Shown one piece after another: positions 1 to 53,917 of a DNA stretch of 53,917 nt. Position numbers and translations under genes: made by a program. The notes below the pieces were generated by a model, which was not told where the DNA came from, made no database searches, and saw nothing but the letters and a program-made list of their open reading frames with translations. The stretch comes from Acidobacteriaceae bacterium (GTDB lineage: Bacteria; Acidobacteriota; Terriglobia; Terriglobales; Acidobacteriaceae): the NCBI GenBank assembly GCA_003140235.1, contig PLJN01000016.1, positions 9,889 to 63,805 on the forward strand, in the 5' to 3' direction. Positions within the stretch are counted from its first letter, which is position 1; each line of letters opens with the position of its first letter.

Positions 1-2
1 AG

Positions 3-587
3 GATGTCCCGGTGCTGGATCGCGCTGACATTCGCCTGAAGGGCGCGCACAACCTGGAAAATGTTTTGGCAGCGGCGTGCGTGGGCATGATTGCCGGGAG
101 CACTGCACAGCAGGTGCGCCAGGCTGTGTCTGAATTCAATGGTGTGGAGCACCGCCTGGAGCCGGTGGCGACCATCAAGGGCGTCGCGTTTTTCAACGAC
201 TCCAAGGCCACCAACGTGGACGCCACCATCAAGGCGCTCGAGTCGTTTCCGGGAAACATCCACATTATTCTGGGCGGCAAAGACAAAGACAGCGACTACT
301 CGCTGCTGAATCCACTGCTGCGTGAGCGCGCCAAACGCGCTTACCTGGTGGGCGATGCCGCGGACAAAATCGGCGGACAGATCAAGGGAGCGACTCCGCT
401 GGTCTATTCCGGCACGCTCGAAAGCGCGGTTCATCAGGCGTTCGATTCGGCTGCGCCGGGTGACGTTGTGCTGCTGGCCCCGGCGTGCGCCAGTTTTGAT
501 CAGTTTGAAAATTACGAGCACCGCGGCCGCGTGTTCAAACAGCTCGTCCATTCTCTTGTTCCGGTCACCTTGGGGGACAGGACATAA
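3..587 (+). CDS. murD: MurD, UDP-N-acetylmuramoyl-alanine--D-glutamate ligase (3' part only)
   Basis: This is the C-terminal part of the cytoplasmic ATP-dependent ligase that adds D-glutamate to UDP-MurNAc-L-Ala in peptidoglycan synthesis. The frame is open to the left window edge, so the gene is cut and the real start lies outside. Visible Mur-ligase landmarks are GAHNLENVLAA near the beginning, the HRLE motif and the NDSKATN motif (about 196-216), then the C-terminal Rossmann-like domain with GGKDK and LLAPACASFDQF. Its stop is immediately followed by the ftsW start, so the two are translated as one unit. Neighbours ftsW, murG and murC confirm the division and cell-wall cluster. Confidence 0.95.
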   Translation, partial: DVPVLDRADIRLKGAHNLENVLAAACVGMIAGSTAQQVRQAVSEFNGVEHRLEPVATIKGVAFFNDSKATNVDATIKALESFPGNIHIILGGKDKDSDYSLLNPLLRERAKRAYLVGDAADKIGGQIKGATPLVYSGTLESAVHQAFDSAAPGDVVLLAPACASFDQFENYEHRGRVFKQLVHSLVPVTLGDRT

Positions 588-1676
588 GTGGCAAAACGCG
601 TTGGCATTGATAAATGGTTGTTTGCCGCCACGCTATTCCTGGTGCTGATCGGTTTGGTCATGGTGTTCAGCGCGTCCGCCATGACGGCCAGCGAGCGCTT
701 CGGCTCACAATATTATTTCCTGTTTCGCCAGCTCGCCTGGGCACTCGCCGGACTCGTCGCCATGGCCGTGACCATGAACGTGGACTACCGTTTCTGGAAA
801 CGCCCGGCAATTGTCTTTACTCTTCTGGGAATCACCACACTGCTTTTGGTGGCCGTGCTGTTTCTCGATCGTTCACACAACACGCACCGCTGGATACGGA
901 TCGCAACATTTTCTATTCAGCCTTCGGAGTTGGCCAAACCGGTGCTGGTGCTTTTTCTGGCTTTTTTTCTGGAAGCCCGCGCCAAGAGCGTTAACGATTG
1001 GCGGCATACGTTGTTGCCGGCCGTTTTCCCCGCGGCGCTGTTCACCGGTTTGATCGTGGCGCAACCCGACCTGGGCACCGCGATGGTGTGCCTGGCGGTC
1101 ACGGCTGTTGTCCTTTATTTGGCCGGTATGCGGCTCAGGTATTTTGCTTATGCCTTAGTACCCATTATTCCGGTGCTCGCATATCTGTTGTCCAAGCCCT
1201 GGCGTTGGGCGCGTATCGTGATCTTTTTTCATCCGGAAAGAGATCCGTTGGGCAGCGGCTTTCATATCACGCAGTCGCTGATCGCAGTGGGCACGGGCGG
1301 CGTTACCGGCCTTGGGTTTATGGAAGGCAAGCAGAAACTTTTCTGGCTGCCCGAGCCGCACACCGACTTTATCTACGCCGTGGCCTCGGAAGAACTGGGG
1401 ATGATTGGCGCCATTGTGATTGCGACTCTGTTTCTGGTTTTTGTCTGGCGGGGTTTCCGTGCTGCCATGCGCGCTCGCGATGCATTCGGTCGCTACCTCG
1501 CCATCGGCATCACCACCATGATTGTGGTGCAGGCCTTCTTCAATATGAGCGTGGTGCTGGCGCTGCTGCCGACGAAAGGAATCCCGCTCCCGTTCATCTC
1601 GTACGGCGGGTCATCGTTGTTCGTGATGCTGGCCAGCGTTGGCGTGCTGCTGAACGTGACTCAGCACGCGGAGTGA
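588..1676 (+). CDS. ftsW: FtsW, SEDS-family peptidoglycan glycosyltransferase
   Basis: A multi-pass inner-membrane protein of 362 aa with about ten hydrophobic segments. It belongs to the SEDS family that polymerises lipid II at the division site together with a class B penicillin-binding protein. The diagnostic periplasmic loop PEPHTDFIYAVASEELG begins at about residue 255, and the C-terminus carries the conserved LPFISYGGSS. The GTG start follows the murD stop with no gap, and GGGGGACAG inside the murD end can serve as ribosome binding site. Position between murD and murG favours FtsW over the elongation paralogue RodA. Length is slightly short for the family but complete. Confidence 0.95.
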   Translation: MAKRVGIDKWLFAATLFLVLIGLVMVFSASAMTASERFGSQYYFLFRQLAWALAGLVAMAVTMNVDYRFWKRPAIVFTLLGITTLLLVAVLFLDRSHNTHRWIRIATFSIQPSELAKPVLVLFLAFFLEARAKSVNDWRHTLLPAVFPAALFTGLIVAQPDLGTAMVCLAVTAVVLYLAGMRLRYFAYALVPIIPVLAYLLSKPWRWARIVIFFHPERDPLGSGFHITQSLIAVGTGGVTGLGFMEGKQKLFWLPEPHTDFIYAVASEELGMIGAIVIATLFLVFVWRGFRAAMRARDAFGRYLAIGITTMIVVQAFFNMSVVLALLPTKGIPLPFISYGGSSLFVMLASVGVLLNVTQHAE

Positions 1677-1687
1677 GGTAAGAGCGG

Positions 1688-2092
1688 TTAGCGATTGGCC
1701 AGGCTTTGGATGTTACCCAGACCGAGCAGCTTTTCATCTGCGGTAACCAGCGTCAATCCAAGTACCTGCGCGGTGGCCGCCAGAAAGCGGTCGGCGGGGT
1801 CGCCGTGCATTTGGAGTTGGTCCGCTGCCAGTACGATTTCATGGGTCACGGCGGCCTCATGGAACCGCGCGATTGCTCGCTGGAGCCATTCATCATGACT
1901 TCCGGGAATTTCCAGGCGGCCTTTACGGGCCAGCACGGTTGCTTCCCAAAGGCTAATAGATGATAACCAGAGCTCATTCTGGACATTCTGGAGTTCATGC
2001 TGGATGCGGCGACCAAGCTTGTGAGGATCAAGCAGGCTCCACAGCCAGATGTGGGTATCAAGGAGAAGCCTCAATCGCGCAAGGCCTCCCAC
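1688..2092 (-). CDS. PIN-domain toxin, VapC-like
   Basis: A 134-aa PIN-domain protein, a family of Mg-dependent ribonucleases that act as toxins in VapBC modules. The first acidic residue lies in LLLDTHIW (D12), followed by ISLWEATVLARKGRLE, then DPADRFLAATA and LVTADEKLL, which supply the remaining acidic pocket. The gene overlaps the end of the upstream antitoxin gene, as expected of a coupled pair. The start is either GTG at 2092, with GGAG-rich sequence upstream, or a TTG that overlaps the antitoxin TGA stop and gives LRLLLDTH as N-terminus. It sits on the opposite strand between ftsW and murG. RNA target is unknown. Confidence 0.88.
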   Translation of the reverse strand: MGGLARLRLLLDTHIWLWSLLDPHKLGRRIQHELQNVQNELWLSSISLWEATVLARKGRLEIPGSHDEWLQRAIARFHEAAVTHEIVLAADQLQMHGDPADRFLAATAQVLGLTLVTADEKLLGLGNIQSLANR

Positions 2093-2319
2093 TCCTCAAG
2101 GTCGATTACCGGGGAAACGATGTCTCCCACAATCTTGCCGGAGCCCTTCATGCATCCCAGCCAGTTTGTGCGGTCTTTGGCTGGCGAAGCGGGAACCACT
2201 TCAGCAATGGGCTTGCCGTAACGGGTCACACGAATGGGCTTTTTCGTCTTGCTTACCTGTTGGAGTATGGCCAAGCACTTGGCTTTGAATTCGGAGATTG
2301 AAATTTCCTGCATGACCAT
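2071..2319 (-). CDS. Phd/YefM-type antitoxin
   Basis: An 82-aa antitoxin partner of the PIN toxin. The N-terminus (ISISEFKAKCLAILQQV, then PIRVTRYGKPIAEVVP) matches the Phd/YefM DNA-binding fold. The C-terminus (WLGCMKGSGKIVGDIVSPV, EEWEAL) matches antitoxins paired with PIN toxins. The proteins presumably form a complex that neutralises the nuclease and represses the operon. Two in-frame ATGs exist, at 2319 and 2313. A promoter whose predicted start point coincides with the 2319 ATG suggests a leaderless message. A palindromic half-site overlaps this start. Confidence 0.88.
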   Translation of the reverse strand: MVMQEISISEFKAKCLAILQQVSKTKKPIRVTRYGKPIAEVVPASPAKDRTNWLGCMKGSGKIVGDIVSPVIDLEEWEALRD

Positions 2320-2351
2320 TAAAGTATACTATGGTCAAATAAAATGGTCAA
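2313..2351 (-). promoter_or_regulatory. Promoter and operator of the VapBC-like pair
   Basis: On the reverse strand a -35 TTGACC (2346-2351) and a -10 TATACT (2323-2328) are separated by exactly 17 bp. The expected start of transcription is at or next to the ATG at 2319, so the message would be leaderless. The half-site TGACCAT/ATGGTCA occurs three times: 2313-2319, 2331-2337 and 2344-2350. The first two form a perfect inverted repeat around the palindrome AGTATACT (2323-2330). This is a typical layout for autorepression by an antitoxin-toxin complex. Binding itself is inferred. Confidence 0.7.
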
Positions 2352-2407
2352 ACATAAAGAGGAACTCGACTGTCGTTTAAACTGGCACTGCGGAGCGTAA
2401 CTCTCTA

Positions 2408-3472
2408 ATGCGAATTCTCATTGCCGGCGGCGGGACGGGTGGACATGTGATTCCAGCGCTGGCCATTGCGCGCGAATTGAAGGCCCAGTATGGCACCGAG
2501 ATTCTTTTCGTGGGCACGGACCGCGGTATTGAGAACCGTTTGGTACCGCAAGCCGGCTTTCAACTTAAGCTTATCAAGGTGGGCGCACTCAAGAACGTGA
2601 GCGTGGCCACCCGTCTGCGGACGCTGGCAGACCTTCCTCTCGCAATTCTTCACGCGCGCAAAATTATTCGCTCATTTGGCCCGCAAGTGGTGGTCGGTGT
2701 GGGCGGATACGCTTCAGGGCCAGCGATGGCCGCAGCCATTCTTGGCCGCATTCCTACTCTCGCCTTCGAATCAAACTATGTTCCCGGATTCGCCAACCGG
2801 ATTGTAGGCCGCCGGGTTTCGGCGGCGGCTGTTCATTTCAAAGAGACCGAACGCTACTTTCGCAACGCGCGGGTCGTCGGCGTACCGTTGCGTCAGGAGT
2901 TTTTTAACATTGCTCCACGTCCGGCCGATGCTCATCCCACGCTGCTGGTTTTTGGAGGCAGCCAGGGAGCGCACGCCATTAATCAAGCGGTGACAGCGGC
3001 GATCACTGAAGTGCAGCGCAGAGTACCTAATCTTCACGTAATCCATCAGCCTGGAGAGCGTGACTATAATGATGTGCAAGCCGCGTACACGCGTGCCGGG
3101 ACATCGGCCGAAGTTTCAGCGTTTATTGAGAACATGCCTCAGGCCTTTGCTCAAGCGGATTTATTGATTTGCCGCGCCGGAGCGAGCACGGTGGCGGAAA
3201 TTACAGCAGCAGGGAAGCCGGCAATTTTCATTCCGTTTCCCCGGGCGGCAGACGACCATCAGCTGCGCAATGCGGAAGCCGTTGCCGCGTCCGGGGCGGC
3301 CAGCGTGATTCCGGAAGCGGAACTCACGCCCCAGCGTCTGGCGCAAGCGATCGTGGAACTGTTTACTGATCGTGAACGCTTGCGGCAAATGTCAGAAAAA
3401 GCTCGGGCGTTGTCACATCCAAACGCAACGAAAGAAGTAGCGGAAATGATCGCGGAACTGGCGGGAGATTGA
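2408..3472 (+). CDS. murG: MurG, lipid II-forming N-acetylglucosaminyltransferase
   Basis: The 354-aa enzyme transfers GlcNAc from UDP-GlcNAc to lipid I at the cytoplasmic face of the inner membrane, making lipid II for FtsW and the penicillin-binding proteins. The N-terminal glycine-rich motif GGGTGGHVIPA begins at residue 7. VGVGGYASGPA, FGGSQGAHAIN and the C-terminal RAGASTVAEITAAGKPAIFIPFP donor-binding segment are all present. The length is normal. An 88-bp gap holding the toxin-antitoxin promoter separates it from that cassette, which interrupts the ftsW-murG junction. MurC follows after about 20 bp. Confidence 0.96.
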   Translation: MRILIAGGGTGGHVIPALAIARELKAQYGTEILFVGTDRGIENRLVPQAGFQLKLIKVGALKNVSVATRLRTLADLPLAILHARKIIRSFGPQVVVGVGGYASGPAMAAAILGRIPTLAFESNYVPGFANRIVGRRVSAAAVHFKETERYFRNARVVGVPLRQEFFNIAPRPADAHPTLLVFGGSQGAHAINQAVTAAITEVQRRVPNLHVIHQPGERDYNDVQAAYTRAGTSAEVSAFIENMPQAFAQADLLICRAGASTVAEITAAGKPAIFIPFPRAADDHQLRNAEAVAASGAASVIPEAELTPQRLAQAIVELFTDRERLRQMSEKARALSHPNATKEVAEMIAELAGD

Positions 3473-3492
3473 TTCCGAATTAATCAGAAAAC

Positions 3493-4881
3493 ATGTTTGC
3501 CAAAATACAGAGAATCCATTTCGTGGGAGTCGGTGGCATCGGGATGAGCGGTATCGCCGAGGTCCTGCTCACGCTGGGCTATAAAGTATCCGGCTCTGAC
3601 CTGAAGCACTCCGCCGTCACGGAGCGACTGGCCGGTCTGGGCGCCATTACTTTTGCCGGACATCGCGCCGAGAATGTTACCGGCGCGGAAGTCGTGGTGA
3701 CGAGTTCCGCCATTGCCCGCGACAATCCTGAGGTCACAGCCGCGCGCGCGCAACACATTCCAGTGATCCAGCGCGCGGAGATGCTGGCCGAACTCATGCG
3801 CTTGAAGTACGGCATCGCCATTGCGGGAATGCACGGCAAGACCACGACGACCAGCATGGTTGCAGCAGTGCTGGCGGCCGGCGGGCTTGATCCCACGGTC
3901 GTCGTCGGAGGACGCGTGGACGCCCTGGGCTCCAACGCGCGTCTCGGTAAATCGCAATACCTGGTCGCGGAGGCCGACGAGAGTGATCGCTCGTTCCTCA
4001 AACTGTCTCCGATTCTGGCCGTGGTGACCAACATTGATCGCGAGCACATGGACTGCTACCGCGACATGCCGGACGTGGAGCAGGCGTTTGTGGATTTTAT
4101 GGACCGCATCCCCTTTTACGGAATGCTGGTCTTGTGTAATGACGATGACCAGCTGCGCAATCTCGTGCCGCGACTCGCGCGCCGCACTGTGACCTACGGT
4201 GTGCGCCAGGATTCGGACTTCCGCATCGTCAACAGTCAAATTGAATGCACCAGCGCTAACCGCCATTACTCGCATTTTGGCGTGGAGTACAAGGGGAAAT
4301 CCCTGGGCGATTTTCATCTGCAGGTCCCCGGGAACCACAACGTGTTGAACGCGACCGCTGCCGTCGCCGTGGGCGTGGGGTTGGACATACCGCCGGACAG
4401 AGTCCGAGAAGGTCTCGAAAAATTCAGCGGTGTCGATCGTCGCTTTCAACTCAAAGGCACGGCGAGCGGCGTGAGTGTGATTGACGACTACGGCCATCAT
4501 CCCACGGAAATTCGCGCAACTCTGGCTGCCGCGCGGCAGTGCGGATTCAAACGCGTCCACGTGATTTTCCAGCCGCATCGCTACACGCGCACCCGCGACC
4601 TGTTAGACGAATTCGGCGGCGCGTTCGCAGACGCTGATACCGTCTGCGTGCTCGATATCTATGCCGCCAGCGAACCGCCTATCCCGAACATCACAGCAGA
4701 GCGCGTGGTTTCCGCTATTCAACATCTCGGAAACAAAGAAGCGCACTATGCCCCTTCCTTTGACGACGCGATACGCCAGGTAGTCGCCAAAGCCCAGAGT
4801 GGAGATATGGTGATCACGCTCGGCGCAGGCAGCGTCTCGCAGTTAGGCCCGCAGATTTTGGAACAGCTGGCCGCCCGCTAG
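3493..4881 (+). CDS. murC: MurC, UDP-N-acetylmuramate--L-alanine ligase
   Basis: A 462-aa cytoplasmic Mur ligase that adds the first L-alanine to UDP-MurNAc with ATP. It shows the N-terminal Rossmann motif HFVGVGGIGMSGIAEVL, the P-loop GMHGKTTTTS at about residue 112, EADESDRSFL, the GVDRRFQ motif and the DDYGHHPTEI motif. The gene closes the visible cluster. Its last 4 bp overlap the convergent M20 hydrolase, so the usual downstream division genes (ftsQ, ftsA, ftsZ) are not adjacent here. Confidence 0.96.
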   Translation: MFAKIQRIHFVGVGGIGMSGIAEVLLTLGYKVSGSDLKHSAVTERLAGLGAITFAGHRAENVTGAEVVVTSSAIARDNPEVTAARAQHIPVIQRAEMLAELMRLKYGIAIAGMHGKTTTTSMVAAVLAAGGLDPTVVVGGRVDALGSNARLGKSQYLVAEADESDRSFLKLSPILAVVTNIDREHMDCYRDMPDVEQAFVDFMDRIPFYGMLVLCNDDDQLRNLVPRLARRTVTYGVRQDSDFRIVNSQIECTSANRHYSHFGVEYKGKSLGDFHLQVPGNHNVLNATAAVAVGVGLDIPPDRVREGLEKFSGVDRRFQLKGTASGVSVIDDYGHHPTEIRATLAAARQCGFKRVHVIFQPHRYTRTRDLLDEFGGAFADADTVCVLDIYAASEPPIPNITAERVVSAIQHLGNKEAHYAPSFDDAIRQVVAKAQSGDMVITLGAGSVSQLGPQILEQLAAR

Positions 4882-6158
4882 GGCAATTCATCCAACTTCA
4901 GCAGCGCTTGCAGCAGGACATTTGCGCCGTTCTCAATGTCCTCCGGGCGGGAGAACTCCTTGGGTGAATGGCTGATTCCGGCGATGCTGGGAATAAAGAT
5001 CATGCCCACCGGGCCGATTTCCGCAATTTCCTGGGCATCATGACCAGCGCCGCTGGGCAGCACTTTCGTGGTCAGACCCAATTCTTTGGCGGTGTCGTCA
5101 ATGAGTTTTTGGAAACGCTTGTCGGTCAGTGCCGGGTGGATCAGAGTGGGATCGCTGAAGCTGAAGTGCGTGTCGTTGAGCTGGCCAATCATCGCGGCTT
5201 CCGCGCGGATTCGGTTAAACATGGCAAGAATCTTGATTTCATCCAGATCGCGCAGTTCCAGGCCCAGCGTGACCTTTCCGGGAATCACGTTGTACGCTCC
5301 GGGCTGGGCCTTGAGCCAGCCCACCGTGCCAACCTGCCGTCCATCGATGCTGGTAACGATCTGGTTCACACGCTCAACAAATCTGGCTGCGGAAAGCATC
5401 GCATCATGACGCTGGTCCATGGGAGTTGTGCCGGCGTGGTTGGCAAAGCCTTCAATGGTGACTTCGGAGTGAAGGATACCGACAATCCCTTCGACGACTC
5501 CGATATTAATCTTGCTTTTCTCCAGCGTGCCGCCTTGCTCGATGTGTAGTTCAAGGTATCCGGCAATGCTTCCAGGCGGGCGCTGCACTTGTGCGAGCAA
5601 CGCCAGGTCTCCGCCGATGAAGCGTGTGCCGTCGCGTATGGTCTTCCCACTTTGGGAAACGGAGTTGAGCAGTTTGTCATCGAGTCCGCCGCCGATAGCG
5701 TGGCTGCCCACGGTGCCGCCTTCCTCATTTTGAAAGATGACGACCTGCACCGGATGTCGCAGAGTCACGTGGCGTTCCGCCAGCATCTGGGCCACTTCGA
5801 TGGCGGAGAGTGAGCCGGTGGTGCCGTCATAGTTGCCGCCTTCGGGAACGGAATCAATGTGCGAACCAATCAGCAGCGGCTTCAGCGAAGGATCGTTGCC
5901 CGCGCGTGAGCCAACAATGTTCCCGACAGCGTCAACCGTGACCTCAAGTTGCGCTTCGCGCATCAGGCCCATCACATACTGGCGTCCCGCAAGGTCAGCG
6001 TCACTGTAGGCAACTCGGCTCACGCCGCCCTGAGGGTTCTTTCCGAACTGGGAGAGCGCCTGCAAATGCTGGCTGATGCGCTGTCCTTGTACGCGTAAGT
6101 CGCGAGGAGGCGCTGGTAGAGTTAACGTCAGAACGACGAGGAACGCAAAGCGAATCAT
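4878..6158 (-). CDS. Exported M20-family amidohydrolase (allantoate/N-carbamoyl-amino-acid hydrolase type)
   Basis: A 426-aa dinuclear-metal hydrolase of the M20 group that includes allantoate amidohydrolase and N-carbamoyl-L-amino-acid hydrolase. Metal-ligand motifs are GSHIDSVPEGGNYDG (H100, D111), NEEGGTVGS, the ELHIEQG histidine and the late HDAQ/ISHSPKEF segment. The ATG at 6158 is preferred over an upstream TTG at 6200 because it gives a clean signal-like N-terminus (MIRFAFLVVLTLTLPAPP), suggesting export. The exact substrate cannot be read from sequence. It converges on murC and is transcribed away from the metal-sensor gene. Confidence 0.85.
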   Translation of the reverse strand: MIRFAFLVVLTLTLPAPPRDLRVQGQRISQHLQALSQFGKNPQGGVSRVAYSDADLAGRQYVMGLMREAQLEVTVDAVGNIVGSRAGNDPSLKPLLIGSHIDSVPEGGNYDGTTGSLSAIEVAQMLAERHVTLRHPVQVVIFQNEEGGTVGSHAIGGGLDDKLLNSVSQSGKTIRDGTRFIGGDLALLAQVQRPPGSIAGYLELHIEQGGTLEKSKINIGVVEGIVGILHSEVTIEGFANHAGTTPMDQRHDAMLSAARFVERVNQIVTSIDGRQVGTVGWLKAQPGAYNVIPGKVTLGLELRDLDEIKILAMFNRIRAEAAMIGQLNDTHFSFSDPTLIHPALTDKRFQKLIDDTAKELGLTTKVLPSGAGHDAQEIAEIGPVGMIFIPSIAGISHSPKEFSRPEDIENGANVLLQALLKLDELP

Positions 6159-6226
6159 GGCGCAAAGGATAGCAGACTCAATCACGGCCAGGGCAGCCAA
6201 ACCTAGACTGCTACGAGTATAGGTTC

Positions 6227-6505
6227 TTATTTAAGGTATCTGCGCAAAACCTCAACCAGTTGGTCGGCTGCCTTGGCCTCGGAAGAGTTGGCCTTGGCAT
6301 TGCGGCTGAGCACGTGTCCCTTGATTTCGCCTTCCATGATTTCAGCCATGAGGCCATTGATGGCCCCTCGGCATGCGGCCACTTGCTGCAGTACCGTGGC
6401 GCAATCCCGGTCCTGCTGCACGGCGTCCTTGATGCCATCGAGCTGACCCTGGATGCGATTGATGCGCGAAATCAGTTCTTTCTGGGCTCCGGTAATGTGA
6501 CTCAA
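6227..6505 (-). CDS. CsoR/RcnR/FrmR-family metal-sensing repressor
   Basis: A 92-aa all-helical repressor with the family core RINRIQGQLDGIKDAV, DRDCATVLQQVAACRGAINGLMAEIMEG. Ligand positions are Ser2, His3, Cys35 and His64, the set that binds nickel in RcnR. Position 60, usually His, is Glu. This leans to a Ni/Co-type sensor rather than copper CsoR, which would need a Cys near the end of helix 2. The TTG start is supported by GGGGAGG about 8 nt upstream and gives MSH, as in RcnR. A perfect inverted repeat lies in the divergent region towards the porin gene, which may be a target. Confidence 0.85.
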   Translation of the reverse strand: MSHITGAQKELISRINRIQGQLDGIKDAVQQDRDCATVLQQVAACRGAINGLMAEIMEGEIKGHVLSRNAKANSSEAKAADQLVEVLRRYLK

Positions 6506-6550
6506 CGGTGGTCCTCCCCTGCGTCCGGCTTAATTAACAGAAATATAACA

Positions 6551-6568
6551 TATACTGAGCACAGTATA
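6551..6568. promoter_or_regulatory. Inverted repeat in the divergent csoR-like/porin promoter region
   Basis: TATACTG (6551-6557) and CAGTATA (6562-6568) form a perfect 7-bp inverted repeat with a 4-bp spacer. The arms contain TATACT on one strand and its mirror on the other, so the site overlaps likely -10 elements of both divergent genes. It is the best candidate operator for the metal sensor at 6227-6505. It lacks the G-tract typical of RcnR sites, so this is inference. Confidence 0.55.
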
Positions 6569-6611
6569 GTATAAGATATCTTGATGTGGCAGGTACTTTG
6601 GGAGGGCATGG

Positions 6612-8096
6612 TTGGTGCGCGTGCTTCTGACATTCCTACTTGCAGCCCTGGCTCCAGTGGCCTGCGGGCAAGCCGTGTCCGGCAATCCACCGTTGACCAT
6701 CGCTCGCGCCCCGGACTCTGAACTTCTAGTAGTTACGGAAACTTCGCAAACGCAAAAACCCGATAGCGGCCCGCCCGCCGACAAGCCCGACACAAACAGT
6801 GATACAAACGGATCGCCCACAACAGTTCCCCATTCCGATCACTGGCCATTTTGGATCTCGGGGCAGGGAAACATCATTTTCCAGGCACATCCGAATTTTC
6901 ATGCTCTCTATTCCGGGCCCAACAGCCTGAGCAACGTTGGTGAGTATAAGACATCGCTGCTGGGAACGGTGTTTCTCGGCCTGCAGGTGCCGCACACGCA
7001 CAAGTACACGGAATTTCTGTTGGACTTTGAGAGCGCCGGAGGACGCGGCCTCAGCCAGGCGCTGGGACTGGGGGGTATTACCAACCTTGATGTTGTCCGC
7101 AATACGACCCTGTCAACGGTGCCTTATGTCTCCCGAGTGGAGTTGCACCAGATCATTCCGCTGAGCCAACAAACAGTCCCGGCAACCCGCGGGCCGCTGA
7201 GTCTGGCGACGGAAGTGCCGGTCCGTCGTCTCGATATCCGCGTCGGCAAAATGAGCGTGCCCGACTCGTTCGATTTGAACTCGGTCGGCAGTGACAGTCA
7301 TCTCCAGTTTACGAACTGGGCCATCGACCAGAACGGAGCCTATGACTACGCCGCAGATACACGCGGCTATAGCTTCGGCGCAATCATCGAGTACCAGGAC
7401 CGAATCTGGGCGGCGCGCTATGGAGTGATGCTGATGCCCACAGTCGCCAACGGCATTAATCTCGATTGGAACCTTCATCGCGCGCGCGGTGAGAACATGG
7501 AATTCGAGTTGCGAAAAGGATTCTGGTGGAAGAAGCCGGGCGCAATCCGCATTCTCAGTTACGTGAACCATGCGCACATGGGCAATTACCGCGAGGCGGT
7601 CAATGCTTTTGTTGCCGGACAGGACTCTGTGCCCGACATCGTCAAGCACGAACACTTCGGCGCGGTTAAATATGGTTTTGGATTCAATACCGAACAGCAG
7701 ATCACCGGCAATCTGCGCGCCTTCGCGCGTTTTGGATGGAACGAAGGGCAGCAGGAATCATTTGCGTACACGGAAGTAGACCAGACCATCACCGTGGGCG
7801 GTGATTATGGCGGCCGTCGCTGGGGACGGAAGTTCGATAAAGTCGGCGTGGCGTTCGTCAGCAACGCCATCAAGAAAGACCACCAGCTCTATTTGAAAGA
7901 CGGCGGCCAGGGCTTCCTGCTGGGCGACGGAAATCTGAACTATGGCCGGGAAAACATCCTGGAGACGTATTACAACCTTCACGCATGGCGCGGCCTGTTC
8001 TATGCGCTGGGGGGCTCCTACATCGTGAACCCCGGATACAACCGTGATCGTGGACCGGTGATTGTGCCCTCGGTGCGCATGCACATGGACTTTTGA
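6612..8096 (+). CDS. OprB-like outer-membrane porin
   Basis: A 494-aa exported protein with a signal peptide (MVRVLLTFLLAALAPVACGQA), a short proline/aspartate-rich linker, and a long beta-strand-rich body. Segments such as DIRVGKMSVPDSFDLNSVGSDSHLQFTNW and YDYAADTRGYSFGAIIEYQ resemble the carbohydrate-selective porin family. The last residues (VRMHMDF) end in an aromatic, as do outer-membrane barrels. The TTG start at 6612 (GTG at 6615 is possible) is supported by GGGAGG six bases upstream; the ATG at 6608 is out of frame. Substrate is unknown. The divergent metal sensor raises the possibility of metal or metal-chelate uptake. Confidence 0.75.
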   Translation: MVRVLLTFLLAALAPVACGQAVSGNPPLTIARAPDSELLVVTETSQTQKPDSGPPADKPDTNSDTNGSPTTVPHSDHWPFWISGQGNIIFQAHPNFHALYSGPNSLSNVGEYKTSLLGTVFLGLQVPHTHKYTEFLLDFESAGGRGLSQALGLGGITNLDVVRNTTLSTVPYVSRVELHQIIPLSQQTVPATRGPLSLATEVPVRRLDIRVGKMSVPDSFDLNSVGSDSHLQFTNWAIDQNGAYDYAADTRGYSFGAIIEYQDRIWAARYGVMLMPTVANGINLDWNLHRARGENMEFELRKGFWWKKPGAIRILSYVNHAHMGNYREAVNAFVAGQDSVPDIVKHEHFGAVKYGFGFNTEQQITGNLRAFARFGWNEGQQESFAYTEVDQTITVGGDYGGRRWGRKFDKVGVAFVSNAIKKDHQLYLKDGGQGFLLGDGNLNYGRENILETYYNLHAWRGLFYALGGSYIVNPGYNRDRGPVIVPSVRMHMDF

Positions 8097-8182
8097 GCGA
8101 TTCGGTGTGCAATAAGACTCGCATCGAGGTGTTCTCGCGCCAAGAAACCAGCGAATGCGGTAAAATGAATTTGCCCACCTGT

Positions 8183-8259
8183 AGGCGCGTAGCTCAGTTG
8201 GTTAGAGCGCTACCTTGACACGGTAGAGGTCAGGAGTTCGAGTCTCCTCGTGCCTACCA
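8183..8259 (+). tRNA. tRNA-Val (anticodon GAC)
   Basis: A full cloverleaf is visible. The acceptor AGGCGCG pairs with CGTGCCT with one G-T wobble. The D arm is GCTC-loop-GAGC, the anticodon stem CTACC/GGTAG encloses the loop TTGACAC with anticodon GAC, and the T arm is AGGAG-TTCGAGT-CTCCT. The terminal CCA is encoded, and a T-rich run follows. Sequences resembling its last 20 bases recur at 16257-16276 and 17927-17946. Confidence 0.97.
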
Positions 8260-8357
8260 TTTTTCCTTGGACTTACGGACGGGTAATTCCTTACAGTGTA
8301 CCCGCAATTATCATTTGAGCAACCTCTAAAACAGCAAGAGGAAATGCCGTAACCTTA

Positions 8358-9302
8358 ATGTTACCCGAGATGATAATCGACTGTCTCGACAGCACCATAA
8401 CGCAGCAGGTTGAGCCAGCTTTCACGGAGTATGTGAAACGACAGCCGACGACCAAGTGGCTGATGTTTTCTGACTATGTCTTGGGGCATCCGGGCCGCCC
8501 GAATGATACGTTTGCGTTCTCTTTGATGCCCGGAGGAGTTCATCTCGATCCCCTGAACGCCGACTTTGCAGCAATCGCAACGAAAGACCTCAAGGACACA
8601 GGAGTCGTAGACGATTCTATGTTGCGGCTACTGGCCGACGAGCGTCTATTCAATTTCTGTTTCATCGTCAACCCTTCCAGAAAGATTGTCCCCAACATCG
8701 CAACACTGCGTCAGATGATGGATCAGAGCATTGCGATGCTGGAAAGTTGTGACGGCGCGGAAACTCACAAAAAAGTGATTGGTCAATTCAAAGCAATGCG
8801 GAACAAGGCGGCGTCATCGTCCTTTAATGTCCGGCTGCTCGAGAATATTATCTTGGCCACTACTTTCGCAGCTTTTCTTACGTTGCTGATTTGCAAGCAG
8901 GTGCGCGCAGAAGCGGTTGGGTGGTTCTCGGATAGGGATAGCATTACAGCCGCCCACCAAAGTATTGCGAAATGGTTTTATGGCATAGATGTATCGGCTT
9001 GTTGTCAAAGGCTGATGCAAGGATGGCGAGGCCCTGAAATCCTTGGAGTATGCGGTGAAGCCGAAGGAGGGAGTCCGTTGTGGTGTGATGCCCATCTTAG
9101 GGTGGCGGATCATGTTGCAGGCGTCGTGTCTGCATGGGACATAGAGCAGCACACGCTGCCAGCTAACCCTAAATATCTGCAGGTGTTTAATGAAGCAATT
9201 GTTGACCGACCCAATGTTAGCCTGCTGCAGTTACATTTCAATCAGCAAGACAACGAAATTACAGTATCCGCGTCATGTGTGACTGCCTCGCGTAAAAGCT
9301 AA
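8358..9302 (+). CDS. Hypothetical protein with one membrane segment
   Basis: A 314-aa protein I do not recognise. It has a soluble N-terminal half with hydrophobic and helical stretches (MFSDYVLGHPGRPNDTFAFSL near residue 36), a probable membrane helix IILATTFAAFLTLLIC at about 167-182, and a cysteine-containing C-terminal half. Base composition is visibly more AT-rich than the neighbours and it lies directly downstream of a tRNA gene, so it may have been acquired. Two ATGs (8358 and 8370) are possible starts, and no strong ribosome binding site is seen. Existence as a gene is inferred from its length and lack of a competing frame. Confidence 0.55.
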   Translation: MLPEMIIDCLDSTITQQVEPAFTEYVKRQPTTKWLMFSDYVLGHPGRPNDTFAFSLMPGGVHLDPLNADFAAIATKDLKDTGVVDDSMLRLLADERLFNFCFIVNPSRKIVPNIATLRQMMDQSIAMLESCDGAETHKKVIGQFKAMRNKAASSSFNVRLLENIILATTFAAFLTLLICKQVRAEAVGWFSDRDSITAAHQSIAKWFYGIDVSACCQRLMQGWRGPEILGVCGEAEGGSPLWCDAHLRVADHVAGVVSAWDIEQHTLPANPKYLQVFNEAIVDRPNVSLLQLHFNQQDNEITVSASCVTASRKS

Positions 9303-9354
9303 AGTCATCCGGAGCTCGCTTCGGAGCGTCGCAAGGTGTTTCACGGGACGAGTT

Positions 9355-9696
9355 TTATCTGCTCGGCCTGCGCTCTATTTTCTTGAGATCATTGTTTACC
9401 GTGGGCGAGTGGGGACTTCTTTCGTAAAGCAAAAGCGAGGTAGGGCGGCTCTGGTGGCATTCGCGACGGTATTCTTCGATAAGGCGGGGCACGTCAGCAT
9501 CGCTCAGCCCTAACGAACGGGCCTGCTGTTCTCCGTAAGCAAGAAGCCGCTGCCAGCGGCGGTCCTTCAGGTAGCGCTCGACTGCCTCGCACACCAGTTC
9601 TTCACGGGTGCGGTGTTCTTCACTTGCCGCGTCCTGCACTTCGGCTAGCAAAGAGGCTGGCATCTTTACCAACTCGGAATCGCTGCTTGTCTTCAT
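9355..9696 (-). CDS. Orphan ribbon-helix-helix (CopG-like) antitoxin
   Basis: A 113-aa protein whose N-terminal two thirds matches ribbon-helix-helix antitoxins: MPASLLAEVQDAASEEHRTREELVCEAVERYLKDRRW, then LLAYGEQQARSLGLSDADVPRLIEEYR. The ATG at 9696 fits the fold better than the longer frame from 9732. The tail after about residue 80 is not typical and may be read-through into decayed sequence. No toxin gene follows where one would be expected, so this looks like a remnant of a toxin-antitoxin pair. Confidence 0.7.
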   Translation of the reverse strand: MKTSSDSELVKMPASLLAEVQDAASEEHRTREELVCEAVERYLKDRRWQRLLAYGEQQARSLGLSDADVPRLIEEYRRECHQSRPTSLLLYERSPHSPTVNNDLKKIERRPSR

Positions 9697-9775
9697 ATAT
9701 CGAAGTGTAAGAGGGTGATTTGTTACTGTCAAACCGGCTTCGTAAATACATGAGACGCAGGCAAATGAATCTGGA

Positions 9776-9811
9776 TTGACCGTAAAGTCATTTTTTTATA
9801 CTATTGAGTCA
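9776..9811 (+). promoter_or_regulatory. Promoter and candidate operator of the tetR-efflux operon
   Basis: A -35 TTGACC (9776-9781) is followed by -10 candidates TATACT (9797-9802, 15-bp spacing) or TACTAT (9799-9804, 17-bp spacing). TGAC-N6-GTCA (9777-9790) is an inverted repeat overlapping the -35 box, and TGAGTCA (9805-9811) adds a third related half-site before the ATG. TetR-family repressors commonly autoregulate through such sites. Binding is inferred. Confidence 0.5.
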
Positions 9812-9815
9812 TTCC

Positions 9816-10433
9816 ATGTCGGAATTAGCACAGCCCGCCAAATTGAAGAAGCAGGTAGTCTCCGAGTTCCGCCAATCGGAAATCATTACTGCTGCCCGGA
9901 AAGTTTTTGCCGAAAAGGGATATGTGGCGAGCACAGTGGACGAGATCGCAGCCCAAGCGGCCATGGCGAAGGGTACTGTTTACCTTTACTTCGACTCAAA
10001 AGAGCTCATTTACAACGCGGTGCTGGCGAACGATCTGGAAACCTTGCACAGGCTTACGCTGGAAGAGATTGCAGCAGCCGGGACCGTGCTGGAGAAGATC
10101 GCGGCCTACATCAATGCGCGATTTGATTATTGTGAGGAGCGCCGGGATTTTTTCCGCATCATGTTCATCGAGCCCTTCGGGTCTCCGGTGCTGAGCAAGG
10201 CCAAGGCTCGGGAGTGGCTGCGCGAGCCGGTGCGAATGCTCACCGTCGCGATTGACGACGCAATTTCCACCAACCAGATTCGGCGCTGGCCGGCGGAAGT
10301 TCTGGCGTGGACGATCGCCGATCTGACCACAGGCGCTTTGCAGCGCCGTCTGGCTACCATGCCGAACACCACAGCCCGCGAAGATGCCGACTTTCTGATG
10401 AACTTTGTTTATGCCGCGTTACGAGCAAGCTGA
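9816..10433 (+). CDS. TetR-family transcriptional repressor of an efflux operon
   Basis: A 205-aa regulator. The N-terminal helix-turn-helix reads AARKVFAEKGYVASTVDEIAAQAAMAKGTVYLYFDSKELI (about residues 22-61), the classic TetR DNA-binding domain. The C-terminal ligand-binding helices include FFRIMFIEPFGSP and a tail (ADFLMNFVYAALRAS) seen in regulators of RND pumps. ATG at 9816 is preferred over an upstream TTG at 9804. The efflux adaptor gene starts 20 bp downstream, so repressor and pump are probably one transcript repressed in the absence of a drug-like ligand. Confidence 0.9.
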   Translation: MSELAQPAKLKKQVVSEFRQSEIITAARKVFAEKGYVASTVDEIAAQAAMAKGTVYLYFDSKELIYNAVLANDLETLHRLTLEEIAAAGTVLEKIAAYINARFDYCEERRDFFRIMFIEPFGSPVLSKAKAREWLREPVRMLTVAIDDAISTNQIRRWPAEVLAWTIADLTTGALQRRLATMPNTTAREDADFLMNFVYAALRAS

Positions 10434-10453
10434 AAGAAGAAAGGACCACTGAG

Positions 10454-11629
10454 ATGCAGCCGCCTGTTTCAACCTTGAGTATTCGACTTGCGAATTCCGC
10501 ATTGACTAACGCGCCCGTGCGGACCGGCCTCAGTGTTCTTTTCTTGTTCGCACTTCTGGCACTCGTCGGCTGCAAAGGTGTGACGGCAGCTCCTCCATCC
10601 AAACCACCCGAGGTCGAGGTAGCGGATGTTTTGCAGAAAGATGTTCCCATCGTCAGCGAATGGACGGCCACGCTGGATGGTTATGTAAACGCGCAGATCC
10701 AACCGCGAGTTGCAGGCTACCTGACAAAGCAGGATTACAAAGAAGGCTCGTACGTGCACAAAGGGCAGGTGCTTTTTGAGATTGATCCGCGGCCATTTGT
10801 GGCGATCCTGAACCAGATGAAAGGGCAACTGGCGCAGGCGGAAGCAGCGCTGGGTAAAGCCCAACAGGACGTGAAGCGCGACACACCGCTGGCCGAGGCC
10901 CGCGCAATTGCTCAGAGTCAGATGGACAACGACATTCAAGCTGAACTGGGAGCCAAGGCCGCGGTGGAGACAGCACGCGCGGCAGTGGAGCAGGCACAGC
11001 TCAATGTCGGATTCACCAAGGTCACGTCGTTGATTGACGGAATCGCCGGCATCGCGCAAACGCAGATCGGCAACCTGGTAAGCAACACGACTGTGCTGAC
11101 GTCGGTCTCGCAGGTGAATCCGATCAAAGCATATTTCTCGATCAGCGAGCAGCAGTACATGGTGTCGCAAGGTGGAAGCCACAGTGGTCCTCAGCAGGAC
11201 GCGTGGAAAGGCGTAAAGCTGAAACTCGTGCTCTCTGACGGAACCACATTTCCGCAACAGGGAGTGTTCCTGCTGGCGGACCGGCAGGTTGACGTGAACA
11301 CTGGAACGATCCGGGTTGTAGGTTCGTTTCCCAATCCTAACAACCTTCTTCGTCCCGGGCAATTTGGCCGCGTGGTGGCGGAGATGGGGACGCAAAAATC
11401 AGCGCTACTGGTGCCGCAACGTGCTGTGACTGAATTGCAAGGAAGTTTTCAACTGGCAGTCGTGGGCGCTGACAACAAAGTGAACCTCCGTCCGGTGAAA
11501 GTAGGACCGACGATTGGGAAGATGTTGATCATTCAAGACGGATTGAAACCCGGAGAACGCGTGGTTGTCGAGGGCCTGCAAAAAGTGAGAGAAGGCACCG
11601 TCGTAACACCCAAAGCAGCGAACCTGTAA
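10454..11629 (+). CDS. RND efflux periplasmic adaptor lipoprotein (MexA/AcrA type)
   Basis: A 391-aa membrane-fusion protein. A signal sequence with lipobox LVGC near residue 36 predicts anchoring by a lipid in the inner membrane. EVADVLQKDVPIVSEWTATLDGYVNAQIQPRVAGYL and YVHKGQVLFEIDPRPF form the first half of the lipoyl domain, then come the alpha-hairpin (QLAQAEAALGKAQQDVKRDTPLA), the second lipoyl half and a beta-barrel region (GQFGRVVAEMG). The start at 10454 follows AAAGGA and gives the expected signal sequence; the open frame upstream overlaps tetR and is spurious. It links the pump and channel encoded downstream. Confidence 0.93.
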   Translation: MQPPVSTLSIRLANSALTNAPVRTGLSVLFLFALLALVGCKGVTAAPPSKPPEVEVADVLQKDVPIVSEWTATLDGYVNAQIQPRVAGYLTKQDYKEGSYVHKGQVLFEIDPRPFVAILNQMKGQLAQAEAALGKAQQDVKRDTPLAEARAIAQSQMDNDIQAELGAKAAVETARAAVEQAQLNVGFTKVTSLIDGIAGIAQTQIGNLVSNTTVLTSVSQVNPIKAYFSISEQQYMVSQGGSHSGPQQDAWKGVKLKLVLSDGTTFPQQGVFLLADRQVDVNTGTIRVVGSFPNPNNLLRPGQFGRVVAEMGTQKSALLVPQRAVTELQGSFQLAVVGADNKVNLRPVKVGPTIGKMLIIQDGLKPGERVVVEGLQKVREGTVVTPKAANL

Positions 11630-11647
11630 CAGAAGGGCAGGCGGCCG

Positions 11648-14600
11648 ATGGCCAAATTTTTTGTAAACCGTCCGATCGTGGCAATGGTAATTTCCATTGT
11701 CACGGTGTTGGCTGGGCTCGTCTCCATGGGCAAGCTGCCGCTGGCGCAGTTCCCGCAGATCGTTCCACCGCAGATCATCGTCGGCACAACGTTCACCGGA
11801 GGCGATGCCACCACCATTGAGCAATCGGTAGCCACGCCGATGGAGCAACAACTCAACGGCGTGGACAACATGCTCTACATGCAGTCCACCAATGCCAATG
11901 ACGGTACCCTGCAAGAGACCGTGACGTTCGACGTTGAAAGCGATCCCACTACCGACCAAGTCAACGTGCAGAACCGTCTGGCACAGGCGCAACCCAATCT
12001 TCCGCCCGACGTAAACCAGTTCGGCGTGACGCTGCGCAAATCCACGGGCTTCCCCATGATGCTGGTGGCGCTGTATTCACCCAAGGGTTCGTACAACTCG
12101 CTGTTCCTGGCGAATTACGCCAACATCAATATTAACGATGCACTCTACCGCATACCTGGCGTGGGCGAAGTCAGGGTATTCGGGGCCGGCGACTATGCAA
12201 TGCGTATCTGGATCAAGCCCGACGTCCTCGCCAAGCTTGGGCTCACGGTCCCAGACATAACGAAAGCCGTCCAGCAGCAGAACAACGTGAACCCCGCGGG
12301 CCAGGTCGGTGCGGAGCCTGCGCCACCGGGCAATGAAATGACGTACACGGTGCGGGCGCAGGGCAGACTGATCACAGCCGACCAGTTCGGCGAGATTGTG
12401 GTGCGTTCCAATCCGGATGGCTCGCTGGTGCGACTGAAAGACGTAGCGCGAATCGAGTTGGGTGCTGTGAACTACCAGCAAGTAGCACGTATGAACGGCA
12501 AGCCGACATGCATCATCGTAGTGTTCCAGGCGCCGGGATCAAACGCCATCGCAGTTGCCGACGGCGTGCAGACGGTAATGAACGGGATGAAGCAGCGCTT
12601 TCCCGCCGATCTGGATTATGTGACTTCGCTGGACACTACGCGGCCGGTGCGAGAGGGAATCAAGGAAATCGTTCTCACTTTGACGGAAGCCATGGTGCTG
12701 GTGATTTTTGTCGTCTACCTGTTTTTGCAGAACTGGAGAGCGACATTGATTCCGATGATCGCTGTCCCGGTTTCGCTCATCGGAACGTTTGCGTTCTTTC
12801 CATTTCTGGCTTTTTCCATCAACACTTTATCTTTGTTCGGGCTAGTGCTGGCCATAGGACTCGTCGTGGATGACGCGATCGTCGTTGTGGAGGCCGTGGA
12901 GCACCACATAGAAGAAGGAATGAGTCCACGGGACGCGACTCTTCAGGCGATGAGGGAAGTGTCGGGTCCGGTCATCGGCATCGCGCTAATTTTGTCCTCG
13001 GTGTTTGTGCCGATCGCCTTCATGAGCGGGATTCAGGGCAGGTTGAATAAGCAGTTCGCAGTCACCATCGCGATCTCGGTATTGATCTCGGCGTTCAATG
13101 CGTTGACGCTTTCGCCGGCCTTGTCCGCCATGCTGTTGCGGCCGAGAAAGAAATCGAATTCGCCGCTGGCGCGATTCTTTGCGACGTTCAACCGCGGGTT
13201 TGATAAAGCCACCAGAGGATATGGCAACGTAAGCAACATCCTGATTCGCAAGGCAGTGATCGGCGTTTTGATATTGGTCGGATTTGTGTTGATTGACGGC
13301 GTGGTCGGCCGCAAGCTGCCGACCAGCTTTCTTCCCGAGGAAGATTATGGATACTTCCTGCTGAATGCCCAGCTTCCTCCGGCGGCCTCCCTGGCACGCA
13401 CGGACCAGGTGTGCCAGAAAATTGAAGGGATTCTGGCCAGGACCGAAGGCGTGCAGTACGTGAGCCGCGTGGCGGGCTTCAGCCTTTTGACGCGCGTGGC
13501 ATCGTCGTATAACGGTTTCTTCTTCGTGGCGCTGAAGCCGTGGGATGAGCGCCGCTCAAACGGGCTTGAGGCCAGGCAGATTGTGGAGAAACTCAACAAG
13601 CAGCTTGCTTCCGACGTGCCCGAGGCCAACGCTTTCGGTTTTATGCCGCCGGCGATTCCAGGTCTTGGATCTGCCGGTGGTTTTTCTTTCTGGCTGCAGG
13701 ACCGTAGCGGCGGATCGGTGGATTATCTCGACCAGAACCTCAAGAAATTCTTGACGGCCGCGCGCAAACGTCCCGAACTCCAGGGCGTGAACGCTTCGTT
13801 CGCAACGAACATTCCACAAATCTATGCGGACGTGGACCGCGATAAGGTGCTGAAACAAAGTGTCGCGGTGGGCGACGTGTACCAGACCATGCAGGCCTTT
13901 CTCGGCGGCCTGTTCGTGAACCAATTCAACCGGTTCGGACGGCAATGGAAAGTGTTCGTCGAAGCTGAGGGAGCGGACCGGGCCAACACCGACGCTATTG
14001 GCCAGTACTACGTGCGCAGCAGCAAAGGCGGCATGGTCCCGCTTTCAGCGGTGGTGACCACCAAACCAACGACCGGTCCCGAATACACCAACCGCTTCAA
14101 TCTGTATCGCGCTGCACAAGTGCTGGGGACCGCTGCGCCCGGCTATAGCTCGGGCCAGGCCATGGACGCGCTCGAGCAGGTAGCGAAAGAAACGCTTCCC
14201 GCGGACATGGGATATGACTGGGGCGATCTCTCATACCAGGAAAGAAAAGCTTCCGGTGCGGCTGGCCCTATTTTTGCGCTATCACTGTTACTGGTATTTC
14301 TGATTCTGGCCGCGCTGTATGAAAGCTGGGCGCTGCCGTTTTCTGTTCTGCTGTCGGTCCCCATTGCGGTGTTTGGCGCATTTCTTGGGTTGCAGCTGCG
14401 CCATTTTGATCTCGACGTGTACGCGCAGATCGGGCTGATCATGCTGATTGGTCTCTCCGCCAAGAACGCAATTCTGATTGTGGAGTTCGCCAAGATCGAG
14501 CATGAAAAAGGAAGAGATCTGGTGGAGGCCGCACTCGCCGGAGCCAAGCTTCGCCTGCGGCCGATTCTCATGACCTCGTTCGCATTCATTCTGGGTTGCG

Positions 14601-14815
14601 TGCCTTTGTGGATTGCGTCCGGATCGGGCGCAGCGGGGCGGCGCATTCTGGGCACGGTGGTCATCACCGGCATGCTGGCCGCGACTTGTATTGCCATCTT
14701 TATTATCCCGATGCTGTTTGTGGTGGTGGAAAAGATCGCGGCACGAACGCGGCGCACTTCGCGGACGCCAGCGCCGGCCATGCCTGATCCGTCACCGACC
14801 GGAGCTCACGATTAG
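11648..14815 (+). CDS. RND multidrug efflux transporter, HAE1 family (AcrB/MexB type)
   Basis: A 1,055-aa proton-driven inner-membrane pump, full length for the family. It opens with the typical [18 protein letters not shown]. The porter domain has [26 protein letters not shown]. The proton-relay Asp pair sits in [19 protein letters not shown], and the matching Lys lies in [23 protein letters not shown]. Two sets of six membrane segments flank two large periplasmic loops. The adaptor gene ends 18 bp upstream and the outer-membrane channel begins 7 bp downstream. Substrate range cannot be read from sequence; organic compounds are expected for HAE1. Confidence 0.95.
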
Positions 14816-14822
14816 GACCACA

Positions 14823-16226
14823 ATGAAAAGAATTACTGCCATCGCTTTGCTATCGTCATTTCTCGCCATTACAGGTTGTGCGGTTGGCCCGCGTTATAAA
14901 CGTCCGGACGTTGACGTTCCTGTTGCTCATCGTGGCATTGACGAAGAGAATGCGGGCAAGACTGAAGCCGCCTCACTGGCCGACCAGAAATGGTGGGACG
15001 TTTTTCAAGACCCGCAGTTGCAACAACTCGAACGCACGGCCATCGAGCAGAACTATGACGTGCGCATTGCCGCAACGCGGATTCTTCAAGCACAGGCGCA
15101 GTTGGGGATTACCCGATCCAACCAGTTTCCGCAGATCAATGCCGGGGCGTCGGTTGATGTGCAGCGCAACGCGGCACAGCCTGTACAGCCCGTGGCGACT
15201 AACGGGAGCGCGGGGCAGTTGAGTTTGTCCGCCGCCTGGCAGCTTGATTTTTGGGGAAAGTACCGGCGCGCCACGGAAGCGGCCCGCGCCAATCTGCTGG
15301 CCAGCGAGTGGGCGCGAAAGCAGGTCATGAGCACACTGGTCAGCGATGTGGCCACAGCTTATTTTCAACTGCGGGAACTCGACCTTGAACTGGAGATTTC
15401 ACAACGCACGCTGGCTTCGCGGCGAGACTCCCTCAAGCTGACCCAGCTACTCGCCGACCATGGAGCGACTTCCATGCTCGATGTGCGCCAGGCGGAACAG
15501 CTTGTGTACACCGCTGCCGAGCAGGTGCCGAACCTGCAACGGCGCATTGAGCAGCAGGAAAACCTGCTGAGCACTCTGCTCGGGAAAAACCCGGGGCCGA
15601 TAGCGCGAGGACTGAAGTTGACGGAGCAACCGCACGCCCCGCAAGTCCCGGCCGGGTTGCCATCCGCGCTGCTGGAGCGGCGTCCGGACATTCGCCAGGC
15701 GGAGCAGCAACTCGTGGCTGCCAACGCGCAAATCGGCGTTGCCAAGGCGGCCTACTTTCCGCAGATTACTCTGACCGGCGATGGCGGTTTGCAGAGCCCG
15801 GCACTTACCAACCTGTTTACCGGACCAGCGGGATTCTTCAGTCTTGGTGGAGCGCTGACGCAACCGATTTTCAACGCAGGACGCACCCGCTCAACCGTGA
15901 AGCTCACGGAGGCGCAGAAAGAGGAAGCGGTGCTGGTTTACAAGCAAACTATCCAGCAATCGTTTCGCGATGTTTCCGACTCGCTGATTGCGTACACGAA
16001 GAACCAGGAATTCCGGCAACAACAGCAACTTTTGACCGATGCGGCCCAGGATGCGGCACGTCTTTCGGATATCCGCTACAAAGGCGGGGCGACAAGCTAC
16101 CTGGAAGTGCTGACCAGCCAGACCAATTTCTTGTCCGCCGAGCTTAATCTGACGCAGGCGCAATTGAATGAACTGAATTCGTTTGTCCAGCTCTACCGCT
16201 CGCTCGGGGGAGGCTGGCAGCAGTAG
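14823..16226 (+). CDS. Outer-membrane efflux lipoprotein, NodT/OprM type
   Basis: A 467-aa TolC-like channel. The N-terminus MKRITAIALLSSFLAITGC is a lipoprotein signal with lipobox ITGC, followed by AVGPRYKRPDV, the hallmark of the NodT family. The two outer-membrane efflux repeats are visible, with WWDVFQDPQLQQLERTAIEQN and the later RRPDIRQAEQQLVAANAQIGVAKAAYFPQ. The ATG at 14823 is chosen because it gives the signal. The longer open frame overlaps the pump gene. With the adaptor and pump it forms a complete tripartite envelope-spanning system. Confidence 0.94.
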   Translation: MKRITAIALLSSFLAITGCAVGPRYKRPDVDVPVAHRGIDEENAGKTEAASLADQKWWDVFQDPQLQQLERTAIEQNYDVRIAATRILQAQAQLGITRSNQFPQINAGASVDVQRNAAQPVQPVATNGSAGQLSLSAAWQLDFWGKYRRATEAARANLLASEWARKQVMSTLVSDVATAYFQLRELDLELEISQRTLASRRDSLKLTQLLADHGATSMLDVRQAEQLVYTAAEQVPNLQRRIEQQENLLSTLLGKNPGPIARGLKLTEQPHAPQVPAGLPSALLERRPDIRQAEQQLVAANAQIGVAKAAYFPQITLTGDGGLQSPALTNLFTGPAGFFSLGGALTQPIFNAGRTRSTVKLTEAQKEEAVLVYKQTIQQSFRDVSDSLIAYTKNQEFRQQQQLLTDAAQDAARLSDIRYKGGATSYLEVLTSQTNFLSAELNLTQAQLNELNSFVQLYRSLGGGWQQ

Positions 16227-16247
16227 CCGGTTCACAGGCCACTCCGG

Positions 16248-16350
16248 GGGCCGTGCGTCTCCTCGTGTCTACTATTGATCTCATTGGATCTGCCAGCGGC
16301 AGTACACTTGTTTTGAGGAAGGTCGAGAGCTGTAAAGGAAAATGCTCCTC
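16248..16350 (+). repeat. Duplicated upstream region, copy 1 (contains a tRNA-Val 3'-end-like segment)
   Basis: This 103-bp stretch before the first TPR gene is nearly the same as 17920-18023 before the second, from GTCTACTATTGATCTCATT to TGTAAAGGAAAATGC. Positions 16257-16276 match the tRNA-Val 3' end (8242-8261) at 18 of 20 bases. A shared AAGGA ribosome-binding site lies at the right end. No convincing promoter could be chosen. Confidence 0.8.
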
Positions 16351-17889
16351 ATGAAGCAGGTTGCCTTGTTGCGAAGAATGTTGCGAGTGATCTTTATGTG
16401 CCAAGGTGCGACGAGACGTGCGGCCTGTATTGCTTTGTTGTTCATGATTGCGGTTTCATGCAGTTATGCGCAACAGACAGAAACCGCGGAGAATCACATC
16501 AATCTCGGCAATGCGCTCTATAACAAGGGCGACTTGAACGGGGCTATCGCTGAATACCAGGCTGCGCTCCGGCTCAATCCCAACGATGCTCATGCCCACA
16601 ACATTCTCGGCAATGCGCTCGGATCCAAGGGCGACTTGAACGGGGCCATCGCGGAATACCAGGCTGCGCTCCGGCTCAATCCCAATCATGTTGAGGCACA
16701 CCGTAGTCTCCTTTCGCGCCTAATCGGCTTCCTGAAAGACCTTCGCGAGCAACTTACCTTGAATCGCATCGTGCTAGCTCTGTTTGTTCTGCCCGTGCTC
16801 TTCTATATTTACCGCGAACTCACTCGCGACGCTCTCATCATTGAACCCTTTAGCGTTCCCAAACATTTTGAGGAGGCTGGACTCACGCCTGAGATCGTGG
16901 CCAACCGGATTAGTGACGCAATCCTCCAAATTGAAACAAACGCGCAGACCCGGATGAAAAAGGACAACCTCACATCGCTGCACGATGAGGGGTCAACACC
17001 GGATGTAGAAATACCGGGGACAAAACTAGGTTTAAAAACGCTCGTTGAAGTAACCCGAGCCGTTTTTGGAATCTATCTAAAGCACGTCAGCGGCGACATT
17101 GTTGCTCTTGCAAGTGCTGAATCTCCCGCGACCAAGGCGCAAGTCAAGGCCACTGTCTATATCACGCAAGGTCGAAACAGGAGTCATGCCGTGAGTCTCG
17201 TCGTAGGCACCGACGACATTGATGTCCTGGCGCAAGGCACGGCGGAAATGATTTTGGGGCAGGTCAATCCGTACATACTGGCCGTATATCGATACGGCCA
17301 CGGTGAGGTCGAGAAAGCCGTCGAACTTGTTCAGCGTATGATTCAAGATCCGTCCGAGGATCGCAGCCACGTAGCGGCCGGTTTCAATTTCTTGGGCGTC
17401 GTGCTCACTCAACAAAACAAGTACGACGAAGCAGTCGCCAAATATGAGAAGGCCATCGAGATTGACCCCAGAGATGCTATTGCTTACTTCAACTGGGGCG
17501 TCGTGCTCTCTGAACAGAAAAAATACGACGAAGCGGTCGCCAAGTATCAGAAGGCCATCGAGCTCGATCCGAAACTTGCGCCTGCTTATAACAACTGGGG
17601 TCGCGTGCTCTATTACCAGAAAAAGTACGAGGAAGCCGTGGCCAAGTATCAGAAAGCTATCGAGCTTGATCCGAAAAACGCTGACGCTTATAACAACTGG
17701 GGTCGCGTGCTCTATTACCAGAAAAAGTACGAGGAAGCTGTGGCCAAGTATCAGAAGGCCATCGAGCTCGATCCGAAACTTGCGCCTGCTTACAACAACT
17801 GGGGCAACGTGCTCAGAGACCAGAAAAAGGACGACGAAGCTGAGGAAAAGTTTGCTAAAGCTCGCGAGCTTTCCCAAGGGCCACGGTAG
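16351..17889 (+). CDS. Exported/membrane TPR-repeat protein with an internal unknown domain
   Basis: A 512-aa protein. It has an N-terminal hydrophobic signal ending near SCSYAQQ, two 34-residue TPR units (LNGAIAEYQAALRLNPN), a membrane helix (RIVLALFVLPVLFYIY), an unrecognised domain of about 190 aa, and five C-terminal TPR units (KKYDEAVAKYQKAIELDP type). It probably acts as a protein-protein scaffold on the membrane. The start at MKQV (16351) is preferred over the ATG at 16342 because the paralogue at 18024 has a 1-bp difference that puts the earlier ATG out of frame while MKQV is conserved. The 3' repeats are nearly identical in DNA, a sign of recent expansion. Confidence 0.85.
   Translation: MKQVALLRRMLRVIFMCQGATRRAACIALLFMIAVSCSYAQQTETAENHINLGNALYNKGDLNGAIAEYQAALRLNPNDAHAHNILGNALGSKGDLNGAIAEYQAALRLNPNHVEAHRSLLSRLIGFLKDLREQLTLNRIVLALFVLPVLFYIYRELTRDALIIEPFSVPKHFEEAGLTPEIVANRISDAILQIETNAQTRMKKDNLTSLHDEGSTPDVEIPGTKLGLKTLVEVTRAVFGIYLKHVSGDIVALASAESPATKAQVKATVYITQGRNRSHAVSLVVGTDDIDVLAQGTAEMILGQVNPYILAVYRYGHGEVEKAVELVQRMIQDPSEDRSHVAAGFNFLGVVLTQQNKYDEAVAKYEKAIEIDPRDAIAYFNWGVVLSEQKKYDEAVAKYQKAIELDPKLAPAYNNWGRVLYYQKKYEEAVAKYQKAIELDPKNADAYNNWGRVLYYQKKYEEAVAKYQKAIELDPKLAPAYNNWGNVLRDQKKDDEAEEKFAKARELSQGPR
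17527..17812 (+). repeat. Tandem 102-bp coding repeats in the TPR gene
   Basis: Nearly three successive 102-bp (34-codon) units here are almost identical, for example AACTGGGGTCGCGTGCTCTA and CGAGGAAGC in neighbouring units. Such low divergence at synonymous positions shows recent unequal crossing-over or slippage. The copy number is likely to vary between strains and to be a weak point for assembly. Confidence 0.8.
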
Positions 17890-17946
17890 AGGGTCAAGAA
17901 TTCGAGCCTGCCCCGGCGTGCCGTGGGTCTCCACGTGTCTACTATT
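17881..17946 (+). repeat. tRNA-Val 3'-half-like remnant at the first TPR gene's stop
   Basis: CACGGTAGAGG-TCA-TTCGAG at 17881-17909 follows the tRNA-Val 3' half (8218-8245) with about 24 of 29 bases matching. After about 17 unrelated bases, 17927-17946 matches the tRNA 3' end again. The TAG stop of the TPR gene lies within this stretch. It cannot fold as a tRNA because the 5' half is missing. Origin from the tRNA at 8183 is inference. Confidence 0.5.
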
Positions 17947-18023
17947 GATCTCATTGAATCTGCCAGCGGCGGTAGACTTGTTGTTGAAGAAAGTTCGAGA
18001 GCTGTAAAGGAAAATGCCCCTCG
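17920..18023 (+). repeat. Duplicated upstream region, copy 2
   Basis: This is the second copy of the block described at 16248-16350, with scattered substitutions and one extra base just before the start codon. Together with the similar N-terminal coding sequences it shows that the two TPR genes arose by duplication of a segment that includes the upstream region. Confidence 0.8.
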
Positions 18024-18740
18024 ATGAAGCAGGTTACCTTGTCAACATTGTTCGCAATGTGCCAGGGCGCGACGAGATGTGCGGCCGGTATTGCTTTGTT
18101 GTGCATGATGGCAGTTTCGTGCAGTTATGCGCAGCAGACAGAAACAGCGGAGACGCACAACAGGCTCGGCGTCACGTTCTATGAGATGGGTGACCTGAAC
18201 GGGGCCATTGCTGAATACCAGGCTGCGCTCCGGCTCAATCCCAATCACGCTAATGCGCACACCAATCTCTGCAACGCGTTCTATGCCAAGGGCGACGCGA
18301 ACGGGGCCATTGCTGAATACCAGGCTGCGCTCCGGCTCAATCCCAACAATCCTATGGCACACCATAATCTCGGCGTCGCACTCCGAGCGAAGGGAAATCT
18401 CAGCGAGGCCATCGCTGAATACCAGGCTGCGCTCCGGCTCAATCCCAAGTATGTTCCAGCGCTCAACAATCTGGCCTGGCTTTATGCAACAGCAAGTGAT
18501 GCAACCCTCCGCAACCGCTCAAAAGCTTTGGAATATGCCCTGCAAGCCGTGGCGCTTGAGAACGCAACGAATGCCCACCCCTTGGATACCTTGGCGGAAG
18601 CCTACTATGTCAACGGTGATTACGCGAACGCTGTCCTGACGGAGAAGAAAGCCCTGGCTCTTCAATCCGACGATGCCACCAGAAAAAGCCTTGCAGAACG
18701 CCTTGAAAAGTATGAGCGGGCGAAGCAAGCACCCCGTTAG
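18024..18740 (+). CDS. Exported TPR-repeat protein (paralogue of the upstream TPR gene)
   Basis: A 238-aa protein with the same N-terminal signal as its neighbour (CSYAQQTETAE). Four TPR units follow, three of them carrying the identical motif GAIAEYQAALRLNPN, then a degenerate C-terminal TPR-like region (AWLYATASDATLRNRSKALEYALQAV). It lacks the membrane helix and the unknown central domain of the paralogue. Probable periplasmic scaffold. The DNA of the TPR core is almost the same across both genes, which suggests ongoing gene conversion. Confidence 0.85.
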   Translation: MKQVTLSTLFAMCQGATRCAAGIALLCMMAVSCSYAQQTETAETHNRLGVTFYEMGDLNGAIAEYQAALRLNPNHANAHTNLCNAFYAKGDANGAIAEYQAALRLNPNNPMAHHNLGVALRAKGNLSEAIAEYQAALRLNPKYVPALNNLAWLYATASDATLRNRSKALEYALQAVALENATNAHPLDTLAEAYYVNGDYANAVLTEKKALALQSDDATRKSLAERLEKYERAKQAPR

Positions 18741-18814
18741 CGCAATTGAAGCCAAACGTCTGCCTGCGTCATCTACTATTCACAGTTGTCGATCCGACCT
18801 GAAGGGAAAAACTC

Positions 18815-20494
18815 ATGTCTTCCTGGCCTGCACCGAGTGCGCTCGACGCCCGTACCCAAGCCTTTCCCGTGTTGACCGCGGCCCAGATTGCTCGGCTGCG
18901 TCCTGGCAGCAAGTTGCGCAAGGTCGCACCGGGCGAAATACTATTTCAACCCGGCGATACAGATGTCCCATTCTTTGTCCTGCTTTCCGGCGGCATGGAG
19001 ATCGTGCAGCCGGACCTGAAGGGCGAGCACCCCATCGCGACACACGGCCCGGGCGAGTTCACCGGCGAAATCATGATGATCTCCGGGCAACACTGCCTGG
19101 TGCGCGGACGCGTCACCGAAGGCGGCGAGTTTCTTGAAATCACGGGCGAAGGATTGCGGTCGCTGGTGGCGAAAGACGCTGAACTGAGCGAGATTTTCAT
19201 GCGGGCGTTCATCCTGCGCCGGATTGCGCTGATCAGCGGCGGTCATGGCAATCTCATCCTGATGGGTTCGCGCCACTGTGCCAGTACGCTGCGCATACGC
19301 GAGTTTCTTGCCCGGAATTCTTACCCTTACAACTACGTAGATTTGGATACGGACAAGACATCGCAGGAACTGCTGGAGCGTTTCCATGTGAAGACCGAGG
19401 ACGTTCCGGTCGTGATCTGCGGTGGCCGCACCGTGCTGCGCAACCCCACAACACAGGAATTGGCGGACTGCCTGGGGTTGAACGTAAGCATTAATCTGAC
19501 TCAGGTGCGCGATTTGATTATTGTGGGCGCGGGGCCGTCCGGGCTGGCGGCCGCTGTTTACGCGGCTTCGGAAGGTCTGGATGCTCTGGTGATTGAGATG
19601 GAGGCACCTGGCGGGCAGGCGGGGTCAAGTTCCAAGATTGAAAATTATCTGGGATTTCCCACCGGAATCTCCGGCCAGGAACTGGCGGCGCGGGCCATCG
19701 CGCAAGCCCAGAAATTTGGCGCCAAGTTTCTGGTGGCCCACAGCGTGGTTCAGCTCAAGTGCAAGGGGCGTCCGTACGAAGTGGTCCTCGATAACGGCAC
19801 TGCGCTCGCCACGCGCGCCGTGATCATTGCGAGCGGGGCCCAATACAACAAGCCGGCCATTGATAATCTCACGATGTACGAAGGCCAGGGAATCTATTAC
19901 GACGCCACCTTTATGGAGTCGCAGCTCTGCGTAAACGAAGATGTAATCGTGGTGGGCGGAGGAAACTCTGCCGGACAAGCCGCTGTGTTTCTCGCGCAGA
20001 CCGCACGCAAAGTGCACATGTTGGTCCGGTCCGACAGTCTGTCGGACACCATGTCGCGCTACTTGATCCAGCGCATCACAACCAATCCGGCGATTGAAAT
20101 GCATTACCAGACCGAAATTACCGCCCTCGAAGGCGACACGCTACTCAAACGCGTCACATGGCTTGACCGGGCCACAGGCGAAACTTCAACGCATGATATC
20201 GGCCACGTGTTCATGATGACCGGAGCGTCCCCGCGGACCGAGTGGCTGCGCGGCTGCGTGGCCATGGACGACACGGGATTCATTCTCACCGGACGCGATC
20301 TGGATGCGTCCACCGGTCTGGTCCCGCCTTCCGCATGGCCACTCCCGCGTCCGCCGCAAATGCTGGAAACCAGTCTGCCTGCGGTGTTTGCGGTGGGCGA
20401 CGTTCGCTCAGGGAATGTAAAGCGCGTGGCGTCCGCTGTGGGAGAAGGCGCCATTGCCGTCCATTTGGTGCACCGGGCGTTGGCGGAGCCGTAG
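18815..20494 (+). CDS. cNMP-binding / glutaredoxin-like / thioredoxin-reductase-like fusion flavoprotein
   Basis: A 559-aa, three-part cytoplasmic protein. Residues about 18-125 form a cyclic-nucleotide-binding fold (PGEILFQPGD, GEFTGEIMM). About 144-215 form a glutaredoxin-like fold with a single Cys (GSRHCAST). About 225-555 are an FAD/NAD(P)H oxidoreductase with IIVGAGPSGLAAAVYAASEG, GGQAGSSSKIENYLGFP, a second VVGGGNSAGQAA site and a C-terminal FAVGDVRSGNVKRVAS. The CxxC redox pair that thioredoxin reductases carry just before the second dinucleotide site is absent. It is therefore not a standard thioredoxin reductase, and electrons must leave by another route. Ligand binding may gate activity. 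Confidence 0.88.
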   Translation: MSSWPAPSALDARTQAFPVLTAAQIARLRPGSKLRKVAPGEILFQPGDTDVPFFVLLSGGMEIVQPDLKGEHPIATHGPGEFTGEIMMISGQHCLVRGRVTEGGEFLEITGEGLRSLVAKDAELSEIFMRAFILRRIALISGGHGNLILMGSRHCASTLRIREFLARNSYPYNYVDLDTDKTSQELLERFHVKTEDVPVVICGGRTVLRNPTTQELADCLGLNVSINLTQVRDLIIVGAGPSGLAAAVYAASEGLDALVIEMEAPGGQAGSSSKIENYLGFPTGISGQELAARAIAQAQKFGAKFLVAHSVVQLKCKGRPYEVVLDNGTALATRAVIIASGAQYNKPAIDNLTMYEGQGIYYDATFMESQLCVNEDVIVVGGGNSAGQAAVFLAQTARKVHMLVRSDSLSDTMSRYLIQRITTNPAIEMHYQTEITALEGDTLLKRVTWLDRATGETSTHDIGHVFMMTGASPRTEWLRGCVAMDDTGFILTGRDLDASTGLVPPSAWPLPRPPQMLETSLPAVFAVGDVRSGNVKRVASAVGEGAIAVHLVHRALAEP

Positions 20495-20536
20495 GGTGAA
20501 AGCCCTGAGGGTCGCTTCTTAGATCAAAGCCATCAG

Positions 20537-21055
20537 CTATTTGTCGGCTGAGATCCAGCCTTTGACGCGCCCATGAAGCTCATTGGCGCTGCTTGCCACC
20601 TGCTCGATGCTGGCTTTTAACGCGGCAAGGTCAAGCAGCCGGCAAGTGCTGTCCGCGCGCACGAACAGGTCACCATCGTTGTCGGTGCCGATCTTCACGA
20701 AGTCGAAGTCATGGTTGGCATGCAGCAGAGTCTGCATGAACTCCAGAGTAAGGTTCAGCCGCGCTTTTGGCGCAACGATCACAAAGATCACGACCATGTC
20801 GTTGTTGTCCGTCGAAACCACCACTTTGAAATCCTTCAAGCTCTCTTTATCGAAGGCAATGGACCAGACGTCGCTTCTGTGCGCTTTGTAAACGTATGAA
20901 GAGGTAGCGAGCAGCCGATCCAATTTCTGCGCGCACGCCGACGCGGGCGCACTCTGCGCCGGTGTCTGGGCGGAAATCCGTCCGCTAAGAACTGTCCCCA
21001 CAATCATCAACAGCAGGAATGAGATGAATGACTTGCGGCGATTCCGGATAGGCAT
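20537..21055 (-). CDS. Exported YbjN-like small protein
   Basis: A 172-aa protein with a signal sequence (RKSFISFLLLMIVGTVLSGRISAQ). The mature part has the pattern VVVSTDNNDMVVIFVIVAP, then LNLTLEFMQTLLHANHDFDFVKIGTDNDGDLFVRADS. This resembles the YbjN / secretion-chaperone-like fold. The ATG at 21055 is preferred since it gives the signal. One Cys is near the mature start and another follows in the fold (ADSTCRLLDL). Function is unknown. Confidence 0.7.
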   Translation of the reverse strand: MPIRNRRKSFISFLLLMIVGTVLSGRISAQTPAQSAPASACAQKLDRLLATSSYVYKAHRSDVWSIAFDKESLKDFKVVVSTDNNDMVVIFVIVAPKARLNLTLEFMQTLLHANHDFDFVKIGTDNDGDLFVRADSTCRLLDLAALKASIEQVASSANELHGRVKGWISADK

Positions 21056-21101
21056 AAGTTTTCCTTCGCTCTGCGATTGTGAAAGCATTGTAGTGTAGAT
21101 A

Positions 21102-21494
21102 TCACACGCCTTCGATGGCGTCCCAGACTTTCTTCGTGTCCACGTTTTGCACGTATTTCACGATCTTGCCATTTTCCAGCGTCCAGATGTGGGCAAAAGC
21201 TGCGTCCATGCGTCCGTTGGTCTTGCGGTAATTGCCGCGATAGTAGCCGGTCACGATGATGGTGTCGCCGGCGTCATAGAAGCTTTCGGCATCGGCGCGG
21301 TAGTCGATCCATTCGGTGGACAGGCGGACAAACACGTTCTTCGCAAGCTCGTCCAGGTTGTGGAAGGTCCCGGCATAGGGGAAGCCTGCGGCCTCAATCC
21401 ATTCGAACTTTGGCGCCAGCGCGGCTTGCAGGTTCTTGGCGATTTGCTCTGCGTTTCCTTGGTAGATGCCTTTGATGATTTCCAGGTTTGTCAT
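21102..21494 (-). CDS. SnoaL-like (NTF2-fold) protein
   Basis: A 130-aa cytoplasmic protein with the cone-shaped NTF2-like fold of the SnoaL/ketosteroid-isomerase group. It starts with a helix pair (EIIKGIYQGNAEQIAKNLQAALAPKFEWIEAAGFPYAG) and ends in strands (DTIIVTGYYRGNYRKTNGRMDAAFAHIWTLENGKIVKYVQNVDT). Members bind small hydrophobic ligands or act as isomerases or hydrolases; the substrate is not predictable. It may be co-transcribed with the YbjN-like gene, which starts 47 bp downstream. Confidence 0.85.
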   Translation of the reverse strand: MTNLEIIKGIYQGNAEQIAKNLQAALAPKFEWIEAAGFPYAGTFHNLDELAKNVFVRLSTEWIDYRADAESFYDAGDTIIVTGYYRGNYRKTNGRMDAAFAHIWTLENGKIVKYVQNVDTKKVWDAIEGV

Positions 21495-21621
21495 GCGCCC
21501 TCGTTGACTCGTCTCAAACGCTCAAGATTGTATCGTGTTTCCTGGCGAAATGTTTGTGGTGTCATCCTGAGCATTTTTAGGCGTCCTTACGCTCGCAAAT
21601 GGCAAGAGTTCAGCAGGCTCT

Positions 21622-21783
21622 TGTCATTCCGATCCCGCAAAGCGGGAGAGGAATCTGCTTTTCTTTTCAGGCCTCTGCGCATGTTTGCCTCCGCGAAAAT
21701 CCGGCAGCTTTGTCGACAAGAGAATCTCCACACGCAGCGGAAAGCAGATTCCTCCCCTTCGTAAACTCAGGTTCGGAATGACA
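21622..21783. repeat. Inverted-repeat element (TGTCATTCC family), copy 1
   Basis: The 405-bp gap 21495-21900 holds this non-coding element. Its ends are TGTCATTCC (21622-21630) and GGAATGACA (21775-21783). A second nested pair, GGAATCTGCTT (about 21650-21660) and AAGCAGATTCC (about 21742-21752), lies inside. A related copy is at 35859-36011. It has no coding capacity and looks like a REP/MITE-type interspersed element. The rest of the gap shows nothing else I can name. Confidence 0.75.
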
Positions 21784-21900
21784 AGAACTTACAGATTCCC
21801 CAGAGACAACCCACTGGCCCTGTCCGTTTGCTACTTGCCTTCTTTCCATGGGGAGTGAATACTTGTTTCCGTCTTTTTTTGACGCCCCCAGGAGGGTTCC

Positions 21901-23097
21901 GTGTACGACGCGATCATTGTCGGCGCTCGCTGCGCCGGTGCACCTGTGGCATTATTGCTGGCGCGCAAGGGCTACAAGGTCCTATTACTGGACCGCACAA
22001 CTTTTCCCAGTGATATGGCGTTTTCCAATCACTTTGTTCATCAGACCGGGTCGGCGCGGCTGAAGCGCTGGGGACTTTTGGACAAGCTTGCAGCCACGGG
22101 CTGTCCTCCGATCACGGAAGACCATTGGGATTACGGCGCTTTCGTCCTCTCCGGTTCGCCGCCTCCGGCTGACGGAGGAGTGACCACCGCGTTTGCCCCA
22201 CGGCGTAAAGTGCTTGATCCTCTGCTGGTGGCAGCGGCTGTGGAAGCCGGCGCCGAGTTGCGCGACGGTTTCACTGTGCAGCAAGTCGTCTGGGACAAAG
22301 ATCAGATCACCGGAATTCGCGGACACGGAAAAAACGGGGCGACCATCACGGAAAACGCGCGCATCACCGTTGGCGCGGACGGTATGTTCTCCACGATTGC
22401 CCAGGCGGTGAAGGCGCCGGAATTCCACAATAAACCTCCGCTGGAGGGATCTTGGTATTCATACTGGAGCGGCGTACCGATGAAAGGCTGGCATTTGTGG
22501 CTGCGGCCGCAACGGGTCATCTTTGCTTACAACACCCACGACAATCTCACGTTAATCGGCGCGGCGTTTGCGATCAAGGACGTGCCTGCCGTACGCGCTG
22601 ACGTGGAAGGCAATTCCATGCGGGCCCTCGCCGAGAATGCTCCCGAACTATTCGAACGCATGAAGAGCGGACGCCGCGAGACGCACCATGTCGGCGGGGC
22701 CATCCCCAGCTTTGTCCGCAAGCCGTACGGCCCCGGATGGGCGCTGGTGAGCGATGCCGGCTATCAGAAAGATCCCTGCACTGCGTCTGGCATCACGGAC
22801 GCTTTCGGGAGCGCGGAGTTGCTGGCCGAAGCCATTGACGCTGGTCTGAGCGGCCGCCAGCCGCTACAGGAAGCTCTAGCTGGCTATGAGCAGAAGCGCA
22901 ACCAAGCCGAATTGCCCTATTTCGAACTGACTACGCAACTGGCCGCGCTGGATACGCCTCCTCCGGAGACGATTCAATTGCTGGCCGCTCTCCAGAATAA
23001 TCCGGAGCAACGGAGCCGCTTTTTTGGGGTGCTGGCCCATACGGTGCCCGTCCAGGACTTTTTCTCCCCGGAGAACGTGGGCCGCATTCTGGGGTAA
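21901..23097 (+). CDS. FAD-dependent oxidoreductase (geranylgeranyl-reductase/monooxygenase-like)
   Basis: A 398-aa flavoprotein. The N-terminal dinucleotide fold is YDAIIVGARCAGAPVALLLARKGYKVLLLDR, and the flavin-binding second motif is ALVSDAGYQKDPCTASGITDAFGSAELLAEAI. The middle has the RKVLDPLLVAAAVEAGAEL and ARITVGADGMFSTIA segments seen in PHBH-fold hydroxylases and reductases. GTG is the start, with AGGAGG about seven bases upstream. The exact substrate is unknown, and no pathway partner is adjacent. Confidence 0.85.
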   Translation: MYDAIIVGARCAGAPVALLLARKGYKVLLLDRTTFPSDMAFSNHFVHQTGSARLKRWGLLDKLAATGCPPITEDHWDYGAFVLSGSPPPADGGVTTAFAPRRKVLDPLLVAAAVEAGAELRDGFTVQQVVWDKDQITGIRGHGKNGATITENARITVGADGMFSTIAQAVKAPEFHNKPPLEGSWYSYWSGVPMKGWHLWLRPQRVIFAYNTHDNLTLIGAAFAIKDVPAVRADVEGNSMRALAENAPELFERMKSGRRETHHVGGAIPSFVRKPYGPGWALVSDAGYQKDPCTASGITDAFGSAELLAEAIDAGLSGRQPLQEALAGYEQKRNQAELPYFELTTQLAALDTPPPETIQLLAALQNNPEQRSRFFGVLAHTVPVQDFFSPENVGRILG

Positions 23098-23174
23098 AAA
23101 GCACGAGTGACACACGCCAGCAGAATGCTGTATATGCATTCCTCTGCCAAAATCGCCCTCCCTCGTATTTTCCA

Positions 23175-23479
23175 TTGACAAGCGCCGTAGAAGCATTAGT
23201 CTATGTCCCCAACAGAGTTTTATAGGGGAGACCCCCCTTCTAGCCACCCGTGGTGGAAAGCCGCGGCCACGGTGGTTTGTGGATAACTGTTGCGTCGAGC
23301 GGCGTGTGCGCAAAAGGCATAGGTATTTGAGGAAGAGAAATTGGGGCCAGATTTACTTTAGTGCTGAATGTAGGGGCTTTTTGAGGGCTGGTTTTTAGCA
23401 CTCGGATGCAGCATCTGTAAGGCAAATCAACAGGAGCCAGGCCTGGCCGGCCGGGCCTCCTTTCCAGGAGGGCCAAAAT
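23175..23479 (+). promoter_or_regulatory. Structured leader before the transporter gene, with mutually exclusive hairpins at the ribosome site
   Basis: The 382-bp gap 23098-23479 holds a consensus -35 TTGACA (23175-23180) with a weak -10 (TAGTCT, 16-bp spacing), then a leader of about 270 nt rich in inverted repeats such as CCGTGG...CCACGG and AGTGCT...AGCACT. At its end AGGCC (23439-23443) can pair with GGCCT (23454-23458). The same GGCCTCCT (23454-23461) can instead pair with AGGAGGGCC, which contains the ribosome binding site AGGAGG (23466-23471). The two hairpins exclude each other, an arrangement seen in translational switches. I do not recognise a known riboswitch class. Confidence 0.45.
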
Positions 23480-24952
23480 ATGTCAAGCGTTCCCGTGCAG
23501 GTAACTTCCTCGGACCAGATATCGACTTCGAAGATTTGGTCGGTGATTCTGGCTTCTTCCGTCGGAACCATGATTGAATGGTACGACTTCTACATTTTTG
23601 GGAGTCTAGCCGTTGTGCTGTCCCAAAAATTCTACCCGACGGGAAACAACACGTTCGCTCTGATCGCATATCTTGCCACGTTCTTCGTCGGATTTGGGGT
23701 GCGGCCATTTGGCGCGCTCTTCTTCGGAAGAATCGGAGACCTTGTCGGCCGTAAGTACGCCTTCATAGTTACGCTCACCGTGATGGGCGGGGGCACTTTT
23801 CTGATCGGGTGCATGCCGACGTTTAAGACCGCTGGCTGGTTCGCTCCTGTCGGTCTGATCGCCATCCGAGTATTGCAAGGGTTGGCGCTGGGCGGGGAGT
23901 ACGGCGGGGCTGCGATCTATGTGGCCGAGCACGTTCCCGACAACAGGCGCGGCTTCTGGACCAGCTTTATTCAGATAACCGCCACATTCGGCCTGTTCAT
24001 GTCCCTGATTACAGTGCTGATCCTCCAGTTCTATATGTCGCCCGCAAATTTCCAGAGTTACGGCTGGCGCATCCCCTTCCTGGCTTCGTCCATCCTGGTT
24101 CTGATCTCGCTGTACATTCGCCTCAAGATGAAGGAATCGCCGATCTTTGAGCAAATCAAGAGCACCGGCATGGCTTCGGCGCAGCCTCTCAAGGACGCCT
24201 TTACTAAGTGGCCCAACCTCAAGCTGGTGCTGATCTCACTGCTTGGGGCGACCGCCGGACAGGGCGTGGTCTGGTATACCGGCCAATACTACGCACTGTT
24301 CTACCTGCAATCGATTTTGAAGGTGAATCTGCGCACCGGGTTCATCATTGTGGCGGTGGCCATGTTGATCGGCATGCCGTTTTTCACCGTCTTTGGAGCG
24401 CTCTCCGACAAGATCGGCCGTAAGAAGATCATCCTTGCGGGCTGTCTGCTTGCCGTGCTGACCTACTATCCGATCTATCACGCCATGGAGTCCGCAGCGG
24501 GCAATCACGTAGTGACATTCAAATCCACGCAAAACCCACTCACCAAAGCATGGACCTTGACGCCGCTGACCACCGATCCCGCAGACCCGAATAAACTGGT
24601 TCCGGCCAAAGAGGCGCCGAATCCGAACGTTCCCATGCTCATTCTGCTGGTTTTCATCCAGGTGCTTTACGTGACCATGGTTTATGGGCCGATTGCGGCG
24701 TACCTGGTGGAGGCATTCCCGGCAAAGATAAGGTACACATCGTTTTCGTTACCGTACCACATAGGGAACGGAATCTTTGGCGGTCTCGTGCCTCTCGTCG
24801 GGCTATCTGTGTGTGCCGCCACCGGCAATATCTACGCCGGCCTGTGGTACCCGATGGCTGTGGCGACGCTGACTTTCATCGTCGGATCCATCTGGCTCAA
24901 GGAAACCGTGAACGTGAAGATCTGGACCGAGGTCGGTGCCAAGGCCAAATAA
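23480..24952 (+). CDS. MFS transporter, metabolite:H+ symporter (MHS) type
   Basis: A 490-aa inner-membrane transporter with twelve predicted helices. Family marks are SSVGTMIEWYDFYIFGSLAVVLS at the N-terminus, FGVRPFGALFFGRIGDLVGRKY (the loop 2-3 motif), RVLQGLALGGEYGGAA, and a second copy of the loop motif FGALSDKIGRKKI. MHS members import organic acids or osmolytes with protons. The acetyl-CoA synthetase downstream suggests a short-chain acid such as acetate or propionate, as inference. A loop of about 60 residues (HAMESAAGNHVV...KEAPNPNVPM) is enlarged. AGGAGG lies about 8 nt before the ATG. Confidence 0.9.
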   Translation: MSSVPVQVTSSDQISTSKIWSVILASSVGTMIEWYDFYIFGSLAVVLSQKFYPTGNNTFALIAYLATFFVGFGVRPFGALFFGRIGDLVGRKYAFIVTLTVMGGGTFLIGCMPTFKTAGWFAPVGLIAIRVLQGLALGGEYGGAAIYVAEHVPDNRRGFWTSFIQITATFGLFMSLITVLILQFYMSPANFQSYGWRIPFLASSILVLISLYIRLKMKESPIFEQIKSTGMASAQPLKDAFTKWPNLKLVLISLLGATAGQGVVWYTGQYYALFYLQSILKVNLRTGFIIVAVAMLIGMPFFTVFGALSDKIGRKKIILAGCLLAVLTYYPIYHAMESAAGNHVVTFKSTQNPLTKAWTLTPLTTDPADPNKLVPAKEAPNPNVPMLILLVFIQVLYVTMVYGPIAAYLVEAFPAKIRYTSFSLPYHIGNGIFGGLVPLVGLSVCAATGNIYAGLWYPMAVATLTFIVGSIWLKETVNVKIWTEVGAKAK

Positions 24953-25106
24953 GTACTCGAGCGCAAAGCGCTTGCAGACCGGGTGCGGCAGCGGTGTAGG
25001 ATAATTGTTTCCAGTGGCGGTAGTACCGCTGCCGCCCTCGTTTATCATCATTACGGCTCACCCGGAGAGCCCTTTCGACCGCGAAGACGAGAGGAACCAG
25101 AACACA

Positions 25107-27224
25107 ATGGCTGATGTTCGTGTCCCCAAGGAAAAAGAAAGAGAGCAAGAGACAGAAGTAAACGAAGCCCAGATAGCGGTCCATTGGAAAGAGGAGCAGT
25201 ATTACTACCCCAACCCCAAATTCATTGGACAGGCGAATCTTTCTGATCCGGATGTGAATGAGCGGTTCGGCGAAAAAAACTTTCCTGAATGTTTCCGCGA
25301 ATACGGTGATCTGCTGACCTGGGACCACTATTGGCACACCACGCTCGATACCAGCGACGCTCCTTTCTGGAAATGGTTTGTCGGCGGCAAGCTCAACGTT
25401 TCTTACAACTGCGTCGACCGCCATCTCGCCAAATATAAGAACAAAGCCGCATTCATTTTTGTCGGCGAATTGGAAGAAGATCCTCCGGTTGCGATCACTT
25501 ATCAAGAGCTTTATCACCGTGTGAACGAAATGGCGGCGCTGTTGCGCGACTTCGCCGGACTCAAGACCGGCGACCGCGTCACCATACACATGCCGGTGGT
25601 CCCGGAGTTGCCGATCACCATGCTGGCCTGTGCGCGGCTGGGACTGATTCACTCCGTGGTCTTCGGCGGATTCAGCGGCGAAGCCTGTGGAATGCGCGCC
25701 GCCGATTCCGGTAGCCGCGTCCTGATCACCATTGACGGCTACTATCGCAACGGCACGCTGACCGACCACAAAGAGAAAGCTGATCTGGCCGTGGTCCTGG
25801 CTGAGAAAGAAGGCCAGAAGGTCGACAAAGTCCTGGTCTGGCGGCGGCATCGTGGAAGCTATGCGTCAGCCAAGCCCATGGTCGAAGGCCGCGATCATTT
25901 TGTTGACGACGTTTTGAAAAACTATGCCGGCCAGAAAGTGGCGCCGGTTTCCATGCCGTCCGAGGCGCCGCTTTTTCTGATGTACACCAGCGGCACCACG
26001 GGAAGGCCCAAAGGATGCCAGCACGGCAGCGGTGGCTATCTCGCGTATGTGGCCGGTACGTCGAAGTACATTCAGGACATTCATCCTGAAGACGTCTACT
26101 GGTGCATGGCCGATATCGGCTGGATCACCGGACACTCGTACATCGTCTACGGCCCGCTGGCGCTGGCGGCTACCAGCATTTTGTATGAAGGCGTTCCCAA
26201 CTATCCGGATGCAGGGCGTCCGTGGCGCGTGGCGCAGCAGTTGGACGTGAATATCTTCCACACATCGCCCACCGCCATCCGATTGCTGCGCAAAGCTGGC
26301 CCGGACGAGCCGAAGAAATACGACTACCACTTCAAGCACATGACCACCGTTGGCGAACCGATTGAGCCGGCAGTCTGGAAGTGGTATTACGAGGTCGTCG
26401 GCAAGGGCGAAGCTGTAATCGTCGATACGTGGTGGCAAACGGAAAATGGCGGCTTTCTGTGCAGCACCAAGCCCGCACTTGATCCCATGAAGCCGGGAAG
26501 CGCAGGACCTCCGGTGCCGGGAATTTATCCCATCATCTTTGACGAGCACGCGCAGGAAGTGAAAGCCGGTTCGGGCAAAGCAGGGAACATCTGCATTCGT
26601 AATCCGTGGCCGGGAATTTTCCAGACCATTTGGGGTGACCGCGAGCGCTTCGTGCGGCAGTACTACCAGAAGTACAACAAGGACCCGAAAAGCAAAGACT
26701 GGCGCGATTGGCCGTACTTTGCCGGTGACGGCGCAGTGCACGCCGCTGACGGTTACTTCCGCATTCTGGGCCGCGTGGATGACGTCATCAACGTTGCCGG
26801 CCATCGGCTGGGAACGAAAGAGCTGGAGTCAGTCTGCCTGACTGTTTCCGAGATCGCGGAAGCCGCAGTTGTGCCGGTTGCCGACGAAGTCAAAGGCCGA
26901 GTGCCGGAAGTTTACGTGTCGCTCAAGCCCGGTGTGTCCAAGGCTGGGGTGGAAAAGAAAATCACAGACGCGATTGAGACCCAGATTGGAAAGATTGCGC
27001 GGCCCAAGAAAGTCCACGTGGTTCCGGACATGCCCAAGACGCGGTCCGGGAAGATCATGCGCCGCGTGCTGTCCGCCATTTCCAATCATATGGATACAGG
27101 CGACGTGACAACGCTGGCCAATCCCGACGTGGTCGAACAGATTCGCGTAATGGTCCAGGGCGACAAACCAGTGGTCAAGAAAGATGTCCCCGAGGATTTG
27201 AAACGATTTGGAGAAGAGCAGTAA
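25107..27224 (+). CDS. acs: AMP-forming acetyl-CoA synthetase
   Basis: A 705-aa enzyme that activates acetate to acetyl-CoA through acetyl-AMP in the cytoplasm. The phosphate-binding loop MYTSGTTGRPKG is at about residue 292, VDTWWQTENGG forms the small-acid pocket with its Trp, and RVDDVINVAGHRLGTKELES is the hinge region. The C-terminal PKTRSGKIMRR carries the catalytic Lys649, which is the acetylation-controlled Lys in known Acs. The ATG at 25107 follows AGAGGA; a longer frame from 25005 adds unrelated sequence. It is about 50 aa longer than usual because of an acidic N-terminal extension. Propionate use cannot be excluded. Confidence 0.93.
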   Translation: MADVRVPKEKEREQETEVNEAQIAVHWKEEQYYYPNPKFIGQANLSDPDVNERFGEKNFPECFREYGDLLTWDHYWHTTLDTSDAPFWKWFVGGKLNVSYNCVDRHLAKYKNKAAFIFVGELEEDPPVAITYQELYHRVNEMAALLRDFAGLKTGDRVTIHMPVVPELPITMLACARLGLIHSVVFGGFSGEACGMRAADSGSRVLITIDGYYRNGTLTDHKEKADLAVVLAEKEGQKVDKVLVWRRHRGSYASAKPMVEGRDHFVDDVLKNYAGQKVAPVSMPSEAPLFLMYTSGTTGRPKGCQHGSGGYLAYVAGTSKYIQDIHPEDVYWCMADIGWITGHSYIVYGPLALAATSILYEGVPNYPDAGRPWRVAQQLDVNIFHTSPTAIRLLRKAGPDEPKKYDYHFKHMTTVGEPIEPAVWKWYYEVVGKGEAVIVDTWWQTENGGFLCSTKPALDPMKPGSAGPPVPGIYPIIFDEHAQEVKAGSGKAGNICIRNPWPGIFQTIWGDRERFVRQYYQKYNKDPKSKDWRDWPYFAGDGAVHAADGYFRILGRVDDVINVAGHRLGTKELESVCLTVSEIAEAAVVPVADEVKGRVPEVYVSLKPGVSKAGVEKKITDAIETQIGKIARPKKVHVVPDMPKTRSGKIMRRVLSAISNHMDTGDVTTLANPDVVEQIRVMVQGDKPVVKKDVPEDLKRFGEEQ

Positions 27225-27268
27225 GATTTTTGGCGCAGCAGCGCCAGGAGAGAATGGAGGAGAGGACT

Positions 27269-28615
27269 ATGGCAAAGAAAAAGAACGGCCAGGGTGTATC
27301 GCGCAGGAACTTCATGAAGATCTCAGGCGCCGGAGCTGTTGCAGCGGGACTCGGACCGGCATTCCTATTTCCCGAGCGGGCCGCGGCCCAGCAGAAAACG
27401 CTGAAGATCCTGCAATGGAGCCACTTTGTTCCCGCTTGGGACACATGGTTCAACAACACGTACACCAAACAATGGGGTGCGAAGAACAATACCAACGTCA
27501 TTGTTGACAACATCAACCTGGTGGACCTCAAGACCAGGGCCGCATCAGAAATTTCGGCAAAAAAAGGCCACGACCTTTTTATGCTGCTCTCACCGCCCGC
27601 GGCGTATGAGAAGCAGGTCATTGACATGTCCAACGTCTATGCCGAGGTGGAGAAGAAGCACGGGAAAAAGATTGACCTGGCGCACAAATCCACTTACAAC
27701 CCCAAGACCAAGAAGTATTTTGCCTTTTCTGACGCCTACACGCCTGATCCCGGCAACTGGCACAAGGATTGGTGGGCCGAGGTAGGTTATCCCAACGGTC
27801 CCGATACCTGGGACGATCTGCGCGCCGGCGCCAAGAAGATCCGCGACAAGAGCGGACATCCTTGTGGCCTGGGGCTTTCGCAGGAACTGGATACCAGCAT
27901 GGCCATGCGCGCGCTGTTGTGGTCGTTTGGCGGCGCGGAGCAGGACATTGAAGGCCGTGTAACCATCAACTCCAAGCAAACCATTGAAGCGCTGAAGTTC
28001 ATGAAGGCACTTTATCAGGAGTCGGAGACCGCGGAAGTGTTTACCTGGACTCCGCCCTCCAACAACCAGGCCATGCTCGCGGGCCGGGTTTCCTACGTGG
28101 CCAACGCCATTTCCATTACGCGCCAATCGGAAAGAGAGCACATGCCGATTGACAGCAAGATCATGATCAGCCAGGCATTGAAGGGCCCGGTGCGCCGCAT
28201 TGCCGCGGAGCACGTGATGAATTGCTATGTGATCTGGCAATTCGCGGAGAACAAGGAAGGCGCGCAGAAGTTCCTGATCGACTACATGGACAGCTTCCAC
28301 GAAGGTTTTGTGGCCGGCCAGTTCTACAATTTCCCCTGCTTCCCCAAGACCGTTCCCAATTTGAAGACGGAAATTGCCAACGATCCGCGCGCGAACCCGC
28401 CAGACAAGTACAAAGTGCTGGGCAACGTGCTGGAGTGGGCCACCAACGTGGGCTATCCCGGCTATGCGAGCGCCGGCATTGACGAGGCCTTCACCACCTG
28501 GGTGATTCCCACGATGTTCGCCAAAGTGGCGCGTGGCGATGAAACCCCGGAAAATGCGGCCGCGGCAGCAGAGAAAGAGTATCAGCGTATCTTTGCCAGG
28601 AACACGGGGGCCTGA
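27269..28615 (+). CDS. ABC importer solute-binding protein, family 1, Tat-exported
   Basis: A 448-aa periplasmic binding protein. The N-terminus holds a twin-arginine export signal SRRNFMKISGAGAVAAG (Arg12-Arg13), so the protein is folded before export. The mature part has the family 1 pattern: TLKILQWSHFVPAWDTWFNN, then YPNGPDTWDDLRAGAKKIRD and FLIDYMDSFHEGFVAGQFYNFPCFPK. The ATG at 27269 is supported by GGAGGAGAGGAC. The ATPase gene starts at the stop (TGATG overlap). Ligand is probably a sugar or polyol by analogy to the ATPase type, but this is not certain. Confidence 0.9.
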   Translation: MAKKKNGQGVSRRNFMKISGAGAVAAGLGPAFLFPERAAAQQKTLKILQWSHFVPAWDTWFNNTYTKQWGAKNNTNVIVDNINLVDLKTRAASEISAKKGHDLFMLLSPPAAYEKQVIDMSNVYAEVEKKHGKKIDLAHKSTYNPKTKKYFAFSDAYTPDPGNWHKDWWAEVGYPNGPDTWDDLRAGAKKIRDKSGHPCGLGLSQELDTSMAMRALLWSFGGAEQDIEGRVTINSKQTIEALKFMKALYQESETAEVFTWTPPSNNQAMLAGRVSYVANAISITRQSEREHMPIDSKIMISQALKGPVRRIAAEHVMNCYVIWQFAENKEGAQKFLIDYMDSFHEGFVAGQFYNFPCFPKTVPNLKTEIANDPRANPPDKYKVLGNVLEWATNVGYPGYASAGIDEAFTTWVIPTMFAKVARGDETPENAAAAAEKEYQRIFARNTGA

Positions 28616-29655
28616 TGGCGGTTGTTGAAACCCGAAACCTGACCAAGGTATTCAAAGAAGGAGAGCTGGGCGCAGTCAACAATGTAAATCTGGAGACCCG
28701 CGAAGGCGAGTTTCTGGTTTTCCTGGGACCTTCGGGTTCCGGGAAAACCACTCTCCTGCGCATGATCGCCGGCCTGGAAACACCCACGGCCGGCGAGATC
28801 CTGATTGGCGGCAAGGTCGTGAATGACATGACGCCAAGAGAGCGCAGGATTGCCATGGTGTTCCAGAGTTACGCCCTCTACCCGCATCTCACGGTTTATA
28901 AAAACATCGCTTTTCCTCTCAAAGCGCAAAAAGTACCCAAGGAATTGCACAAACAGAAAGTCGAATGGGCGGCCTCATTGCTGGGGATCGCCAGCCTCTT
29001 GCAGCGCAAGCCGCGCGAACTCTCCGGCGGTGAGCGGCAGCGGGTGGCGCTGGCCCGCGCCATCGTCCGCGAGCCTTCGGTATTCTTGCTGGATGAACCT
29101 CTTTCCAACCTCGACGCCAAGCTGCGTCTCTCGGCCCGCGAAGAACTGGAGCGCTTCCACAAGCGTATTGGGACGACCACGATCTATGTCACGCACGATC
29201 AGGTCGAAGCCATGGCCATGGGCGACCGCATCGTGGTGTTGAACCAGGGTTCTGTCCGGCAGTTTGGCACGCCCAAGGAAGTGTATGACGATCCGGCGGA
29301 CACCTTTGTCGCCACTTTTCTGGGTTCGCCACCCATGAACCTGGTCGAAAACGGCGAGGTCATTGTTGGGTTCCGTCCGGAGCATTTCCGCCTGGCGGAA
29401 GAAGTCACTGATGCCAGCAAAGTCCCTTTCCGGTTCCGCGTGGAAAACGCGGAGTACCTGGGCGCCGAGTACATACTCTCCGGCTTGCTGATCGGCGGGC
29501 GCGTGGACGGCAAGAAAGTGATTGCCCGGCTCCTGTTGGGACAATCGTATGAAGTCGGGACCACCTACGACTTCGCCGTGCCGGAGCGCCACTTGAAGTT
29601 TTTTGACCGCACGACGGAGAAGCGCGTCGACGCGAGGGCCCTGGCATGGCAGTAG
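28615..29655 (+). CDS. ABC transporter ATPase, MalK/UgpC type
   Basis: A 346-aa nucleotide-binding subunit. Walker A is GPSGSGKTT (from residue 38), the Q-loop is MVFQSYALYPHLTV, the signature is LSGGERQRVALARAIV (from about residue 136), Walker B is VFLLDEPLSNLDAK and the H-loop is YVTHDQVEAMAMG. The C-terminal region continues into a shortened regulatory OB-like domain (IVGFRPEHFRLAEEV). Start codon overlaps the binding-protein stop by one base, and the first permease starts 10 bp before this gene ends, so translation is coupled. Confidence 0.94.
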   Translation: MAVVETRNLTKVFKEGELGAVNNVNLETREGEFLVFLGPSGSGKTTLLRMIAGLETPTAGEILIGGKVVNDMTPRERRIAMVFQSYALYPHLTVYKNIAFPLKAQKVPKELHKQKVEWAASLLGIASLLQRKPRELSGGERQRVALARAIVREPSVFLLDEPLSNLDAKLRLSAREELERFHKRIGTTTIYVTHDQVEAMAMGDRIVVLNQGSVRQFGTPKEVYDDPADTFVATFLGSPPMNLVENGEVIVGFRPEHFRLAEEVTDASKVPFRFRVENAEYLGAEYILSGLLIGGRVDGKKVIARLLLGQSYEVGTTYDFAVPERHLKFFDRTTEKRVDARALAWQ

Positions 29656-30566
29656 CGGGGGCAGGGACAAAGATCAAGTCGATCGGCGCTGCGACGAGCC
29701 CCGGTCTGGGCGCTGCCATGTTTGCCCCGGCGGTGACATACATTGGGCTGTTGATCGCCGGCCCGTTCATGCTGGCCATCTTCTATGCGTTCAGTGACGC
29801 GCGCATCGGAAGCACAGGCCTGCACTATGTCGGCTTGGAAAACTTCCGCAGCATCCTGCAAAGCCCCAGCTTTCGCATGGCGCTGAAGAATTCTTTTGTC
29901 TTCACCATCTGCACCCAGATCATTGTGATTGTCTGTTCCACTACGCTCTCCATCGCGCTGGAAAAGAAGTTTCGCGGCCGCGGATTTGTTCGCTTCCTGA
30001 TCCTGCTGCCTTGGGTGGCGCCCATTTCGCTTGGCGCCATCGGATGGAAATGGATTCTCGATTCGATTTACAGCGTGATCACCTGGGTGCTGGTCTGGCT
30101 CCACATCTTCAAGCCGTACGACACTCCCATGTGGCTGGGCCAGCCGCACCTGGCCATGGCTTCCGTGGTCCTGGTCCATTGCTGGCGGCTGATTCCGTTT
30201 TCCACGGTGATCATGCTCGCCGGCCGCACCGCCATTCCCAAAGAGATTCCGGAGGCCGCCGCCATTGACGGCGCCGGCTTCTGGCGGACGCTGTTCCAGA
30301 TCACTATTCCGATGATGACTCCCATCATCAGCGTAGCGGTGCTGTTCGGCACCATTTTTACCTTTACCGACATGACGGTGGTGTACATTCTGACCGCGGG
30401 CGGGCCTTTTGATTCCACACAGACGTTGCCATCCTTCGCGTTTGCCACAGGAATTCAAGGCAGTGACCTTGCCGCCGGCGCTGCCATCTCCGTGTTTATG
30501 GTGCCGGTGCTGGTCCTGATTGCCTACTTCATGCTTCGCGTAGCGCATCGCGCGGAGGTGACCTGA
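29646..30566 (+). CDS. ABC transporter permease, MalF/UgpA type
   Basis: A 306-aa inner-membrane subunit with six helices. The N-terminus shows MFAPAVTYIGLLIAGPFMLAIFYAFSDARIG, and the ATPase-contact EAA loop reads IPEAAAIDGAGFWRTLFQITIPMMTPI. The gene overlaps the ATPase gene by 10 bp and its TGA overlaps the ATG of the next permease. It pairs with that permease to form the translocation pore. Confidence 0.93.
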   Translation: MAVAGAGTKIKSIGAATSPGLGAAMFAPAVTYIGLLIAGPFMLAIFYAFSDARIGSTGLHYVGLENFRSILQSPSFRMALKNSFVFTICTQIIVIVCSTTLSIALEKKFRGRGFVRFLILLPWVAPISLGAIGWKWILDSIYSVITWVLVWLHIFKPYDTPMWLGQPHLAMASVVLVHCWRLIPFSTVIMLAGRTAIPKEIPEAAAIDGAGFWRTLFQITIPMMTPIISVAVLFGTIFTFTDMTVVYILTAGGPFDSTQTLPSFAFATGIQGSDLAAGAAISVFMVPVLVLIAYFMLRVAHRAEVT

Positions 30567-31759
30567 TGAAACGGCGGCCGTTCGGTATCTCGATCATCAG
30601 CATTGTCCTGTGGTGTGCCGCGGTTGCTGAGATTCTTCACGCTCTGGTTGGGCCGGCGGCCCGATGGGTGATTCTGGGCCGGCTTTTTCTGGCCTGTGTT
30701 TTTGGCGGGATTGGTATTGGACTCTGGCTCCGGCGCAACCTGGCCCGCACCATTTTGATTGTCTTGCTCGTCGTGCACCTGGCCGCCAGTCTAATCACGC
30801 TGTTGGTGTTTGCCATTCCCAAAAGGGACGTTGGACTCATCTTGTCCGCGGTCGGCCAGCTTTTGGTCCTGCTCCTGGTTCTTTGGTACATTGACCGCCC
30901 GAAAGTGCGGCTGGCGTTTGGCGGCGTGCAGGCCTGGCCGAAAGCTGTGCGCGCGCTGGTGCTGTCGATTTTTGTGGTACTGCTGGCTTTCCCCTTCTAC
31001 TGGATGGTGATTGCCACTTTCAAGCAGAACATCGATCTCTATAACGCCGAAAGCAACCCGTTTATCTTTAACCTAAAGCCAACGCTCGAGCATCTGCGTT
31101 TGCTGTTTTATGAGACCGGGTACGTGCGCTGGCTGTGGAATACCGCGCGGGTAGGAACGCTCGTGGTGATCATCACGCTGCTTCTCGCCGTGCCCGCGGC
31201 CTACGCCCTGGCCCGCCTGACCGGCCGTTGGGGACAGCGGCTGGGTATCCTGATTTTTCTCACCTACCTCGTTCCGTCCACGTTGCTCTTTATTCCGCTC
31301 TCCCGGGTGGTCGCCATCCTCGGCCTCCAGGATACAATCTGGGCCCTGGTGCTGGTCTATCCCAGCTTTACTGTGCCTTTTTCCATTTGGCTACTGATGG
31401 CTTTCTTCAAGTCGATACCCAAAGAGTTGGAAGATGCGGCCATGGTGGATGGACTCACCCGCTTCGGCGCCTTCGTCAAGCTGGTGATTCCCATTTCCAT
31501 TTCCGGCATTCTGACGGTGGTGATCTTCACCTTTACCCTGGTGACCCAGGAGTTTGTGTACGCCTTGACTTTTATTTCTCCGGAATCGCAGCAGATGGTT
31601 GGCGTTGGCATCCCTATTTTCCTGGTGCGCGGCGACGTCTATTTCTGGGGATCGCTGATGGCCGCCTGCCTCATCGCCAGCTTGCCCATCGCGTTCCTCT
31701 ATAACCTGTTCCTCGACAGGTTCATTGCCGGGTTTACTGTGGGCGCGGTGAAAGGATAG
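30566..31759 (+). CDS. ABC transporter permease, MalG/UgpE type, with an extra N-terminal membrane domain
   Basis: A 397-aa permease, about 120 residues longer than usual. Residues 1-115 form an additional block of about four membrane helices (FGISIISIVLWCAAVAEILHAL, RLFLACVFGGIGIGLWL, ARTILIVLLVVHLAASLITLLVFAI, LILSAVGQLLVLLLVLWYI) not part of the family. The normal MalG-type protein starts near residue 125 (VRALVLSIFVVLLAFPFYWMVIATFK) and carries the EAA loop IPKELEDAAMVDGLTRFGAFVKLVIPI at about 282. Translation is coupled to the previous gene by TGATG. The frame is continuous, so the fusion is real if the assembly is correct. Confidence 0.9.
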   Translation: MKRRPFGISIISIVLWCAAVAEILHALVGPAARWVILGRLFLACVFGGIGIGLWLRRNLARTILIVLLVVHLAASLITLLVFAIPKRDVGLILSAVGQLLVLLLVLWYIDRPKVRLAFGGVQAWPKAVRALVLSIFVVLLAFPFYWMVIATFKQNIDLYNAESNPFIFNLKPTLEHLRLLFYETGYVRWLWNTARVGTLVVIITLLLAVPAAYALARLTGRWGQRLGILIFLTYLVPSTLLFIPLSRVVAILGLQDTIWALVLVYPSFTVPFSIWLLMAFFKSIPKELEDAAMVDGLTRFGAFVKLVIPISISGILTVVIFTFTLVTQEFVYALTFISPESQQMVGVGIPIFLVRGDVYFWGSLMAACLIASLPIAFLYNLFLDRFIAGFTVGAVKG

Positions 31760-31777
31760 GCTCTTTTTCTAAAATCC

Positions 31778-31818
31778 CGGTCTTGCAAACCATTTGCGAT
31801 GGTGCTAATGAAAGACCG
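31778..31818 (+). terminator. Nested hairpin after the ABC operon
   Basis: CGGTCTT (31778-31784) pairs with AAGACCG (31812-31818), and ACCAT (31789-31793) pairs with ATGGT (31799-31803) inside it. It follows the operon by about 20 bp. The T-run after it is short and interrupted, so it is a weak terminator candidate, or an mRNA-protecting stem. Confidence 0.35.
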
Positions 31819-31864
31819 TCCTGTAATTTTCCTCTCGGCGCGATGATCCAGCACGTGCGCGTGT

Positions 31865-32236
31865 TTAGTTTTTTGATGAAGTTGCGGGTTCAGCGGGTTT
31901 TTTCAGCGGCCGTTTTTTGCGTTTTGGTTTAGGCGCAACCTGATCCAGGGGTTTTCCGGACAGATATTCCGCCAGCGTGCGCCGTTCCGCGGGAGTGAGC
32001 TGCAGGCCTTGCGGCATCATGACTCCGGATTCCAGCGAGCGCAGAATTCTTTCCGCGGACATCATGCGCATGGCCGCGGGTGTAGGAGCGCGCTTCTCGG
32101 CCGGGTCGGAGTGGCACTTAACGCATTTTTGCTGGTAGAGAGTGGTGCCATCGGGGTTTTGTGCAGCCAGGGGCAACGCGCAGAACAAGACCGCGCACAA
32201 GCCCAACGATTTGCCGGAGTAGTGGAGCGGATTCAT
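31865..32236 (-). CDS. Small exported cytochrome c
   Basis: A 123-aa protein with a signal sequence (LGLCAVLFCALPLAAQ) and one haem-binding motif CVKCH near residue 38. The following segment MRMMSAERILRSLESGVMMPQGLQLTPAERRTLAEYLSG, with methionines for axial ligation, closely resembles the N-terminal cytochrome domain of acidobacterial PQQ-propeller (polyvinyl-alcohol-dehydrogenase-like) proteins. Here no propeller follows; the protein ends in a Lys/Pro-rich tail. The ATG at 32236 is preferred to the longer frame because it starts the signal. Likely a periplasmic electron carrier. Confidence 0.8.
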   Translation of the reverse strand: MNPLHYSGKSLGLCAVLFCALPLAAQNPDGTTLYQQKCVKCHSDPAEKRAPTPAAMRMMSAERILRSLESGVMMPQGLQLTPAERRTLAEYLSGKPLDQVAPKPKRKKRPLKKPAEPATSSKN

Positions 32237-32279
32237 GATGGTATCGTGCGCTTGTTCCAAGACTAGCACGCCGCCCAGT

Positions 32280-32633
32280 CTATTTTTTGGTTGCGATGAA
32301 GGTCCCGCTGGCTTGTCCGCCGTAGTCCACCGTGCCTTCGATTTTGGCGCCGTCTGCGGAAATTTTCTCGGCATAATGGACCGCAGCGCCCGAAGCATCG
32401 AAATCCCAAACCACCTCGTTGCCCTTCACTGTGCCCTTCAGTGGCGCTTCGCCTAAGGCTCCGGAGTAGGCGCCGGTCAGCTTTTCGCCATCCTGTTTCA
32501 GGGTAAAGGTGGGCGAACCTTTCTGGTCGCCGAGGTCTACTTGGGCGTTCCATTTGCCAGTGAGGTCAGTGGCTGCGAACAGTGCGATTGCCGTAAAAGC
32601 CATGAATGCGAAAATCAGTGATACTTTTTTCAT
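32280..32633 (-). CDS. Small exported beta-rich protein
   Basis: A 117-aa protein with a signal peptide (MKKVSLIFAFMAFTAIALFAA) and a mature part made of short strands: LTGKWNAQVDLGDQKGSPTFTLKQDGEKLTGAYSGALGEAPLKGTVKGNEVVWDFDA. The pattern TGKW...TFTLKQDG..LTG recurs in small acidobacterial exported proteins of lipocalin/META-like shape. Function is unknown. It probably shares a transcript with the cytochrome gene 43 bp downstream. Confidence 0.75.
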   Translation of the reverse strand: MKKVSLIFAFMAFTAIALFAATDLTGKWNAQVDLGDQKGSPTFTLKQDGEKLTGAYSGALGEAPLKGTVKGNEVVWDFDASGAAVHYAEKISADGAKIEGTVDYGGQASGTFIATKK

Positions 32634-32703
32634 GGGCGCACAATATCATTCATGTCGGAGATTTTCAATTTCAAATTTCAAATTGTAAATTTAAAACCAC
32701 ACG

Positions 32704-35433
32704 TCACTCATACCGCAGCGCGATCACCGGATCCACGCTGGCAGCTTTGTGGGCAGGTAACCCGCCGGCAAACAACGCCACGACAGCCAGCATGCCGACG
32801 GTGAACGCCAGCACCAGAGGATCGCTGCCTTTGACTCCGAATAGAAGCGATTCCAGTGATTTCCCCGCGATCACACTGAGGACCAGTCCAATGGCCAGCC
32901 CAAAGCCGGTCATGCGGACGACCTCGCGCAGGATCAGCCAGGTAATGCTGCGTCTCGTTGCTCCCAGGGCGATACGGATTCCGATTTCGCGCGTCCGTCA
33001 GGCGACCATGTATACCATTACGCCGTAGAGTCCGATCGCGGCGAGCAGCGCGGCGAGTGAGCCGAGGCATCCGGAAAGAAGCGCCATGAGTCGTTCCACG
33101 AACATGGATTCATCCACTTGCCGGGCCAGGGTCTTCATATCGTATAGCGGCAGGTTTGCATCAAGAGATGAAACGGACCTGCGCAGGGTGGGCGAGATCG
33201 CTTCCGGGTCCTGGACGGTGCGCACGTAGAAGGTCGCGTGTCCAAACGTTTTGTCCTGCGCGTAGGGGATGTAGACGAATGGAATCACCGGATCGCGCGC
33301 GTTATTGTGCTTGCTGTCCTGGACCACGCCGACAACTTCAATATCCAGCTTGGCCAGCGGGCCGCTCGACAGGCCGATGTGGCTGCCCACCGGGTTACGC
33401 CCGGAGAAGTAGTGCCGGACCAGAGTTTCATTGATCACGGCGACTTTAGGGCTGGCCAGCCGGTCCGCGTCAGTAAAGTCGCGGCCGGAAACCAGCGCGG
33501 TCCTCATCGTGGTGAAATAGCCGGGACTAATCCAGTTTCGCTCCACGAATGTTTCATCGTTTTCCGGCGCTATATAACCTTCCGCGGTAAGGCCGCCGGA
33601 AGCTTCGCTGTCACTGAACACGGGGAGCTCCGCTGCACTCACGGAGCGCACGCCCGGCAGCGCAGCCAGGTTGCTTCTAAGGCGGTCGATGAAAACGGTG
33701 GTCTGCTCAGGTGTGTAGCGGCTCAGTTCGGGCGCAATCGTAAACTGGATCACGTGGTCTTTTTGCAGTCCCAGACTGGCGCGCGAAATATTGATCAGAC
33801 TCTGGGTAAACAATCCTGCTCCGGCCAGCAACAGGACGGTCATGGAAACCTGAAAGACCATTAGCCATTTGCGCAGACGCACGTTCGATGTCCCGACGCC
33901 CAAACCGGTCCCCTGGCTGCGGAGTGACGTTTGCGGATTTATGCGGACGACTCGCAGTGCCGGGAAAAAGCCAAATAGTACAGCGGTGAAAAGCGCCACG
34001 CCCAGCGTGTAAGCCAGCATCAGCGGATCGAGCCGGGCGCTGAGGTCCATCATGCCGCCGACGTTGGTGAGGGAATGGACCATCGCATACAGGGTCCAGG
34101 AAGCGACTATCAGGCTGACCGAGCCTCCGGCCAGGGCCAGCAAAATGCTTTCTGTCAGGAGTTGCCGTAGGATGCGCAGGCGGCCCGCGCCCAAAGAAAT
34201 TCGTACAGCAACTTCACGCTGCCGTGACTCGCCTTTGGCGATCTGGCCAGGTTGGCGCAGCCAATCATCAGGACCAGGCCGACCATGGCGCCTAGAAAAA
34301 TCAAAGGCTGCTGGGCGTCTTTTTGCAGAGTGGGGCGTCCGCGGGCGCCGGGGTCGAGGAATATTTTCCTGGCCAGGAAACCGGCTTCATTCTTTTTGGA
34401 GGGCTTGACGATGGGCAATTCGGCTTGGAGGAGCGACCGGTAGGCAACCAGAAGCGCGGATTCTGCGCTGTGCGGAGCAATGCCCGGCTTCAATCGGCCA
34501 AGCACCGCCAGCCAGTGGTCGTTGTGGTCATTCAATCCGTCCCAGTTGGGCGTCATCTGCGCCTTCATGGTGACGGGCACAAAAATATCTGGCGATTGAC
34601 CAACTTGAATCCCGGCGAATCCGGCCCGCGCCACGCCGACTACGGTGAGCGATGTTCCGTTGATCGTGAGTTGTTGATTGAGCACGGCCGGGTTGTTACC
34701 GAAACGGCGCGTCCAATAACCGTAACTCAGCACCGCTACGGGGTTTGCGCCCCGCGCCGTCTCGTCGTCTGCGCTCAGGACGCGGCCCAGCGCCGGATGA
34801 ATGCCCAGTACGTCAAAATAATTTCCTGAGACTAATTCCCCGTTCGCGCGCTCACTAAATCCCGGTCCGGCCACGCTCAACGTCACATCAAGCCGGGCCA
34901 GCAGTCCGGTAAAGACTTGCATGCTGTGCTCGCGCAAATCTCTGTACATGGGATAGGAAAACATGACGGTGCCGTCGCTATGAGTGTGTCCTGGACTGGG
35001 TCCCGGTGAGCGCAGGATGACCAGCTCATCAGGATTCGATACCGGCAAAGCGCGCAGAAGAATTTGGTATGTAATCGAAAAAATTGCGGTATTGGCGCCA
35101 ATGCCCAGGGCCAGCGTAAGAATCGCGATGGCCGCGAACCCGGGGTTCTTGCGCAGCATACGCGCGCCGTAGTGTACGTCCTGCCAGAGTGTCTCGAGAA
35201 AATTGAATGTCCACATTTCGCGGCAGGCCTCCTTCAGCCTAGTAACGTTGCCAAATTGCTTGCGCGCAGAATATTGGTCGATGGTTTCTTGCTGGTCGGT
35301 GTGTACGTCGAAGCCCTTGGCTTGGCGCATGGCCAAATGGAAAGCAAGTTCCTCTTCCAGGTCGGTCCATTTGCTTGCGGCGCAACAGCGCTTTGATCCG
35401 CAACCGGGTTTCATGGAGCCAGACCGAGAGCAT
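32704..35433 (-). pseudogene. Broken ADOP-type MacB/FtsX permease
   Basis: This is a large permease of the acidobacterial type: N-terminal prefix domain, MacB periplasmic core (ARMLRKNPGFAAIAILTLALGIGANTAIFSI) and FtsX domains with four or more membrane helices. The start is ATG at 35433 (MLSVWLHETRLRIKALLRRK), after AGGAG behind the padR stop. Three lesions are visible. There is a frameshift near 35362-35366, where the frame must change to reach LEEELAFHLAMR. A second, probably a 1-bp loss, lies at about 34239-34241 between MIGCANLARS and AKGESRQREVAVRISLGAGR. The third is a TGA at 32998-33000 in place of an expected CGA, after which RTREIGIRIALGATRRS continues in frame. Intact relatives are about 800 aa. 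Confidence 0.88.
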
Positions 35434-35441
35434 GGCTTCTC

Positions 35442-35783
35442 CTATGTGGTTTGCAGGACGCGAGCAATGGCGGCGGTCATGCGTCCCCAGTGCTCGGTCT
35501 CCGCAGCCAGATGTTTGCGTCCCGCCGCGGTCAGCGAGTAATACTTGGCGCGCCGGTTGTTCTCCGACGTGCCCCACTCCGACCGCAGCAGTCCCTTCAA
35601 TTCCAGCCGGTGCAAGGCCGGATAGAGCGCGCCTTCTTCCACGCGCAGCACAGAGTCGGAAGTCTGCTGGATCCACTCGGCCACGGAATAGCCATGCTTG
35701 GCGCCGCGTCCCAGGGATTTAAGCACCAGCATGTCCAGCGTGCCCTGGACCAGATCGCCCGATTTGTCTTTTTCTTGTCCCAT
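35442..35783 (-). CDS. PadR-family transcriptional regulator
   Basis: A 113-aa winged-helix regulator: DLVQGTLDMLVLKSLGRGAKHGYSVAEWIQQTSDSVLRVEEGALYPALHRLELKGLL, then NRRAKYYSLTAAGRKHL. The ATG at 35783 is preferred to the 35864 frame as it matches the family start. In this bacterial group padR genes commonly precede ADOP permease genes, and here the permease start is only 9 bp beyond the stop. With the permease decayed, the regulator's role is uncertain. A palindrome overlaps its start codon. Confidence 0.9.
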   Translation of the reverse strand: MGQEKDKSGDLVQGTLDMLVLKSLGRGAKHGYSVAEWIQQTSDSVLRVEEGALYPALHRLELKGLLRSEWGTSENNRRAKYYSLTAAGRKHLAAETEHWGRMTAAIARVLQTT

Positions 35784-35827
35784 AAATCGCTTATGGGAGT
35801 ATAGACAGTTTGTGGAGTGGAATGCAA
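35779..35827 (-). promoter_or_regulatory. padR promoter and palindrome at the start codon
   Basis: On the reverse strand a -10 TATACT (35798-35803) lies 18 bp from a -35 TTGCAT (35822-35827). CCCATAA (35779-35785) and TTATGGG (35791-35797) form a perfect 7-bp inverted repeat with a 5-bp spacer that contains the ATG. It may be an autoregulatory PadR operator or an mRNA hairpin that hides the start codon. Confidence 0.5.
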
Positions 35828-35858
35828 CTAGGTTCCGGTGGCTGACCGATTCCAGGGT

Positions 35859-36011
35859 TGTCATTCCGACCCTGAGCTTGCCGAAGGGGAGGAATCTGCT
35901 TTCTTTCAGGCGTGGAGAATGCCTGCCCCTGTGAAACGCTGGCAGCCTGTAAACTGAGTATCTCCACTCGCGGCGGAAAGCATATCCTTCGGCTGGCGCC
36001 TCAGGATGACA
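35859..36011. repeat. Inverted-repeat element (TGTCATTCC family), copy 2
   Basis: Begins TGTCATTCC (35859-35867) and ends near GGATGACA (36004-36011), with GGAGGAATCTGCTTTC inside its left half. It is shorter and more decayed than the copy at 21622-21783 but shares its outer ends and the GGAATCTGCTT core. It occupies most of the gap between padR and the methyltransferase gene. Confidence 0.7.
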
Positions 36012-36061
36012 AGGGTTCAGGTCATTCTCATCGCTAACGTGGATTGCCGCTGACCGGCTAC

Positions 36062-36856
36062 CTACCGCGCCTTTTTGAGTACGAAAATCATTTCCTGCGC
36101 ATCGTTATCAAGCGGAGCCTTGGCGAACGAGCCGTACTCTTCCACGATCTCCAGCCCGGTCAGCAGGAACAGCGCCCGTAACTGAGGGTAGGTGTAATAC
36201 GACATCTTCAGCGGTTCGGTTTCTTCCGCGATGAGCTTGCCGCCCTGCCACGTGCGGAAGATAAACGCGGCGCTGAAATTCTGGTTGACCTTGTCCAGCG
36301 ATTCTTTTCTGAAATGGCGCTGGGCAATCTTGCTGGAGTCGGAAGGGTCTGTCCATTCGAGTTCCAGCATCTCCTCGCCAATGCCCGAGTAGAGACGATC
36401 GAACAGGGGAAAGAAGACGTTGAAGGCCAGGACGCCATCGTCTTCCAGATGAAAAGCCGCCGTCTCCAGCGCCGCTCGCTGATCCTCGATGGTATACATG
36501 TGCTGCAACGGCCGAAACGGAATAATGACCAGAGGAAACTCCTGGTTCGAGCGAAAGCTGCGCATGTCGCCTTCAAAAACGGAAACCATCTCGGCAACGT
36601 CTTTGGCTTCGCTCTCCAGCTTCGCGCGCAACACGTTCAGCATGGGCTCAGAGTTGTCTACGCCGTGAATGGCGATGCCCTCGCGCGCAATGGGCAGCAA
36701 GACGCGTCCGGTTCCGCAAGCCAGCTCCAGCACCGGCCCGCCGATTCGCTTAGCCAGCTCGAGATAAAACGGCAGGTCCGCAAGGTCTTTCTTGGCCGCG
36801 TAAGCCTGGTCATAGTACTTCGCGGACAGAGCATACGATTGGACGCCCGTGGGCAT
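36062..36856 (-). CDS. Class I SAM-dependent methyltransferase
   Basis: A 264-aa protein with the Rossmann-type methyltransferase core. Motif I is VLELACGTGRVLLPIAREG, then come IHGVDNSEPML, a GDMRSF segment and a post-motif region FNVFFPLFDRLYSG. The N-terminal ALSAKYYDQAYAAKKDLADLPFYLELA is typical of small-molecule methyltransferases of unknown target. The gene stands alone, flanked by repeat elements. The region 36857-37151 upstream holds two GC-rich hairpins but no gene. Confidence 0.88.
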   Translation of the reverse strand: MPTGVQSYALSAKYYDQAYAAKKDLADLPFYLELAKRIGGPVLELACGTGRVLLPIAREGIAIHGVDNSEPMLNVLRAKLESEAKDVAEMVSVFEGDMRSFRSNQEFPLVIIPFRPLQHMYTIEDQRAALETAAFHLEDDGVLAFNVFFPLFDRLYSGIGEEMLELEWTDPSDSSKIAQRHFRKESLDKVNQNFSAAFIFRTWQGGKLIAEETEPLKMSYYTYPQLRALFLLTGLEIVEEYGSFAKAPLDNDAQEMIFVLKKAR

Positions 36857-36962
36857 ATGGAACCCTCCGCAGAAATCTTAGGGGAAGATTCGCGAAATTG
36901 CCAAAATTCCATGGCTGCCATCATCGCCGGCATTTAGATTATCCGATCTCATGCAGACGCCA

Positions 36963-37048
36963 GCCCCGCAAAGCGGGGCGGCATACGGTTTTTGTTTGTC
37001 GCGTTCATGGTTCTCGGGTTGAGAGACTGTGGCGCCCCCTTCGGGGGC
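36963..37048. repeat. Two short GC-rich hairpins in the methyltransferase/ppk2 gap
   Basis: GCCCCGC-aaa-GCGGGGC (36963-36979) and GCCCCC-ttc-GGGGGC (37034-37048) are perfect hairpins in the 295-bp divergent gap. They may be REP-like debris or transcript boundaries. Neither is followed by a T-run. Nothing else is seen in the gap. Confidence 0.5.
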
Positions 37049-37151
37049 TCAGGATGGCGCCGAGCGGCGCATTGGCTCCGTCCGATAAGCAAGTAGAAAC
37101 CCGGCTCCGGCTTCCCATACAATGCAAGGGCTTGGAAGGGCACATTGCAGT

Positions 37152-38036
37152 ATGAAGATGGATGGCAAAACCCGAAAGTATTGCGATCCTTATCGCATTG
37201 ACGACGGCAACAGCTTCCGCCTGAAGGATTTTGATCCTGCAGAAACGGGTGATTTGTCCAAGGAAGATGCGGCTGAACTGCTGGTAAAGGGGATTGTCCT
37301 GACCAACGATTTGCAGGAGAAGCTTTATGCGCAAGACCAATGGGCCGTGCTGTTGGTTTTCCAGGCCATGGACGCTGCTGGTAAAGACGGCATCATCAAA
37401 CACGTAATGTCGGGCGTAAATCCGCAGGGGTGTCAGGTCACCAGTTTTAAGCAGCCCTCAACCCGGGAGTTGAATCACGATTTTATGTGGCGGTCGGTGA
37501 ACGAACTTCCCCAGCGGGGCCAAATTGGGATCTTCAACCGTTCATACTATGAAGAAGTGCTGGTGGTCCGCGTGCATCCGGAGATCTTGAAGACGCAGCA
37601 TCTTCCTCCGCAGTTGGTCGGCAAAGATATCTGGCAGCAGCGCTTTGACGACATTCGCGCGTATGAGCGCTATCTAACGCGCAACGGCGTTGTGGTCCGT
37701 AAGTTCTTCCTCAACGTGTCCAAGGAAGAGCAGAAAAAACGTTTCCTGAAGCGATTGGACGAGCCGGAGAAAAACTGGAAGTTTTCTGAAGCTGACGTAC
37801 GCGAGCGCGAGTGCTGGGACCAATACATGGAAGCGTATGAAGACATGGTCCGCCACACGTCATCGCATCATGCGCCGTGGTACGTGGTGCCGGCAGACCA
37901 TAAATGGTTCACGCGCCTGGTTGTGAGTTCCGCCATCATTGAAGCGCTGGAGCAATGCCGCCCCGCGTTTCCGGTAGTTGATGATGAAAGACGCAAGGAG
38001 CTGGAGAAGGCGCGCAAGTTATTGGAGGGAAAGTAG
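37152..38036 (+). CDS. Polyphosphate kinase 2 family protein
   Basis: A 294-aa cytoplasmic kinase that transfers phosphate between polyphosphate and a nucleotide. The Walker A equivalent is FQAMDAAGKDGIIKHVMSGVNPQGC (K near residue 78), followed by FNRSYYEEVLVVRVHP (Walker B/lid) and ECWDQYMEAYEDMVRHTSSHHAPWYVVPADHKWFTRL, the conserved C-terminal signature. The ATG at 37152 gives the best-conserved N-terminus. Whether it favours ADP, AMP or GDP as acceptor cannot be told from the sequence. Confidence 0.92.
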   Translation: MKMDGKTRKYCDPYRIDDGNSFRLKDFDPAETGDLSKEDAAELLVKGIVLTNDLQEKLYAQDQWAVLLVFQAMDAAGKDGIIKHVMSGVNPQGCQVTSFKQPSTRELNHDFMWRSVNELPQRGQIGIFNRSYYEEVLVVRVHPEILKTQHLPPQLVGKDIWQQRFDDIRAYERYLTRNGVVVRKFFLNVSKEEQKKRFLKRLDEPEKNWKFSEADVRERECWDQYMEAYEDMVRHTSSHHAPWYVVPADHKWFTRLVVSSAIIEALEQCRPAFPVVDDERRKELEKARKLLEGK

Positions 38037-38042
38037 AGCTTA

Positions 38043-38233
38043 AGCAATTGGCAAATAGCAATTTGGCAATTAGCCAAAGCAATTGAAAACCTTACCGCTG
38101 ATGACGCTGATAACGCTGATTGGGGGAAGGTAACTTCGAAGAAAGATTTTTGCCTGATCAGTACTTATCAGCGCGATCAGCGTCATCAGCGGTAAGGTTG
38201 TGGCCAATTGCCAATTGCCATTTGCTAATTGCT
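38043..38233. repeat. Palindromic element, copy 1, with an outer imperfect inverted repeat
   Basis: The core runs from AACCTTACCGCTGATGACGC (38088 on) to its mirror ending GGTAAGGTT (38199), about 112 bp. A second, outer repeat of about 32 bp (AGCAATTGGCAAATAGCAA from 38043, mirrored up to 38233) surrounds it, so the whole 191 bp could form one large cruciform. It fills the gap between ppk2 and the reductase gene. Other copies are at 42513-42622 and, in part, at 40764-40822. Confidence 0.85.
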
Positions 38234-38253
38234 ATTTTTCCAAGGAGCACAGT

Positions 38254-39600
38254 TTGAAAACAGTATTCGTAGTCGGCGCAGGCCCCGCAGGACTCTTCGC
38301 GGCGCAGAAGATCGCTTTGGGTGGACATGAAGTCATCGTCCTGAACCGCGACATCAAGCCCGGCGGTCTGGCGGAGTATGGCATTTATCCCACCAAGGAC
38401 AAGATGAAGAACGGTCTGCGCAAGCAGTTCGCCAAAGTCCTGGGGTTGCCCAATGTGCACTACTTGGGCGGTGTTGCTGTGAGTAACGAGTCTGCGCTCA
38501 CTATCCCTCATCTGCGCGAGTTTGCTCCGCAGGCCATGGTGTTTGCCGTGGGCGCGCAAGGCACCAAGAAGCTTGGACTTCCGGGCGAAGACGCGCGCGG
38601 CGTTTATGCGGCCAAGGATTTTGTCTATCACTACAACTCGCTGCCGCCGTTTGCCGCGCAGGATTTTTCCATTGGCAAGCGCGTGGCAATCGTGGGCATG
38701 GGCAACGTGATGGTGGATATCGCCCACTGGCTGCTGGTGGACGCTCCGGTGAAGACGGCGGAAGACATCGTCGTGGTCGCGCGGCGCGGGCCATTTGAAG
38801 CCAAGTTCGATGTGAAGGAATTCAATTACATTGAGAAGTATCTGGACCGCGATGCGTTTCAGGAAGAGCTCAAACGCATCCAGCCGTTGCTGAGGGCCGT
38901 GGGTCAGGATTGCGCCAATGTTGCCGACGATACTTTCCCCGTACTGAATAAGCCCGCGGACCGTGTGTCCGGTGGACGTCTGCGGTTCCGCTTTCTATGC
39001 TCGCCCCAGGCCATCCATTCTGATGCAGCAGGGCGCATTGACCGGCTGACCGTCTCGGAAAATGTTTTGTATGAGCGCGAAGGCAGCATTGGCTGCAAGG
39101 CTACTGATCAGACAGCCGATCTGGACGTTGACACCATGATCTTCGCCATCGGCGATGTGGCTGATCCGTCTGTGGGACTGCCTTACGACCGCGACGCTTA
39201 CGTCACGAACCCGGAGACCGCGGACACCAAAGGCGCTTCGTATGAAATCTTCGATCCACAGGGCGGCCACGCGCTCGAAGGGATATACGCCGTAGGCTGG
39301 GCGCGCAAAGCCAGCGACGGTCTGGTGGGCATTGCGCGTCATGACGGCGAGGTTGGCGCGGCCAATGTTTTGAAGTATCTGGAGACTGCACCGGACGGAA
39401 CCAGCATTTCGGCGCAGGAACTGCTCGCGCGGCTGGAACAGAAAGGTGTGCAGACCGTTAACAAAGCTGATTTGGAGCATTTGACTCGTGCTGAAGATCA
39501 AGAAGCCCAGGCGCGCGGTGTGCCTTGGCACAAGTTCGGCCACGATGACGCGATGCTGCGAGCGATTGAAGCGCAAAAAGCCAAAGAGTCTGCTGTTTAA
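38254..39600 (+). CDS. Ferredoxin/adrenodoxin-type NADP+ reductase-like flavoprotein
   Basis: A 448-aa two-dinucleotide-domain enzyme. KTVFVVGAGPAGLFAAQKIALGGHEVIVLNR binds FAD, IGKRVAIVGMGNVMVDIAHWLL binds NAD(P), and ARRGPFEAKFDVKEF and IYAVGWARKASDGLVGIARHDGE match the adrenodoxin-reductase/FprA family. The TTG start at 38254 is set by AAGGAG six bases upstream; the frame further left runs through the palindromic repeat. It likely passes electrons between NADPH and a ferredoxin, but no ferredoxin is adjacent. Confidence 0.88.
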   Translation: MKTVFVVGAGPAGLFAAQKIALGGHEVIVLNRDIKPGGLAEYGIYPTKDKMKNGLRKQFAKVLGLPNVHYLGGVAVSNESALTIPHLREFAPQAMVFAVGAQGTKKLGLPGEDARGVYAAKDFVYHYNSLPPFAAQDFSIGKRVAIVGMGNVMVDIAHWLLVDAPVKTAEDIVVVARRGPFEAKFDVKEFNYIEKYLDRDAFQEELKRIQPLLRAVGQDCANVADDTFPVLNKPADRVSGGRLRFRFLCSPQAIHSDAAGRIDRLTVSENVLYEREGSIGCKATDQTADLDVDTMIFAIGDVADPSVGLPYDRDAYVTNPETADTKGASYEIFDPQGGHALEGIYAVGWARKASDGLVGIARHDGEVGAANVLKYLETAPDGTSISAQELLARLEQKGVQTVNKADLEHLTRAEDQEAQARGVPWHKFGHDDAMLRAIEAQKAKESAV

Positions 39601-39631
39601 CCTGAACGGAGGGTCAATTCCGCGAGTGAAA

Positions 39632-40777
39632 ATGTTTTATCCAATCAAGAACGCCACGGTACTCCTGACCGCGCTGCTGCTCTCCGCGTCGCTTACGGCA
39701 AATGTGGCTGCTCAAGCGACACCGCTTTGGCCGGGCTCGCGCTATACCCACCAAGATCGCGAACTCGCTCTTGAGCGGGGGCTGCAATTTCTTGGACGAG
39801 TTGCCGCTGAACCGAAATACTTTGCTCGGTGGGGGCACGACTTGATCTGGTGCTTTTACACCATTTCAGTTACCGCCAAGAGTGAGGAGGTTCGCACGAT
39901 GGCCCGCACCATGGGGCAAGAGCATGCGCGCCAGTGGCGGCATGACCATCCAGAACCGCCGACTACGGGCGCCGACGAACTGTTCAACTTCGTCTCTGGA
40001 GAAAAATCCGCTGACTTGTTGCTGGGTGATAGCGATCCCGCTTTGCGGTTGCGTGTGCAGGCAGCGGCCAGCCGTTTCTCGGCGGTTGATTTCCTCGGTT
40101 TCGATCCGAAGATCGAGCCGCCGCCCTCTGATATTCCAGCATCGTGTGAAGGTTGCAGCGCGCACGAAGCGCGTCATACGCCGTGCCCTAAGTGCACCAG
40201 CAAGGATTTTCGCAGCAAGTATGCGGTCTGGCTCGACGCGCTGATTATCACCTACTCCGGCAAAATGTACGGCGTGCCACTCGGCGCGACCTACGAGGAC
40301 GTGCTGCGCTGGATCACCGTGATGCGGCCATATCCGCAGGCTTCGAAAATGGACGAGGACCATTTTGACGACGTTGTGTATGCCATCACCCACGTTGTTT
40401 ACACGCTGGACGACTATGAATACTACAGTCTCTCGCCCCAGCGGCTGCCGCAGGAGCATGAATTTCTGAAGCGCAATCTTCGCCGGGCCATGCGCCGGTA
40501 CGACGATGGCGAGATTCTCGGCGAATTTCTCGACACCCTGCGCGCCTTCGGCCACGATGAAAGCGAGCCTGACATGCGCGCCGCTGTCGAATATCTGCTC
40601 AGGCATCAAAATCCCGACGGAAGTTGGGGCGAGCCGAACGAAGAAGATGTTTATACGCGCTATCACGCAACGTGGACGGCGATTGATGGACTGCGAGAGT
40701 ATGCCTTTCACGGAGAACGCACGGAGTTGCCGGGCGATATGATGAATACGAACGGCGGGACAAAACCTTACCACTGA
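39632..40777 (+). CDS. Exported protein with a terpene-cyclase-like repeat and a Cys4 motif
   Basis: A 381-aa protein with a signal peptide (VLLTALLLSASLTANVAAQ). CEGC...CPKC near residue 170 could bind a metal. The C-terminal part AAVEYLLRHQNPDGSWGEPNE matches the QW-type repeat of squalene-cyclase and prenyltransferase alpha-toroids. A long helical N-terminal part (ALERGLQFLGRVAAE, RWGHDLIWCF) also suits a toroid. Only one clear QW-like repeat is seen, so enzymatic cyclase activity is doubtful. ATG 39632 or GTG 39626 may start it. The last codons and stop fall inside a partial copy of the palindromic element. Confidence 0.7.
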   Translation: MFYPIKNATVLLTALLLSASLTANVAAQATPLWPGSRYTHQDRELALERGLQFLGRVAAEPKYFARWGHDLIWCFYTISVTAKSEEVRTMARTMGQEHARQWRHDHPEPPTTGADELFNFVSGEKSADLLLGDSDPALRLRVQAAASRFSAVDFLGFDPKIEPPPSDIPASCEGCSAHEARHTPCPKCTSKDFRSKYAVWLDALIITYSGKMYGVPLGATYEDVLRWITVMRPYPQASKMDEDHFDDVVYAITHVVYTLDDYEYYSLSPQRLPQEHEFLKRNLRRAMRRYDDGEILGEFLDTLRAFGHDESEPDMRAAVEYLLRHQNPDGSWGEPNEEDVYTRYHATWTAIDGLREYAFHGERTELPGDMMNTNGGTKPYH

Positions 40778-40822
40778 CCTGTCCCGGCTTGCCGTGGATG
40801 ACGCTGATAACGCTGATTGGGA
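40764..40822 (+). repeat. Partial copy of the palindromic element
   Basis: AACCTTACC at the end of the previous gene and GATGACGCTGATAACGCTGA (40798 on) are the left-arm motifs of the elements at 38088 and 42513, here separated by about 25 unrelated bases. The right arm is missing. The gene at 39632-40777 takes its last residues and stop from this copy. Confidence 0.7.
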
Positions 40823-40854
40823 AGTAGCAGGAGCACTAGCAAAGGAAACGAAAT

Positions 40855-41505
40855 ATGGAAAGCCAGAAGTTAGTCACTCAATCGCGCAAGTTGCCCAAGC
40901 TGGGCCTGGTCGCCGGCCTGTCGATCGGCGTGGTCATTGCTTTGCTCTTTGCGTTAGTGGCCGGGCGGGCGCAGTCTGGCTTGCTGGCCACGTTGTGGTC
41001 GGCGGTCACGGGACGGGACACGCGCATTGTCAGCCAGAACGCGATTGTGGAACGTATTCAGCGCCTGCAACGGCTGGAGACGGTCGTCTACACCATGGAC
41101 AAAATCGTGAGCGGTGAGCGCACCAGTCCGATCCTGCCGGATTTTATGGCGGGCGACCGCATGCTCATGATTGTTCACGGCCAGGTGGTGGCGGGGATTG
41201 ATTTCGCTAAGTTAGGTAATGGCGACATCACGGTCACCGGCAAGCAAGTCCATGTGCATCTGCCTGCCGCTCAGGTACTGATGACGCGCGTCGATAACAG
41301 TAAAACGCGCGTCTATTCCCGCAGCACAGGGTTTTTGGTCCCTGTCGACAAAGATCTTGAAACGCAAGTGCGCCAGCAGGCAGAACGCGAACTCACACAA
41401 GAGGCGCTGCAGGGCGGCATTCTGGACACCGCGCGGACGAACGCCCGCGCTACCGTCACCAGCCTGCTGCTGGGATTGGGATTTGAAAAAGTTGACATAG
41501 AGTAA
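40855..41505 (+). CDS. DUF4230-domain membrane-anchored protein
   Basis: A 216-aa protein with one N-terminal membrane anchor (LGLVAGLSIGVVIALLFALVAG) and an external domain: ERIQRLQRLETVVYTMDKIVSGE, then GQVVAGIDFAKLGNGDITVTGKQVHVHLPAAQVL. This is the DUF4230 pattern, a widespread family of unknown function. The C-terminus has LETQVRQQAERELTQEALQGGILDTARTNARATVTSLLLGLGFEKV. It begins after GCAGGAGC upstream. No functional partner is evident. Confidence 0.88.
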   Translation: MESQKLVTQSRKLPKLGLVAGLSIGVVIALLFALVAGRAQSGLLATLWSAVTGRDTRIVSQNAIVERIQRLQRLETVVYTMDKIVSGERTSPILPDFMAGDRMLMIVHGQVVAGIDFAKLGNGDITVTGKQVHVHLPAAQVLMTRVDNSKTRVYSRSTGFLVPVDKDLETQVRQQAERELTQEALQGGILDTARTNARATVTSLLLGLGFEKVDIE

Positions 41506-41533
41506 GCGACTGATTTCCTAAAAGGATGGAACG

Positions 41534-42505
41534 ATGGAATATGTGAACCTGGGTACGACCGGGCTTAAAGTTTCGAGACTCTGCTTGGGCACCATGACCT
41601 ACGGCGCAAAGCAGTGGCGGGAGTGGGTGCTGGAAGAAGCAGAAGGCCGGCCGTTCATCAAGCGCGCGCTGGAAGTGGGCATCAACTTTTTTGATACAGC
41701 CGACATGTATTCACTCGGTGTGAGCGAACAGATACTGGGCCGCGCGTTGAAGGAATCCGGCCAGCCGCGGGAAACGCTGGTCATCGCGACCAAGGTCATG
41801 TTTCCCATGGGCAATGATCCTAACCAGCGTGGCCTGTCACGCAAACACATCATGCATGCGATTGACGCGAGTCTTGCGCGCCTGGGGACTGACTACGTGG
41901 ACTTGTACCAGATCCATCGTTTCGATCCCGCAACGCCTATAGAAGAAACGATGGAAGCGCTCACTGACGTCGTGAAGGCCGGCAAGGCGCTGTATATCGG
42001 CGCGTCGTCAATGTTTGCCTGGCAGTTTGCGCGGATGCAGTACATTGCCGACCGTCACGGATTCAAGCGCTTTGTCACCATGCAGAATCACTACAACCTG
42101 ATGTATCGCGAAGAAGAGCGGGAAATGATCCCGCTATGCAAGGCGGAAGGGGTTGGCGTGTTGCCGTGGAGTCCGCTGGCGCGCGGCCTGCTCGCCGGAA
42201 GCCGCAAGGCCGGGACGCAACGGTCCAAGCAGGACGATTATGCTCACCAGATGTACACGATTGACGCCGACAACCGCGTGGTGGACGCCGTGGAACAAGT
42301 AGCCACGCAGCGAGGAATCCCTCCAGCGCAGGTAGCGCTGGCGTGGTTGCTGCACAAGCCAGGAGTGACCGCGCCGATTATCGGCGCGACGAAACCGCAT
42401 CATTTGGACGATGCTGTAGCGGCGTTGTCCGTGAAACTTACTGGCGAGGAAATGACAGCGCTGGAATCGGTGTATGTTCCTCATCCGGTGCTGGGTCATC
42501 ACTAG
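41534..42505 (+). CDS. Aldo/keto reductase
   Basis: A 323-aa NADPH-dependent carbonyl reductase with a TIM-barrel fold. The catalytic set is in NFFDTADMYSLGVSEQILG (Asp54, Tyr59), VIATKV (Lys) and YQIHRFDP (His). The C-terminal cofactor-binding part reads KPGVTAPIIGATKPHHLDDAVAAL. The N-terminus MEYVNLGTTGLKVSRLCLGTMTYG is that of the AKR11/12-type subgroup close to sugar and aryl-alcohol reductases. The start follows AAAGGATGGAACG. Its substrate is unknown. A palindromic element follows 7 bp after the stop. Confidence 0.93.
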   Translation: MEYVNLGTTGLKVSRLCLGTMTYGAKQWREWVLEEAEGRPFIKRALEVGINFFDTADMYSLGVSEQILGRALKESGQPRETLVIATKVMFPMGNDPNQRGLSRKHIMHAIDASLARLGTDYVDLYQIHRFDPATPIEETMEALTDVVKAGKALYIGASSMFAWQFARMQYIADRHGFKRFVTMQNHYNLMYREEEREMIPLCKAEGVGVLPWSPLARGLLAGSRKAGTQRSKQDDYAHQMYTIDADNRVVDAVEQVATQRGIPPAQVALAWLLHKPGVTAPIIGATKPHHLDDAVAALSVKLTGEEMTALESVYVPHPVLGHH

Positions 42506-42512
42506 CTGTAGA

Positions 42513-42622
42513 AACCTTACCGCTGATGACGCTGATAACGCTGCTTGGGGAAGGAATTCTTAACAAATATCTTTTCCGATCAGTGTTTTACCAGCGCAAT
42601 CAGCGTCATCAGCGGTAAGGTT
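42513..42622. repeat. Palindromic element, copy 2
   Basis: AACCTTACCGCTGATGACGC (42513 on) mirrors GCGTCATCAGCGGTAAGGTT (42603-42622), with a loop that includes TTGGGGAAGG and CCAGCGCAATC. It is about 110 bp, very close to the core of the copy at 38088-38199, and ends 25 bp before the patatin-gene start. No coding capacity is apparent. Confidence 0.85.
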
Positions 42623-42647
42623 GTGACTTCCGTGGCAGGAGACATCG

Positions 42648-44264
42648 TTGCCCCAGATATTCGACGTCAAATCGAAAGAGCGAGGCGCGGCCGCAATGGC
42701 CGAGTTGGCGGGTCTGCGCAAACAATTTCTGGAGCAAGCCGGCACAGGTGTACCGCCGGTGTTTTCGTCACGGGTTGGCGTAGTGCTTTCGGGAGGCGGA
42801 GCACGCGGCGCTTACGAAGCTGGAGTGCTCATGGCTTTCCAGGACGCCAAGGTCCCCACGCATATTCTGGCCGCTACATCCATCGGAAGCATTAATGCAG
42901 CGTCGTACGCGGCGCATTCTGAAGGGCTGGTTGGCAAAGCTGACTCTCTGGTGAAGTCATGGATGGAACTGACTCCAGCCATGCTGGGGATTGACTGGTC
43001 ACGCTATATTTTTACGCTGGCTGGGCTGGTTGCCGCTTCCGCAGGCATTGGAAACCTGGTGCGCGTGTTGCTGGAAGAGAGCGGAGTTTATTTCCATACG
43101 AGGAGCCCCAAGATCACATGGTTTGCCCTGATGGCTGCGGGCGTGGCTATTCTGCTTTTTGCGGACAAGCTTTCCTACGTGGGGCATCTGGTGCAAAACC
43201 TGCTGCGCGGACGGCCCCGAGACCCCGATCATCGCAAGGCCTGGATTTCGTTTGGCGCGAACGTGCTGGTTTGGGGTTTTGTTGTTTTGTTTTTGAATCT
43301 CACGCATATCCATGCTCCGCTCCTGAGACATCCTTATGTTGACTTGAGCGCACCGGGGCCGGCTGTCGCCGTAATTTTTCTTGGCTGGCTGGTGTACCGG
43401 ATTCTGCGCGAACCGCTGAGCCGCCTCAGTCACCGCTTTCTGCGCCTGCCGCTGCGCACCGGATTATTCGCCAACTTCGAGCGGACAAAATTTCTGCGCG
43501 CGCGCATTCCCGTGGATGGGCTTCGGAATTCCAGGATTCGCGTAGCCATGACGGCTACCGACCTGAATCACGGCGTGGCACGTTTTTTCTCCAACACTCC
43601 GGTTGAGATTCTGGCCAATGATCCGGGAGCGAATAAGGATTTTGTTCTGCGCGAGTTTGAGTACCCGCCGGACCTGGTACAGGCGGCGGTCGCCTCGTCT
43701 TCTTATACGTTCGCGTATGAGGCTGTCCCCATGGACGGCCGTCTCTGGACGGATGGTGGCGTTATGACCAACCAGCCGATCCTGCCGGCGTTGCGTCTGG
43801 GAGCGGACTTGCTGGTTCTGGTAATGATCTCGCCGCTCACCGGCGCTGACGAGGCAGGCGACATCAAGACGTTTCTCGATGTTGGCGTGCAGGCTGTGGA
43901 CATTATGGTGTCCAAGAATTTCAAGACGGACATCATGCTGCTCGACAACGTCAACCGGCTATGCACGATTTATGCGGACGAACTCGGCGTCCGGCCGGAG
44001 CAACTGGAATTGGAGATTGGCAAGCAGCGCTATCACTACGTTAAGTCGTTCAGCATTGCTCCGGAGAAACCGCTGCCCGCCCTGGCCCTGGATTTTGACG
44101 CCGAAATCATCGGCCCGATCATTGTCCAGGGATATCGCGACGCCATGCACGTTCTTCCGAAATTTCTGGAGTATGAAGCGGCACGCCCCACTCCGGAGAC
44201 AAAACAACTCGTCCGCCTGGCGGCGGAGCGCCCGGAAGGGAATTTCAGGACACCGATTTCCTGA
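42648..44264 (+). CDS. Patatin-like phospholipase with inserted membrane helices
   Basis: A 538-aa serine acyl hydrolase. The oxyanion loop is VVLSGGGARGAYEAGVL (from about residue 45), the nucleophile elbow is AATSIGSINAASY (Ser78; the first Gly of GxSxG is Ala), and the catalytic Asp is in LWTDGGVMTNQP (Asp369). Between these lie about 150 residues with four probable membrane helices (YIFTLAGLVAASAG, WFALMAAGVAILLF, ANVLVWGFVVLFL, AVAVIFLGWLVY), so the enzyme is membrane-embedded. TTG at 42648 is supported by AGGAGA five bases upstream; an ATG exists at 42696. It overlaps the convergent PAP2 gene by 20 bp. Confidence 0.88.
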   Translation: MPQIFDVKSKERGAAAMAELAGLRKQFLEQAGTGVPPVFSSRVGVVLSGGGARGAYEAGVLMAFQDAKVPTHILAATSIGSINAASYAAHSEGLVGKADSLVKSWMELTPAMLGIDWSRYIFTLAGLVAASAGIGNLVRVLLEESGVYFHTRSPKITWFALMAAGVAILLFADKLSYVGHLVQNLLRGRPRDPDHRKAWISFGANVLVWGFVVLFLNLTHIHAPLLRHPYVDLSAPGPAVAVIFLGWLVYRILREPLSRLSHRFLRLPLRTGLFANFERTKFLRARIPVDGLRNSRIRVAMTATDLNHGVARFFSNTPVEILANDPGANKDFVLREFEYPPDLVQAAVASSSYTFAYEAVPMDGRLWTDGGVMTNQPILPALRLGADLLVLVMISPLTGADEAGDIKTFLDVGVQAVDIMVSKNFKTDIMLLDNVNRLCTIYADELGVRPEQLELEIGKQRYHYVKSFSIAPEKPLPALALDFDAEIIGPIIVQGYRDAMHVLPKFLEYEAARPTPETKQLVRLAAERPEGNFRTPIS

Positions 44265-44958
44265 CGCGCCGGGCCGAGCGCACGCGGTCCAAAGCAACCA
44301 TGGCAGTGACCCAAACGGCTGCAGCCAGATATCCGGCCAGAACATCGCTGGGGTAGTGGACGCCCAGGTAGATGCGCGAAATACCGATTGCCGCCACCAG
44401 CGCAACGGCAAAGCACCAAATAGCGATTCGCCACAGCAAAGGTTTTACTCGATGAATGAGCAGTCCGCCCAGTACGCCGTAGAAACAAAACGAAAAGAGA
44501 GAATGACCGCTGGGAAAACTCCAGGAGTGCAGTGCGACCCCCAAAAAGGGCGAGGGACGCGGACGATGAAATGCGAATTTCAAGGTCAGCTCGAGTACTG
44601 TCGCACCAGCCATGGAGATGGACAGCCAGATGAGTCCGCGGCGCCAGCGCCGCTTCCAGAAAATGAGCAGCGAAACAATAAACGCCGCAGCCAGCACCCA
44701 CGATCCAATGAACGAGAGCGCCTCCATTACGAATGTCATCCGCGGAGAAAAGAATTGGTGTACCCAGGCTCGCCCGGCAAGATCAAAGCGCATGATCTCG
44801 CCTTCCCGCATTTCTTGCGCAATCCACCCAAATAAAACGCCCGACAGGACTGCGCCGGCCAGGCTGGCCAGCACGGCGACTTCCAGAAACACACTTGCTT
44901 TGGGTGCTTGCTCCGGGCCGGTGAGTTCGGCGACAGTGCGATTAGGTTCGTGCGGCAT
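44245..44958 (-). CDS. PAP2-family membrane phosphatase
   Basis: A 237-aa inner-membrane enzyme with about six helices. All three phosphatase motifs are present: KFAFHRPRP, the SFPSGHS motif, and SRIYLGVHYPSDVLAG. Members dephosphorylate lipid phosphates such as undecaprenyl pyrophosphate, phosphatidic acid or phosphatidylglycerol phosphate. The start overlaps the end of the glycosyltransferase gene by 17 bp, so the two are probably coupled in translation and may act in the same lipid or glycolipid pathway. It is the last gene of a five-gene reverse-strand operon. Confidence 0.92.
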   Translation of the reverse strand: MPHEPNRTVAELTGPEQAPKASVFLEVAVLASLAGAVLSGVLFGWIAQEMREGEIMRFDLAGRAWVHQFFSPRMTFVMEALSFIGSWVLAAAFIVSLLIFWKRRWRRGLIWLSISMAGATVLELTLKFAFHRPRPSPFLGVALHSWSFPSGHSLFSFCFYGVLGGLLIHRVKPLLWRIAIWCFAVALVAAIGISRIYLGVHYPSDVLAGYLAAAVWVTAMVALDRVRSARRVRKSVS

Positions 44959-46024
44959 CGTGGCTATAGGGTTCTCTCGCTACGCTCGGGACATACGTGG
45001 CGATCAGTTCATCCAGTTTACTCAGCAGTGCGCCATTCCCCTGGCGGGGATACGATTTCAGATGGTCCGCGTACTCAGGCAAGTTGAACAGGAACGATTC
45101 AACTCGTTCTTTGTTCAAGTCTTTCCAGTAGACGCCGTAGCTGGTCTTTTCGAGATGATACGCGTTCAATATCTGCTCGAACTGGTGTTTGACGGGGACG
45201 GCCAAATACGGCTTGCCGAGATACAGCGCTTCGCTTACCAGCGAAAAACCGGTGTTGGCGATGACCGCTTTACAGCCGGCCAGATCGCGCAGAAACTCTT
45301 CGAGGCCCGGTTTCTTGAACAGGATGTTGCCTTGTTGGCCGTCCTGGCCAAAACCATAAGCCACAAAACGGCAGCGGACTTTGCTCAGCAGTTTGGCAAG
45401 ATCAGCGGAAGGCGAGGTCACGTACACCAAAACGTTGTCGTCTTCCCATGGTTTGGTGTCGAGCACTTCCTGGCGCAGGATTGGTGGAAAGACAAACGTG
45501 TTGCTGCGCCGCGAACGCGCCGGGAAAAACGATGTGACCAGATACGCGTTGGCCCGCGGCGTCATCAAACGCACGAGCAGTTTGGCCGCAGCCATGTCGC
45601 GGGCGCAGTGGCGCGGACAGGGAATGTCGGTATTCGTCAGCGAGTGTTGGTTATCAATGGCGATGATCTGCAGCCGTTTGTGATGGCCAACATGGCACGA
45701 CAGCGGCTCGAAATCGGTAACCACCAGTTGTGTTCCCCATTCGTCCGCCAGCCTCATCAAGTGGGCAGAGCTTTTCATAGCACTTGGGGCGGTGATCAGG
45801 TTCTTGGCAAACGTACGCTTATAACGCACGCGGTTATTCACGTACGCCATGCGGAAGCCGTAGATTTCCGTTACGTCAAAGCTCTTGCTCAGGTTGGTGA
45901 GACCGCGGTCAAAGGACACTACGCGGACGTTGTGTCCCTTGTCTTGCAAATGCGAAATGACTTCTTTCGCCCGGGTCGAGTGTCCGGCGCCTTCGCCGTT
46001 GACTCCATAGAGAATGTTTGCCAT
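44942..46024 (-). CDS. Glycosyltransferase, GT28/MJ1255-like
   Basis: A 360-aa cytoplasmic GT-B-type glycosyltransferase. The N-terminal ANILYGVNGEGAGHSTRAKEVISHL is the glycine-rich acceptor region of the MJ1255/MurG-like group. The donor-binding C-terminal part is CKAVIANTGFSLVSEALYLGKPYLAVPVKHQFEQ. Donor and acceptor are unknown. It starts 24 bp after the carbonic-anhydrase-like gene and overlaps the PAP2 gene, fitting a membrane-glycolipid role, which remains inference. Confidence 0.88.
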   Translation of the reverse strand: MANILYGVNGEGAGHSTRAKEVISHLQDKGHNVRVVSFDRGLTNLSKSFDVTEIYGFRMAYVNNRVRYKRTFAKNLITAPSAMKSSAHLMRLADEWGTQLVVTDFEPLSCHVGHHKRLQIIAIDNQHSLTNTDIPCPRHCARDMAAAKLLVRLMTPRANAYLVTSFFPARSRRSNTFVFPPILRQEVLDTKPWEDDNVLVYVTSPSADLAKLLSKVRCRFVAYGFGQDGQQGNILFKKPGLEEFLRDLAGCKAVIANTGFSLVSEALYLGKPYLAVPVKHQFEQILNAYHLEKTSYGVYWKDLNKERVESFLFNLPEYADHLKSYPRQGNGALLSKLDELIATYVPSVAREPYSHDAART

Positions 46025-46048
46025 GTAGTTACTAGTCGTTCCCGCTGT

Positions 46049-46552
46049 TTACTTCGTCGAGGGCATCATCGTTCGAGTCGCCAAGCCCTCGTGGCCGGGC
46101 AGACCATCATGTTCGCCCAACTCCCAGACTCCTTCAAAGTCTACATAAAACGTTTTGACGGTCAATTCCGGAATGGCCGCCTTCAAGAATGCAGCAGCGC
46201 ATTGCAAGTGCGCCTGATGGTTTTTGATTTCTTTTTCGGTGTCATTGCCGAACGCGGCCAGACCACCGTAGGCGCCGCAGTCGGAGTGCAGCATCAGGAT
46301 TACCGTGTCCGTTCCGTGCAATTGCATGGACCAGCGAAGCTGTTCCAGCACGAACTGGCGGTCGCTCTCTTTGTCCGGCGCGGCCAGGCTCTTGGCTCCT
46401 CCGGCGATGCGGATGGGATCAGAGCGCACGATTCCAATACGTTTCATCAGCTTGCGCAAAGCGAGTTCAAAGCGGTGGTCATAGCACCACACGACAGCGG
46501 CATCACACTTGTACCGCTCGCGGGGCGAGGCGAAATGAAAGATTTTGTGCAT
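46049..46552 (-). CDS. Small beta-carbonic-anhydrase-like protein
   Basis: A 167-aa protein that keeps the metal-site pattern of beta-carbonic anhydrases. The C-x-D-x-R motif is CYDHRF (Cys23, Asp25, Arg27), and H-x-x-C is HSDCGAYGG (His89, Cys92). It is shorter than the usual 200-230 aa and lacks the N-terminal helix arm. It may be an active CO2 hydratase or a diverged zinc protein. It lies 20 bp after the Mo-subunit gene and 24 bp before the glycosyltransferase gene in one operon. Confidence 0.7.
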   Translation of the reverse strand: MHKIFHFASPRERYKCDAAVVWCYDHRFELALRKLMKRIGIVRSDPIRIAGGAKSLAAPDKESDRQFVLEQLRWSMQLHGTDTVILMLHSDCGAYGGLAAFGNDTEKEIKNHQAHLQCAAAFLKAAIPELTVKTFYVDFEGVWELGEHDGLPGHEGLATRTMMPSTK

Positions 46553-46572
46553 GGAGTTGGCCGTCAGGGTCC

Positions 46573-48723
46573 TTATCTTGCAGGTGATTGTAATGGAAGA
46601 GCTTGCGCCATGAGCGGCAATCCGCGTAGACGCACGCCGGTCGCGCTGAAAATGGCATTACCCACGGCGGGCGCGAGTCCCACAATGGGCGTCTCGCCCG
46701 CGCCAGCGGAGGGAACATCTTTTCTGTCAAGGAGTTCGACTTGAATCTCCGGAAGATCACGAAAACGGGGTACGCGGTAATCGCGAAAGTGCGGGTTGAG
46801 GATGCGGCCGTTGTCGAAGTGAATAGCCTCAAACAACGCGCCGCCAATCGCCTGTACAATCGCGCCGGACACCTGGTTGCGCAGTCCGTTGGGATTGACC
46901 ACGGCGCCGCAATCGAAGGCTGCGACCACTCGCGTGATCTTGACGTCGCCCGACGGGCCGGCAGTTACTTCGGCGCACATCGCGATGTAGCCGTTCTTTT
47001 CAAAACCACCGGCAATGCCAAAGCCACGGCCGGGCGTAGCTTGCTGCTTGCTCCAGCCAAAGCGCGCGGCGGCCGTTTCAAAGACCGCTCGCAGCCGGGG
47101 GTCGGCGATGTTCTTCAAACGGAACTGGAGCGAATCCATTTTGAGCAGTTGCGCCAGTTCGTCCATGTGGACTTCGCGCGCAAAATGGTTCGCCGTTGCC
47201 GCCAGCCCGCGATACGATCCCTGGCGCAGCGGCGAATCTGCCGGATGAAATTCAATCCGCTTGTTGGCGACGGTGTAGAACGTCTCAATGCCCGCAGGTC
47301 CGGAGTTGTAGTTGTGATATTCCCAGGCCGCCAGCGTACCGTCATCGTGGACGCCGCTTTTTATTTCAATCACGCCCGCGGGACGGAAGTAAGCCCAAGT
47401 GAATTCCTCTTCGCGCGTCCACACGAGTTTGACCGGCTTGCCGGTGGCTTTGGACAGACGCGCGGCTTCCACGGCGGCGTCTCCGGTGTGTTTGCCGCCG
47501 TACGCCGATCCTGTATCGGGCACGATGACTCGTACGCGATCGGTTGGGACATGAAAAGCCGTTGCCAGTTCCTCGCGTACGCCAAAGGGACGCTGCGTGC
47601 CCGTCCAAACTGTCAGCTTGTTGTCGGTCCACGCGGCCACGGCCGCGCGCGGTTCCAGGGGAGCGTGCGCGATGTAGGCTGCGGTATATATCTGGGAGAG
47701 CGTCTTCGTCGCCGATGCCATCCCCGCCTGGATCGAACCATTTTCGCGATTGCCATTTCCGCTATTGGCAGAGGCGCCCGGTGCTTTCAGATGGGCGAAC
47801 AACTCGGCTTCGGACACCTGTTGGGGAGCGTTCCACTGGGCCTGGATGGTTGCGAGCGCGGTGCTCGCCGTTTCCGAATCAGCAGCCGCAACGCCGACAA
47901 AATCGCCATCGCGCACAACTTTGACGCCGGGCATCTTTTCCGCGGCGCTGGAATCCAAGGAAACCAGCTTGGCGTTGAACGCCTTGGGACGGAGGACTTT
48001 GCCATACAGCATCCCAGGACGCGTGATGTCCGATGTGTATTGATGCGCGCCAGTCACGAATGCTTTGCCGTTAACTTTGGGAGATGCGGCGCCCGCGATG
48101 TGCCACTGCGACGCAGCGGCGACCGGTGCGTCGGGGCCAATGATTTTCACGAGCTTCTCGCCGTGGGTCAATTCGCCGTAGCTTATGTTTTTGCCGGACT
48201 TGGAATCAGTGACCGAGCCATTCGCCGCAGAGAGCTGGGCGCGGTCCACTTGCCAGCGCTGGGCCGCCAAATCCACCAGGGCTTCACGCGCACTGGCGGC
48301 AGCTTTGCGGAGCTGGGGACCCATGGTGGGCGTGGTGCGGCTGCCGAACGTGCCCATGTCAAAAGGAGTCAGATCGGTATCGCCCATCACCATCTCAACG
48401 GACGCCTCGGGCGTTCGCAGTTCTTCGGCAACTTGCTGGGTGAGCGAAGTGCGAATGTTCTGTCCCATTTCGACTTTGCCGGTAAACACCGTGACTTTTC
48501 CATTGGCGCCGATATGCAGCCACGAAGCTATGTCCGCGGGCGTTGCGTCTCCACTGGAGCGGCCGCGGCCCGACTGCTGGGACAGCAACGTTGGTGCGCA
48601 GACACCCACGACGATGCCGGCGCCAAGAAATTTAAACAAATCGCGACGGTTGACCTCAAACAGATGGCGGAGACGGTCCACAGCATGTTGCTCGAGTTCG
48701 GCGTTGAGCAGCTTGTCGGTCAT
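46573..48723 (-). CDS. Molybdenum hydroxylase, large (Mo-cofactor) subunit, Tat-type
   Basis: A 716-aa member of the xanthine-oxidase family, isoquinoline-1-oxidoreductase/aldehyde-dehydrogenase (IorB) branch. The N-terminus [17 protein letters not shown] is a Tat-like export signal. Cofactor-site segments include [84 protein letters not shown] and the catalytic Glu in [19 protein letters not shown]. The start overlaps the stop of the Fe-S subunit gene (4-bp overlap). The substrate may be an aldehyde or N-heterocycle; sequence alone does not decide. No FAD subunit is present, as is usual for IorAB. Confidence 0.92.
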
Positions 48724-49193
48724 TTCTTGGCTTCCCCAGCCGCGGCCCTATGGATCGCGGCCGCAATGCGGGGATACGTCCCGCAGCGGCAGATGTTACC
48801 GCTCATATGCTGCACAATTTCTTCGTCGGAGGGAGCAGGATTGGTGCTGAGCAGAGCATGGGCCGACATGATCATGCCCGGAGTGCAATACCCGCACTGG
48901 AAGGCTTCTTCGTCCAAGAACGCCTGCTGCACGGGGTGCAAGCCGCCATTATAGGACAGAGCTTCAATCGTCTGGATTTTTTTGCCTGCCACCGAAGCGG
49001 CGGGAGTGCGACAAGAGCGGACGGCACGGCCATCGAGTAATACGGTGCAAGCGCCGCACTGGCCTTCGCCGCAGCCGTATTTGGTGCCGGTCAGTCCGAG
49101 GTCGGTCCGCAACACCCACAAGAGCGGGCGGTTGCCGTCCACGTCCAACTGGACAGGCTTGTCGTTGAGTTTGAAAGCAATCGTGTCGGCCAT
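48720..49193 (-). CDS. Molybdenum hydroxylase small [2Fe-2S] subunit
   Basis: A 157-aa iron-sulfur protein that passes electrons from the molybdenum site. The plant-type cluster motif is [16 protein letters not shown] and the C-terminal cluster is [17 protein letters not shown] with [11 protein letters not shown]. The start at MADTIAFKL (49193) is preceded by GGAGG about eight bases upstream. It is the first gene of the five-gene reverse-strand operon. The reverse-strand upstream region from 49206 probably carries its promoter, but no clear pair of boxes is seen. Confidence 0.94.
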
Positions 49194-49278
49194 GTTGTCC
49201 TCCAATTCAAGGATATTTGTTTACACATTACACCGCGTTGGGAATTTATATTGGTTGTTCTTTAACCTAATTTGTCCG

Positions 49279-49309
49279 GCTGTCAAATGGTAATTGTTGA
49301 CAGCTTTTT
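49279..49309 (+). terminator. Hairpin with T-run in the gap before mutS
   Basis: GCTGTCAA (49279-49286) and TTGACAGC (49297-49304) form a perfect 8-bp stem with a 10-base loop, followed directly by TTTTT. On the + strand it looks like an intrinsic terminator, yet no + strand gene precedes it in this window. It may belong to a gene absent from this side of the junction or serve as a palindromic operator. The 169-bp gap 49206-49374 holds nothing else I can name. Confidence 0.45.
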
Positions 49310-49374
49310 CCGCTCATCGCGGCAGAGTAAAAATTCGTTTCGACCTTGCGGAAATTTCCGCCTAACTTCCCGTG

Positions 49375-52047
49375 ATGGCCAGTGCCGAAACCCAACTCAC
49401 GCCGATGATGACGCAGTATCGCCGCATCAAAGCCGAACTGCCCAAGGACGCGCTGCTGCTCTTCCGGCTCGGCGATTTTTACGAGATGTTTTTTGAGGAC
49501 GCCAAAGACGGCTCGCAACTCCTCAATCTTTCGCTCACCGCGCGCAACGGCATTCCCATGTGCGGTCTGCCGTTCCACGCGGCGAACAATTACGTCGCCC
49601 GCATCCTCAAGGCCGGCCGCAAGGTTGCCATCTGCGACCAGACCGAGGAAGCCAGGCCCGGCAAGCTCGTCACTCGCGAGGTCACGCAAATCCTCTCGCC
49701 CGGCACGCACTTCGACGAACGGATGCTCGTCGCCGAGCGCAACAACTTTCTTGCCGCAATTTGTCCGTCGGGGAAAATCTTCGGACTCGCGCTGGTGGAT
49801 TTGACGACCGGCGATTTCCTGACCACGGAATTGGAAAACGATTCCGCGCTGCTCGCTGAACTGGAACGGCTGCGCCCGGCGGAAATTCTCTTGCCGATTG
49901 ACGCAACCGCCGTCCGCGATTCATTGCGCGGTTCGTTCAAAATCTTGAGTGGCTACGATGACTGGACGTTCGCGCCTGAAACCGCGCTTTACACGGTGCG
50001 CGACCATTTCAAGGTCGCATCGCTCGACGGCTTTGGGCTGAAGGATCGCCCTGCAGCCATCGGTGCGGCGGGCGGAGCGTTGCATTACCTCGTCCATAAT
50101 CTGCGGCGCGATGTGAAGCATCTCACGCGGCTCTCGTTTTATTGTCGCAACGATTTCCTGGCGCTCGATTACATCACGCTGCGGCATCTGGAGATTCTCG
50201 AACCGCTCCACCACGACGCTCCACGGAACTCGTCACTCTATGGCGCGCTGAACAAAACCGTCACGCCAATGGGCGCGCGGCTTTTGCGCAGTTGGCTCTC
50301 GCAACCGCTCGCTTCCGTGGAACCGATCCGCCGCCGGCAGGACGCGGTGCAGACGTTCATCGAGAATTCACCCGGCCTCGACCGTTTCCGCGCCCAGCTC
50401 ACGAGCGTCCGCGATTTGGAGCGCACCCTGGGGCGCTTAAGTTCGGGCAGCGGAAATGCGCGCGATCTCGGCGCGTTGCGTGCGGCGCTCGAAAAGATTC
50501 CAACAGTCAAGAGCATCCTCGCTGCTTTGGAGCGCGGTGACTCGTCACCGCCTTTCACAGTTGGCGACTTGTCGGCAGCGGCGGCGCGACCAGTCGCGCC
50601 GCAGGAAAGCGCAGACAATTCTGCCCATTCCACATCACTGGTCGCCGATCTCACCAGTCAACTCTCCGAAGCGCCCGACCTCGTCGAGTTGATTTCGCAC
50701 GCCATCGTGGACGAACCGCCGCTGGCGGTGAAGGAGGGTGGCATGATCCGCGACGGTTTCAGCACCGACCTCGATGAACTCCGCAACGCCCAACGCGGCG
50801 GCAAGGATTGGATCGCCAAGTTGCAGACGGACGAAATCAGCGCCACCGGCATCACGTCGCTCAAGGTGCGGTTCAATTCCGTCTTCGGCTACTACATCGA
50901 AGTCACCAGGTCAAACCTCGACAAGGTCCCGCCGCATTACATCCGCAAGCAGACGGTCGCGAACGGCGAACGCTACATCACGCCCGAGTTGAAGGACATG
51001 GAAGGCAAAATCCTCGGCGCGGAGGAGCGCAGCGTGAAGCTGGAATACGAACTCTTCCAGCGCGTGCGCGAAGAAGTATTGGCGCAGATGGCGCGCATTC
51101 AGCAGAGTGCTTCCGTACTGGCACAGTTGGATGTGCTGGCTTCGTTTGCGGAAACGGCGAGGTTGCACAACTATTGTCGCCCACAGGTTGGCGGTGAAGG
51201 CGTGCTGCAAATTCGCGATGGCCGGCATCCGGTGTTGGAGCAGCAATTGGTAGATGAACGGTTTGTGCCGAATGATACGGGGATGGCTTCCTCGGAGCGC
51301 GGCCTTCAGGCCGCTTCAACGTCCGAAAGCGATGGCTCGGTGAAGCAGCCTGAAGGCCGCGCTCCGCAGATTGCCCTCATCACCGGGCCGAACATGGCGG
51401 GCAAATCCACTTACATCCGGCAGGTGGCGTTGCTGGCGTTGCTCGCGCACACGGGAAGTTTCGTTCCGGCGGCCGAGGCGCGCATTGATCTGGTGGACCG
51501 CATCTTCACGCGCATCGGCGCGAGCGATGACCTGGCGCGCGGGCAATCCACCTTCATGGTCGAGATGACCGAGACGGCGAACATCCTCAACAACGCCACG
51601 CCGCGCAGCCTCATTGTGCTCGATGAAATCGGACGCGGCACGAGCACGTTTGACGGCTTGAGTCTCGCGTGGAGCATCGTCGAGCATCTGCACAACGCGG
51701 TTGGCGCGAAGACGCTGTTCGCCACGCACTATCACGAGCTGACCGAACTGGCCGGGCGGTTGCCGCGATTGAAGAATTTCAACGTCGCCGTGCGCGAGTG
51801 GCACGACTCGATTGTGTTCCTGCGCAAAATCGTCGAGGGCGGCACGGACAAAAGCTACGGCATCCAGGTCGCACGACTGGCCGGTGTGCCGAAGGAAGTC
51901 TTGGAACGCGCGAAACAAATCTTGATCAACCTCGAAGAATCCGAACTCACGCCGGAAGGCAACGTGCGCCAAGCTCGCCGCCAGCAGGACCGCGACAAGC
52001 TCAAGCAACTCGCCCCGCCGCCGCAGATGGATTTGTTTGGCAGGTGA
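49375..52047 (+). CDS. mutS: DNA mismatch repair protein MutS
   Basis: An 890-aa mismatch-recognition ATPase. The N-terminal mismatch motif RLGDFYEMFFEDA has the Phe-x-Glu wedge (Phe35, Glu37). The clamp and core domains follow. Walker A is TGPNMAGKSTYIRQ (from about residue 670), then come IGASDDLARGQSTFMVEM and Walker B LIVLDEIGRGTSTFDGLSLAW, ATHYHELTEL, and the C-terminal PPPQMDLFG tag. About 25 residues at about 640-664 (SSERGLQAASTS...KQPEGRAP) are an insertion encoded by an inverted repeat. ATG at 49375 has no Shine-Dalgarno site. Wording of the N-terminus resembles verrucomicrobial MutS. Confidence 0.95.
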   Translation: MASAETQLTPMMTQYRRIKAELPKDALLLFRLGDFYEMFFEDAKDGSQLLNLSLTARNGIPMCGLPFHAANNYVARILKAGRKVAICDQTEEARPGKLVTREVTQILSPGTHFDERMLVAERNNFLAAICPSGKIFGLALVDLTTGDFLTTELENDSALLAELERLRPAEILLPIDATAVRDSLRGSFKILSGYDDWTFAPETALYTVRDHFKVASLDGFGLKDRPAAIGAAGGALHYLVHNLRRDVKHLTRLSFYCRNDFLALDYITLRHLEILEPLHHDAPRNSSLYGALNKTVTPMGARLLRSWLSQPLASVEPIRRRQDAVQTFIENSPGLDRFRAQLTSVRDLERTLGRLSSGSGNARDLGALRAALEKIPTVKSILAALERGDSSPPFTVGDLSAAAARPVAPQESADNSAHSTSLVADLTSQLSEAPDLVELISHAIVDEPPLAVKEGGMIRDGFSTDLDELRNAQRGGKDWIAKLQTDEISATGITSLKVRFNSVFGYYIEVTRSNLDKVPPHYIRKQTVANGERYITPELKDMEGKILGAEERSVKLEYELFQRVREEVLAQMARIQQSASVLAQLDVLASFAETARLHNYCRPQVGGEGVLQIRDGRHPVLEQQLVDERFVPNDTGMASSERGLQAASTSESDGSVKQPEGRAPQIALITGPNMAGKSTYIRQVALLALLAHTGSFVPAAEARIDLVDRIFTRIGASDDLARGQSTFMVEMTETANILNNATPRSLIVLDEIGRGTSTFDGLSLAWSIVEHLHNAVGAKTLFATHYHELTELAGRLPRLKNFNVAVREWHDSIVFLRKIVEGGTDKSYGIQVARLAGVPKEVLERAKQILINLEESELTPEGNVRQARRQQDRDKLKQLAPPPQMDLFGR
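51293..51366. repeat. In-frame palindromic insertion within mutS
   Basis: A left arm of 26 bp (51293-51318, beginning CGGAGCGCGGCCTTCAGGC) and a right arm (51341-51366, ending GCCGCGCTCCG) are inverted repeats with one mismatch and a 22-bp loop. The insertion keeps the frame and sits between the connector region and Walker A. Palindromes with this GCGGCCTTCAGG core are familiar to me from Verrucomicrobia genomes. Confidence 0.85.
51981..52040 (+). repeat. mutS 3'-end segment, original of a 60-bp duplication
   Basis: This segment, from CCAGCAGGAC to GGATTTGTTTGG, recurs at 52685-52744 with only three differences out of 60 bases. Here it is the in-frame end of mutS (QQDRDKLKQLAPPPQMDLFG). Confidence 0.9.
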
Positions 52048-52048
52048 T

Positions 52049-52630
52049 TCACTGCAAGTGGTGACTGGGAATTGAGCAAGTGGTGGCTTGGCCAACCGAA
52101 GCAATTGTGTAAGTACCATTGACGGGACATTTGAGAGATTTACCACCATCTCTGCCGAAATAAGGCTTCAAGTCATCCATCGTAGGAGTTTCTGTTTGCG
52201 CCTTTTTATGTTCCAAAGCCCATTGCTGTTTTGCGCCTTCAATCTGCATCAAATAATTGTTGCACGTATTTTGTTCCGCAATAGTGCGCGATTTCAAATA
52301 ATACGGGATTGCGATAGGCAAAAGCAGAACACAAAGCCCGATGCTGACATAGCCTGTAATCAGTCCGTTCCGGGCAACTTTTTCGCCTGTGAATCGTCCG
52401 AAGGAATGTTTAATTCTTAATCGGGCAATGTGTCCACAGATGACGGCGGGGATAGCGAACAGCGGGCCGATGCAAAGGAATCCAACAGACAGGCTGCCGA
52501 AAACCAGACTCGTGACCGCGAGGCGGGAAAGCTTGGGTTGCGTTCCCTGGTCCGGTGGAGGGACGTCGTTCACAGTTTTCTTTGATTCGCTTCGATTTCT
52601 CAGGCTGACCGAGCATGGCCAGACGCGCAT
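52049..52630 (-). CDS. DUF4190 / pilin-like membrane protein
   Basis: A 193-aa protein. Residues about 35-75 form the DUF4190-type double membrane helix (LAVTSLVFGSLSVGFLCIGPLFAIPAVICGHIA, then GLITGYVSIGLCVLLLPIAIPYYL). The C-terminal part (NNYLMQIEGAKQQWALEHKKAQTETPTMDDLKPYFGRDGGKSLKCPVNGTYTI) resembles pseudopilin-type domains common in Verrucomicrobia and Planctomycetes. Start may be ATG 52630 or GTG 52573; neither has a clear ribosome binding site. It is convergent with mutS and lies between the two copies of the mutS 3' end. Confidence 0.75.
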   Translation of the reverse strand: MRVWPCSVSLRNRSESKKTVNDVPPPDQGTQPKLSRLAVTSLVFGSLSVGFLCIGPLFAIPAVICGHIARLRIKHSFGRFTGEKVARNGLITGYVSIGLCVLLLPIAIPYYLKSRTIAEQNTCNNYLMQIEGAKQQWALEHKKAQTETPTMDDLKPYFGRDGGKSLKCPVNGTYTIASVGQATTCSIPSHHLQ

Positions 52631-52684
52631 TATTGTTCAACGAAGTTTCTTTGCGGGTCTCTGCGGTACGAAGTACCCACGTCC

Positions 52685-52744
52685 CCAGCAGGACTGCGAC
52701 AAACTCAAGCAACTCGCTCCGCCGCCGCAGATGGATTTGTTTGG
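52685..52744 (+). repeat. Duplicate of the mutS 3' end
   Basis: 57 of 60 bases match 51981-52040, including CAGATGGATTTGTTTGG, and here a TAA follows one codon later. No mutS frame leads into it, so it is a remnant. It brackets the DUF4190 gene with the true mutS end and suggests that this gene was added by a duplicative recombination event. Confidence 0.85.
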
Positions 52745-52841
52745 GTAATTCGGTTCGCTGGCGTCGCGCCAAAAGTCGCGTAGCCTGCCGAAAATGGCCG
52801 ACATAAAAGTTGCAATGATTAGCCGCATTCCGATCCATTAC

Positions 52842-53723
52842 TCAAACGACAAACCGTGGCTCATGGACGGTGGCGGTGGAGTGTTTGCGAAGCAGTTCCA
52901 CAAACTTTGCCAGTCCGCGTTTCTCATCCGTCCCCAGATGATAGTGGATGTGCCAGCCCAGATAATCCTTGCGAAACTCGTAGTCGTATTCCGAACGGTC
53001 ATGAACGATGGCATCCAATGTATCCAGGCCAAAATTTTTCGCTTCGCGCAGTTGCCGCCGCAATGTCGCGTTATCGATGCCTCGCCGCAACGCCCAGACG
53101 GCATAGACAAACGGGAGACGGGTCAGCTCAGACCAGGCCGCGCCCAAGTCCCAGATTTCGTGTGCGGGTGCCGCCCGTAAAAAATCAATCGCCGGGTCGC
53201 CGATGAGCAGCGCGTAATCTGGCATGGCGGCGAACTCATAACTCGCCAACGGCTTAAACTCGGGACGTAATCCACGTTCCGCCAATAAGACGCGCAACAG
53301 ATGCACGCTCGTCAGCGACGCCGGGTCGCAATAAATTTCCCGCGCCTCCTCCAGCGGACCTCGATGCGCCAGAAAAACGCTTTTGACTTCGCCGAGCGAC
53401 GCCACCGCGATGCCGTCCAGCACGTCGTACGCGTCGTTGAGCAAAACCTCCGTCACACTGACGAGTGCCGCGTCCACCTCGTTGGCCCGCAACATTTCCG
53501 CGAGTTTCGAGGGTGTGGCGAAAATCACTTCACTCTCCAACCCGCGCGTCAATGGCACCGCATTCAAATACCGCACCGAGCCGACGCGGAACGGCGCGAG
53601 CGATTGTTCGAGGCTGGTCTCGCGCTGATGATTCAACGTCCGCTGGTCGCGCTCGGCGCGCTTGGCCAGTTGCTCCACCGAATCCGGGGCGGCCATGCGG
53701 AGTTTGGGAATGTCGTCAGTCAT
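52842..53723 (-). CDS. mqnA: MqnA, chorismate dehydratase-like, menaquinone futalosine pathway
   Basis: A 293-aa enzyme of the periplasmic-binding-protein fold that makes 3-enolpyruvyl-benzoate from chorismate, the first step of the futalosine route. Landmarks are RVGSVRYLNAVPLTRGLE, the segment ANEVDAALVSVTEVLLND, IYCDPASLTSVHLLRVLLAERG, DYALLIGDPAIDFL and WDLGAAWSELTRLPFVYAVWALRRG. The ATG at 53723 gives the expected N-terminus; the longer frame upstream is not conserved in character. It has no clear ribosome binding site. An N-terminal extension of about 45 aa (MTDDIPKL...) precedes the core. Confidence 0.9.
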   Translation of the reverse strand: MTDDIPKLRMAAPDSVEQLAKRAERDQRTLNHQRETSLEQSLAPFRVGSVRYLNAVPLTRGLESEVIFATPSKLAEMLRANEVDAALVSVTEVLLNDAYDVLDGIAVASLGEVKSVFLAHRGPLEEAREIYCDPASLTSVHLLRVLLAERGLRPEFKPLASYEFAAMPDYALLIGDPAIDFLRAAPAHEIWDLGAAWSELTRLPFVYAVWALRRGIDNATLRRQLREAKNFGLDTLDAIVHDRSEYDYEFRKDYLGWHIHYHLGTDEKRGLAKFVELLRKHSTATVHEPRFVV

Positions 53724-53739
53724 GCGCGCAAACTCTAAT

Positions 53740-53770
53740 GCAAAGCCGCAAAGCCGCAAAGCCGCAAAGG
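53740..53770. repeat. 8-bp tandem repeat upstream of mqnA
   Basis: GCAAAGCC is repeated three times and followed by GCAAAGG. It lies 17-47 bp before the mqnA start on the reverse strand, so changes in copy number could affect expression. Confidence 0.8.
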
Positions 53771-53885
53771 TAGTGCAGGCCAAGCTACAACTGGGCTGGA
53801 GGTTTTGGAAAATTGCTTGGTGACAAAAATTCCGCTCCGGTCCGCCTTCACCTCCGGCTACGGCGCGACCGGGTTGTTGTAGCGT

Positions 53886-53900
53886 CAGGCATCTTGCCTG
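53886..53900. repeat. Short palindrome CAGGCATCTTGCCTG
   Basis: A perfect 6+3+6 inverted repeat at the window end, within GTAGCGTCAGGCATCTTGCC. Such CAGGCAAGATGCCTG units are frequent in verrucomicrobial genomes in my recall. It supports the view that the right part differs in origin from the left part. Confidence 0.6.
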
Positions 53901-53917
53901 CCGTAGCAACGGTGTTA

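Follow-up and report, generated by a model that had tools for sequence, protein, structure and literature searches.

An Acidobacteriaceae contig that changes to verrucomicrobial DNA in front of mutS, probably by chimeric assembly, and ghost mutS tails

The closest described counterpart of the contig reported here is the misassembly chimera of metagenome-assembled genomes. In the GUNC report (PMC8201837), mixed-lineage fragments stand on one contig and foreign genes duplicate functions of the bin, as they do here. The present case differs in that one piece of 4.6 kb, at the end of a contig, is concerned, with a join seen in the assembled sequence. The same report describes misassembly as fairly infrequent compared with mis-binning. 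Mis-binning cannot place two phyla on one contig. A second counterpart is the interphylum transfer island, in which foreign genes of one donor lineage likewise lie beside host genes. Also, mismatch-repair genes are described as insertion sites, with a mobile element inside mutS of Vibrio (PMC5296598) and SpyCI at the mutL 5' end (PMC3430984), and the mutS-rpoS region of E. coli is described as mosaic (PMC4209514).

The window, that is, the whole stretch of 53,917 nucleotides that was analysed, corresponds to bases 9889-63805 of contig C79, and its right end is also the right end of the contig. The bin to which it belongs (G000) comprises 4.9 Mb in 204 contigs, with an estimated completeness of 89.24% and a contamination of 3.45%, a level at which a bin can contain a two-phylum contig. 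The bin itself is taken as acidobacterial because the piece of its native-type mutS on contig C152 falls, in a tree of 44 rows, into a starred group of 21 rows with support of 100/99, made up of this piece, all 19 MutS rows of the relatives used and a named Terriglobia protein (L094). Within the tree, the piece groups with the same-genus genomes G008 (100/100) and G001 (98/89). This native-type gene is split over two contig ends, C171:9213-9416 (of 9418; L113) and C152:3-776 (L112); the placement refers to the C152 piece only, which contains a run of 49 N, the C171 piece being too short to place. In about 322 kb of sampled stretches of the bin, 31 N runs are found, exactly two bases long in 26 cases; they look like the scaffolding of a draft, although part of them may not be scaffold gaps. 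No N occurs at the join, and the sequence is continuous across the switch.

An earlier note on this DNA had proposed either a transfer boundary or a chimeric contig join, with acidobacterial DNA on the left and verrucomicrobial DNA on the right. Both readings predict two phyla on one contig, which is what the trees and the DNA matches reveal, and the two phyla were named correctly. The boundary is real and far exceeds chance. The features around it are collected in Table 1.

Table 1. Features on both sides of the phylum switch (window coordinates)
Feature	Position	Strand	Basis
Molybdopterin-binding hydroxylase subunit, acidobacterial side	46573..48723	-	Pfam MoCoBD_1/2; same-genus orthologues
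2Fe-2S hydroxylase subunit, acidobacterial side	48720..49193	-	Pfam Fer2, Fer2_2
Interval holding the phylum switch	49194..49330	.	Ends of homology on either side (approximate bounds)
Hairpin with T run, without an upstream gene on its strand	49278..49309	+	Fold
Non-coding block common to verrucomicrobial mutS upstream regions	49331..49374	+	DNA matches; alignment
mutS, verrucomicrobial	49375..52047	+	81% to L030; tree
DUF4190 gene, flanked by the mutS 3' end and its duplicate	52049..52630	-	Pfam
Duplicate of the mutS 3' end	52680..52744	+	92% over 65 nt to the first copy, 51976-52040
mqnA, verrucomicrobial	52842..53723	-	Pfam VitK2_biosynth
CAGGCATCTTGCCTG repeat, 17 nt short of the contig end	53886..53900	+	Distribution across the bin and verrucomicrobial genomes

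The acidobacterial assignment of the left side agrees with orthologues of the molybdopterin-binding subunit in the bin's own genus, which five of the eight genomes searched possess (68-72% identical), the remaining three giving weaker, distant matches. Homologues of the 2Fe-2S gene adjoin the large subunit in five same-genus genomes, and G008 keeps further neighbours of the left region, for example, window 42813-44258 at 69%. Moreover, the repeat CGCTGATGACGCTGAT has four copies in the left part of the window and three in other stretches of the bin's contigs (about 322 kb), with none in the right part and none in about 240 kb of partly overlapping verrucomicrobial loci. The absence of the left repeats from the right side, also claimed before, holds for the four left motifs tested, which gave no match on the right even when one mismatch was allowed. 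Elsewhere on the left side (window 16250-18458), tandem 102-nt units and a block repeated about 1.67 kb apart are observed.

On the right side, the proteins are verrucomicrobial, as had been read from their sequences. Among the best 80 loci listed, MutS is 81% identical to L030, from an uncultured Verrucomicrobia subdivision 3 bacterium, and a Terriglobia protein shows 45%; none of the 40 relatives gave a MutS above 742.7 bits. In the tree of 44 rows, the window MutS and L030 pair at 100/100 within a starred set of eight rows (the window, L030-L034, L039 and L073), which are mostly titled Verrucomicrobia or Akkermansia, with one Omnitrophota and one entry titled only "bacterium". Likewise, MqnA shares 69% identity with its counterpart in the genome of L030 and 50-68% with those of six other genomes of the starred MutS set, compared with 33% for the other copy of the bin and 34% for a Terriglobia copy. 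The DUF4190 protein has a 47% relative downstream of mutS in the verrucomicrobial genome G065. At the DNA level, the right-hand side matches 48 of the 49 genomes of L030's verrucomicrobial family (E up to 0.001), with scores of up to 1456 bits. It also matches 314 of 396 Acidobacteriota genomes, G000 included, at an E value of 1e-20 or better; among the matches listed, those in Acidobacteriota sit in the conserved C-terminal part of mutS, and the best one outside G000, in the other 395 genomes, reaches 303 bits. The right side had also been said to carry different palindromes, and this is borne out by CAGGCATCTTGCCTG, whose single copy in the whole bin is the one in the window and which occurs in 1 to 27 copies in each of 11 of 14 verrucomicrobial genomes. 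None is found in five same-genus genomes or in the verrucomicrobial locus sample of about 240 kb, and the same letters read backwards, used as a control, are absent from all 20 genomes.

The switch can be bounded by the ends of homology. Acidobacterial homology extends to 49115 at the DNA level or to 49211 in translation, and the verrucomicrobial homology upstream of the mutS start codon, an ATG at 49375, reaches 49331 in L158, L159 and L162 (71-73 nt, 74-81%), perhaps extending to 49317 in L171 (E 0.005). An alignment with ten verrucomicrobial loci, among which L030 and L170 represent one and the same place, displays a conserved block before the ATG, and nothing aligns farther upstream. The intergenic gap had been given as 49206-49374; its existence is confirmed, but its left edge was misplaced since the 2Fe-2S gene starts with the ATG at 49193, preceded by GGAGG, and the gap therefore spans 49194-49374. 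From its sequence, the conserved block would be promoter-like, with a -35/-10 pair adjoining the start codon and a leaderless mutS mRNA. The lack of a Shine-Dalgarno site in front of mutS would then be explained because its promoter would lie directly before the ATG.

The switch interval is A+T-rich, with a G+C of 0.37 over 49206-49316, and contains the hairpin without an upstream gene that had been described as terminator-like. The hairpin does exist (49278-49305, followed by TTTT; -16.5 kcal/mol, z -2.36, with equally good folds in 5 of 200 shuffles), but it is missing from the output of a terminator scan, which allows loops of up to 8 nt, whereas this one has 10. It could be a terminator that belonged to a verrucomicrobial gene truncated by the join; in the alignment of upstream regions from the ten verrucomicrobial loci, it is not found.

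Composition was considered as decisive proof of the boundary and rejected in that role, the tetranucleotide results being mixed; it is used here as supporting evidence only. The claimed change of genome signature is supported by tetranucleotide z-scores, by which none of 69 pieces of the bin is as verrucomicrobia-like as the right side, but it falls short of proof, since by plain frequencies two of the 69 are, and G+C is nearly equal (0.569 on the left and 0.586 on the right). When the reference is built without mutS, still none of the 69 pieces scores as high as the right side. In terms of distance from the bin mean, however, the right side is exceeded by 12 of 69 pieces (z-scores) or four of 69 (frequencies). 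Moreover, one of 17 acidobacterial mutS loci is more verrucomicrobia-like than the right side, and the mutS-free 1.9 kb of the right side is equalled by seven of 138 bin pieces. The good Shine-Dalgarno sites attributed to the left side are at best weakly borne out: in the left part of the window, 4 of the 38 long ORFs have one, against 3 of 38 for control motifs; the count is crude and its long ORFs may include spurious ones. By the same count, 18 of 160 long ORFs have a site in the bin sample (control, 9) and 3 of 157 in the verrucomicrobial loci (control, 5).

We consider contig C79 to be a chimeric assembly of two organisms, with a probability of about 0.8. About 59 kb of the contig would represent the chromosome of an acidobacterium and, within about 49194-49330, the sequence would pass to some 4.6 kb from the chromosome of a verrucomicrobium related to L030, to end just past an interspersed verrucomicrobial palindrome. 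The join would have arisen in assembly or scaffolding and would be present in no cell, and the CAGGCATCTTGCCTG repeat may be what stopped the contig. A chimeric join is favoured over transfer because the bin already holds counterparts of two of the foreign genes, namely the native-type mutS (C171 and C152) and another mqnA (C139), the foreign side continues to the contig end without a return to acidobacterial DNA, this end lies at a verrucomicrobial repeat, the only copy of a donor-type repeat in the bin, the N runs of the bin look like those of a scaffolded draft, and the segment is found in no other acidobacterial genome searched (0 of 40 relatives and 0 of the other 395 Acidobacteriota genomes, none of them identified as the same species). 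Against the chimeric reading stand the lack of N at the join and the reported infrequency of misassembly. Also, no repeat at the join is common to the bin above chance that could explain a misjoin: when the bin was searched with the gap sequence, neither a second copy nor an overlapping contig emerged, and the best match (E 0.21) was at chance level. Nor was the true continuation of either side found. As regards the acidobacterial one, five same-genus genomes were compared pairwise in translation for the DNA beyond the 2Fe-2S gene, and no pair matched at E 1e-15; without synteny there, the missing continuation is therefore untraceable to another contig.

Taken at face value, the contig would be read as an interphylum transfer of mutS and mqnA, by which an acidobacterial species gains a second mismatch-repair gene and a second gene of the menaquinone pathway. 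The alternative is a recent event in which an acidobacterium acquired the verrucomicrobial mutS-DUF4190-mqnA segment beside its molybdenum hydroxylase operon and kept its own genes. The continuous sequence without N would agree with such a transfer, as would the position of the join between intact genes, both with their upstream regions kept, and the similar G+C on either side. Nonetheless, unlike a transfer island, the segment shows one boundary and no second one before the contig end, no mobility domain is found in the ten proteins around the join, no insertion repeats lie at the boundary, and none of the relatives searched carries the island. Together with the counterpart genes in the bin and the distribution of the segment and of its repeat given above, this makes the transfer unlikely. 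A little less probable again is the picture it would imply of a living acidobacterium with mismatch-recognition proteins of two phyla, one of them from a locus whose home family collects inserted genes behind mutS. The extra mutS should be taken for a transferred gene only on proof from reads, and marking the join keeps the verrucomicrobial mutS and mqnA out of acidobacterial annotation.

That the right side is native, with a divergent acidobacterial second mutS and mqnA merely resembling verrucomicrobial genes, is very improbable. The tetranucleotide use of its mutS-free part, within the range of the bin, and the similar G+C would suit it, whereas the fully supported pairing of MutS with L030 inside the starred set, the much stronger DNA matches in the verrucomicrobial family than in Acidobacteriota (among the matches listed), the non-coding DNA upstream of mutS common to verrucomicrobial genomes and the distribution of CAGGCATCTTGCCTG all speak against it, and a divergent acidobacterial paralogue is ruled out by the MutS tree and the DNA matches.

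The verrucomicrobial piece led to ghost copies of the mutS tail and to what may be a hot spot of insertion downstream of a mismatch-repair gene. In the window, the ghost sits behind the DUF4190 gene. In a survey of 44 loci whose sequence continues for at least 300 nt past mutS (37 family genomes, six other named loci and the window; 220 kb), five showed ghost tails with an E value below 1e-6, with one copy each in the window, G066 and L031 and two each in G051 and G049; the loci L185, L186, L195 and L031 are tied to such tails. All seven ghosts lie on the mutS strand and have their right ends within seven bases of the stop codon, the left ends being variable. Chance was rejected as their origin, since two control stretches of 130 nt from mutS gave a best E value of 1.8e-4 versus 2e-7 to 1e-51 for the tails; weaker tail matches (E 0.007 to 0.04), some on the opposite strand, are at the level of the controls and are excluded from the count.

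The genes between mutS and the ghosts encode DUF4190, a SASA esterase, a 179-residue protein without a family, a signal peptidase, a thioredoxin-like protein, a Mur ligase and DUF5615, and none of these seven matches an integrase family. In both G051 and G049, some 50-60 nt separate the last ghost from the same downstream gene (79% identical), relatives of which stand directly behind mutS, with no ghost, in G065 (60%) and G073 (45%). Judged by gene order, the arrangement in these two genomes would look like that expected of an empty site. The ghosts would fit a history in which single genes repeatedly entered at the mutS 3' end and each of them displaced an older tail, through an integrase or through exchange of mutS with its neighbour, and the region behind verrucomicrobial mutS is possibly an insertion hot spot. 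The Vibrio element and SpyCI share with the ghosts the use of mismatch-repair genes as insertion sites but lie inside mutS and at the mutL 5' end, respectively, whereas the ghosts lie behind mutS and come with no integrase-family match. In the open-licence literature on mutS, Verrucomicrobia and insertion sites, no report of ghost mutS tails was found.

A further observation concerns MutS itself, which in the window has an extra loop inserted in frame just ahead of the ATPase motif; part of this loop is a palindromic repeat (51293..51366, plus strand). The loop site is free of insertions in L032, L033, L034 and L073, and other insertions occupy it in L030 and L031.
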